From Candidatus Sungiibacteriota bacterium (GTDB lineage: Bacteria; Patescibacteriota; Minisyncoccia; Sungbacterales; SURF-37): 37,185 nucleotides of DNA. The translations under genes and the position numbers were made by a program. The stretch spans positions 1 through 37,185 of the forward strand of contig JACPMF010000019.1 of assembly GCA_016186145.1 (NCBI GenBank), written 5' to 3'. Below are positions 1 through 37,185 of this stretch, piece by piece. Every line of letters starts with the position of its first letter. Positions within the stretch are counted from its first letter, which is position 1. The notes beneath the pieces are model-generated. The model had not been told where the DNA came from. It saw only the letters and a list, made by a program, of their open reading frames with translations, and ran no database searches.

Positions 1-2
1 AA

Positions 3-1055
3 AAACAGGTTGACATCGCAAATTATCCCTTTGTTACCATAGAGCCGAATATCGGCATTGTTCAGGTACCGGACGAGCGCGTTCGCCGCCTTGCGGAACT
101 TTCCCATTCAGCAAAAAAAATCCATGCGGTAGTGGAATTTGTTGATATTGCCGGCCTCGTAAAAGGAGCGGCTGAGGGGCAGGGGCTTGGCAACAAGTTT
201 CTTTCACACATAAAAGATGTTGATGCTATTGCCGAAGTTATACGTGTTTTTCCCACCGAAGAAGGCGCTGCCGGTAAAGAAAATATAACCCATATATACG
301 GCACCATCGACCCCGTACGCGACATTGAAATTATCGAGCTTGAACTCATTCTTAAAGACCTGGAGATAGCCGAAGCAAGAATGGAAACGCTTGAAAAAAA
401 CGTACGTGCCGGCGATAAGACAGCTTCGATACAAAAAGAATTCCTCGAAAAATTATGCACGGGCCTTCGGAAGGAAAAACGGACGGAAAAAATTGTTCGG
501 GAAAACGCCGCTGACGCTGAACGAAAAGAAATTAAAATACTGCTCAACGAACTTGCGCTCTTAACCGCAAAACCGCGCATTTTTGTCTTCAACGGATCGG
601 AGGAACAGGTCCAAAATGGATGGACGCCGCCTGCGGAGCTGAAAGAAAAAATCGGCAACAACCCGTGGGTGTTGCTTTCTGCAAAAATGGAAGACGAGCT
701 TACGGCTCTTTCAAACGAAGAAAAGACGGAGTACTTGAGCGGGTTGGGGCTTGAAGCGTCGGGACTGGATCAATTGATAATTCTTGGCTATAAAACCTTG
801 CACCTGATAACATTCCTTACGACCGGAGAGGACGAAACAAGAGCATGGACCATTCCGGACGGCTCAACCGCGCCGCGGGCAGGCCGCGCAATCCACTCCG
901 ATTTTGAAGAAAAATTCATCCGAGCCGAAGTCATCGGCTATGAAAAATTGATTGAAGCCAAATCATTTATCAAAGCCCGGGAACTCGGCTGGGTCCGCAC
1001 CGAAGGTAAAAATTACGTCGTCAAAGATGGGGATGTAATTGAATTTAAAATCTAG
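3..1055 (+). CDS. ychF: Ribosome-binding ATPase YchF (5' truncated by window edge)
   Basis: YchF/OLA1-type P-loop NTPase of the Obg-related TRAFAC class, a cytosolic protein that binds ribosomes and hydrolyses ATP. The frame is open from base 3; the ORF-track start at 132 is an internal GTG. Residues upstream of it (ANYPFVTIEPNIGIV) match the conserved YchF N-terminal region, so the P-loop lies outside the window. The switch motif DIAGLVKGA and the following EGQGLGNKFL are textbook YchF. The usual NxxE nucleotide-specificity position reads NGSE. The C-terminal 80 residues form the TGS domain (TTGEDETRAWTI ... GDVIEFKI). The stop codon lies inside the left arm of a long palindromic repeat. Very confident of the family. 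Confidence 0.96.
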   Translation, partial: KQVDIANYPFVTIEPNIGIVQVPDERVRRLAELSHSAKKIHAVVEFVDIAGLVKGAAEGQGLGNKFLSHIKDVDAIAEVIRVFPTEEGAAGKENITHIYGTIDPVRDIEIIELELILKDLEIAEARMETLEKNVRAGDKTASIQKEFLEKLCTGLRKEKRTEKIVRENAADAERKEIKILLNELALLTAKPRIFVFNGSEEQVQNGWTPPAELKEKIGNNPWVLLSAKMEDELTALSNEEKTEYLSGLGLEASGLDQLIILGYKTLHLITFLTTGEDETRAWTIPDGSTAPRAGRAIHSDFEEKFIRAEVIGYEKLIEAKSFIKARELGWVRTEGKNYVVKDGDVIEFKI

Positions 1056-1216
1056 AACCCATCTTAAAAATGGCTTTGTAGGCGAAATCGAGCGAATTTT
1101 CAGGCGAGGCCGCCGCCGCAGAAACGATTCGTATTGGAAATACGATGAGTTTCGAGAAGGCGGTCGCAGCCAAAATTCGCCGATTACAGCCCAAATGTAT
1201 TTTTGAGATGGGTTCT
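1054..1216. repeat. Long palindromic element (AACCCATCTTAAAAATG ends)
   Basis: The two ends are near-perfect inverted copies (AGAACCCATCTTAAAAA and the complement of TTTTTGAGATGGGTTCT, one mismatch). The interior continues as an imperfect palindrome: GCGAATTTT pairs with AAAATTCGC, and the centre is CGTATT-GGA-AATACG. The whole 163 bp can therefore fold into one long hairpin. It overlaps the ychF stop codon. One arm of the same end sequence occurs alone at 26038-26056, just downstream of the 23S gene. It could also act as a transcription barrier, but there is no T-run. Confidence 0.8.
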
Positions 1217-1321
1217 AAATCTCATCGATTATCCTTAAGAATCTGCGGAGTCGCAGAAGAGTTGTTGCCAAAAATAAGCCCTCTTGCAGCAGGCCCCTGA
1301 ACATGCTATCCTCACAAAAAG

Positions 1322-1762
1322 ATGGAAACTGAGCCAAAAAAATACGAAATCGCATATCTCATCTCTCCGAACGTGCCGGAAGAAGACGCTTTGGGGGAAG
1401 CCGGAAAAATTAGCGGCCTCCTTCAGGATGCAAAAAGCGTTATAGGCCACGTTGAAGAACCGCGGCGGAGACGCCTTGCATACCCGATCAAAAAATCTCG
1501 CGAATGCTACTTCGGCTGGACACGCTTTTCGTGCCACCCGGAAAATATCCCCGACTTTGAAAAAAAGCTCAAACTTGAACCCCAAATTATACGATATCTT
1601 CTCGTTGAAGCCGAAGAAATTCCCGTCGATACAAGACTACCGAGGATGACCAGAACCCCGTTTGTCCAGCAGAAAGCCCAAAAAAACCAAACAGGAGAAG
1701 AAAAAGAAAAAATGGATATTGTAGAGCTTGATAAGAAGCTGGAGGAGATATTGGGTAAATAA
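1322..1762 (+). CDS. rpsF: 30S ribosomal protein S6
   Basis: Small-subunit protein S6, which pairs with S18 on the 30S platform. The N-terminal KKYEIAYLISPNV strand, the RRRLAYPIKKSRECYFGW segment and the LKLEPQIIRYLLV strand fit the S6 ferredoxin-like fold. At 146 aa it carries a charged tail beyond residue 105 (KNQTGEEKEKMD). It is first in the conserved order rpsF-ssb-rpsR, but is separated from ssb by about 200 bp filled by a palindromic element. No clear Shine-Dalgarno precedes the ATG. Confidence 0.93.
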   Translation: METEPKKYEIAYLISPNVPEEDALGEAGKISGLLQDAKSVIGHVEEPRRRRLAYPIKKSRECYFGWTRFSCHPENIPDFEKKLKLEPQIIRYLLVEAEEIPVDTRLPRMTRTPFVQQKAQKNQTGEEKEKMDIVELDKKLEEILGK

Positions 1763-1775
1763 TATAAAAAATCAT

Positions 1776-1932
1776 GACCCCGCACCAAATTTCGCGGGTA
1801 TAAAACGAGGCAAGGCGCTTCGCCCATAACGGGTTGGCTCTATTCGAGCCACGCGCCTTGCGAGAAGTATACAGTACGTTATTGAACCACAGTCGTTTTC
1901 GCTCCGTTTATGGCGAAATTGGTACGGGGTTC
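1776..1932. repeat. Palindromic element, ACCCCGTACCAAATT family, copy 1
   Basis: Inverted ends GACCCCGCACCAAATTTCGC and the complement of GCGAAATTGGTACGGGGTTC bound 157 bp between rpsF and ssb. The interior holds a GCGCTTCGCCCATAACGGG segment shared with the copy upstream of the 23S gene at 32820-33048. The unit is flanked by AAATCATGA on the left and AAATTATGA on the right of the adjoining small hairpin, which resembles a short direct duplication. The same ends bound the intact 5S gene at 25731-25890. Confidence 0.8.
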
Positions 1933-1975
1933 ATAATTTGTAGCTTCTCGCTTGCGCTCGAAGACAAATTATGAA
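1930..1975 (+). promoter_or_regulatory. Hairpin enclosing the ssb start codon
   Basis: TTCATAATTTGT pairs over 12 bp with ACAAATTATGAA, with the loop AGCTTCTCGCTTGCGCTCGAAG between. The ssb initiation codon (1971-1973) lies in the 3' arm and there is no Shine-Dalgarno. The hairpin abuts the palindromic element and looks like part of the same insertion. A role in limiting initiation is inference. Confidence 0.55.
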
Positions 1976-2420
1976 TTTCAACAAAGCTTTCGTTTTAGGA
2001 AATGTCACTCGCGATCCGGAGCTGCGGCATACGACATCCGGACATGCGGTAGCAACTTTTGGACTTGCGACAAACCGTGTCTGGAAAGATAGTTCCGGCC
2101 AGCAACAAAAGCAGGCAGAATTTCACAATATCGTCGCATGGGGACGCCTCGGAGAAATCTGCAGCCAATACTTAAAAAAGGGTTCGCTTGTTTTTATCGA
2201 GGGACGAATACAAACAAGATCATGGCAAGACCAGCAAGGACAGAAACGCTTCAGAACCGAAATTGTGGCGGAAACCATGCAAATGGGACCAAGAGGAACA
2301 GGTTTTGCAGGATCCGGCCAAGATGAAAAAGAGAAACCGGTGACGGACGAACTTGCCACCGTCGAACTTCCCGGCGCCGAAGACGAAGAAGAAATTAAGC
2401 CCGAAGAAATTCCTTTCTAG
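1971..2420 (+). CDS. ssb: Single-stranded DNA-binding protein
   Basis: OB-fold SSB that coats single-stranded DNA in replication, repair and recombination. The first 105 residues show the bacterial SSB pattern: NKAFVLGNVTRDPELRHT, FGLATNRVW, HNIVAWGRLGEICSQYLKKGSLVFIEGRIQTRSW. A Gly/acidic linker follows. The tail ends EEIPF, matching the conserved acidic SSB tip that recruits partner proteins. Length 149 aa is close to the usual size. It lies between rpsF and rpsR as in many bacteria. The start codon sits inside a hairpin. Confidence 0.96.
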   Translation: MNFNKAFVLGNVTRDPELRHTTSGHAVATFGLATNRVWKDSSGQQQKQAEFHNIVAWGRLGEICSQYLKKGSLVFIEGRIQTRSWQDQQGQKRFRTEIVAETMQMGPRGTGFAGSGQDEKEKPVTDELATVELPGAEDEEEIKPEEIPF

Positions 2421-2424
2421 AAGC

Positions 2425-2531
2425 GGATTTATACCGATGACAACGCAGATCAATGCGGATCCGCGTGAATCCGCGTAGCTACTCGCCTCGCTGAAGCTAC
2501 GGCGAAGCGGGTCCGCGCTTATCCGCCTCTA
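2425..2531. repeat. CCGCGT-rich palindromic repeat between ssb and rpsR
   Basis: Contains GCGGATCCGCGTGAATCCGCG and, further on, GGGTCCGCGCTTATCCGCC, with a CTCGCCTCGCTGAAGCTACGGCGAAGCGGG segment between. Similar GTCAATCCGCGT-type repeats occur inside the fourth 23S intron (26861-26915 and near 26395-26470), so this is a dispersed family. The AGCTACGGCGAAGCGGG-like part also resembles insert 2 of the split 5S. Confidence 0.6.
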
Positions 2532-2536
2532 TTTCT

Positions 2537-2743
2537 ATGAAAAAACAGTGCCCCTTTTGCACCAAAAACCAAAAAGTGATTGATTACAAAAGCGAAACCG
2601 TGCTTCGCGAATTCATATCCGGACAGATGAAAATCATGCCGCGGAAACGCTCGGGTGTTTGCGCGAAACACCAACGAAAACTCTCAACGGCCATCAAACG
2701 AGCTCGCTTTTTGGGGCTTCTCCCCTACACATTGCCAAAATAA
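2537..2743 (+). CDS. rpsR: 30S ribosomal protein S18
   Basis: S18 is a short 30S platform protein contacting S6 and mRNA/16S rRNA. At 68 aa it has the core KVIDYKSETVLREFIS ... KIMPRKRSGVCAKHQRKLSTAIKRARFLGLLPYT. CPFC near the N-terminus and CAKH later form a CxxC...CxxH set, as in zinc-binding S18 variants. It ends the rpsF-ssb-rpsR group. No rplI follows; a terminator begins at the stop codon. Confidence 0.95.
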   Translation: MKKQCPFCTKNQKVIDYKSETVLREFISGQMKIMPRKRSGVCAKHQRKLSTAIKRARFLGLLPYTLPK

Positions 2744-2771
2744 AACCCTCCGCTATTGCGGAGGGTTTTAT
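2742..2771 (+). terminator. Rho-independent terminator after rpsR
   Basis: AAACCCTCCGC-TATT-GCGGAGGGTTTTAT forms a strong stem followed by T residues immediately after rpsR. The A-rich 5' side could let it also stop the minus-strand GHMP kinase remnant. Confidence 0.85.
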
Positions 2772-2790
2772 AAAAATCTTAATGATGCTT

Positions 2791-3449
2791 TTATTGAAAT
2801 TCCTCACTAACCCTTATACCATCATCTGCAATATTTGACGGGAGTATTTGCATATTGGCCCTTTTAACAAAATCCTCTAATTCATCCCTTTTTGCCGGGT
2901 CAATCAGAAGGGCTACACACCCGCCACCGCCAGCACCGCATACGCGCAAAGCAAACGCTCCTATCTTGAAAGATTCGAACGTTAGCCTTTCAATTTCTGG
3001 AGTAGTCATACCCGGAAGCATTGCCTTTCGTGTTTGCCAATCATCATTTAATACCTCTGAAATTCTATAAATATCTTCTTGTTGTAAGGCGGCTTTCATA
3101 GCGATGGCATTTTCTTTTAATTTTTCAAAAAACTCAACTATCTCCTGATCACCATCTATGTGTCTCTTGAATAATTCCCAATTATTAGCCCCGGAAAAGT
3201 GCGGCTTGCCTACATAAACAAGAAGCAAATGGCGTTCAAACTCTTTGTGAAATACTTCAGAGCCAAGAGGTATTTTGATTAATTTTCCGTTAAGTCCCAT
3301 CTCGTAGGCATGAATTTTGCCGTATACCGCTCCCCAATAATCTTGATATCCGGTTGGAACTTTAATTGTTTGGGTCTCAATTGATTTCGCATAATTGACA
3401 AGCCCTTAAGGTCTACGCGTGTTGGTGCTTCCGACCTTATAACTCTCAT
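2791..3449 (-). pseudogene. GHMP-family sugar kinase, internally deleted and frameshifted
   Basis: The C-terminal two thirds (frame ending at 2791) read QTIKVPTGYQDYWGAVYGK ... GAFALRVCGAGGGGCVALLI, typical of GHMP kinases of the sugar-1-/heptose-7-phosphate type. An ATG at 3449 in another frame starts MRVIRSEAPTRVDL, the canonical N-terminus of the same family. The frames meet near 3400, where the whole central part, including the ATP-binding GLGSSA-type motif, is missing. This is best explained by a deletion that also shifted the frame. The ATG overlaps the stop of the HAD gene (ATGA), so the parent gene was coupled to it. The ORF-track entries 2791-3300 and 3279-3500 are its two pieces. 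No kinase activity is expected. Confidence 0.8.
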
Positions 3450-4135
3450 AAAAATAGTATACCATTCAAATCCCGACAAACAACATGCTGATAGCGCCAT
3501 GTCTTTCCCAAATATTTTTTAGCTTCTAGAAACCTTAACCGTGCCGACCCGTCACGGGAATCAAACATTTCATCGGGAACACGATTTATGCAGTATGTTT
3601 CCACGGTCGATACCATATCTTTAATCAAATCAAGTTCTGCCGGATTATTATCAACAACAATAATGCGATCAAATCTGTCTGCCACCTCTAAAATAATACC
3701 CGCTTTCCCGCCCTCTTTGGGAACAAAGAACATATCATCAAAATGACTGCCGACACGAGAAGCTAAAACCTTGTAACGCTGCCAATCTGGGTTGCCAAAA
3801 GACAACAGGAAAAGATAAACATCTTTCTCTTTTGCGCGCCGAAGAAAAGGCAAAACATCCGAAAACAAGTAACGCCGCAAGTCCGAAAAAGTTCCGTCAA
3901 TAATACTTCGCATTTCACCCAGCGGCAGCTGATTGCCAGATTGGCGATGAATCTCCTCTGCGTGTCTTTCGAGCGTGTAACCGGCTTTCCATACTCTCTC
4001 ATAGGTTTGCTCCCACAAAGCGTCATCTATTCCAAGGTGACCAAAAGCGCCTCTTACATCAACATGAAAAAATTCGTCGGTATCAAAAAGTGTATGATCA
4101 AAATCAAGAAAAAGCGCAGTATTTAGATTAGACAT
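3446..4135 (-). CDS. HAD-superfamily hydrolase
   Basis: Haloacid-dehalogenase-type phosphohydrolase. I chose the ATG at 4135 (MSNLNTALFLDFDHTLFDTD) because GGAGGAG lies just upstream; the ORF-track extension adds 15 residues lacking family resemblance. Motif I is DFDHTLFD, motif II a serine in LFLLSFGN, and the motif IV region IIVVDNNPAELDLI. About 229 aa. It overlaps the oxidoreductase upstream by 13 bp and the broken GHMP kinase downstream by an ATGA, so the three form one operon. Substrate is not predictable; a sugar-phosphate role is a guess from neighbours. Confidence 0.8.
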   Translation of the reverse strand: MSNLNTALFLDFDHTLFDTDEFFHVDVRGAFGHLGIDDALWEQTYERVWKAGYTLERHAEEIHRQSGNQLPLGEMRSIIDGTFSDLRRYLFSDVLPFLRRAKEKDVYLFLLSFGNPDWQRYKVLASRVGSHFDDMFFVPKEGGKAGIILEVADRFDRIIVVDNNPAELDLIKDMVSTVETYCINRVPDEMFDSRDGSARLRFLEAKKYLGKTWRYQHVVCRDLNGILFL

Positions 4136-5115
4136 ATTTTTACTCCTCCGCGCCGAGCAGACTCTTCGGCCGCGAAACAAACCAAATGGGTGTTGACTGC
4201 ACTACGTAAGCTGCAGGAAGTTTCCTTGTTTTGAATTATGCAATCAATAAGCTCTTGTACCATTCCGCGAAAGGGATGGTGCCAAACCGCACCGCTATCG
4301 GGAACAATTCCTGCGATAGTTTCTATAGTTTTTGAGTGCGAGTGCCTTGAATAGAACTGGTTTAGACGTATTGAACCGTCGCCACCGAAAAGCGCGACAT
4401 TAAACACATACGGCATAAATACTTCATCTGTTGCTGAAATCTTACCAATAACACCGTTCTCAAACCTAACAACAGCAGCAGTGGTTCGCTGAATTGACTG
4501 TTCTTGTTTGGTTGGGGTTATTGCTGTTACTTCGATAATATCAGAATCTGTAAAAAATCTGGCCATATCGACGGCATGACATCCGCCGCCAAGAAATGCA
4601 CCGATCTGCTGCAGTCTTGTACCATATTCATGTGGAATATGTTCCTTTTCATGAGAAGGGCCGTGCCAATAGTCAGTTTCTAGATAAAATAATGTATCAA
4701 TCTTTCTAAGATAATGTTGTTTGATATTAAGCATTAAATCATTCCATCGAAGCACAAAACCAATAATGGTCCTGACGCCATACTGCGCAACGGCATGATG
4801 CATTTCAAACAATTCTCTTTTGTTCAAAGCAACAGGTTTTTCTATAGCGACATGAATGCCACGGCGAGCTATTTTTACAGTATGTTCACAATGCAACTCT
4901 GGGGGACTGCAAACCGAAACAACATCGGGCCCCTCGGTATCAAGCATGAGTTCAAAATCGTCGTAAGCGACTGCGGATATTCCTAACTCCTGAATTTTCA
5001 CATTTGCGGATTCCTTTGTCCTTCCGCACATAGCCACAACCTCAACACCGCATGCCAAATATGCTTTTACATGCTCACCGCTTACTCGACCGGCGCCAAC
5101 AATTGCCGCTTTCAT
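4123..5115 (-). CDS. Gfo/Idh/MocA-family NAD(P)-dependent oxidoreductase
   Basis: Sugar-type dehydrogenase of 330 aa. The N-terminal Rossmann fold begins KAAIVGAGRVSGEHVKAYLACGVEVVAMCGR. The family signature EKPVALN occurs near residue 95 and supplies the catalytic-region lysine. The C-terminal domain contains GGGCHAVDMARFF with the conserved histidine. A good Shine-Dalgarno (AAAAGGAGG) precedes the ATG. It is first in a three-gene coupled unit with the HAD hydrolase and the GHMP kinase remnant, suggesting a surface-sugar or polyol pathway; the exact substrate is unknown. Confidence 0.85.
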   Translation of the reverse strand: MKAAIVGAGRVSGEHVKAYLACGVEVVAMCGRTKESANVKIQELGISAVAYDDFELMLDTEGPDVVSVCSPPELHCEHTVKIARRGIHVAIEKPVALNKRELFEMHHAVAQYGVRTIIGFVLRWNDLMLNIKQHYLRKIDTLFYLETDYWHGPSHEKEHIPHEYGTRLQQIGAFLGGGCHAVDMARFFTDSDIIEVTAITPTKQEQSIQRTTAAVVRFENGVIGKISATDEVFMPYVFNVALFGGDGSIRLNQFYSRHSHSKTIETIAGIVPDSGAVWHHPFRGMVQELIDCIIQNKETSCSLRSAVNTHLVCFAAEESARRGGVKICLI

Positions 5116-5202
5116 TGCGTCCTCCTTTTGTTAAAGTGCGTATCAATTATAAATTATACCTTCAATACCCATCTGTGGTTGCGCCATTCCGCGTCAATAA
5201 AC

Positions 5203-5233
5203 AAAAATCCTCCGTCTAACGACGGAGGATTTT
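5203..5233 (-). terminator. Terminator downstream of recA
   Basis: AATCCTCCGTC-GTTA-GACGGAGGATT is an 11-bp stem followed by T residues on the minus strand, placed between recA and the oxidoreductase. Confidence 0.75.
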
Positions 5234-5280
5234 CTGATTCTGTAATCAAACGGTAACTCTTGCCGCCTCCTTTATTTGCC

Positions 5281-5317
5281 AATGTTATCTCCGACGTTAC
5301 GTCGGAGCTACAACATT
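5281..5317. repeat. Small palindrome AATGTT...AACATT with CTCCGAC core
   Basis: AATGTTATCTCCGAC-GTTAC-GTCGGAGCTACAACATT is a hairpin. Its core (CTCCG...CGGAGCTACA) resembles lobe 1 of the cloverleaf elements near 20.2 kb, suggesting a related module. Confidence 0.5.
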
Positions 5318-5320
5318 GAG

Positions 5321-5382
5321 CACCCTGTTAAATAATTTCGCCTTTGGCGAAATTGCCGCAAAGCGGCATTTAACAGGGTAAA
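5321..5382. repeat. Palindromic repeat CACCCTGTTAAAT, copy 1 (3' of recA)
   Basis: CACCCTGTTAAAT and ATTTAACAGGGT bracket a TTTCGCC-TTT-GGCGAAA hairpin and a GCCGCAAAGCGGC hairpin. It is followed by AAAGGTTTGGCA. A second copy with a different internal hairpin lies at 8776-8836, 3' of ftsW. Constant ends with variable internal hairpins. Confidence 0.75.
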
Positions 5383-5401
5383 GGTTTGGCAACTCCGCTT
5401 C

Positions 5402-6415
5402 CTACGCTTTCGGCTCAGAACCGGAGGCCAAGCCCTTTATTTTCTTCATGACCTCTTCCGCTACTTTCGAATTCTCTTTTAAAAAGTTCCGCGCATTGTC
5501 AAAACCGGAACCAAGACGAACGTTGCCGTATGAAAAGGAAGCGCCGGCTTTTTTGATAATGGCGTATTTTTCTCCAAGCGTCAAAAGTTCCGCCTCGGGC
5601 GAGATGCCTTCGTTGAAAAAAATATCGAACTCCGCCCTTTTGAAAGGTGCTGCAACTTTATTTTTAACAACTTTCGCATTCACCCGATTGCCAATAATAT
5701 CCTCGCCCTTTTTAATCTGCGCGGCCCTCCGCACCTCAATCCTCACCGAAGAATAGAATTTCAGGGCTTTCCCACCGGGCGTTGTTTCCGGGTTGCCGAA
5801 CATAATCCCGATCTGCATTCTTATCTGATTAATAAAAATGACCGTGGTCTTGGTGCGGGCAACGCTTGCCGTAAGTTTCCGCAACGCATGGCTCATTAAG
5901 CGCGCCTGCAAGCCGATATGCTGCTGACCCATTTCACCCTCAATTTCGGCACGCGGCGTAAGCGCGGCAACAGAGTCAACGACAACAACATCAACCGAAC
6001 CGGAGCGAACAAGCGAATCAACAATTTCAAGCGCTTGCTCTCCGGTATCCGGCTGTGAAATCAAAAGGTCGTTCACCTTAACTCCAAGCCGCTTTGCATA
6101 TTCCGGATCCAAGGCGTGTTCAGCATCAACAAAGGCTGCAAGTCCCCCCTTCTTTTGGGCCTGCGCGACAATATTCAAAGCAAGCGTGGTTTTACCAGAG
6201 GACTCCGGCCCAAAAATCTCAACAACTCTCCCCCGCGGGACCCCTCCGACGCCAAGCGCCAAATCAAGAGAAAGCGAACCGGTCGGAATAACATCAACGT
6301 CAACTTTTCGCGCATCCCCCAGCTTCATAATCGCGCCCTCACCAAACTTTTCCTGAATATCCTTAACGGTATCCTCAAGAATTTTTAACTTCGATTGTTT
6401 TTCTTCTTTAGCCAT
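5402..6415 (-). CDS. recA: Recombinase RecA
   Basis: DNA-dependent ATPase forming filaments on single-stranded DNA for homologous recombination and the SOS response. Walker [10 protein letters not shown], Walker B-region [10 protein letters not shown], loop L1/L2 segments [22 protein letters not shown] and [22 protein letters not shown] are all present. I start at the ATG of MAKEEKQ (6415); the ORF-track TTG at 6433 adds six residues encoded by the adjacent repeat. About 337 aa, with a short C-terminal tail. A GAAT-type palindromic repeat fills almost the whole gap to the rodZ-like gene upstream, so recA is either read from that gene or from a promoter within the repeat. No LexA box was recognised. 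Confidence 0.97.
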
Positions 6416-6428
6416 TTGCCATTGCTCT

Positions 6429-6514
6429 ATCAACGAATTACGAATCTTTTACGAATCTACGAATAATCAAATTTACAAAATTCGTATATTCGCGGCTGAT
6501 TCGTAATTCGATGA
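6429..6514. repeat. GAAT-type palindromic repeat, copy 1 (upstream of recA)
   Basis: CAACGAATTACGAATC at one end and GATTCGTAATTCG at the other pair, with repeated TACGAAT/ATTCGTA units between. The same family occurs four times inside the 23S gene (near 29151, 30042, 30709 and 32264). This intergenic copy shows the family is not rRNA-specific. Confidence 0.85.
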
Positions 6515-6524
6515 TGAATTTATC

Positions 6525-7157
6525 TTATTTAACAAACACATACCTCACCCTTTTTTCCGCCTTCCCAAGCCGATCCACCGCTTCGAATTCAAGGGCATTT
6601 AACCCCTTACGAAGAAGCGCCGTTTCATCAAACTTTCCCTCTTCATTAACCGCAAGCGCCCTGCCATTTAAAAATACATTCGCCCCTGCTCCCGCAGACC
6701 CGGAAATCCGAACTTTTTCCTGATCTATACTGATATCTTTTTCAGGTAATTTTACGACAAGATCCGGTCCTCCCCAGATGTGCCGAAATCCGAAGAAAAA
6801 ATAAGCGCCGACGGCAAGAAGAATCGCAAGAGAGAAAAGAGAAACGCCTCTTATCCGATCAAAAAATGCCTGTATGCCCAATCCCCTTTCCGCACGAGAA
6901 GGCCTTTTTGCTTCACCGGGCCTTCCGTCCGAACCCTGAAGATCAAACTCGCTTAATACCTCATGCTCCGGAAGACCAAGATGCAAAGCGTACTTCTTCA
7001 GAAAACCTCGCGTATAAACCCGGGGCGGAAGCTTCGAAAAATCTTCGCGCTCTAACGCATCAACTATTTTTAATGGTATTTGGAGCTTGTCGGCAACTTC
7101 TTTTGCCGACCGTCCGATTTCTTCCCGCGCCTCGCGCAATATCTCGCCGAACGCCAT
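6525..7157 (-). CDS. RodZ-like helix-turn-helix membrane protein
   Basis: 210 aa. The N-terminal 75 residues form an HTH_25/Xre-type domain (GEILREAREEIGRSAKEVADKLQIPLKIVDALEREDF, then LPPRVYTRGFLKKYALHLGL), a RodZ hallmark. One transmembrane helix follows (SLFSLAILLAVGAYFFF, about residues 105-121). The extracytoplasmic tail resembles the RodZ C-terminal beta domain (DISIDQEKVRISGSAGAGANVFLNGRAL). RodZ links MreB to the elongation machinery; rodA, murG and murD lie in the same window. It precedes recA on the same strand. Confidence 0.8.
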   Translation of the reverse strand: MAFGEILREAREEIGRSAKEVADKLQIPLKIVDALEREDFSKLPPRVYTRGFLKKYALHLGLPEHEVLSEFDLQGSDGRPGEAKRPSRAERGLGIQAFFDRIRGVSLFSLAILLAVGAYFFFGFRHIWGGPDLVVKLPEKDISIDQEKVRISGSAGAGANVFLNGRALAVNEEGKFDETALLRKGLNALEFEAVDRLGKAEKRVRYVFVK

Positions 7158-7245
7158 GGTTCAATTTGTAGCACGAGGATAAAAAAATCGCAATTCCCAT
7201 CGCCTGCGGCACTTTTGTTACTTCAGTGGCGTGCCGCGGAAACCC

Positions 7246-7274
7246 TTGCGATTCTTTTCTGGATTTGCTACTTT
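7246..7274 (+). promoter_or_regulatory. Possible sigma-70 promoter for the 7311 small gene
   Basis: TTGCGA, 17 bp, TACTTT, about 35 bp upstream of the start codon. Partial match only. Confidence 0.35.
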
Positions 7275-7310
7275 AGCATCGGGTGTTTAACAACAAAATA
7301 GGAGGGTTTG

Positions 7311-7502
7311 ATGCAAAAGATAATGAAAGCTTTGAAGATTGTTGGATTATTGGCCATACTGGCTGTTATTATCGGAGTTAATGGGGAGCCGCTTATTCGT
7401 GGTTGGTTGCGTCCAATTTTTACGCTCGGCGGAATGGCAATATTCAGTATGGCCGTTATTTATCAAAGCAGGTTTGCTCGTCGTCCAAATCAGTCTTCCT
7501 AA
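7311..7502 (+). CDS. Small two-helix membrane protein (unknown)
   Basis: 63 aa. I take the ATG at 7311 rather than the overlapping TTG at 7308 because AGGAGGG lies at proper distance. Two hydrophobic segments, about residues 8-23 (VGLLAILAVIIGV) and 38-52 (TLGGMAIFSMAVIY), and a basic C-terminus (QSRFARRPNQ) suggest a hairpin membrane protein. It is a stand-alone plus-strand gene with its own terminator among minus-strand operons. No family recognised. Confidence 0.65.
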   Translation: MQKIMKALKIVGLLAILAVIIGVNGEPLIRGWLRPIFTLGGMAIFSMAVIYQSRFARRPNQSS

Positions 7503-7512
7503 TCCATCCCCG

Positions 7513-7538
7513 GAGCCGTTTCTGCGGCTCTTTTTTAT
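7513..7538 (+). terminator. Terminator of the 7311 gene
   Basis: GAGCCG-TTTCTG-CGGCTC followed by TTTTTT, 11 bp after the stop codon. Confidence 0.85.
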
Positions 7539-7598
7539 TGGTGAATTTGCAAATCTGACAACATGGGTTATTTGTATTTATTGCATGTTCGTTGCTCA

Positions 7599-8714
7599 CT
7601 AATGTAATCCCAACCGCAAAATCTCCTCGGCGATTACTTTCGTCCCGTCAATCCTGGCAAAACGCTGGGCAGCTTCGCCCATGCGCTTCATTCGCTCCTT
7701 ATCCGCGACCATTATATCAATTTCATGAAGAAGCAAACGCGGCGTCAAATTCGCCTCCTCAATCACCAAAGCGGCCCCTGTACGTGCGTATTCGTACGCA
7801 TTTTCCCGCTGGTGACCCTGGGCTGAATTTTTAAGAGGAACAAGAATCGCCGGCCTGCCCCATGCGGCAATCTCAAAAATCGCACCGGCGCCCGCGCGCG
7901 AAATAATCACATCTGCCAAAAGGTACGCGTCCCTTAAACGCCCTTCATCGAGAAGAGGGTGAATATGGTACTCTTCGGCCCTACCGCCGAGAATAACCTT
8001 GGCCTGACTTAAAACATCTTCATAATTATTTGTTCCGGCCTGATGGATAACCTCATACCGGGAAATAAGTTCCTTAAGAATGCCAAGAACGGTGTTATTC
8101 AAGGTTTGCGAACCTTGGCTGCCGCCAAGAATCAATACCACCGGCCTTCCGGAGAAAACTCCAAATTCCTCTCTTGCCTCACCAGGACTGCCCCCCAGCA
8201 GCCGTTTTCTGACCGGATTCCCCGTAACAGCGACTTTTCCTTTTGGGAATTCAGCCGCAGTTTTTTCGAAAGATACTGCGATACGCTTCGCGAAACTCGC
8301 TGCCCACCGATTCACTCTCCCGGGAACCACATCCGATTCATGGACAATCACCGGTAGCCGAAACAATCGACAAGCAAAAAGCACAGGAAAACTCCCGTAT
8401 CCGCTCTTTGAAAACACGATATCCGGCATAAGAACGAAAACCCTCCATAACGCCTGCATGATTCCGACAACGATTTTTACCGCATCAAGAACGTTTTTCA
8501 ACGAAAAATACCGGCGTATTTTTCCGGCAAAGATATGGGAAATAACCACCCCTTCTTTTTCTAATATGTCATCGCCTTCCGTTTCCGGCCCGATATAAAA
8601 AAACTGCATATCAAGCATGCGCTTTTCTTCGGCGAGATCTTTTATTTCTCTAATAACAGCGACGATGGGAAAAAGATGCCCTCCGCTACCGCCACCGGTG
8701 AATAGTATTCGCAT
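7599..8714 (-). CDS. murG: UDP-GlcNAc:undecaprenyl-PP-MurNAc-pentapeptide transferase MurG
   Basis: Membrane-associated GT-B glycosyltransferase converting lipid I to lipid II. The N-terminal glycine-rich loop is FTGGGSGGHLFPIVAV, the acceptor-side motif HESDVVPGRVNR, the inter-domain loop ILGGSQGSQTLN and the UDP-GlcNAc site SRAGAGAIFEIAAWGRPAILVPL...QGHQRENA. Length 371 aa is normal. It lies downstream of ftsW and murD on the same strand, separated from ftsW by a palindromic repeat. Confidence 0.96.
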   Translation of the reverse strand: MRILFTGGGSGGHLFPIVAVIREIKDLAEEKRMLDMQFFYIGPETEGDDILEKEGVVISHIFAGKIRRYFSLKNVLDAVKIVVGIMQALWRVFVLMPDIVFSKSGYGSFPVLFACRLFRLPVIVHESDVVPGRVNRWAASFAKRIAVSFEKTAAEFPKGKVAVTGNPVRKRLLGGSPGEAREEFGVFSGRPVVLILGGSQGSQTLNNTVLGILKELISRYEVIHQAGTNNYEDVLSQAKVILGGRAEEYHIHPLLDEGRLRDAYLLADVIISRAGAGAIFEIAAWGRPAILVPLKNSAQGHQRENAYEYARTGAALVIEEANLTPRLLLHEIDIMVADKERMKRMGEAAQRFARIDGTKVIAEEILRLGLH

Positions 8715-8775
8715 GCGAATTTTCTCAGCGAGGCAAGCAAGTTTACTTGCGTAGCCGAGATGTTAGAAAATTCAA

Positions 8776-8836
8776 CACCCTGTTAAATAAAACCTTTGGT
8801 TTTCTTTTGCCTTCGGCAAAAGATTTAACAGGGTAA
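8776..8836. repeat. Palindromic repeat CACCCTGTTAAAT, copy 2 (between ftsW and murG)
   Basis: CACCCTGTTAAAT ... ATTTAACAGGGT with internal CTTTTGC-CTTC-GGCAAAAG hairpin. The flank AAGTTTTGGCA matches the flank of copy 1 at 5321-5382. It is followed by a CCGCGGTTTA...TAAACCGCGG hairpin at 8849-8882, next to the ftsW stop codon. Confidence 0.75.
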
Positions 8837-8895
8837 AGTTTTGGCAGCCGCGGTTTATTCGACTACGTCTCTAAACCGCGGGCCAATACATTATA

Positions 8896-9981
8896 TCACG
8901 TATACCGCGACACATTAAGGACGATGCCGGTAGCAAAAAGAGTCGTAATAAGAGCCGTTCCTCCATAACTGATAAACGGAAGCGGAATTCCCGTAAGCGG
9001 CAAAAGTCCGGATATGGCACCCATGTTAATAAACGCCTGAAAGCCGATACTGGCGGCGAAGCCCGCGACAATAAGCTTTGAAAACGTATCGGGGGCTGAT
9101 CGCGCAATCAAAATGCTCCGCCAGACAAAGAAAACAAAAAACCCGATGAGAACCATTACCCCGAAAAACCCAAACTCCTCCGCCGCAATCGCGAAAATCG
9201 AATCACCGATGGGTTCGGGGAGATAATTATATTTCTGCAGACCCTGACCATACCCTCTTCCCCAAAATCCTCCGCTGCCGATCGCGATCAGGGCCTGGCG
9301 TATATGATAGCCGATGCCGGAAGGATCGACATCGGGATTTAAAAAGACGGCAAACCTGGCTAACCGATAAGGCGCAAGCTGTACCAAGGCGGCCAAAGAC
9401 AACATTCCGAGAACAAAGAGAGAAACAATTTGGGAAACTTTCCCGCCCCCCAAAAAATAAAGGGCCGTTGCGGTAAATGCCACCACCAAGAGAGTTCCGA
9501 TATCCGGCTGAAGCACGAGCAACACGCTTACAATCCCAAGAATCACCACGAACGGCAAAAACGCCCGATACGTATCTTTAGGCGAGTCGCGACGGCTCGA
9601 AAGCCAGCTTGCAAGATATATGACCAACGCAATTTTCAAAAATTCGGACGGCTGAAAAGAAAAAAAACCAACATCCAGCCACCGCGAAGCGCCTCCATGA
9701 CGAAAACCGACTCCAGGAAAAAAAACGAGTGCCGTAAGAACGAGCGAGATGACCATCAAAAGCAACGCAAGCTTTCTCCATGCTTTATACGGCAAACGCG
9801 ACGTGATAAAAAGCGCGCAAAGACCGATACCGAGAGAAAGCAGGTGCCGGAGCGTATAATAATACGTCGTCCCAAAATTACGATCTGAAATTACCACCGA
9901 CGCGGAGGAAATAATAAGTACGCCGGAAAAAACCAGAAGAAGAATTACCGTAAAAAGCGGACGATCAACGGGACGAGACAT
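8896..9981 (-). CDS. ftsW: SEDS-family peptidoglycan polymerase FtsW
   Basis: Polytopic inner-membrane SEDS protein of 361 aa that polymerises lipid II at the division site. Ten or so hydrophobic segments are visible. Family motifs include GGASRWLDVGFFSFQPSEFLKIALV, the conserved acidic-region VLLVLQPDIGT, GYHIRQALIAIGSGGFWGRGYGQGLQKYNYLPEPIGDSIFAIAAEEFG and the terminal LPFISYGGTALI. Linkage to murG and murD favours FtsW over RodA, and a second SEDS gene lies at 21.6 kb. Confidence 0.9.
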   Translation of the reverse strand: MSRPVDRPLFTVILLLVFSGVLIISSASVVISDRNFGTTYYYTLRHLLSLGIGLCALFITSRLPYKAWRKLALLLMVISLVLTALVFFPGVGFRHGGASRWLDVGFFSFQPSEFLKIALVIYLASWLSSRRDSPKDTYRAFLPFVVILGIVSVLLVLQPDIGTLLVVAFTATALYFLGGGKVSQIVSLFVLGMLSLAALVQLAPYRLARFAVFLNPDVDPSGIGYHIRQALIAIGSGGFWGRGYGQGLQKYNYLPEPIGDSIFAIAAEEFGFFGVMVLIGFFVFFVWRSILIARSAPDTFSKLIVAGFAASIGFQAFINMGAISGLLPLTGIPLPFISYGGTALITTLFATGIVLNVSRYT

Positions 9982-10122
9982 GGTTTAAGTATAATATGTA
10001 AGATTTAAGAAACAAACGCCTCCCTTTACATTTCATAAGAACTATACTATCGTCTGTTAACAGTGGTTCTTGGTTTCTTGTTAACAACTCACTAGAACCC
10101 AAAACTAAAAAGGGGGCAAGCA

Positions 10123-10497
10123 TTGGCTAACAGATGTGACTATTGCGGCAACGGACCAAACACGGATCTTGGTGCACTAAAAAACTATGAAGATATGGTC
10201 GGCACCCAAAATCCGACATTTATGCCAATAACAGCCCATAAGCCGTGCAGGCTCAAAAGATCAACGTTTCCAGAGATTATTACGACGGTCTCTGTAGTTT
10301 TAGCTCTTTTACTATCTATCGCGTGGCTATTAACCTTATCTCCGAGATTTGACCTAGCTTTTCCATTATTCCTTAAGATTATCGTGCCTGTCCTTTGGAT
10401 AACAAGCATAACATCAGGGTTTTATCTGATGTTGTGGAGTAGATACTATGGAGCTGAGCTAACCGGAAAAATTCCTGAACCGCCACACCGACGATAA
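10123..10497 (+). CDS. Small Cys-containing membrane protein (unknown)
   Basis: 124 aa starting with TTG, preceded by AGGGGGC. The N-terminus has CDYCGNG, and a further Cys at about residue 42 (KPCRLKRS), a possible half zinc-binding site. Two transmembrane segments follow (IITTVSVVLALLLSIAWLL and IIVPVLWITSITSGFYLML). A second isolated plus-strand gene among minus-strand murein genes, with its own terminator. No family recognised. Confidence 0.6.
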   Translation: MANRCDYCGNGPNTDLGALKNYEDMVGTQNPTFMPITAHKPCRLKRSTFPEIITTVSVVLALLLSIAWLLTLSPRFDLAFPLFLKIIVPVLWITSITSGFYLMLWSRYYGAELTGKIPEPPHRR

Positions 10498-10522
10498 TTA
10501 AAGCCATCGACGGCGATTACTA

Positions 10523-10546
10523 ACACGACTCGGTCGTGTTTTTATT
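10523..10546 (+). terminator. Terminator of the 10123 gene
   Basis: ACACGAC-TC-GGTCGTGT followed by TTTTATTT, 25 bp past the stop codon. Confidence 0.8.
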
Positions 10547-10581
10547 TAAGTTCTATCGTGTTTGAGTATTACTACAATAAA

Positions 10582-11973
10582 TTACTTTTTTGGCGCCAAC
10601 CGCATTACCGCTTTTACAAATTGATCCCCCCTATCAAATTCGTTTCGGAAAAGACCAAAACTTGCCGCTCCAGGAGACAGGAGCACCGTATCCCTTTTTT
10701 CTGCCAAGGCATAAGCTTTAGCGACCGCCTCTTTCATGGTTTTCGCCTCACGCACAATAATTTTTGATTTTTGCTTGCCCGCCGTAGCTTTAGCGTAGAC
10801 GGGGTTTCTAATTTCTAAATTCATTTTCTGTGTTGCTTCCCCCGGCAAAAAAACAACCGCTTTCGCAAATTTACAAATTGCTATAGCAAAATCTTTAACC
10901 GGCAACTTTTTATCAGACCCACCGGCAATAAGAACGATACCGCCTCCATTTCTTTCGCGAAGGACTCGCAGAGCTGCGGTAGCCGAACCGGGATTGGTTG
11001 CGGTTGTATCGTTCACAAAAGTTACGCCGCTCAAAACTCTCACCCTTTCTAACCGACCGGGAAGTTGACGGAATCTTCCAAGCACTTTACGAATAATCAA
11101 TTCCGAAACCCCAAAGCGGCGGCTGACCGCAACCGCAAGCGCGACGGAAGGAATTTGATGACTAAAGAATCGCTTCCCAATGATGGACGAGTACGGCCTC
11201 AACGCTTTTTCAACATCAACCGGAACGCGGCGGGAAACGGCGCCCCGCGTTATTTTTTCCAAAAACACATCGCCCCGTGGGATAAAAATGAGGTCCTTCT
11301 TTTTTTGATAGCGAAAAATATTCATCTTGGAACCGGCGTAGTGTTTAAAACTTTTATACCGATTCAGGTGATCAGGAAATATGTTGGTTATCACAGCTAT
11401 GTGTGGGCTCATGCGAGAATTCGCAAGCGAATCAAGTTGAAAACTCGAAAGCTCTAAAACAACATGGTCGTCGGAACGAATTTGGGGAAGGATCTCGAAA
11501 ACCGATTTCCGGATATTGCCGGCAAGCCATACTCTTTTCTTTGTCCCCGCCCGTAAAAACTCGGCGAGCAAAGAAGCGGTCGTTGATTTCCCTTTTGTCC
11601 CGGTAACACCGATGATTTTCGCCGGACAATAGCTGAAAAAAAACTCAATATCGCTTGCAACCGGAATTTTATTAACTCTGGCAAGGACAAGCCACGGCGA
11701 ATTATCAGGAACTCCCGGATTTTTAATAATCAAATCAGCGGCAACAATGTCTTTTCTCCGATGACGGCCTAAAACATAAGAGATGCTTTCATAACGCCGG
11801 AGAGCCGCAAGAGAAGACGCGAGCTCTTTCCGGCTCTTTAAATCAGCCACCAAAACCTTGGCGCCGGCCTTTGCAAAAAAAGAGGCAGCACCAACGCCTC
11901 CTCCATGTAGTCCGAGTCCTAAGATGAGAACTTTTTTATTTCTGAAAACCTTTTTTAAATCATCCAAAAACAT
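10582..11973 (-). CDS. murD: UDP-N-acetylmuramoylalanine--D-glutamate ligase MurD
   Basis: Cytoplasmic ATP-dependent Mur ligase adding D-Glu to UDP-MurNAc-L-Ala. N-terminal Rossmann-like domain (VLILGLGLHGGG), ATP loop GVTGTKGKSTTASLLAEF, Mg/substrate segments VLELSSFQLD and NIFPDHLNRY, and the C-terminal NDTTATNPGSATAAL and IAGGSDKK motifs are in order. 463 aa. Around residue 400 the stretch NPVYAKATAGKQKSK has no counterpart in the Mur fold that I know and is encoded by a GC-rich repeat, apparently an in-frame insertion. Starts 5 bp from the stop of the lytic-enzyme gene upstream. Confidence 0.93.
   Translation of the reverse strand: MFLDDLKKVFRNKKVLILGLGLHGGGVGAASFFAKAGAKVLVADLKSRKELASSLAALRRYESISYVLGRHRRKDIVAADLIIKNPGVPDNSPWLVLARVNKIPVASDIEFFFSYCPAKIIGVTGTKGKSTTASLLAEFLRAGTKKRVWLAGNIRKSVFEILPQIRSDDHVVLELSSFQLDSLANSRMSPHIAVITNIFPDHLNRYKSFKHYAGSKMNIFRYQKKKDLIFIPRGDVFLEKITRGAVSRRVPVDVEKALRPYSSIIGKRFFSHQIPSVALAVAVSRRFGVSELIIRKVLGRFRQLPGRLERVRVLSGVTFVNDTTATNPGSATAALRVLRERNGGGIVLIAGGSDKKLPVKDFAIAICKFAKAVVFLPGEATQKMNLEIRNPVYAKATAGKQKSKIIVREAKTMKEAVAKAYALAEKRDTVLLSPGAASFGLFRNEFDRGDQFVKAVMRLAPKK
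10776..10803. repeat. In-frame GC-rich repeat inside murD
   Basis: GCCCGCCGTAGCTTTAGCGTAGACGGGG, read in frame as PVYAKATAGK. The CCCGYC ends are inverted and the core CTACG-CTAAAG-CTACG is repeated. Similar AGCTACGGCG-type sequence lies in the ssb-rpsR gap. Confidence 0.55.
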
Positions 11974-11977
11974 GACT

Positions 11978-13345
11978 TTAAATAATGCGCTCTATGCGGC
12001 TTGCAATAGAGATTATTGCGCTCGCATATGCCCGGCAGCTGTAAGAACTGCAGCTCGGTCGGCCGGAAAGATACGTTTTTGCGGCGCGAATTTCCCCCGC
12101 CTCGGTCCTTGCGGCCGCACCGGACTCCGCAAGAAAAAGAGCAGATGCCGTAAACGCATCTTCAATATTCCACGGGTTCGCCGGATTATGCCCTGTGATG
12201 CGGGCCACCTTTTCTTCGAAAAGAAGCCATGTCGTCGGAATAAATTGCGCGGGCCCCATTGCCCCTCCCCAACCGTAACCGCACGGCTTTCCCGGACCGA
12301 TCCGCTCTCGCACCGACTTGGCGCAGGGGCGGGCGGAAACCGGCATTTTATCGGGATCTAAATTTAACTTATTCGTTATTGCTAAAAAGGCCGCGTGCTG
12401 GTTTGGCTTCATATCGGCTCTCCAACTACCGGTGCCAAGGTTCGTTCCTACAGTCACCTCTTCACCCTCAAACCTCCTCCCGGTTTCCACCTCAAGAAGC
12501 GCTAAAAGAAATGCGGGACGGATTCCCGTGCGCTCTGCCGCAAGTGATGCAAACCGCACCGCATCTTCGGCAGTCACGCCCGTACGCTCAAGATAGAAAA
12601 GTTGGGTTTTCAGACCGCTAATATCAAGTTTTTTTGCGGAAAGAAGGTTCTGGAAAATACTTTCTTTCCCTTTGGTAATTTGAAGAAGACGATCCTTTTC
12701 TACGCGTTGAAGCTCCATGTTTCTTTTCTCAATCTCTAAAAGCGCCTTCAGCGATTCTTGCTCGCTCCGAAACTCTTCCAGTTCTTCTTTTTCCTGTTCA
12801 AGCTGAACTCGAGAAGCGCGGAGGTCTTCAACAAGATCCCGAGCATTTGCTTGCAAAGCGCGTATTGTGTCGACAACCCTGAAAAACGAGGAGATACTCG
12901 CATTCTTAGCAAGAACAACAACAAGATTCTCTTGGTCATACGCATAAAGACGGCGGATATTATTTGCAAGAATTTGCCGATTCCGCTCTACGCCACGAAT
13001 CGTTTCTTCAACCTTGACCGCCTTTGTCGCAATATCAACGCCAGCTTGGCGAATCGCCAGACCCAGCCGCCTCTGCTCAAGCTCTCGCTTTTTGATTTCA
13101 CTATTAAAAATGCTGACTTCCCGACTCAACGTTGTTGACTCCTTCTTTGTCTCTTGGAGACGCGTATCAATTTCAGCCGCCTCCCGTTCCAGTGCTTCAA
13201 TTTGCGCCTGAAGAGACTGCTTTTTTTCTTCATCGGGACTTGCCGCATTTGCCGCCGGAAGCATTGCCAACAAGACAAAAAACAAAACAGCGGATAGGGT
13301 CTCCGCCAAAAAAAATAATTTTCTCAAGGGCCGGCTGTTCTTCAT
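11978..13345 (-). CDS. Secreted coiled-coil protein with C-terminal lytic transglycosylase domain
   Basis: 455 aa. The N-terminal signal peptide (LFFLAETLSAVLFFVLLAMLPAANA) is followed from residue 38 to about 245 by heptad-rich coiled coil (QSLQAQIEALEREAAEIDTRLQETKKESTTLS), similar in layout to EnvC/PcsB-type murein hydrolase regulators. Residues about 270-455 resemble an SLT/MltB-like lytic transglycosylase: a candidate catalytic Glu in LLALLEVETG, then GGAMGPAQFIPTTW and NPWNIEDAFTASALFL. It would cleave glycan strands outside the membrane. Four cysteines (ARPCAKS, KPCGYG, PSCSSYSC) may form disulphides. Operon with murD and rplY. Confidence 0.8.
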   Translation of the reverse strand: MKNSRPLRKLFFLAETLSAVLFFVLLAMLPAANAASPDEEKKQSLQAQIEALEREAAEIDTRLQETKKESTTLSREVSIFNSEIKKRELEQRRLGLAIRQAGVDIATKAVKVEETIRGVERNRQILANNIRRLYAYDQENLVVVLAKNASISSFFRVVDTIRALQANARDLVEDLRASRVQLEQEKEELEEFRSEQESLKALLEIEKRNMELQRVEKDRLLQITKGKESIFQNLLSAKKLDISGLKTQLFYLERTGVTAEDAVRFASLAAERTGIRPAFLLALLEVETGRRFEGEEVTVGTNLGTGSWRADMKPNQHAAFLAITNKLNLDPDKMPVSARPCAKSVRERIGPGKPCGYGWGGAMGPAQFIPTTWLLFEEKVARITGHNPANPWNIEDAFTASALFLAESGAAARTEAGEIRAAKTYLSGRPSCSSYSCRAYASAIISIASRIERII

Positions 13346-13360
13346 AAAGAGCGAAAGGCC

Positions 13361-13439
13361 TTATAAATCCCCACACCTTCCCGATTTTGGTGTTGGGACA
13401 AGAGACCGCGGGGTATTCGAGAAGGTGCGGGGATAAAAC
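13361..13439. repeat. Palindromic element between rplY and the lytic-enzyme gene
   Basis: TTATAAATCCCCACACCTTC pairs with GAAGGTGCGGGGATAAAA over the ends of a 79-bp unit. The only other copy-like sequence I noticed is the general CCCC...GGGG layout of the ACCCCGTACC family. Confidence 0.6.
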
Positions 13440-13466
13440 ACAAAAGAACCGCCGCAAAGAGGATGC

Positions 13467-14141
13467 TTATACTGCTTTTTCAGACTCGGCTTTTGCCGCA
13501 GCCTTCGCAGCGCGCTCTTCCGTCTTTGTTTCCTGTTCGGTCTTAACCTCCACAACTTCCGCTGCCGGCACTACCGCAAGATCCTCTTCCGCGCGCGGCG
13601 CCTCAATAATAACAACTACGTCATCAAGATCCTCACGCACCATAACTCCAGTCGGTATGACAATATCTTTTACCTGAATCCTGTTGCCTACTTTTTCAAG
13701 CGCACCGACAGATACGGCAATTTCTCGGGGCAGATTTTTCGGCAATGCCCGCACTTCAATTTCTTGCATAACCTTCACCAGGATTCCTCCCTCATTTTTA
13801 ACCGCAGGCGGTTCGCCCGAAAAAACAAGAGGAATCTTTGCGTCGATCTCTTTGTCCATGCGAACCGAATGGAAATCTGCGTGCACCGGCTTCCCGGTCA
13901 GCGGCTCGTATGCGATATCCTGGATCATAACATTTAACGGTTTGGCGCCGTCAACAACCAGAGTCACTAACCCGGTCTCCCCCGCTGACTGATACACCTT
14001 TTCAAAGTCACGCGCGGAAACGGTGACCGATTGCGAATCAACCTCTTCTCCGTATACCACCGCAGGCAAAAAACCGGCCCTGCGAAGGGCTTTTGTTTTC
14101 TTCCCTAATTCAATCCTCGATTTGGCGTTCAATTCAAACAT
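13467..14141 (-). CDS. rplY: 50S ribosomal protein L25 (CTC/TL5 type)
   Basis: 5S-rRNA-binding protein L25 of the long CTC form, 224 aa. N-terminal L25 domain: LNAKSRIELGKKTKALRRAGFLPAVVYGEE ... VDGAKPLNVMIQDIAYEPLTGKPVHADFHSVRMDKEI. The C-terminal beta domain (LPREIAVSVGALEKVGNRIQVKDIVIPTGV) is followed by an Ala/Glu/Lys-rich tail. Its RNA partner has two copies in this window, one of them interrupted. Confidence 0.94.
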   Translation of the reverse strand: MFELNAKSRIELGKKTKALRRAGFLPAVVYGEEVDSQSVTVSARDFEKVYQSAGETGLVTLVVDGAKPLNVMIQDIAYEPLTGKPVHADFHSVRMDKEIDAKIPLVFSGEPPAVKNEGGILVKVMQEIEVRALPKNLPREIAVSVGALEKVGNRIQVKDIVIPTGVMVREDLDDVVVIIEAPRAEEDLAVVPAAEVVEVKTEQETKTEERAAKAAAKAESEKAV

Positions 14142-14174
14142 TTTTAAATGTTACCATGCGCCGAGAAAAAAGAA

Positions 14175-14196
14175 AAGAGGCCGTCTATGGCCCCTG
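14175..14196 (-). terminator. Terminator of the 82-aa gene
   Basis: On the minus strand AGGGGCC-ATAGAC-GGCCTCT is followed by TTTCTTTTTT. The stem overlaps the 3' end of the coding region. Confidence 0.6.
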
Positions 14197-14433
14197 TTCA
14201 CGAATTTTTCTTCCGATCCCTAGTTTAACTATCATATCAGTAAGGTCCGAAAAACGAACATGATGCTTCCAGGCAAAGTCCACTACAATTTCAGCATTTG
14301 CGTACCATTTTTTTGTATCCTGTATGCCGCCTGGCGACATATGACCATAAAGGCAATGCATAGCCCCATGATCCTCCATGCAAAAAGAACGGTGAAGTCT
14401 ATCCGCTGTATCTCGAACAGCATCATCGACCAT
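14185..14433 (-). CDS. Small soluble protein of unknown function
   Basis: 82 aa, no membrane segment. The N-terminal half has Cys and His residues (RSFCMEDHGAMHCLYGHM). The C-terminal half reads VVDFAWKHHVRFSDLTDMIVKLGIGRK. The start is well supported: AGGAGG lies 5-6 nt before the ATG, and a consensus promoter lies upstream in the end of the dehydrogenase gene. It therefore has its own transcription unit. Family not recognised. Confidence 0.65.
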   Translation of the reverse strand: MVDDAVRDTADRLHRSFCMEDHGAMHCLYGHMSPGGIQDTKKWYANAEIVVDFAWKHHVRFSDLTDMIVKLGIGRKIREQGP

Positions 14434-14481
14434 AAATGCCTCCTATAATATGGGAAATTAAATCTTTACAACAGTACTGCA

Positions 14482-14510
14482 ATTATATCATGACTATCAG
14501 TGTTTGACAA
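14482..14510 (-). promoter_or_regulatory. Sigma-70 promoter for the 82-aa gene
   Basis: TTGTCA, 17 bp, TATAAT on the minus strand. The -35 box overlaps the last codons of the dehydrogenase gene. Confidence 0.7.
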
Positions 14511-15471
14511 GATTCGGCGGAATTCTGCCTTCAAGCGCCTCAATGATATTGCGGGCTGCCAGTTCCGACATGGCTTGCCTTGTGTCTTCGGTTGCTGAAG
14601 CAACATGCGGCGTCAAAATAACATTTTCAAGTTCGGCAAGCCCGGGAGCCAGCGCCGGCTCGTTTTCAAAAACATCGAGTGCTGCTCCCCGAATAACTCT
14701 TTCCCTTAAAACCTCAACAAGCGCCTGCTCGTCTACAACAGGCCCGCGCGATGTATTTACCAAATATGCGGTTTTTTTCATCAGCCGCAAACGACGAGCA
14801 TCAACCAAATGGCGGGTTGAAACCAGAAGCGGAACATGAATGGAAACGAAATCCGCCCCTCTGAAAATGTCATCAACGTTTTGCCGATATTCAGCGCCGT
14901 ATTCCTTCTCGAATTCCTCCGATCGCCTTATATCGTGATAGATCACCGGCATATCAAACCCTCTCCGTGCGTGATACGCCACCCGTGAACCAATTCTTCC
15001 AAGACCGACGATACCAAGCGCCTTTTTAGAAACATCGCTCCCCAATAAAAGCATCGGCTCCCACCCCTTAAATTTTCCCGCCCTTGTAAAACGGTCGGAT
15101 TCAGGAATGCGGTGCGCCAAAGAAAGCATCAGGGCAAAAGCATGCTCTGCTACCGTGTCAGCCAGAACACCGGGGGTGTTAGTCACAATAATTCCCACCC
15201 TCTCAGCGGCTTTTATATCGATGTTGTCCGTGCCAACCGCGAAATTTGCAAAAATTTTTACCCCGCTTTCTTTTGCGGCATCAAAAATATCGCTATCTAT
15301 CTTATCCGTAAGCAAACAAAGAACTGCGTCATAACGATCTCTTTCCAAATATCCAATCAGCTCCGCCTTTTTAATCACCCTATCTTCCAAATTTACAAAA
15401 ACATCGTACCCGTTGCTTTTTAATAAATCGGGGCCTTTATTCGGAATTTGACGAGTTACGAGTATTTTCAT
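14497..15471 (-). CDS. D-isomer-specific 2-hydroxyacid dehydrogenase
   Basis: 324 aa NAD(P)-dependent dehydrogenase of the glyoxylate reductase / phosphoglycerate dehydrogenase family. The nucleotide-binding motif is LGIVGLGRIGSRVA, preceded by NTPGVLADTVAEHAFALML. Catalytic Arg lies in VNTSRGPVVDE, Glu in LDVFENEPAL and His in TPHVASAT. There is no C-terminal ACT domain, so glyoxylate/hydroxypyruvate or D-lactate type substrates are as likely as phosphoglycerate. Ten bp downstream of the aldolase. Confidence 0.87.
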   Translation of the reverse strand: MKILVTRQIPNKGPDLLKSNGYDVFVNLEDRVIKKAELIGYLERDRYDAVLCLLTDKIDSDIFDAAKESGVKIFANFAVGTDNIDIKAAERVGIIVTNTPGVLADTVAEHAFALMLSLAHRIPESDRFTRAGKFKGWEPMLLLGSDVSKKALGIVGLGRIGSRVAYHARRGFDMPVIYHDIRRSEEFEKEYGAEYRQNVDDIFRGADFVSIHVPLLVSTRHLVDARRLRLMKKTAYLVNTSRGPVVDEQALVEVLRERVIRGAALDVFENEPALAPGLAELENVILTPHVASATEDTRQAMSELAARNIIEALEGRIPPNLVKH

Positions 15472-15481
15472 TTTTTGAATT

Positions 15482-16360
15482 TTAAATTTTGTTTACCACC
15501 CCGAACAATTTTAGTTTTTCTTTTAACACTTCTTTCATTGCCAGTGAGGCCGGCGTGTCTAATTTATACATTGCCGCCTCATCGGGTTTTTCAACAAAAG
15601 TTTTTTTAAGTTCTTTGAGATACGCAACGCGAATATCGGTATTTATATGTATATTTGAAATCCCCGCGTCAATCGCGGCTCTAATTTGATCATCCGGAAT
15701 TCCGGACCCGGCGTGTAAAACAAGCGCTACATTTTCGGGAATCGCTTGCCTTATCGCGCGGATCCTTTCAATATCCAACGCCGGCTCGTCAAGAGAAATG
15801 CCGTGGATATTTCCAACCGCGATTGCGAGACGATCAACGCCGGTCTTTTCTACAAATTCCCTTGCTTGTCCCGGATCGGTATAATCTCTCTCTTGTATTT
15901 CAATCTTTTCTTTTTGAATTTTTGATTCGCCGCGCAGATACCCTAATTCTCCTTCAACAGAAATGCTGAATGCTGAATGCTGAATGCTGAATTGCCGAGC
16001 GTAGTCGACAATCTCCTTGGTTCCTACAAGGTTTTCTTCAAACGGAAGCGCTGATAAATCAATGTGCACAGAATCATATCCGGCATCAACCGCCTTTTTT
16101 GCCGCCTCCACACTTTTATGATGATCGGCATTCAAAAAAATCGGGATTCCATACTCTTCCCGAAAGACATCGCGAAGAGCTATCGCCTCCGCGTATCCAA
16201 AATGTTTGGCCTCTCCCTCCGAAGTTCCTATAATCGCTGGAGCGCCAACCTCATAACACGCCTCAACAATCGCCCGCATCTGATCCATTTCTGAAACATT
16301 AAAATGGCCCGTTGCCCAGCCTTCTTCCGTAGCCCTTTTTAAAATTTCTCTCAACAACAT
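15482..16360 (-). CDS. Class II ketose-bisphosphate aldolase
   Basis: Zinc-dependent aldolase of the Fba/GatY/KbaY family (fructose-1,6- or tagatose-bisphosphate cleavage). Metal and substrate motifs: NADHHKS, GYDSVHIDLSALPFEEN, VEGELGYLRG, VGNIHG, LVLHAGSGIP and ISNIHINTDIR. I start at the ATG at 16360 (MLLREILKRA), which overlaps the stop of the zinc-ribbon gene as TGATG; the longer ORF-track start runs into that gene. About 292 aa. YARQFSIQHSAFSISVEGE contains roughly seven extra residues encoded by four tandem 7-bp units. Confidence 0.9.
   Translation of the reverse strand: MLLREILKRATEEGWATGHFNVSEMDQMRAIVEACYEVGAPAIIGTSEGEAKHFGYAEAIALRDVFREEYGIPIFLNADHHKSVEAAKKAVDAGYDSVHIDLSALPFEENLVGTKEIVDYARQFSIQHSAFSISVEGELGYLRGESKIQKEKIEIQERDYTDPGQAREFVEKTGVDRLAIAVGNIHGISLDEPALDIERIRAIRQAIPENVALVLHAGSGIPDDQIRAAIDAGISNIHINTDIRVAYLKELKKTFVEKPDEAAMYKLDTPASLAMKEVLKEKLKLFGVVNKI
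15963..15990. repeat. Four tandem ATGCTGA heptamers inside the aldolase gene
   Basis: ATGCTGA repeated four times in direct succession, read on the minus strand as part of FSIQHSAFSIS. Gain or loss of one 7-bp unit would shift the frame. Confidence 0.9.
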
Positions 16361-16563
16361 CAAGCGCATACGCAATTGTCTTCCGCCTCTCCGCATCTTT
16401 TGCATTGAGCGCGCATCTTCCCCTCTGTTTTACAACTTTGCCAATGCAACGGATCGTAATACCCGGACGCGAACCCGCATTTCGGGCATTTAAAACCGTC
16501 AGTTACGCCATGGCAAACAGCACAAAATTTTGAAGAGACGTGTTTTGCGGCGTCGTATTCCAT
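16360..16563 (-). CDS. Small double zinc-ribbon protein
   Basis: 67 aa with eight cysteines in CxxC arrangement: FCAVCHG, FKCPKCGF, a C-x(n)-C around QSCKTEG, then AQCKRCGEAEDNCVCA. This resembles a rubredoxin/zinc-ribbon module. The stop overlaps the aldolase start (TGATG) and the PfkB gene ends 5 bp upstream, so it is embedded in the carbon-metabolism operon. Function unknown; a regulatory or metal-site role is a guess. Confidence 0.7.
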   Translation of the reverse strand: MEYDAAKHVSSKFCAVCHGVTDGFKCPKCGFASGYYDPLHWQSCKTEGKMRAQCKRCGEAEDNCVCA

Positions 16564-16568
16564 TAAAC

Positions 16569-17597
16569 CTAAATTTCTTTGGGAGAATAATCCACGGGAG
16601 CTTTCACAAGATACTCCTCTAATCTCTCTCTTGACAAAAGTCCTGCCCTAGCACCTATCCCTTGCACCACCGACATGGAATTAACCGGACCCCAGCGTAA
16701 CGCCTCCTGAATATTTTTGCCGAGACCAAGCGCTGCCGTAACCGTAGACGAGAAAGCGTCCCCGGCCCCGGTTCTCTGAAGCGGAGGTTTTGGGTCCGGA
16801 TATAAAGGCATAAAATACATCTTGCCGCCCTCCCCGAGCGCGGTCGAGGTATCAAACACATAAGCTCCTTTTACTCCGTCAGTGATTGCAACGATTTTGG
16901 GACCGAGCGCGCTCAACCCTTCAAGCAAATTTTTAATATCTCCATCATCAGCGCCTAAAATTCTTTGCGCCTCCTCCTTATTGCAAAAGAAAACGTCCGT
17001 CCGAGCGTATATTCTTTTTAACTTTTCTTTTCCAAACTTCATTTGAAAAGTGCCGGGCTGAAAAGCAAGTTTGACATCGGGATGCGCTTCTAAATAGTCA
17101 GCAATCTCTTCGTGGAACTCTAAGGAATTTTCACCAAGCGATGAAAAATAAATCCATTTCGGCTCGCCGATATCCGGCAGTTTATAGGGATACTGCTGAT
17201 GCTTGATAAGAATGGTCCGTTCATCTTTATACCAGAGAACGTAGTGATAATTGGTCGGAATCCCTTTATGAATTTTTATGAAATCCCCCGCAACGCCCTC
17301 CTTTTTAAACACATCGAGGATTTCTTTTCCCTGTTCGTCATCGCCGACATGAGAAACAAAAGCAGCTTTCAAGCCGAGGCGTGAAGCGCTCACTGCCGCA
17401 TTTGCCGCATTCCCGACACCGGCCACCACATGGACTTCATCATAAGGAATTTTATCGCCAAACCGCATACAGATTTCTCTGCCGCTGCCATGGTCAAGCT
17501 CTACATGCGCAGATGCAATATTCAAACGGATGAAGGCATCTGTTACCGTATCGCCGATCGCAATAAAATCATATTCTTTTCTTGAAAAGATACTCAT
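16569..17597 (-). CDS. PfkB-family carbohydrate kinase
   Basis: Ribokinase/PfkB-fold sugar kinase, about 342 aa. N-terminal FIAIGDTVTDAFI, the substrate-region GVGNAANAAVSASRLGLKAAFVSHVGDDEQG and the ATP/anion-hole signature RTGAGDAFSSTVTAALGLG with catalytic Asp are clear. I use the ATG at 17597 rather than the TTG two codons earlier. Its place between aldolase and transketolase suggests it phosphorylates a sugar or sugar phosphate feeding these enzymes; it could supply the 6-phosphofructokinase step, but that is not provable from sequence. Confidence 0.85.
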   Translation of the reverse strand: MSIFSRKEYDFIAIGDTVTDAFIRLNIASAHVELDHGSGREICMRFGDKIPYDEVHVVAGVGNAANAAVSASRLGLKAAFVSHVGDDEQGKEILDVFKKEGVAGDFIKIHKGIPTNYHYVLWYKDERTILIKHQQYPYKLPDIGEPKWIYFSSLGENSLEFHEEIADYLEAHPDVKLAFQPGTFQMKFGKEKLKRIYARTDVFFCNKEEAQRILGADDGDIKNLLEGLSALGPKIVAITDGVKGAYVFDTSTALGEGGKMYFMPLYPDPKPPLQRTGAGDAFSSTVTAALGLGKNIQEALRWGPVNSMSVVQGIGARAGLLSRERLEEYLVKAPVDYSPKEI

Positions 17598-17635
17598 AAT
17601 CAAACATGCCGCTTTTATTTAAGGACCGGAATAAA

Positions 17636-18664
17636 CTACTTCCGTGTTACAACTCTTTTTGCCGCCGCCACGATGTGCTTCACTCCCATCCCGAAGTGAT
17701 CAACAAGCTCATTGGGTAAACCCGACTCGCCAAACCGATTCTGCACACCGATGAATTCCATAGGGACCGGATAATTTTTCACAAGCACCTCGGCAACGGC
17801 TGAACCCATTCCTCCGGATACTTGATGTTCCTCAACAGTTACAACAGAACCCGCGTCTTTGGCCGATTGAATAATTGTTTCCTCATCCATCGGTTTTATC
17901 GAAACCGCATTGAGAACCCGAACGGTGACCCCCTCTTTTTCCAACTCTGCCGCGGCAAGAATTGCGTTGTGCAAAAGCGGTCCGCAGGCAATAATCGCCA
18001 CGTCTGGTTTTGCTTGCCCCGAGCCGCCTATCGAGGGGCGCCCCGGCTCCATCCAAAAAACTTGCGCCTTGCCGATTTCAAACGGCGTCTCCTCTGTTGT
18101 AAAAACTGGTGTTTTCTCGCGAGCAAAACGCGCATAACATGGCCCGTAAACTTTTGAAATCGCATAAGTTATTTTTTTTGCTTCATGCGCGTCACAAGGG
18201 GCAAAAACTCTCATGTTAGGAATAGGACGCGTAATTGCGATATCCTCTATGGCCTGGTGAGTCGCTCCGTCCGGCCCTACTGAAACGCCCGCGTGAGAAC
18301 CTATAATTTTCACGTTCGCGTCGTTATAGCAAATAGTTGTTCTCATCTGCTCCCAATTTCGGCCGGGGCTAAACATGGCATAAGAAGTAATGTAAGGGAT
18401 TTTGCCCACCAATGACATCCCTGCCGCGACCGATGCCATATTCTGCTCGGCCACCCCCATTTCCACAAACCGCTCGGGGTATTTTTTAGCAAACGCCTCT
18501 GTCCGTGTTGATTCTGTTAAGTCTGCGCAAAGCGCTGCCACATCTGGGTTTTCATCCCCTGCCTGAACCAAACCTAAACCGTAGCCGTCTCTAGTGGGTT
18601 TTTGTTCCAATGACTTCAAATCTAGAATTTTTTCTACAAGTTTTGCTTTTGGATTGACTGGCAT
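17636..18664 (-). CDS. Transketolase, C-terminal (Pyr/C) subunit
   Basis: 342 aa, second half of a split thiamine-diphosphate transketolase. Pyrimidine-domain motifs: CADLTESTRTEAFAKKYPERFVEMGVAEQNMASVAAGMSLVG with the TPP-activating Glu in GVAEQNM, and GSHAGVSVGPDGATHQAIEDIA. The C domain follows (VAIIACGPLLHNAI, VTVEEHQVSGGMGSAVAEVL). The partner N subunit lies at 19.3 kb, separated by two small genes. The stretch EPGRPSIGGSGQAKPD adds about 14 residues, encoded by a GC-rich palindrome. Confidence 0.9.
   Translation of the reverse strand: MPVNPKAKLVEKILDLKSLEQKPTRDGYGLGLVQAGDENPDVAALCADLTESTRTEAFAKKYPERFVEMGVAEQNMASVAAGMSLVGKIPYITSYAMFSPGRNWEQMRTTICYNDANVKIIGSHAGVSVGPDGATHQAIEDIAITRPIPNMRVFAPCDAHEAKKITYAISKVYGPCYARFAREKTPVFTTEETPFEIGKAQVFWMEPGRPSIGGSGQAKPDVAIIACGPLLHNAILAAAELEKEGVTVRVLNAVSIKPMDEETIIQSAKDAGSVVTVEEHQVSGGMGSAVAEVLVKNYPVPMEFIGVQNRFGESGLPNELVDHFGMGVKHIVAAAKRVVTRK
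18021..18050. repeat. In-frame palindrome inside the transketolase C gene
   Basis: GAGCCG and CGGCTC enclose GGGCGCCCC on the minus strand; in frame it encodes part of PGRPSIGGSGQ. It coincides with residues extra to the usual transketolase sequence. Confidence 0.5.
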
Positions 18665-18670
18665 ACCCGC

Positions 18671-18934
18671 CTAAGTTTTTGCATTAAAGTAGTTATAAAG
18701 CGTCCTTTGGATGTACTGACGGCCCCACCCTGTTTTGAAAAACCGTTCTCTATTCTCTGCACCTTCTCGATTTGGAAAAGCTTCATAGTAAATAAGCTTA
18801 AGTGGAATTCTTGTCTTTGTAGCAAATGAAAGTCCTTTGTTGTGCATGGAAATGCGCTTTTTCAAATCGTTTGTACAACCAATATACATCTTAGCATCTT
18901 TTTGGCTTCTCAAAATGTAGACATATGAAAACAT
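18671..18934 (-). CDS. GIY-YIG endonuclease-domain protein
   Basis: Compact GIY-YIG nuclease of the UPF0213/YhbQ-like group, about 87 aa. The GIY and YIG strands are YVYILRS and YIGCTNDLKKRI. The catalytic-region Arg (KKRISMHN) and Glu (NREGAENRERFFK) are in place. I start at MFSYVYILRS. It sits between the two transketolase subunit genes, 7 bp after the C-subunit stop side, which is unusual for a metabolic operon. Such stand-alone proteins are common in CPR genomes; role unknown. Confidence 0.85.
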   Translation of the reverse strand: MFSYVYILRSQKDAKMYIGCTNDLKKRISMHNKGLSFATKTRIPLKLIYYEAFPNREGAENRERFFKTGWGRQYIQRTLYNYFNAKT

Positions 18935-19009
18935 ATGCAAAAATTTAGGCGGGCATACTTAAATACTTATTCCGACCGGGGCAAAAACCCGGTCGTGAAA
19001 ATATTCAAA

Positions 19010-19276
19010 TTATTTTTGCGTCCCGTCCATTCCGCTGCATGTTCCGCATCCGCACCAACCGTGTTTACTGCGAACCCCCATAGCAAGAACCCCACCGACA
19101 AGCGCTGTCCAGTACCACGTCATATAAGAAACAGCATAAAATTCGCCCCCTCTCCATAATGCAAGAAGCCCTCCCATAAAAGAAAGAAGTGAAGCAATCC
19201 AAATAATTTTTCCGAGTATGGACCTCCAACAACATCTCCAATGCATTTTATAATGCTGCATATTGTTATCTATCAT
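19010..19276 (-). CDS. Small two-helix membrane protein with Cys-rich tail
   Basis: 88 aa. Two hydrophobic helices (ILGKIIWIASLLSFMGGLLALW and YMTWYWTALVGGVLAMGV) and a tail WCGCGTCSGM that might bind metal. Lies between transketolase halves, 36 bp from the N-subunit stop. No family recognised; start may be M6 (MQHYKMHW). Confidence 0.6.
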   Translation of the reverse strand: MIDNNMQHYKMHWRCCWRSILGKIIWIASLLSFMGGLLALWRGGEFYAVSYMTWYWTALVGGVLAMGVRSKHGWCGCGTCSGMDGTQK

Positions 19277-19312
19277 AAATTTAAAAATGTAAAACTTTTT
19301 AAAACGACCTTT

Positions 19313-20173
19313 TTATTGATGCTCACCTTTAATTTTCCCCCCAAGCGTACGAAGTTGACGAAGCGACTCCGTTACCTCTTCTGGCTTAAACGTTTTTGAA
19401 TGCCACGGGTATTGAAATTCCATAAAATCAACCCCTTTGCCGGCAACGGTATGAGCAATAATAAGAACCGGTTTTTCATAAATGGCGTGGGCGGTTTCAT
19501 ATGCATTCACGATTTCTTCAAAATTATGCCCGTTGATTTCCAAAACATGCCAGTTAAATGCTTCATATTTTTGGCGAAGCGGTTCAAGCGGCATTATGTC
19601 TTCGGTCATGCCGTCAATCTGAATGTTGTTACGGTCTATAAGCGCCGTGAGATTGTCCAATTTCAATTTTCCGGCAAGCATAGCCGCCTCCCACGTCTGG
19701 CCGGCTTCCTGCTCTCCGTCAGACATCAAGCAATAGATGTTAAAAGATTTTTTATCCATTTTTGCGGCAATTGCCATACCAACAGCTTGAGAAAGCCCGG
19801 AACCAAGAGGCCCGGAAGTAGTTTCAACTCCTGGTAACGCAGTCCGATGCGGGTGGCCTTGCAATCTGGTTCCGAACTTGCGAAGTGTTTTTAATTCCTC
19901 AACCGGAAAATAGCCGGCCCTTGCCATGGCCGCATAGCGTACGGGACAAATGTGTCCGTTCGAAAGCACAAGACGGTCGCGTTCCGGCCAATCGGGGTTT
20001 TTAGAATCATGTTTTAGAACATGAAAGTAGAGAGCAGTGAAAATATCGGCCATATCAAGAGGGCCAGCTACATGTCCGGAACCGGCATTTACCACCATTT
20101 CAATGACATCCTGGCGAATGGTATTGGCCGTCTCCTCCAAAAATTTAATCTTGTCCTCGTGTAAATGACTCAT
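19313..20173 (-). CDS. Transketolase, N-terminal (TPP-binding) subunit
   Basis: 286 aa. TPP-domain motifs: NAGSGHVAGPLDMADIFTALYFHVL, LSNGHICPVRYAAMA, GHPHRTALPGVETTSGPLGSGLSQAVGMA, and the metal/diphosphate site MSDGEQEAGQTWEAAM...ALIDRNNIQIDG. Together with the C subunit it makes one transketolase for the non-oxidative pentose phosphate pathway. There is no Shine-Dalgarno; a palindromic element lies right upstream, and beyond it a second, diverged copy of the first 15 codons. Confidence 0.92.
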   Translation of the reverse strand: MSHLHEDKIKFLEETANTIRQDVIEMVVNAGSGHVAGPLDMADIFTALYFHVLKHDSKNPDWPERDRLVLSNGHICPVRYAAMARAGYFPVEELKTLRKFGTRLQGHPHRTALPGVETTSGPLGSGLSQAVGMAIAAKMDKKSFNIYCLMSDGEQEAGQTWEAAMLAGKLKLDNLTALIDRNNIQIDGMTEDIMPLEPLRQKYEAFNWHVLEINGHNFEEIVNAYETAHAIYEKPVLIIAHTVAGKGVDFMEFQYPWHSKTFKPEEVTESLRQLRTLGGKIKGEHQ

Positions 20174-20188
20174 AAAATTTGATTCGTC

Positions 20189-20259
20189 CCGATTTTGTCT
20201 CCGGCTCCGCCGGAGCTACAAAATCGAGGATCCTCGATAACCGCAAGCGGTTATCGGGA
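20189..20259. repeat. Cloverleaf palindromic element TCCCGA-TCGAGGATCCTCGA-TCGGGA, copy 1
   Basis: Outer arms TCCCGA and TCGGGA pair. A central palindrome TCGAGGATCCTCGA separates two hairpin lobes: TTTTGT-ctccggct...agct-ACAAAA and TAACCGC-AA-GCGGTTA. The copy at 25551-25634 keeps the constant parts but has different lobes. Confidence 0.8.
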
Positions 20260-20260
20260 C

Positions 20261-20305
20261 CGTTTCTTCAAGAAATTTGATCTTGTCGTCATGCAAATGT
20301 GGCAT
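20261..20305 (-). pseudogene. Stub duplicating the first 15 codons of the transketolase N gene
   Basis: Reads MPHLHDDKIKFLEET, versus MSHLHEDKIKFLEET in the real gene 132 bp downstream, and differs mainly at synonymous positions. It is cut off by the cloverleaf element, and the frame closes at a TAG inside the element. It may be a remnant of a second copy or of gene replacement. Confidence 0.7.
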
Positions 20306-20325
20306 GGTATTACAAAATTAATAGC

Positions 20326-20979
20326 TTATTTATTTCTCCGTGCTGCCGTGACATCATTTCGCAAAACACGTATTGCTTTCTCGATATCTTCCGCCCCAAA
20401 GACGCTTGAAGCGGCAACAAGCACATCGGCACCGGCCTCAACCGCGTGTCTGGCAACGCCAATTTTCACTCCGCCGTCAACTTCTATTTTACAGCCCCCG
20501 CACAACGCCCGCAAATGACGAATTTTTGAATAGTTATGAGGTTGAAATTCCTGACCGGCAAGCCCCGGGTGAACGGCTAAAATCTGAAAAAGGTCCGCCT
20601 TGCCCACGAAAGCTTTAAGACGGGTCCACGAAGTATCGGCAGCAATAGCAATACCCGCATCAACCTTTTCCCGACGACAAGTGTCTTTAATGAAATCAAA
20701 ATCTTGGACAACCTCTTCATGAACTATGATTCGCTGAACTTGCGGCAGAAACCATGCCTCAAATCTATCCTCAGGATGGTCTTCCATTAAATGGATTTCC
20801 AATTTTGCTACGGTTTCAAAACCGACAAGGTCCAAGGGATTATGCCAAAGCGTATTCTTCGTAAAAGTCCCGTCGGCAATATCGAGATGAATCCAGTCGG
20901 TAAAATGCTCGACCCGGCGGATTTTTTCACGGGCTTCTTCCCACGTTTTTGCATTGATTGCAGGAATGATCTCAATCAT
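20326..20979 (-). CDS. rpe: Ribulose-phosphate 3-epimerase
   Basis: TIM-barrel epimerase of 217 aa interconverting ribulose-5-P and xylulose-5-P. Family features: EIIPAINAKTWEEA, the catalytic-region DWIHLDIADGTFTKN, LEIHLMEDHPE, the second-half QILAVHPGLAGQEFQP and the phosphate-binding IEVDGGVKIGVARHAVEAGADVLVAASSVF. It is somewhat diverged from typical Rpe (VHPGLAGQ for VNPGFGGQ), so a related epimerase is possible. Lies between transketolase and rpiB. Confidence 0.87.
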   Translation of the reverse strand: MIEIIPAINAKTWEEAREKIRRVEHFTDWIHLDIADGTFTKNTLWHNPLDLVGFETVAKLEIHLMEDHPEDRFEAWFLPQVQRIIVHEEVVQDFDFIKDTCRREKVDAGIAIAADTSWTRLKAFVGKADLFQILAVHPGLAGQEFQPHNYSKIRHLRALCGGCKIEVDGGVKIGVARHAVEAGADVLVAASSVFGAEDIEKAIRVLRNDVTAARRNK

Positions 20980-21061
20980 TAGCTTTTAGCTTATAGCTTA
21001 TAGCTTCATTAGCTTTCCGTGTATTCCCTAACAAGCTAATGAAGCTATAAACTAATGAAGC
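20980..21061. repeat. AGCTTATAGCTT palindromic repeat, copy 1
   Basis: TAGCTTATAGCTTATAGCTT on one side and AAGCTAATGAAGCTATAA on the other form a long imperfect hairpin separating rpiB and rpe. Copies at 21521-21597 and 22683-22771 occupy the next two intergenic gaps. Confidence 0.85.
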
Positions 21062-21520
21062 TCACTTGAAGTTTTTCTCTTCTATCTCTCTGATCTTCTC
21101 CAGTCTCCTCATATGCCTCTCTTCTCCTGAAAACGGTGTCTTAAGCCAAATCTCAACAATTTTTTTTGCCGCATCAACATCAACAGTATCGGCCCCCAAA
21201 GTCAGCACATTAGAATTTCCGTGCTCGCGTGATTGTACTGCGCATTCAATATCCCCGCATCGCGCCGCAAAAAGACCCCGATGTTTATTTGCGACAATAT
21301 CCATACCGTATCCGGAACCGCATACAAAAATGCCGCGGTGTTCGTCGGGTTCATTCACAATTTTTTCAGAAGCGATTCGCGCAAAATCAACATAATCATC
21401 GTCTTTATCATAACTAAAAGCGCCAACGTCTTCCATGGCGTATCCTTTATCAATCAAGTATTCTTTCAGCCCTTCTTTTAATTGAAGGCCGCGGTGATCA
21501 GCAGCTAAATAGATAGTCAT
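21062..21520 (-). CDS. rpiB: Ribose-5-phosphate isomerase B
   Basis: RpiB/LacAB family isomerase, 152 aa from the ATG at 21520 (MTIYLAADHRGLQLKEGLKEYL). The ORF-track extension upstream is encoded by a palindromic repeat and is rejected. Motifs: AADHRG phosphate loop, DYVDFARIASEKI, FVCGSGYGMDIVANKHRGLFAARC with the active-site Cys and anion hole, and SREHGNSNVLTLGA. It completes the non-oxidative pentose phosphate set with rpe and transketolase. Confidence 0.95.
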   Translation of the reverse strand: MTIYLAADHRGLQLKEGLKEYLIDKGYAMEDVGAFSYDKDDDYVDFARIASEKIVNEPDEHRGIFVCGSGYGMDIVANKHRGLFAARCGDIECAVQSREHGNSNVLTLGADTVDVDAAKKIVEIWLKTPFSGEERHMRRLEKIREIEEKNFK

Positions 21521-21597
21521 TAGCTTATAGCTTATAGCTTCTTTAGCTTTTCGCACATGTCCTAACAAGCTAATGAAGCTAATTACCCAATGAAGCT
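21521..21597. repeat. AGCTTATAGCTT palindromic repeat, copy 2
   Basis: TTAGCTTATAGCTTATAGCTT ... CAAGCTAATGAAGCT between rodA and rpiB; abuts the rpiB start codon. Confidence 0.85.
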
Positions 21598-21598
21598 C

Positions 21599-22681
21599 TT
21601 ACATTATATCACTCCTCGAGTGAATCTTAATACTCTGCAAAATTCCCGTGCCGATCATTAAGGTTACCAAACTAGACCCTCCGTAACTTACAAAAGGCAA
21701 AGTTACTCCCGTAACAGGCATAAGACCAAGATTTGTTCCCGTGTGAACCAAAAACTGAAAGAAGACGATTGAAGAGAATCCGAGCGCGAAAAGCTTAGAA
21801 AAATTATCTTTTGCAGAAAAACCGACAAGAAGAACGCGCACAATAAAAAAAGCAAAAAGACCGATAAGAATGAGAACGCCGAAAAAGCCATTTTCCTCCG
21901 CAAAAGCGGCAAAAATAAAATCAGTTTCCGCCTCAGGAAGAAAATTAAGGTGCGACTGGGTGCCAAATCCAATCCCTTTCCCCCACAAACCGCCGGAGCC
22001 GACCGCAATAAAAGCCTGGATCGAATTATACCCCGCGCCCTGCGGATCCCGATAAGGATCAAGAAACGCAACAACTCGATCCTTTTGATAAGGCTTCAAC
22101 AAAAAAACCCATGAAAGCCCGGCAATGACCGCAAAGAAGAAAATAAACAAAACAAGATGCTTCAACCGGATACCGGCAAACATAACCATAACCACCCATA
22201 GCACGGATAAAATAACCGCCGACCCCAAATCCGGCTGAAGGAGCACCAGGGATGCCGGTAAAAAAACGTAGATACCGGATACCAAAAGATGACGAAACTG
22301 AAAAACCTCGATATGCCGCCCCGACCAATATTTGGCGAGAACCAAAACAAGAATAAGCTTCACAAGCTCAACCGGTTCAAAAGCTACACTGCCGAATCGA
22401 AACCAGCTCGCCACCCCCCTTGTTTCCGATCCGATGACAAGGAGTAAAATAAGAAGCACCAGGGCGCCAAACAGCATGCTCAAAATAAAGCCGCCGTGAT
22501 TTCGAAAGATGCGATAATCAAGAAAAGCCGCAGCGAAAAAAAGTCCGAAACCAATAACAACCCAGGTCACCTGCCGTATAAAAAAAACAGCCGGAGACAA
22601 ACTCCATAAAGAGACAAGACCAATTGCAATTAAAAGGCATGTAACAACAAAAAGAGGCCAATCGAAGTTTTTGAAAATCAA
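21599..22681 (-). CDS. rodA: SEDS-family rod-shape protein RodA
   Basis: 360 aa polytopic membrane glycan polymerase for cell elongation. SEDS motifs: ASWFRFGSVAFEPVELVKLILVLVLA, the catalytic-region LVLLQPDLGSAVI, DPYRDPQGAGYNSIQAFIAVGSGGLWGKGIGFGTQSHLNFLPEAETDFIFAAFAEENGF and TLPFVSYGGSSLV. The LNFLPEAETDFIFA wording fits RodA rather than FtsW. Flanked on both sides by AGCTTATAGCTT repeats. Confidence 0.93.
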   Translation of the reverse strand: MIFKNFDWPLFVVTCLLIAIGLVSLWSLSPAVFFIRQVTWVVIGFGLFFAAAFLDYRIFRNHGGFILSMLFGALVLLILLLVIGSETRGVASWFRFGSVAFEPVELVKLILVLVLAKYWSGRHIEVFQFRHLLVSGIYVFLPASLVLLQPDLGSAVILSVLWVVMVMFAGIRLKHLVLFIFFFAVIAGLSWVFLLKPYQKDRVVAFLDPYRDPQGAGYNSIQAFIAVGSGGLWGKGIGFGTQSHLNFLPEAETDFIFAAFAEENGFFGVLILIGLFAFFIVRVLLVGFSAKDNFSKLFALGFSSIVFFQFLVHTGTNLGLMPVTGVTLPFVSYGGSSLVTLMIGTGILQSIKIHSRSDIM

Positions 22682-22682
22682 A

Positions 22683-22771
22683 CTTAGCTTATAACTTATA
22701 GCTTATAGCTGCATTAGCGGAAATTGTATGCGAGTTTAAAAGCTAATGAAGCTATAAGCTAATGAAGCTAT
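22683..22771. repeat. AGCTTATAGCTT palindromic repeat, copy 3
   Basis: TTAGCTTATAACTTATAGCTT ... AAGCTATAAGCTAATGAAGCT fills the gap between rodA and the gene upstream. Confidence 0.85.
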
Positions 22772-23530
22772 CTATCTTAAAATGTTCACTCTTGGTTCAA
22801 GAGCTACAAAAACATTATCCTGCTCGACGGCTCCCGGCCAAGAAAAAAATATGCGCCGCTCGCCCCCGGCGCGCACATCTTTCTCAACCGTTTTTGACAC
22901 CGCGAGTATATTTTCCTCCTGATCAAAAACAAGCGCGGATACGGTGACTTCCTTAAAATCGCCCAAAGAACGGTTCAAAAGGGTTGCCGTAACCGTTGTC
23001 TCCCGTTTTTCGCCCGAAACAACGAGTTTCCGATCCCCAACCGCAACGTCGGGAGGAATACGGTCCGTAAAAACCCAACTGACTCCCCGAACCGCAAAAA
23101 GAACCCGAGAAATCGTTCGTCCGGTAGTGATATTCGATTCAACAAAATGCGCTGTCTCTCCCGGATACAAAAAGGAACGACCGATCCTCCGCGCAACCAA
23201 GATGTCGGAATCGTCAAAAAATTGAAATTCGTATTCAATTTCTTCGGCGCCGAGTTTAATGTTGGGGTTCTTAACCTCTGCAACCGCATCATAACTTCCT
23301 TCTCGGACCGAAACAAAACGCGCCCAAAAAACGTTAACCGCTTGGGGGTTTTTTAATGCACAAGAAGCGCACGGGCCTCCGCAATCAATACCTTCCTCGC
23401 CCTGATTTCTACGGTTATCTTGACAGCTTGCCGTCGGAAACCACAAATAGATTGAAAAAAACACCGGAATCAAAATGACGGCGAGAAAAACTCCGATAAC
23501 TGCAAGCTGTCGTTTTATTCTAAAGTCCAT
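22772..23530 (-). CDS. Membrane-anchored extracellular protein of unknown function
   Basis: 252 aa from MDFRIKRQ (ATG at 23530). One N-terminal transmembrane anchor (LAVIGVFLAVILIPVFFSIYLWF), then a Cys cluster SCQDNRRNQGEEGIDCGGPCASC, then a beta-rich region with two similar segments (NVFWARFVSVREGSYDAVAEVKNPN; VVSGEKRETTVTATLLNRSL) suggestive of FxLYD/Ig-like folds. Probably outside the membrane. The start overlaps the end of the small gene upstream by 11 bp. Confidence 0.75.
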   Translation of the reverse strand: MDFRIKRQLAVIGVFLAVILIPVFFSIYLWFPTASCQDNRRNQGEEGIDCGGPCASCALKNPQAVNVFWARFVSVREGSYDAVAEVKNPNIKLGAEEIEYEFQFFDDSDILVARRIGRSFLYPGETAHFVESNITTGRTISRVLFAVRGVSWVFTDRIPPDVAVGDRKLVVSGEKRETTVTATLLNRSLGDFKEVTVSALVFDQEENILAVSKTVEKDVRAGGERRIFFSWPGAVEQDNVFVALEPRVNILR

Positions 23531-23735
23531 GACGGCGATCCGCGGGCTCATCGCGAATAATCTGTAATATTTCTCGTACCTTCATGCCGAGTGTTCGCAA
23601 ATCATGCTCGCGGATGGTGTTAACCACCTCACCACCTCTTAATCCCTTAATGAGTTTCTGAATATCCAACCATGTCCGTTCTTGCATTTCCCGAATCTCC
23701 ATAAAATCGCTTGGTTCTGTTTCGTAATTGCTCAT
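23520..23735 (-). CDS. Small conserved-looking soluble protein
   Basis: 71 aa from MSNYETEPSDFM. The ORF-track start 195 bp upstream runs through a terminator and into the GNAT gene and is rejected. Helical, with MQERTWLDIQKLIKGLRGGEVVNTIREHDLRTLGMKVREILQIIRDE. Overlaps the next gene by 11 bp. Function unknown. Confidence 0.55.
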   Translation of the reverse strand: MSNYETEPSDFMEIREMQERTWLDIQKLIKGLRGGEVVNTIREHDLRTLGMKVREILQIIRDEPADRRHGL

Positions 23736-23762
23736 ATCGCTTTTAGTGTAACGATATCCGGT

Positions 23763-23797
23763 AAAAAAGAAAAGCGGCGTTTTGTACGCCGCTTTAT
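23763..23797 (-). terminator. Terminator after the GNAT gene
   Basis: AAAGCGGCGT-ACAA-AACGCCGCTTTT followed by CTTTTTT on the minus strand. Confidence 0.85.
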
Positions 23798-23836
23798 GTC
23801 GCCATATTCTTCCTAATTTACCCTCCAGAAACGACA

Positions 23837-24445
23837 TTAATCCATTGCAGAAACCCAAGAGCCTTTCCTCCGTCCGCTCTCGGCAGATTTTTCTTCTAAC
23901 CCTTGATACTCGCGCCACAAAGGAAGCCAATCGTCTCTAAAAACAGCCATCATTACAAGATCATGATAACGGCCATTTTTGTAAACCTCTTGCTTTTTTA
24001 CTCCTTCAACCTTGTAGCCGCACCTCAATTGGCATTTTACACTGCGCTCATTAAACGCGAGGACGTGTGAATTTATTCGGCGCAAATTTAGAACCTCAAA
24101 CGCATACCACAAAAGAACCATTTTTGCATCAGTTCCAAGCCCCTTGCCCCAATACTCTTTGTTGCCGATAAAGGTGCCAGTTATAGCTGTTCCGTCAAAA
24201 TGACAAACATGCACCAAACTCGTTATCCCTATATGCACTCCTTCAAGAGTGTCAATGGCGAACACAACATTTGATTCGTTACTAATAATCTTCTGAAGTA
24301 AGCTCCTCTCTTGATCTTTAGTAATCGGTTTAAACGGCTTCCCTAAAAATTGCATTACTTCGTAGTCGTTAATCCAGACCGCACACCGTTCCAAATCACG
24401 CTCTATATCAATTGGACGAAGAATAACTTTTTTGCCTTTAAGCAT
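23837..24445 (-). CDS. GNAT-family N-acetyltransferase (RimJ/RimL type)
   Basis: 202 aa. LKGKKVILRPIDIERDLERCAVWIND is the usual RimJ/RimL start. The acetyl-CoA loop is FIGNKEYWGKGLGTDAKMVLLWYAFEVLNLRRI, followed by VLAFNERSVKCQLRCGYKVEG. Substrate unknown. The C-terminal 30 residues are low in family similarity. The start overlaps the upstream gene by 43 bp. Confidence 0.85.
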   Translation of the reverse strand: MLKGKKVILRPIDIERDLERCAVWINDYEVMQFLGKPFKPITKDQERSLLQKIISNESNVVFAIDTLEGVHIGITSLVHVCHFDGTAITGTFIGNKEYWGKGLGTDAKMVLLWYAFEVLNLRRINSHVLAFNERSVKCQLRCGYKVEGVKKQEVYKNGRYHDLVMMAVFRDDWLPLWREYQGLEEKSAESGRRKGSWVSAMD

Positions 24446-24687
24446 GGGCGCCTCCTTTCTTCACGCTCAACGTATACCCAATACACCATTCGAACAAAAT
24501 CATTTACGGCCTCTTCAAAAAACCATTTCGTAAGTTTCGCGTCGGGGCCAATAAGAAGTTCCCATGTATGCGCTTGGTCCTCGGTATAAGAAATATGGTC
24601 TGCCACCCATTGTCGCACAAACTCCAAAAGCAATTCCTCCATTCTTTCATCAAGAGAAAACTTCGGTATGTCAGTTTGCTGATTCAT
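24403..24687 (-). CDS. Small acidic protein of unknown function
   Basis: 94 aa from MNQQTDIPKFSLDER, preceded by GGAGGGGGG-type purines. Helical and acidic, with FEEAVNDFVRMVYWVYVEREERRRP. Its end overlaps the GNAT start by 43 bp, suggesting coupling. Family not recognised. Confidence 0.55.
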   Translation of the reverse strand: MNQQTDIPKFSLDERMEELLLEFVRQWVADHISYTEDQAHTWELLIGPDAKLTKWFFEEAVNDFVRMVYWVYVEREERRRPCLKAKKLFFVQLI

Positions 24688-24724
24688 GTTTTTACCCCCC
24701 TCCATTTCAAAGAACAAATAATTA

Positions 24725-24753
24725 AAATCCCCTGGCGGGTTTCGCCAGGGGAA
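24725..24753 (-). terminator. Terminator downstream of the 178-aa gene
   Basis: TTCCCCTGGCG-AAACC-CGCCAGGGGATTTT on the minus strand. Between it and the 178-aa gene (24754-24898) only an AT-rich stretch and a CCACA...TGTGG mini-hairpin are seen. Confidence 0.7.
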
Positions 24754-24898
24754 GTGTGTTCCTAACTAAATAAAAGGTTTAAAACATTAAGAAAACAATT
24801 TCCATGGCGAAAACGCAAAATGACCACAATCAGGTGTGGTTAATTTCCACATATTCGCAATGGAATAAAATCTTTGCATATTTAAACTTGCTAAATAG

Positions 24899-25435
24899 TT
24901 ATCCTTCCCCGCCTTCATCTTGATATATCCTATCTATTTCATCGCCCCCGTTCCCGTCTTTATCTTCAATTTTTCTAATTTCCTCTTTTAATATCTGCTC
25001 CTGTCGAAAAAGATGATTTATAATGTCAACATGTTCGGGTTTGTCCACAAGCCGTTCTCGGCGTTCAACAATTTCAGCAAGCTGCCGCCTTAAATCTTCT
25101 ACATTATTCCCGCCACTTTCCTGTTCTTTCTTAGCGATCGGAGATTCACGAACCACTTCGATTTTTCTTTCAATCTTGATGCCCAAGGATTTTTCCAACT
25201 CCGCCATTGCTATCTTGAGAGTTCGTATCTTTTCGTCTTCGGATAAGCCAGAGGATGCAACTCTACCTTCAAAGAATTTCAGTTGAGCACGATAATATTC
25301 TAGAGATTTTCTCTCTGTTTCCCTAAAATCATTAATCGCCCCCCCAATCCACGCCTCCCAAGCCCGCCTATTTTCAATAGTGTCGTTATAGAATGATGGT
25401 TTTTCATTACGAGGTGGAATTTCCCTGTTCGGCAT
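24899..25435 (-). CDS. Coiled-coil protein of unknown function
   Basis: 178 aa, charged, no membrane segment. Long helices: RETERKSLEYYRAQLKFFEGRVA, EDEKIRTLKIAMAELEKSLGIKIERK, VEDLRRQLAEIVERRERLVD and LFRQEQILKEEIRKIEDKD. Acidic C-terminus. First gene after the 5S on the same strand. Family not recognised. Confidence 0.6.
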   Translation of the reverse strand: MPNREIPPRNEKPSFYNDTIENRRAWEAWIGGAINDFRETERKSLEYYRAQLKFFEGRVASSGLSEDEKIRTLKIAMAELEKSLGIKIERKIEVVRESPIAKKEQESGGNNVEDLRRQLAEIVERRERLVDKPEHVDIINHLFRQEQILKEEIRKIEDKDGNGGDEIDRIYQDEGGEG

Positions 25436-25550
25436 AACTTATGTCATTAACTTAATTTATAATCTTCGATTACCTTTCCAAAATTTTGGTATGCCGGCAT
25501 ACCTTACTTTCCTATTCCGCTAGGCGGAAAAGTATCATCGAGTCCATAAG

Positions 25551-25634
25551 TCCCGATTTTGTTCCCGCTGAAAGCGGGATTGTAAAATCGAGGATCCTCG
25601 ATAATCTATCCCAAAATTTTGGAGATTATCGGGA
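25551..25634. repeat. Cloverleaf palindromic element, copy 2 (insert 1 of split 5S)
   Basis: TCCCGA...TCGAGGATCCTCGA...TCGGGA constant parts as in copy 1 at 20189-20259. Lobe 1 is built on TCCCGCT-GAA-AGCGGGA and lobe 2 on TAATC...CCAAAATTTTGG...GATTA. Inserted between CCATAAG and CTTT of the 5S. Confidence 0.85.
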
Positions 25635-25638
25635 CTTT

Positions 25639-25719
25639 TCCGCCAGAAGCGCCATGCCGGCCGGCCCGCTTCGCCGGAGCTTCAGCGAGGCGAGCAGGCG
25701 GGGATCCGCCTTCGGCGGA
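25639..25719. repeat. Palindromic element TCCGCC...GGCGGA (insert 2 of split 5S)
   Basis: 81 bp with ends TCCGCC and GGCGGA and an inner GCCCGCTTCGCCGGAGCTTC / GCGAGGCGAGCAGGCGGG arm pair. Related AGCTACGGCGAAGCGGG sequence lies between ssb and rpsR. Separated from insert 1 by only four 5S bases (CTTT). Confidence 0.75.
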
Positions 25720-25730
25720 CACTTCTCTGT

Positions 25731-25894
25731 CCCCGTACCAAATCTTTTGTATACTGGCGTACCCTACTTTCCCAGGAAGCCATGCTTCCAAGTATCATCG
25801 GGCTCAAATGCTTTCACTTCTCTGTTCGGAATGGGAAGAGGTGGGGCACATTTGAGTAAAACACCAGTAAACAGAAAATTTGGTACGGGGCAAG
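25731..25894. mobile_element. Inverted-repeat element of the ACCCCGTACC family carrying a complete 5S gene
   Basis: Ends CCCCGTACCAAATCTTTTGT and the complement of AAAATTTGGTACGGGG. The same ends occur at 1776-1932 and 32820-33048, where no 5S is inside. Here the interior is a whole 118-nt 5S gene. Inserted in loop C of the outer 5S (CCGA/ACAGAG in rRNA sense). Confidence 0.8.
25752..25869 (-). rRNA. rrf: 5S rRNA, intact copy nested in the element
   Basis: 118 nt. Helix I TACTGGTGT / ACGCCAGTA, helix II CTCAAATG / CATTTGAG, the conserved CCATTCCGAACAGAGAAGTGAA loop-C region and helix IV GGAAGC-ATG-GCTTCC are all present. Encoded on the same strand as the 23S and the outer 5S. Being uninterrupted, it is the likelier source of functional 5S. 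Confidence 0.95.
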
Positions 25895-25902
25895 TCGGAA
25901 TG

Positions 25903-25976
25903 TTCCCGTTTTGTCTGCGAGCCGTAAGCGAACAGTTACAAAACGCGATCCCTTACTCAGCTTGCTGAGTATGGGA
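25903..25976. repeat. Cloverleaf-like palindromic element (insert 4 of split 5S)
   Basis: TTCCCG...GGGA ends, lobe TTTTGT...ACAAAA around GCGAGCCGTAAGCG, then ACTCAG-CTTG-CTGAGT. Layout follows the TCCCGA cloverleaf family but the central palindrome is altered. Interrupts helix III 5' strand (CCTCTTCC/CATTCCGA). Confidence 0.7.
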
Positions 25977-26037
25977 GGAAGAGGTGGGGCACCTATGGAT
26001 TAAACACCGGCAAATAAAATTTTTGATGGTTTTACCT

Positions 26038-26056
26038 AAAACCCATCTTAAAAATG
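26038..26056. repeat. Solo end of the AACCCATCTTAAAAATG palindrome
   Basis: AAACCCATCTTAAAAATG matches the left arm of the element at 1054-1216. No partner arm is visible nearby. Lies just 3' of the 23S gene. Confidence 0.6.
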
Positions 26057-26193
26057 CATTTGGAAAGTGTACTTTGAGCGGGGAGTAAAAATGATCTGTT
26101 AGTACCTCTCGGCTAAAACGCTTGCGCGCCTTACACCTAAGGCCTATCGACGTGATAATCTCTCACGGATCTATGATACCTAATCTTGGGGTG

Positions 26194-26226
<33 letters not shown>

Positions 26227-26615
26227 CTTCCGAACATAGCTACCCAGCGATGCTCCTGGCGGAACAGCTGGTAGACCAGAGGTTCGTTCATCCCGGTCCT
26301 CTCGTACTAAGGACAACTCCCCTCAAGTATCGACGCCTGCAGTAGATAGGAGACCAACCTGTCTCACGCTTGTTTGCTTTGCAAACCGCGGAACTACGCT
26401 GACTTCACGCAGACCTACGCAGAAAAATTCCGCGTTTGCCCGCATCCGATCTGCGACCGTCCGCGATGCTTAAGCATATCCTCTGTTACCAGAGGGATTG
26501 GACTATACCACTATCCTAGCCACTAGGGTTTAGCCACTAGCGATTAGGACAACCGACATGTTAGCAATTCATTATATGAATTACTCTGCCGCTTTCACGA
26601 CAAGTCTCTACGGGG

Positions 26616-26786
26616 TTAGCTTTCCAAAATACTTATTAAGTGCTTTATCATCCTTTTAGCTCTTTCTCGCTCATCTTCAGACAAATTCTTTACCACTCCT
26701 CCGAGTCGGCTTAAGAGATTTGCCACCTCTACAAACTCTTTGGATGCTTCCTTATCTTCTCCAGAGTTAAATGGTTCTTTCTCCAT
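26616..26786 (-). CDS. 56-aa helical protein encoded in intron 4 (unknown)
   Basis: Too short for the ORF track. Reads MEKEPFNSGEDKEASKEF then a helical EVANLLSRLGGVVKNLSEDERERAKRMIKHL, ending LESstop. AAGGA lies 9 nt before the ATG. It occupies the place used by LAGLIDADG genes in introns 2 and 3, between the P4/P5-like string and the P7 string, and its stop directly precedes CCCCGTAGAGACT. No homing-endonuclease motif. Could be a maturase-like helper, a cargo gene or chance. Confidence 0.5.
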   Translation of the reverse strand: MEKEPFNSGEDKEASKEFVEVANLLSRLGGVVKNLSEDERERAKRMIKHLISILES

Positions 26787-26987
26787 AAAATTATTCCTTA
26801 ATAATTATACCAACTAACTTCCCTCGGTATTATCCTACTAAACCCAGATTGGTTAATCAATTTCCGCGTCAATCCGCGTTGCCATCCGCGTATATCCGCG
26901 TGTTTTGACTTCAGTCAAAACAATAGGACTCCACCGATATGAGTCGGTTTATTCGATCCCGCTTACGCGGGAAAGCCGCCGTGCTTG

Positions 26988-27019
26988 CCCCGTACCGAGC
27001 TTTACTCTGGTGCGGGGTG
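26988..27019. repeat. Short ACCCCGTACC-family hairpin in the P1 loop of intron 4
   Basis: CCCCGTACCGAGCTTTACTCTGGTGCGGGG: arms of the ACCCCGTACC family with a minimal interior of about 12 nt. Confidence 0.65.
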
Positions 27020-27032
27020 TTTAACAAGTTCC

Positions 27033-27931
27033 TATCTAAAACTTGCTAAAAGATTTCGATGTCAATTTCAGGCTCTTTTTTTGACGGTTTGACACTTATA
27101 TTACGATTACTCGTAAAGTAGACTATACCTTTATTCAATCTCCGCAGACTGAATACCGACGTCTTATACAACAAGACTTGCTTCTTGTATCTGACCCAAC
27201 ACTGATTGGATCAAGTCGTTACGGGGATTACAAATCTTATGGGTCATTGATGGAATTATAAATGGTTCAATAATATTGTTGAACTTTTGATACTCATGCC
27301 TTCCGATTCTTATCTTGAACCTTGCTCTGTCTTTGATTATCGTTGCGGAAATCTTGAATCTCCGCGCTAGAAATTCAACAATTCGTTCTTGGTCTTGAAG
27401 CAAGAAATTATGAGTACTTATGGTGTACGAAGCTTTCGTATTTGAACCATCGTCCATAAACCATATTGCGATTGCTCTCGGAATCAAATAATCAAACAAA
27501 TCTTGAGGAAATATTTTAACCGCATCCTTATAGAAATAATGATACAGTGCTCCAAGTTCTTTGAGTGTTTTGGTGTGGAAGTACCACGAATAATGATCTT
27601 TGTTTCGCTTGGCATCATGCCAAACTTTGATTCTTCGCGGCTCCTTTAACACCAGATTCTCAAGTTGAGCATATTTCCAGAAGACGTATTCTTTCTGTTT
27701 CTCACTTTGATGAATTCGCAATCGTGCGCTTATGGGATATCGTTTTCCAACTGAACGGCACTCAAGACGAGCATCGCCCAACAATGATCCTATAATCACA
27801 TCAACTTGATGTGACGGAAATAACGATTGTAATCTTCCCACGGTATGGTCCATACAATTTTATTGTATCATAAATTTGCATGGATTCCACCGTTATGAGT
27901 CGGTTTAATCTGGGCTCAGTAGTTTTCACTA
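27033..27931 (-). other. Group I intron 3 in 23S (near position 2584) with LAGLIDADG gene
   Basis: 5' exon CTGGGU pairs with guide GCCCAG (U-G wobble at the cut). Core strings ACGGTGGAATCC, CATACCGTGGGAAG, CCCCGTAACGACTTG and AGGTATAGTC are present. The 3' end lies close to 27033-27036; only about 8-12 nt of exon (around GGAACTTGT) separate it from intron 4. Position in the peptidyl-transferase region. Confidence 0.8.
27164..27853 (-). CDS. LAGLIDADG homing endonuclease of intron 3
   Basis: 229 aa with two LAGLIDADG-type helices: VDVIIGSLLGDARL (about residues 18-31) and AIAIWFMDDGSN (about 132-143), the acidic metal ligands being GD and DD. A monomeric enzyme that would cut an intronless 23S allele to spread the intron. 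MDHTVGRL is encoded by the intron core string ATGGACCATACCGTGGG, and CNPRNDL by CCCCGTAACGACTTG, so the reading frame uses ribozyme core sequence at both ends. Confidence 0.9.
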   Translation of the reverse strand: MDHTVGRLQSLFPSHQVDVIIGSLLGDARLECRSVGKRYPISARLRIHQSEKQKEYVFWKYAQLENLVLKEPRRIKVWHDAKRNKDHYSWYFHTKTLKELGALYHYFYKDAVKIFPQDLFDYLIPRAIAIWFMDDGSNTKASYTISTHNFLLQDQERIVEFLARRFKISATIIKDRARFKIRIGRHEYQKFNNIIEPFIIPSMTHKICNPRNDLIQSVLGQIQEASLVV

Positions 27932-28016
27932 ACCCAGCTCGCGTATCTTTTTAAATGGCGAACAGCCATACGCTTGGGAGCTTCTTCACCCCCGCGCTAA
28001 GATGAGCCGACATCGC

Positions 28017-28845
28017 TGTCGTTATTTGTCTTCCGTTACCGGAAGGATCGGACTATATCTTCATCCCACCTTTAATGGGAGTTGGCGTTTTAGCTCTCCA
28101 TGTTCTGGAGAACTCCGGTCAACTTCTGACCAAGTCTCTACGGGGTCATAACTCAATTTATACTTCATCGAAGGAATAATATGTTCAGAAATTAATTGAT
28201 TAAATTTCTTAATACTTTCCTTCAAAAATCTTAGTCGATAATAGGATTTATCTTTATTTATGGTCGTTTCCAAACCCAAAACTTTTAACATTCCCATCAA
28301 TTTTTCTTGATCGGAATGGCTGAACTGTTGGGTATTAAGATAAACATCTCTATCGCGGCATCTGCTTCCGTCATCCATAAACCACACAGCAAGTGAAATT
28401 GGACCGAGTTGAATATCTGGTATTCGTTTCTTTCCGCCCTCATAGAATAATTCATGCATTCGCGATAATTCTGGATGCTGCTGTGTATAGAAACGATATG
28501 CTATCCGATGCCCATTTCCATACCGTGATTTTGGAATTCCGCCCGCAATATTTTTGAGTACAGAATATTTCCAATCAACGTACTCTTTTGCTCTTATGGA
28601 ATGGTTTATCTCGAGAAAAGCATCTTTACGCCCTTTTAGTTTGCGCAAATAGCCGTCTCCTAAGAGTGTTCCTATTATCAGAGATTTTTGTAATTGAGTT
28701 AGACTTCCCACGGTATTGTCCATATTAGGTATTTTACCATATGGAGTCCACCGTTATAAGCCAATATTTTATTCGAATTTCCGCTCCTAACGGATTGATT
28801 CGAACGGCTAATGCCGTTGCTGGCATGGCGCCCCGATGTTGTTTG
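28017..28845 (-). other. Group I intron 2 in 23S (after position 2500) with LAGLIDADG gene
   Basis: 5' exon GGCACCT faces guide GGGCGCC (one mismatch, U-G at the splice site). The 3' exon resumes CGATGTCGGCTCATC after a terminal G. Core strings ACGGTGGACTCC, ACAATACCGTGGGAAG, CCCCGTAGAGACTTG and AAGATATAGTCC. 829 nt. Insertion lies in the central loop of the peptidyl-transferase centre. Confidence 0.87.
28061..28723 (-). CDS. LAGLIDADG homing endonuclease of intron 2
   Basis: 220 aa. LAGLIDADG helices KSLIIGTLLGDGYL (about residues 13-26) and SLAVWFMDDGSR (about 110-121). Related to the intron 3 enzyme in layout and in the shared C-terminal IIPSM motif. The N-terminus MDNTVGSL is encoded by the P4/P5-like core string, and DPVETWSE near the C-terminus by CCCCGTAGAGACTTGG, so coding and ribozyme constraints overlap. 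Confidence 0.9.
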   Translation of the reverse strand: MDNTVGSLTQLQKSLIIGTLLGDGYLRKLKGRKDAFLEINHSIRAKEYVDWKYSVLKNIAGGIPKSRYGNGHRIAYRFYTQQHPELSRMHELFYEGGKKRIPDIQLGPISLAVWFMDDGSRCRDRDVYLNTQQFSHSDQEKLMGMLKVLGLETTINKDKSYYRLRFLKESIKKFNQLISEHIIPSMKYKLSYDPVETWSEVDRSSPEHGELKRQLPLKVG

Positions 28846-28885
28846 AGGTGCCGAACTGCGCCGTCGCTGTGGACGCTTGGGCGCA

Positions 28886-28921
<36 letters not shown>

Positions 28922-29137
28922 AATCTTTGGCCTTGTTCTAGCAAGTACCATCGGTTCACTAAGTTCTGCTTTCGCACCTGCTCGGCATGTCCGCCTCGCA
29001 GTCAAGCCGGCTTTTCCCTTTACGGGTCCGACGCGGTTTCCATTCGCGCTAAGCCGACCTTTAAACTCCTCCATTACTCTTTAGGAGGAAAATGCCCCAT
29101 TCAAACTGCCCACCAGACACTGTCTCAGTTGGGTTTC

Positions 29138-29227
29138 ACCACGAAGCCCGCAATAATGCAAATCTACGAATGCATCAGAATGCTACGAATAATTTATTCG
29201 CAATTCGCATTTTGTGAACACTGTGGT
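29138..29227. repeat. GAAT-type palindrome in 23S (near position 2210)
   Basis: Outer CACCAC/GTGGTG arms enclose ATAATGCAAATCTACGAATG ... ATTCGCAATTCGCATT. Lies in a peripheral helix between CTAACCAGTTGGG and AAACCCAACTGAGACAGTG (rRNA sense). Confidence 0.8.
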
Positions 29228-29506
29228 GTTCCCAACTGGTTAGAATACAAGTTTTCACAGAATGGTATTTCACTGACGGCTCCGTCCCATCCGAAAACAG
29301 GACCTCAACGCCTCCCATCTATGCTACGCAGTAAAAACTTATACCCAATATCAAGCTACAGTAAAGCTCCCGGGGTCTTTTCGTCTAACTGCAGGTAACC
29401 TGCATCTTCACAGGTACTGTATTTTCACCGGGCTCCTCCTTGAGACAGTCCCCCGATCGTTACGCCATTCGTGCGCTTCGGAACTTACCCGAAAAGGAAT
29501 TGCGCT

Positions 29507-29830
29507 CAACTTTGTTACAAGAATCTAAAAACTAAAAAGTAGAATCTAGAATCTGGACGAGACATTTCTGCTCGCCTCTGCATATTACTATGCAGTTCGG
29601 ACTATATCTTCCGAGTACACTTAAACTCGGTTCGGCGTGTAGTCTCTACGGGGTCCCTCGATAAACTCGGGACTTCCCTCGGTATTGTCCAAAATCCTGT
29701 CTGAAATTTTGGATGTTCACCGATATAGCTCCGCCGTCGCCTTACGGCTATGGACGGATCCTTGATTTTGTAACTCCTCGATAAACTCGGAGACAAAATC
29801 GGGACAAATTTTACTAAGGCAAATCAATTC
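29507..29830 (-). other. Group I intron 1 in 23S (after position 1931), no protein gene
   Basis: 5' exon CTAAGGT pairs with guide GCCTTAG (U-G wobble at the cut). The 3' exon resumes AGCGCAATTCC after the terminal G. Core strings TATCGGTGAACATCC, AATACCGAGGGAAG, CCCCGTAGAGACTACACGCC and AAGATATAGTCC. 324 nt. Carries a partial TCCCGA/GGATCC cloverleaf palindrome (TTTTGT...ACAAAA lobe) in its 5' third. The site is the classical I-CeuI/L1931 region. Confidence 0.87.
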
Positions 29831-30041
29831 ACCTTAGAACGATTATAGTTATCGCTGACATTGACGAGGGCTTAACATCTCACGCAATAAAAAATTGATG
29901 TAATCTCATTCCCATCACAAAAATGTTTGACCTTCTCGCATCGGTCAGGCGTCACCTCCTATACATCCTCTTACGAGTTAGCAGGAGGCTGTGTTTTTGG
30001 TAAACAGTCGCCAGGGGTTCTTTTGTTGCAGGCGCGCGCCC

Positions 30042-30128
30042 CGCACGCTCATCAGCGAATTACGAATCAGATACGAATATACGAATTCGTAATATTCGCA
30101 AGAGCTTCGCTATTCGTTGATAGCGTGC
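30042..30128. repeat. GAAT-type palindrome in 23S (helix 63 region)
   Basis: GCACGCTCATCAGCGAATTACG pairs with TATTCGTTGATAGCGTGC, enclosing GAATATACGAATTCGTAATATTC. Located between AAGTTCGCGATAAGGC and the following helix, where E. coli has about nt 1710-1750. Confidence 0.8.
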
Positions 30129-30676
30129 GAAGCACGCGTCAAGCCTTATCGCGAACTTACGGCTGCTTTTTTGCCTAGTTCCTTAAGGAGGACTCACCCG
30201 TTCGCCTTGGTGCACTTACACCAACCCACCTGTGTCGGTTTTCGGTACGGTCACCCAGCGGATAATCTTAGAAGCTTTTCTTGGAGGCCTGCTTTACCGA
30301 ATTTCGTCCCGCAAAACGGAACGATTTTCGCTCTGCTTGAGGCCGGGCATAACCCCCGCTGCCGGATTTGCCTGGCAGCGCCCCTTACAGCCCGAACGCA
30401 AATCCAATAATGCGCCCGGCATACTAAACCCCGTCACTCCATCGATCCGCTGGATGGTGCTGGAATATTAACCAGCTGTCCATCGACTTCGGCTTTCGCC
30501 ATTGCCTTAGGCCCGACTAACCCTTGGATGATTGTCATTGCCAAGGAAACCTTGGGTTTACGGCGTGCCGGACTTTCACCGGCATTGTGGTTACTTGTGC
30601 CAACATTCTCTCTTCCCTACGCTCCAATTCCCCTCGCGGGTGAATCTTCACTGCATAGGAAATGCTCTCCTACCGC

Positions 30677-30820
30677 ATCGCTCCTCGCTACTGCTCGGTC
30701 GCTTAATATAATGCGAATCTACGAATATATGCGAATGCTACGAATGTTGTATTCGCGGTATTCGCATACCAATTCGCATTATTCGCATTATGAAAGCTCC
30801 GAACAAAAGTGAGGAGCGAT
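30677..30820. repeat. Nested palindromes in 23S (near position 1175)
   Basis: Outer ATCGCTCCTCGC / GAGGAGCGAT arms, inner GAAT-type palindrome at about 30709-30791 (AATGCGAATCTACGAATATATG ... ATTCGCATTATTCGCATT). Replaces a short hairpin loop of the normal molecule. Confidence 0.8.
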
Positions 30821-31458
30821 ACCCGCAACTTCGGTACTTTGCTTAGCCCCGATAAATTTTTAGCGCAGGGACTCTAGACGAGTGAGCTGTTACGCACTCT
30901 TTAAAGGATGGCTGCTTCTAAGCCAACCTCCTCGATGTCTGAGAATCCCCACCACCTTTAACACTGAGCAAAGATTTAGGGACCTTAGTTTGCGATCAAC
31001 GGCTGTTTCCGTTGCGCACGACGGAGCTTAGCCCCCGCCTGCTGACTGCCGGAATAACTCGCTTGCGCATTCGGAGTTTGATTGGTCAAGGCGAGTTTCC
31101 CCGCTCTTGACCATCCAGTAGCTCTACCTCGCAGCGCGCATGATCCGACGCTAGTCCAAAAACTATTTCGGAGAGAACCAGCTATTTCCAGGTTCGATTA
31201 GCTTTTCACTCCTTACCACAGGTCATCCGAAGGCGTTGCACGACCAACCGGTTCGGGCCTCCCCCGCGGTTTTAACCGGGGTTCACCCTGCCCATGGCAA
31301 GCTCACCTGGTTTCGGGTCTTTTGGATTCTACCTAAAGACATTAGACAATAGGTGCTAGATTTTAAAACATAAAATAAGAAGCAAAAAACTTTACAAAAT
31401 CTTTAACTACCTGCAGACTAAACCCAATCTGGTTCTTTTCCCAAACGGAGGAATATAT

Positions 31459-31563
31459 ATGCTAGTTACAATGCTAATCATTATCAGCGGCGTTCTTTTA
31501 GCCTGCATAGTATTTTTATTTCTTATTATCAAAGGTATCGTTGGAATCTTGATTGAACGATAA
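31459..31563 (+). CDS. 34-aa single-span membrane peptide inside the 23S cassette
   Basis: MLVTMLIIISGVLLACIVFL then FLIIKGIVGILIER. A strong Shine-Dalgarno (GGAGG) sits 6-7 nt before the ATG. The product is almost wholly one hydrophobic helix with a basic/acidic C-terminus. An AACAGGCC-TAT-GGCCTGTTTTT terminator follows 10 nt after the stop. Runs antisense to the rRNA. Small hydrophobic type I toxins have this shape, but so do many unrelated peptides; function unknown. Confidence 0.6.
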   Translation: MLVTMLIIISGVLLACIVFLFLIIKGIVGILIER

Positions 31564-31572
31564 CTTTTACCA

Positions 31573-31596
31573 ACAGGCCTATGGCCTGTTTTTATG
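31573..31596 (+). terminator. Terminator of the 34-aa peptide gene
   Basis: AACAGGCC-TAT-GGCCTGTT followed by TTT; intrinsic terminator within the 23S cassette. Confidence 0.75.
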
Positions 31597-31802
31597 TTCT
31601 AAAATCTAACACCTAAAATCTAAGGTCTTAAGCGCGCTATTCACACTTGGTTTCCCTTTGCCTCGGTGCCGTAAGCACCTAGACGAGTAGAATTCAAAAA
31701 CTCGTTGGCTCATTCTTCAATAGGCACCTGGTCACCCTTGCGGGCTCCCAGTCCTTGTAAGCGTATGGTTTCAGGTACTATTTCATCGCCCTCATCGGGC
31801 TG

Positions 31803-31841
<39 letters not shown>

Positions 31842-32029
31842 GTTCCGTTAGTATTTAGCCTTAGGAGACTAGTTCTCCCTGCTTCCCGCGCAGTCTCCAT
31901 ACGGCGCGGTACTCAAGAATAATTCAGAGAGCATAAGACCGTTTTCGCGTACAGGACTATTACCTTCTTTGGTGCGCCTTTCCAGGCGTCTTCTGCTAAC
32001 GAAGCCTTAATTTTTATACTCTCCCCGAT

Positions 32030-32147
32030 TGCTCCCTCCTCCGCTCCTCGCTGCGCTCGGAGCTGTGGAGGGCGAGACTCATTGCAAAAGATACTATTGC
32101 AATACTCGCCCTCCGAAGCTCTTGCGAAGCAAAGAGCGAAGGGGGGC
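32030..32147. repeat. GC-rich hairpin insertion in 23S (near position 280-300)
   Basis: CTCCGCTCCTCGCTGCGCTC and GGAGGGCGAGACTCATTGCAAAAGATACTATTGCAATACTCGCCCTCC: an inner near-perfect hairpin inside outer purine/pyrimidine arms. Confidence 0.7.
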
Positions 32148-32263
32148 TCGGACGAACTACTCTTACAACTGCAATTTAAATCACTTGATAAATCAAGAAA
32201 TAAAATTGCTCTGGGCTATTCCCTTTTCGCTCGCCGCTACTAAGGGAATGCGCTCCGCACATT

Positions 32264-32350
32264 CATCAACGAATTACGAATTTTGTACGAATTTACGAAT
32301 AAACAAACTTGTAAATTCGCATATTCGCAGTAGATTCGTTATTCGTTGAT
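32264..32350. repeat. GAAT-type palindrome in 23S (near position 210)
   Basis: ATCAACGAATTACGAATTTT pairs with GATTCGTTATTCGTTGAT; the same arms as the copy upstream of recA at 6429-6514. Lies between GAGGAAAAGAAAG and TTAGTAGCGGCGAGCG. Confidence 0.85.
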
Positions 32351-32414
32351 AAAAGGCGAAGCCTTTCTTTCTTTTCCTCCGCTTACTGAGATGTTTCACT
32401 TCAGCGGGTATCGC

Positions 32415-32544
32415 GAGCGCTGCTTACGCAGCTAAACTAAAAATGAAAAACTTAAAATTAAAATTTAAGGAATCGTGAAAATTTTTCGCCCACCATTTTT
32501 AATTTTTCATTTTAAACTTTTAACTTAGCTGAGAAAGCAGCGCT
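32415..32544. repeat. AT-rich hairpin insertion in 23S (near position 130-160)
   Basis: AGCGCTGCTT and AAGCAGCGCT arms enclose AT-rich sequence in which AAAAATGAAAAACTTAAAA and TTTTTCATTTTAAACTTTTAA are mutually complementary. Confidence 0.75.
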
Positions 32545-32819
32545 CATCGCTGATTTCTCAGCGATGGGTTTCCCCATTCGGAAATCGCCGGATCAAAGGT
32601 TGCTTGACACCTCCCCGACGCTTATCGCAGTCACGCCACGCCCTTCATCGCCTACGGAACCCTAGGCATCCACCATACGCCCTTATTATTACTCCCCGCC
32701 CAAAACACACTTTGTTTTGAACGGTTTTATTTTTAGGTTACCTGTATTAAATTTTCAAACTGCTTACCTTACCAACCATCGTCTACTCCCAAAAACAGAC
32801 GACGACCGATAAGAATTTA

Positions 32820-33048
32820 CCCCAGCACCAATTTTGCGATAAACTCCAACGCAAAGCGCTTCGCCCATAACGGGATGTGCCTATTTCTGCGGGGTTTCCT
32901 GCTGCGGGTGCGGCTCCGCCGCATCCTCGCAAAACCCGTGAAAAGCTATTTAAACGCTTTTCACCACACGCGCTTCGCTATAAACTTAAATAGCATTTTA
33001 TCTTAACAACGCGTTATTTCTTGCAGCGGCAAAATTGGTGCGGGGTTC
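32820..33048. repeat. ACCCCGTACCAAATT-family palindrome upstream of 23S
   Basis: CCCCAGCACCAATTTTGC pairs with GCAAAATTGGTGCGGGG. The interior has CGCTTCGCCCATAACGGG (shared with 1776-1932) and further GTGAAAAGCTATTT...AAATAGC hairpins. ATAAGAATT flanks it on the left (32810) and recurs to the right inverted (33050) and direct (33098), giving a direct-repeat pair around the unit. Confidence 0.75.
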
Positions 33049-33235
33049 AATTCTTATAGCCGCTCGAGCTGCGCCTTACGGCTTGCTCTCGCGGATAAGA
33101 ATTGAAAAACCGCGTATCCACGCGGCTCAAATGCATGAGACAGTTTAAAAACTGCTGGCAATTACGGTCCCGGGCTAGTGTCTTTTTGAGCCGCTTTTTT
33201 TGAATTTTTTGAAACAATAATCATATTTTCTTACG
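33049..33235 (-). promoter_or_regulatory. Structured leader of the 23S-5S transcript
   Basis: This is part of a 660-bp stretch without protein genes (32701-33360). It holds the TTCAATTCTTAT/ATAAGAATTGAA hairpin, an ACCGCG...CGCGG mini-hairpin and a large stem GCGGCTCAAA / TTTGAGCCGC (33121-33196) with internal GAGACA/TGTCTT pairing. The last stem is followed by TTTTTTT in the plus direction and could be a plus-strand terminator instead. No tRNA or 16S sequence seen. Confidence 0.4.
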
Positions 33236-33242
33236 TTATCCA

Positions 33243-33270
33243 ATTATACGCGGCAACAAAACCCTGTCAA
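33243..33270 (-). promoter_or_regulatory. Consensus sigma-70 promoter for 23S-5S
   Basis: TTGACA, 16 bp, TATAAT on the minus strand, about 540 nt upstream of the 23S 5' end. Both hexamers are perfect consensus, as expected for an rRNA promoter. Confidence 0.85.
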
Positions 33271-33360
33271 GAGAAACAAGGGCGGTGTGGATAACCATTG
33301 CACCGATAACCAAAATCCCGCCAGCGGCGGGATTTTGAAATCTTCTCAACACATTCATTT

Positions 33361-34044
33361 CTAGGATCCGCGGACCTCGCGGATAACTCGATCAACAACT
33401 GCTCCTGCCGCATCTTTTCCGCCAAGACCGAATGCCAAGCCGAACGCCAAAGCAAGCATAGCAACAAGGCCGGTGACAACCGTCTGAAGAAGAACGGTCG
33501 CAACACCCAACTGCAAAAGCGCTGCCACAATTGCGAATACCCAGACTGACCATCGCGCTACCAAACCGACCAATGAGCCGCGGCGAAGACCGGCCGCCTC
33601 AACAGAACCGCGAACTACCCGTTCTGCCACTTCCGCCACCAATGCTGCGATGACCAAGATCAAAACGGCAACCACGACATTCGGAAGATAGAGCAACACG
33701 GAAGTCAAGAAATCGGTAACCTGCGTCAATTGAAGAATGTTTGCGGCAGCAAGAAGCGCTACTATGATCAAAAACCATCTCACCAAACCGCCGACAAAAG
33801 CGCCGGTGTTCAACCGCATGCCGGCTCGCTCCATTGCTTTCTCGAAGTCAAGCTTTGCAAGAAACATGTCCACACGAAGGGCCTTAATCACCTGCTCGAC
33901 GAGCTTGCCTAGGGCAACCGCAATAATCCACCCGATAACAAAAACAATAAGGGCAGAAAGAAGAAATGGCACGAAACTCACCACTGCAGACCATGCTTGT
34001 TGCAAGGACGCAACTACGACATCACCCCATGTTTGAAATATCAT
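33361..34044 (-). CDS. TM-helix repeat (small mechanosensitive-channel-like) membrane protein
   Basis: About 227 aa from MIFQTWGDVVVASLQQAW. Resembles the conserved TM-helix family (PF05552): WSAVVSFVPFLLSALIVFVIGWIIAVALGKLVEQVIKALRVDMFLAKL, then a second similar unit with LVRWFLIIVALLAAANIL and LPNVVVAVLILVIAALVAEVAERVV, ending LALAFGLAFGLGGKDAAG, as at the gate of MscS-like channels. No MscS beta domain follows. Likely an ion-conducting or membrane-tension protein. Confidence 0.8.
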   Translation of the reverse strand: MIFQTWGDVVVASLQQAWSAVVSFVPFLLSALIVFVIGWIIAVALGKLVEQVIKALRVDMFLAKLDFEKAMERAGMRLNTGAFVGGLVRWFLIIVALLAAANILQLTQVTDFLTSVLLYLPNVVVAVLILVIAALVAEVAERVVRGSVEAAGLRRGSLVGLVARWSVWVFAIVAALLQLGVATVLLQTVVTGLVAMLALAFGLAFGLGGKDAAGAVVDRVIREVRGS

Positions 34045-34233
34045 AGCGTAAATAAAAAGAAACGAAGCGCGCTGAACCATGCATCAGTTAAACGCGCTTG
34101 TTTTTTACTATTAAAACTGTTAAAACTCCCTTCCCGAACGCCCAAGCGGCTTCGGACCGACCCGGAAGTCTGTAAATTAGTACCGTTTTATTATACTTCC
34201 TCTATCGCCAGCTCCAAAACCGTTTATCCACAA

Positions 34234-34482
34234 CTATCGCTTTTCGTTCTTATGAGTCCTTTGTGGGCTCTTCACATCTTCAACCTCTTTTTCCATTCGT
34301 TTTTCGACTTCCTCAATTTCTTTCATGAGTTCGCGACTCAACAATTCTTCGCATTTTTTCGAGTCTTTGGCAGATTTAAACTCCGGAAGTTCGCCAATGA
34401 ACTGACTTAAGGCAGCCTTAAGATTATCGAAACCACTGTGAACGAACTTTTCCGCCTCGGAAACCTCAACCCTGAATACCAA
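34234..34482 (-). CDS. Small coiled-coil protein of unknown function
   Basis: 82 aa with a putative TTG start and no clear Shine-Dalgarno. Charged helix KDSKKCEELLSRELMKEIEEVEKRMEKEVEDVK. Composition is consistent with a real protein. Family unknown. Confidence 0.45.
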   Translation of the reverse strand: MVFRVEVSEAEKFVHSGFDNLKAALSQFIGELPEFKSAKDSKKCEELLSRELMKEIEEVEKRMEKEVEDVKSPQRTHKNEKR

Positions 34483-34675
34483 AGATAATGTGGGGATTCG
34501 AATACAATAACCCTGCTCTTCTTTATTTTAGCACTTTTTGCTATATTTATCCCAACTTATCCACATGATCCTGCTTTATACAGGACATATGAAGGGCCAC
34601 CAATAAAAACGCGAAATGCCACTAATTTTAATGACACTTCGTGTAAATATTGGCGGTTAGTAATGTCTGCGCAGC

Positions 34676-35242
34676 ATGCTTTCAATAAATGACCTAAAAA
34701 GCGGACTTGTTATAACGATCGATAATGAGCCCTATCAAATTCTCGAAGTAAAGCACCTCCATATGGGAAGAGGGGGGTCTTCAATCCAAACCCGCATCCG
34801 AAACCTAAAAACCGGACAGGTTTTGCAAAGAAACTTTAAGCCGGCTGACGCTTTTGAAGAGGCAGATATTGAAAAAAGAAAAGTTACATTCGTCTATGCG
34901 CACCGCGGTGAATATGTTTTTTCGGAGGCCGGCAAACGCTTTTCTCTCAAGGAAAACGAAGTTGGCGATATCCGAAAATGGCTCAAGCCGAATACCGAAA
35001 TCGAAGCGGTATTTTTAGACGATGCGCTTCTTTCCATCAATGTTCCTATCAAAATCGACTTTCGGATTACCGAATCGCCGCCGGGACTTAAAGGAGATAC
35101 GGCCCAAGGAGGCACGAAGATTGCGACCATAGAAACCGGAGCAAAAATTTCCGTGCCGCTGTTTATCAATGAGGGAGACGTAATCAGGGTGAATACCCAA
35201 ACAGGAGAGTATGCGGAAAGGGTTGAGAAAATGAAAGACTAA
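34676..35242 (+). CDS. efp: Translation elongation factor P
   Basis: EF-P relieves ribosome stalling at polyproline. 188 aa with the three EF-P domains: KOW-like N domain (LKSGLVITIDNEPYQILEVKHLHMGRGGSSIQTRIRNLKTG), central OB domain (VTFVYAHRGEYVFSE) and C-terminal OB domain ending with the family signature TGAKISVPLFINEGDVIRVNTQTGEYAERV. The tip residue that is Lys in E. coli is Arg32 here (HMGRGGSS). A 200-bp gap upstream shows nothing definite apart from a possible AT-rich promoter. Confidence 0.96.
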   Translation: MLSINDLKSGLVITIDNEPYQILEVKHLHMGRGGSSIQTRIRNLKTGQVLQRNFKPADAFEEADIEKRKVTFVYAHRGEYVFSEAGKRFSLKENEVGDIRKWLKPNTEIEAVFLDDALLSINVPIKIDFRITESPPGLKGDTAQGGTKIATIETGAKISVPLFINEGDVIRVNTQTGEYAERVEKMKD

Positions 35243-35271
35243 CAGTTTTAAAAAGACCTGCTCACGGAAAC

Positions 35272-35303
35272 ACAAACGCCGCCAGCTAGCTGACGGCGTT
35301 TGC
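35272..35303 (+). terminator. Bidirectional terminator between efp and the ATPase gene
   Basis: CAAACGCCGCCAGCTAGCTGACGGCGTTTG: near-perfect stem between convergent genes; the T-run is weak. Confidence 0.65.
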
Positions 35304-35314
35304 TCGTTCTATAC

Positions 35315-37185
35315 TTACTCAAAAGTGATTCTCTCCCCCGGTTGAATTATCTTTCCATTTTTATCTTCTTCCTGATGTTTCGCCTTTTCTTCCTCCCTCA
35401 CGACAGACTGTGAAAGTATTTCTCTTAAACCCTGAAGATCAACTTCCTTTTTTTGCGGCTGCGGCCTTGTGAACTCCCTTCTCCCGGGCCTTGATGAGTG
35501 ATCCGAAGAAATTTCAGACTCATCATGGCCGTTAAAATCCCCCGATTCGTCTTTTGCTGTTTCTTTCGGTTTTAACACATCGAGTGACAAAGGCCTGCTG
35601 ACAGCAGGAGGAAAACGGACTGCCGGCCTTGAAGGAACCGACTTCTGCAAAGCTGGTCTGGGTGAAGAAAAACGGCTAACCGAAGGAGCGCTCGGCGGAA
35701 CAGGATTCCGTGGAGATTCTGGTGGAGCAGGAATGGCTTCGCCGCGCCGTAACATCTCAAGATGTTTTTCGCAGTACACCGGCCGCCTTTTATCGGGCAT
35801 AAAAGGAACCATAACCAATTCGCCATCTATAGCGCAACGAGCTTCATAAAGCTTCCGGTCGGCTTTCCTTGCCGCTCCCCCATCCGCCGGCCCGAACATA
35901 GGAGCTGGCGAAATATCATTTCCGGTTCGGACCGAGGCTGCCGCGCCGAAAGAAAGACCGTGAAATTTCTCTATTTTCTGCCTTACTTCTTCTGCGGACG
36001 TCCCGTACTGCTTGCGCGATAATTTAATTATCGCCTCACGATTGCTTTTCGCGGGTTTTGGCAGGGGCGCTAAGGTTGTCGCCGAGAACGGCCGCGAAGC
36101 AATCCCGTCAATCATGAGCTTCAAATAAATTTGAGCAAAACCCAGGTTTACCAAGTCCTCCGCCATAAACTCCGGGTTAAACTCTTTTTCCAAAAGCTCC
36201 GCATCCGGCGCACCAACCCGAAACGTAACAGTAGTCCCTACGTTGCCGAATACCGCATCAGCTACTTTTTCATCCATCTGTGCCACATACTGGTGCGCAA
36301 GAATAAGACTCAAACGGTATTTCCGGGCTTCGGCAAGAATATTTGCGAAAGATTCTGTCGCGAAGTTTTGAAACTCGTCAACATAAAGGTAGAAATCACG
36401 CCGTTCTTCCTCCGGAACATCAACACGAGTCATTGCGGTCAAATATAATTTTGTCACCAGCATTGCGCCAAGAAGCCGGGAATTCTCTTCCCCGACTTTT
36501 CCTTTGGAAATATTCATAATGAAAATTTTTCCGCCATCCATTACCTCCCGCATGTCAACCGAAGACCGTTCTTGGCCGACAATATTGCGAATCAACGGAT
36601 TCGAAGTGAACTGGCCGATCTTATTTTGAATAGCTGCTGATGCCTCCGTCGCAAAACGCTCCTGATATTGGGCATATTCTTTTTCCCAAAAAGCGCGCAC
36701 CACCGGATCGGTAAGTTGAAAAACAATGCTTTTCCTGAATTCCTTATCCGCGAACATCCGGTTAATTCCAAGCAGTGTGGAACCCGGGACCTCAAGAAGC
36801 GCCAAAATTGAATTTGAAAGCAAGTACTCCATTCTCGCCGACCAGACATCCGGCCAAATCTTTTTAAAAACACCCAGGAGCCCCGATGCGATAAGGTGCC
36901 GTTGCTCCGGCAAAACGCTTTCCATACTGTTGAAAGCAACGGGGTATTCCAGATCCGACGGATTGAAATAAATAACATCTTCAATTCGTTCCGAAGGCAC
37001 AAAATCGAGCATCCGCTCCGCAAACTCTCCGTGGGGATCAATTATGCCAAGGCCTTTCCCGTTTTGAATGTCCTGAATAGCCATATTCTCAAGAAGCGTG
37101 GTTTTCCCCATGCCGGTTTTCCCGATGATGTACATGTGTTTTCGGCGGTCAGCGGGCTTTATGCCAAAACGCCGCCTCGCATCGC
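35315..37185 (-). CDS. VirD4/DUF87-like membrane-pump ATPase (5' end beyond window)
   Basis: At least 622 aa. The frame stays open upstream of the ORF-track ATG (FGIKPADRRKHMYIIGKTGMGKTT), so that ATG is internal and the N-terminus, probably with membrane segments, is missing. Walker A GKTGMGKTT, Walker B-region YLYVDEFQNFATESF, then LILAHQYVAQMDEKVADAVFGNVGTTVTFRVG. This resembles type IV secretion coupling proteins (VirD4/TraD) and related CPR ATPases. The last 200 residues are low-complexity, Pro/Ser/Arg rich, ending HQEEDKNGKIIQPGERITFE. Substrate unknown. Confidence 0.88.
   Translation of the reverse strand, partial: DARRRFGIKPADRRKHMYIIGKTGMGKTTLLENMAIQDIQNGKGLGIIDPHGEFAERMLDFVPSERIEDVIYFNPSDLEYPVAFNSMESVLPEQRHLIASGLLGVFKKIWPDVWSARMEYLLSNSILALLEVPGSTLLGINRMFADKEFRKSIVFQLTDPVVRAFWEKEYAQYQERFATEASAAIQNKIGQFTSNPLIRNIVGQERSSVDMREVMDGGKIFIMNISKGKVGEENSRLLGAMLVTKLYLTAMTRVDVPEEERRDFYLYVDEFQNFATESFANILAEARKYRLSLILAHQYVAQMDEKVADAVFGNVGTTVTFRVGAPDAELLEKEFNPEFMAEDLVNLGFAQIYLKLMIDGIASRPFSATTLAPLPKPAKSNREAIIKLSRKQYGTSAEEVRQKIEKFHGLSFGAAASVRTGNDISPAPMFGPADGGAARKADRKLYEARCAIDGELVMVPFMPDKRRPVYCEKHLEMLRRGEAIPAPPESPRNPVPPSAPSVSRFSSPRPALQKSVPSRPAVRFPPAVSRPLSLDVLKPKETAKDESGDFNGHDESEISSDHSSRPGRREFTRPQPQKKEVDLQGLREILSQSVVREEEKAKHQEEDKNGKIIQPGERITFE

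What the first reader, a model, noticed from the sequence alone, without database searches (positions are those of the whole stretch)
25492..26012. A 5S rRNA gene split by four palindromic elements, one of which contains a second complete 5S gene
Removing 25551-25634, 25639-25719, 25731-25894 and 25903-25976 leaves exactly 118 nt, the same length as the nested 5S at 25752-25869, and joins the central 40 nt into sequence identical to that copy. The junctions show no target duplication and no lost base. Helices I, II and IV of the split gene differ from the nested copy by paired changes (TCCATA/TATGGA versus CTCAAATG/CATTTGAG; TTCCGC/GCGGAA versus GGAAGC/GCTTCC), so it was under selection as an RNA. 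Scarless insertion at four sites in 118 nt is hard to explain by ordinary transposition. Possibilities: RNA-level excision, a fragmented 5S, or a gene disrupted once the nested copy took over.
Basis: partly seen in the sequence, partly recalled or inferred. Interest (0 to 1): 0.95.

Follow-up and report, generated by a model that had tools for sequence, protein, structure and literature searches.

The report
5S rRNA gene nested inside another
In a tiny-genome bacterium, hairpin-ended DNA inserts have broken a 5S rRNA gene, and one insert carries a complete 5S gene; the same "new gene inside the old broken gene" pattern recurs for many tRNA genes in related genomes, which suggests a mobile element that breaks essential RNA genes and supplies the replacement.

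Summary
Removing four scarless hairpin inserts from 25492-26012 (minus strand) leaves a 118-nt 5S rRNA. One insert holds the genome's only 5S above Rfam's cut-off. The outer gene keeps 37/38 consensus pairs but breaks 3 of 45 positions invariant in relatives, so it looks like a recently dead shell.

This is not a one-off. Inserts 1 and 2 belong to dispersed double-hairpin families, and insert 4 has the same design; none matches a known intron. In the same genome and its order, intact tRNA genes sit inside broken tRNA genes of the same isoacceptor: Thr-CGT in seven of nine genomes, Tyr-GTA in a one-contig genome, Leu-CAG three layers deep. 5S-in-5S recurs in 5 of 17 loci of the order and 0 of 26 outside it.

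Similar hairpin ends enclose small GIY-YIG nuclease genes: 6/7 here, 14/29 in relatives, 0/59 controls. Two relatives have broken tRNA genes holding both a nuclease gene and the intact replacement tRNA.

Best reading: mobile hairpin elements, possibly nuclease-driven, that disrupt RNA genes while supplying a replacement. I found no published description.

The parts
25977..26012 (-). outer 5S, piece 1 (nt 1-36)
   Evidence: joins to a 118-nt 5S with 37/38 consensus pairs
25903..25976 (-). insert 4: double-hairpin element (GATCCC midpoint), in loop C
25895..25902 (-). outer 5S, piece 2 (nt 37-44)
25731..25894 (-). insert 3: hairpin unit carrying a complete 5S; arms 25731-25760 / 25861-25890, tail 25891-25894
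   Evidence: flank shared with G003 and G006
25752..25869 (-). nested 5S rRNA gene, the only one above cut-off in the genome
   Evidence: Rfam RF00001 69.1 bits
25720..25730 (-). outer 5S, piece 3 (nt 45-55)
25639..25719 (-). insert 2: type-2 double-hairpin element; copies at 93-97% elsewhere in the genome
25635..25638 (-). outer 5S, piece 4 (nt 56-59)
25551..25634 (-). insert 1: type-1 double-hairpin element (TCGAGGATCCTCGA midpoint) between AAG and CTT
25492..25550 (-). outer 5S, piece 5 (nt 60-118)
25477..26026 (-). outer 5S unit with its flanking stem arms (25477-25487 / 26016-26026)
   Evidence: inverted repeat I7, 91% complementary
26092..32695 (-). 23S rRNA gene of the same operon, itself with large inserts
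   Evidence: Rfam RF02541
18666..18953 (-). hairpin element holding a GIY-YIG nuclease gene (ORF 18671-18940)
   Evidence: inverted arms CCCGCCTAAGTTTTTGCAT / ATGCAAAAATTTAGGCGGG; Pfam GIY-YIG 4e-15
20187..20259 (+). further type-1 double-hairpin element, intergenic

Best explanation
The outer 5S is a former functional 5S gene of the rRNA operon, broken by scarless insertion of hairpin-delimited mobile elements. Three inserts are small empty double-hairpin elements; one is a hairpin unit carrying a complete 5S gene that now does the job. Shown by sequence: the shell, the inserts, the intact nested gene, and the recurrence of nesting in tRNA and 5S genes across the order. Inferred: the nested copy, lying inside the old gene, is transcribed from the old operon and released by its own flanking stem, so the insertion is viable in one step because it replaces what it breaks. 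Inferred more weakly: mobility is driven by the small GIY-YIG nucleases encoded in elements with similar ends, which would make this a natural selfish element that breaks a gene and supplies a spare. The shell is then free to collect further empty elements and decay. Nested copies are not obviously resistant to re-invasion, which would explain three-layer nests.
For: 118-nt join and intact nested 5S. Loss of 3 invariant positions in the outer gene. Inserts are dispersed repeats, 7 of 13 type-1 midpoints lying in tRNA or 5S genes. tRNA-in-tRNA with matching isoacceptor in G000, G008 and others; 9 of 14 joined nested shells are called as tRNAs of that isoacceptor. 5S-in-5S in 5/17 loci of the order and 0/26 outside. 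Nested and shell Thr-CGT belong to two lineages found in either order; nested copies of G001 and G022 (different families) are 99% identical. GIY-YIG genes inside hairpin arms 6/7 in G000, 14/29 in relatives, 0/59 controls; nuclease gene and replacement tRNA together in broken tRNA genes of G008 and G004.
Against: No expression or cleavage data. The window's own four inserts contain no nuclease gene. Many GIY-YIG elements are intergenic. The nested 5S is identical to the shell at the insertion site, so it is not a resistant copy. The outer gene is well preserved, which would also fit continued function.
Confidence: 0.6

Rival explanations
1. RNA-level excision: the inserts are an unknown kind of structured intron, cut out and the ends rejoined, so both outer and nested 5S (and shell tRNAs) are functional.
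For: Scarless junctions, independently folding inserts, 37/38 pairs kept, several perfect shell tRNAs, insertion at intron-like anticodon-loop sites; a group I intron in the same genome uses such a site in tRNA-Asn.
Against: No insert matches an intron family. Three invariant 5S positions lost. Several shells are incomplete or degenerate. No sole-copy gene split only by a hairpin element was found.
Confidence: 0.13
2. Horizontal gene capture without a dedicated nuclease: incoming DNA with a homologous tRNA or 5S gene is trapped in the resident gene by recombination, and the hairpin elements are unrelated passengers.
For: Explains the isoacceptor match by homology; lineage swaps and the 99% identical nested copies of distant genomes.
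Against: Boundaries coincide with closed stems and recur at fixed sites; the same kind of ends occur on cargo-free and GIY-YIG elements.
Confidence: 0.15
3. Passive decay: RNA genes were duplicated first and inactive palindromic repeats then accumulated in the spare copies by chance.
For: Some shells are degenerate and repeats occur elsewhere in the genome.
Against: The intact copy lies inside the spare, with the same isoacceptor, again and again; acceptor-pairing nests 6/45 against 0.59 by chance.
Confidence: 0.08
4. Expanded or fragmented 5S: the inserts stay in the outer RNA, or are cut without ligation as in 23S intervening sequences, and the outer 5S still enters ribosomes.
For: [quoted passage not shown] some 23S inserts in bacteria are cut by RNase III without ligation (PMC11270868).
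Against: About 400 nt in four inserts, one holding a complete 5S, is far beyond known segments of 13-109 nt.
Confidence: 0.03
5. Assembly artefact.
For: The window comes from a 24-contig draft assembly rich in repeats.
Against: The same architecture occurs in independent assemblies, including single-contig G008.
Confidence: 0.01

Closest known systems
Mobile endonuclease ORFs (mORFs) creating gene hybrids in fungal mitochondria (Allomyces atp6; Glomus atp6, atp9, cox2, nad3; PMC3630166)
   Same: A mobile endonuclease gene inserts in an essential gene and brings a functional replacement for the part it breaks, apparently by horizontal transfer.
   Different: There: protein genes and only the 3' end replaced. 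Here: whole RNA genes nested inside the broken one, hairpin-delimited, in bacteria, nuclease often not in the same insert.
Double-hairpin elements of fungal mitochondria (Allomyces DHE; from memory, papers citing the term found)
   Same: Two adjacent hairpins, no coding capacity, dispersed.
   Different: Different sequences and host; no gene cargo or nested replacement that I know of.
Insertion sequences in CPR 16S/23S rRNA genes (PMC11270868)
   Same: Same bacterial radiation; non-intron inserts encoding GIY-YIG proteins were noted.
   Different: That survey reports no insert of 100 bp or more in 645 5S genes, does not mention tRNA, and describes no rescue copies.
Expanded 5S rRNAs (Stepanov and Fox, PMC7812874)
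   Different: One to two segments of 13-109 nt in an expressed or coexisting 5S; no complete 5S inside.
Synthetic cleave-and-rescue elements (e.g. PMC7951863)
   Same: Logic: nuclease against an essential gene plus a linked functional copy.
   Different: Engineered; here cleavage is untested and the nested copy is not clearly resistant.

Membership tests
Group I / group II intron | Catalytic core recognisable by Rfam covariance models | tested here: not met
   No intron hit in 25440-26090 at E up to 10; a positive control is found at 29578-29840 and in tRNA-Asn
IS200/IS605 or REP-type element | Y1 transposase (PF01797) in the genome to mobilise it | tested here: not met
   0 matches in G000; 6 of 14 control genomes ring
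IS200/IS605 or REP-type element | Insertion without target-site duplication, hairpins at the ends | tested here: met
Double-hairpin element (fungal mitochondria) | Two adjacent hairpins, dispersed copies | tested here: met
Double-hairpin element (fungal mitochondria) | Sequence relationship to mitochondrial DHEs | not tested
   No reference sequences compared
Endonuclease-driven mobile element (mORF / homing type) | Element encodes a homing-type nuclease | tested here: inconclusive
   Not in the window's four inserts; in G000, G004 and G008 elements with similar ends
Endonuclease-driven mobile element (mORF / homing type) | Nuclease cuts the uninterrupted allele | not testable with these tools
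   Needs a cleavage assay
Endonuclease-driven mobile element (mORF / homing type) | Replacement of the disrupted gene part is carried by the insert | tested here: met
   Whole 5S and whole tRNAs of the same isoacceptor
Expanded 5S rRNA | Extra helices in an otherwise functional 5S | tested here: inconclusive
   Sites agree, but invariant positions are lost and a complete 5S is nested; expression unknown

The most novel reading that the evidence does not exclude
A natural bacterial cleave-and-rescue selfish element: hairpin-delimited units, driven by tiny GIY-YIG nucleases, enter essential tRNA and rRNA genes, destroy them and persist because they carry a working replacement, so that the translation RNAs of a whole order of Patescibacteria are serially replaced by horizontal gene-in-gene insertion.
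Probability: 0.4. Interest if true: 0.95.

Novelty: categorically new. Interest (0 to 1): 0.9.

Why it matters
tRNA and 5S genes are treated as vertically inherited and hard to replace. Here they appear to be replaced repeatedly by insertion of another copy inside the old gene, leaving shells that record the events. This makes testable how essential RNA genes can be swapped without a lethal intermediate, offers a possible natural counterpart of engineered cleave-and-rescue systems, suggests a role for the many orphan GIY-YIG genes of Patescibacteria, and warns that standard annotation calls only the inner gene and misses the nest.

Tried and rejected
IS200/605 or REP mobilisation: no Y1 transposase. 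Known intron or other Rfam RNA in the inserts: none. Nested 5S as a recent copy of the outer one: rejected, 77% identity against 80% to other families, and the identical 40-nt block is order-wide conservation. Relatives lacking a 5S hit as further split genes: eight were searched and none gives a match to the 23S 3' end, so their rRNA contigs are probably just missing. A sole-copy essential RNA gene split only by a hairpin element, which would prove splicing: not found. tRNA-Asn has a group I intron; tRNA-Cys, tRNA-Ala-TGC and a clear initiator tRNA were not found and may be in assembly gaps. Type-1 midpoint in IMG/VR viral contigs: none. GIY-YIG elements as always inside tRNA genes: rejected, many are intergenic. 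A strict double-hairpin detector missed most copies and was replaced by family patterns.

Full report
What is there. The window is one contig of a 980-kb, 24-contig, 99%-complete genome; the nearest named matches to a window protein are Patescibacteria/Parcubacteria genomes. On the minus strand a 23S rRNA gene ends at about 26092 and is followed by a 5S of 118 nt in five pieces (25492-26012). Insert 3 contains an intact 118-nt 5S inside a long stem (arms 25731-25760 and 25861-25890); it is the only 5S above Rfam's cut-off in the genome. The single-stranded region folds as a tree of hairpins, z -9.35.

Is the outer gene a 5S? Against a consensus from 16 relatives' 5S copies plus the nested gene it forms 37 of 38 pairs, including the changed helices, so it evolved as a 5S. 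It breaks 3 of 45 positions invariant in all others, while leave-one-out relatives break at most 2 and mostly none, and its pair-aware score (145) is near the bottom of the range 126-176. I read it as a recent ex-5S. Its identity to the nested copy (77%) is no higher than to other families' 5S (80%), so the nested copy was not made from it recently. The 40 identical central bases are also identical in G011, i.e. conserved in the order.

What are the inserts? Insert 2 has copies at 93-97% elsewhere in the genome, and insert 1 belongs to a family with 13 copies of the midpoint TCGAGGATCCTCGA. Both, and insert 4, are two adjacent hairpins with ends like TCC..GGA. Of the 13 type-1 midpoints, 7 lie inside tRNA or 5S genes, although RNA genes are a small part of the genome; the flank is mostly AG|C. 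A third type (GCGAAAAGC..GCTTTTCGC plus a second hairpin) occurs in tRNA-Leu, -Val, -Lys and -Ala regions and in two places carries a further element inserted at AG|CT.

The pattern recurs in tRNA genes. Intact tRNAs lie inside interrupted tRNAs of the same isoacceptor: in G000 Ser-TGA, Thr-TGT, Thr-CGT, Val-CAC (three layers by acceptor pairing), Val-GAC, Ile-TAT, Arg-TCT, Lys-CTT, Leu-CAG (three layers) and Glu-CTC; in single-contig G008 Ser-TGA, Thr-TGT and Tyr-GTA, plus Thr-CGT and Thr-GGT whose shells lost the anticodon arm. In every nest whose shell anticodon I could read, the isoacceptor matches. ARAGORN calls nine of fourteen joined nested shells as tRNAs with that anticodon (the fifteenth joined sequence is the intron-containing tRNA-Asn, also called; junctions were chosen by eye). 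An automatic acceptor-pairing test finds 6 of 45 nests in G000 against 0.59 in shuffles (maximum 3 in 300); it misses shells with a broken D arm, and for G008 (4 of 30; mean 0.58, maximum 4) it is weak alone. Insertion sites repeat: D-stem GAG|C, TAG|C, and between anticodon bases 35 and 36.

Relatives. 5S-in-5S remains occur at 5 of 17 5S loci of the order (G000, G006, G007, G009 with two upstream shells, G012) and at 0 of 26 in other orders of the class (one-sided p 0.006). G006 and G003 share the flank of insert 3 (CATTCCGA-CTTGCCCCGTACCAAATTT, exact in G006) around a different 5S. Thr-CGT is nested in G000, G001, G004, G007, G008, G019 and G022, not in G011 or G013; G013 has two Thr-CGT lineages at separate loci, and the same lineages occur nested in either order (G003 shows only fragments upstream and is not counted). 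The nested copies of G001 and G022, from different families, are 99% identical in different surroundings, which points to horizontal supply.

A candidate motor. Six of seven small GIY-YIG genes in G000 lie between inverted arms, several with CCCGTTA..TAACGGG-type ends also seen on tRNA-carrying inserts; one (C8:51264-51588) is cargo of a type-1 element. In the order 14 of 29 loci show such arms against 0 of 59 control placements. The window's own example is 18666-18953. In G008 the broken tRNA-Ser shells hold GIY-YIG genes next to the intact tRNA-Ser-TGA. In G004 an element in the 5' half of a tRNA-Ala shell carries a GIY-YIG gene on one side of the GGATCC midpoint and intact tRNA-Ala-CGC on the other; the 3' half of that shell was not found. 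Most other GIY-YIG elements are intergenic; one lies in a 23S gene. The nuclease link is a correlation; no cleavage has been shown.

Mechanism proposed. A hairpin unit carrying a replacement inserts into the gene it replaces. The old gene dies, the new one is transcribed in place and freed by its own stem, so there is no lethal intermediate. The shell then collects empty elements and decays. Shown: anatomy, recurrence, matching isoacceptors, different lineages of shell and nested gene. Inferred: expression, order of events, nuclease action. The nested 5S is identical to the shell at the insertion site, so rescue does not imply resistance; re-invasion and multi-layer nests would follow.

Known work. 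A survey of CPR rRNA inserts found none of 100 bp or more in 645 5S genes and noted that all GIY-YIG inserts were outside introns (PMC11270868); a search by 5S model would report only the inner gene. Expanded 5S rRNAs have 13-109-nt segments at the same loops, with no nested 5S that I found in the paper (PMC7812874). The nearest working analogy is the mobile endonuclease ORF that brings a replacement gene end in fungal mitochondria (PMC3630166). Searches for nested tRNA genes in Patescibacteria found nothing relevant; the library lacks most subscription papers and preprints, so novelty is provisional.

Noticed in passing
L133 (G000:C17:9200-10600): The only tRNA-Asn (GTT) found is split in the anticodon by a group I intron with an HNH-type ORF, near the same site the hairpin elements use.
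   Followed up: partly
window 26092-32695: The 23S gene has several large inserts, including a group I intron and two LAGLIDADG ORFs (27164-27853, 28061-28723).
   Followed up: partly
L161 (G000:C8:51264-51588): A type-1 double-hairpin element carries a GIY-YIG gene and sits at the 3' end of what looks like uvrB, next to a repeated UVR-motif sequence.
   Followed up: partly
L092 (G000:C9:19400-20300): A three-layer tRNA-Leu nest in which the outermost and innermost genes are about 92% identical over nt 26-85, while the middle one differs.
   Followed up: partly
L084 (G000:C3:91300-92900): A cluster of tRNA genes (Gln, Lys, Tyr, Leu, Met) that encode CCA, unlike most tRNA genes of this genome.
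   Followed up: no
L368 (G009:C9, GIY-YIG match 9535-9735): A hairpin-bounded GIY-YIG gene lies inside the 3' part of the 23S rRNA gene.
   Followed up: partly
L052 (G000:C22) and L094 (G000:C8): A longer structured element (TCCCGCAACTTCCGCG...) sits in the loop of a type-3 double-hairpin element at AG|CT: elements nest in elements.
   Followed up: partly
G000 genome: No tRNA-Cys, tRNA-Ala(TGC) or clear initiator tRNA was found; they may be split, intron-bearing or in assembly gaps.
   Followed up: partly
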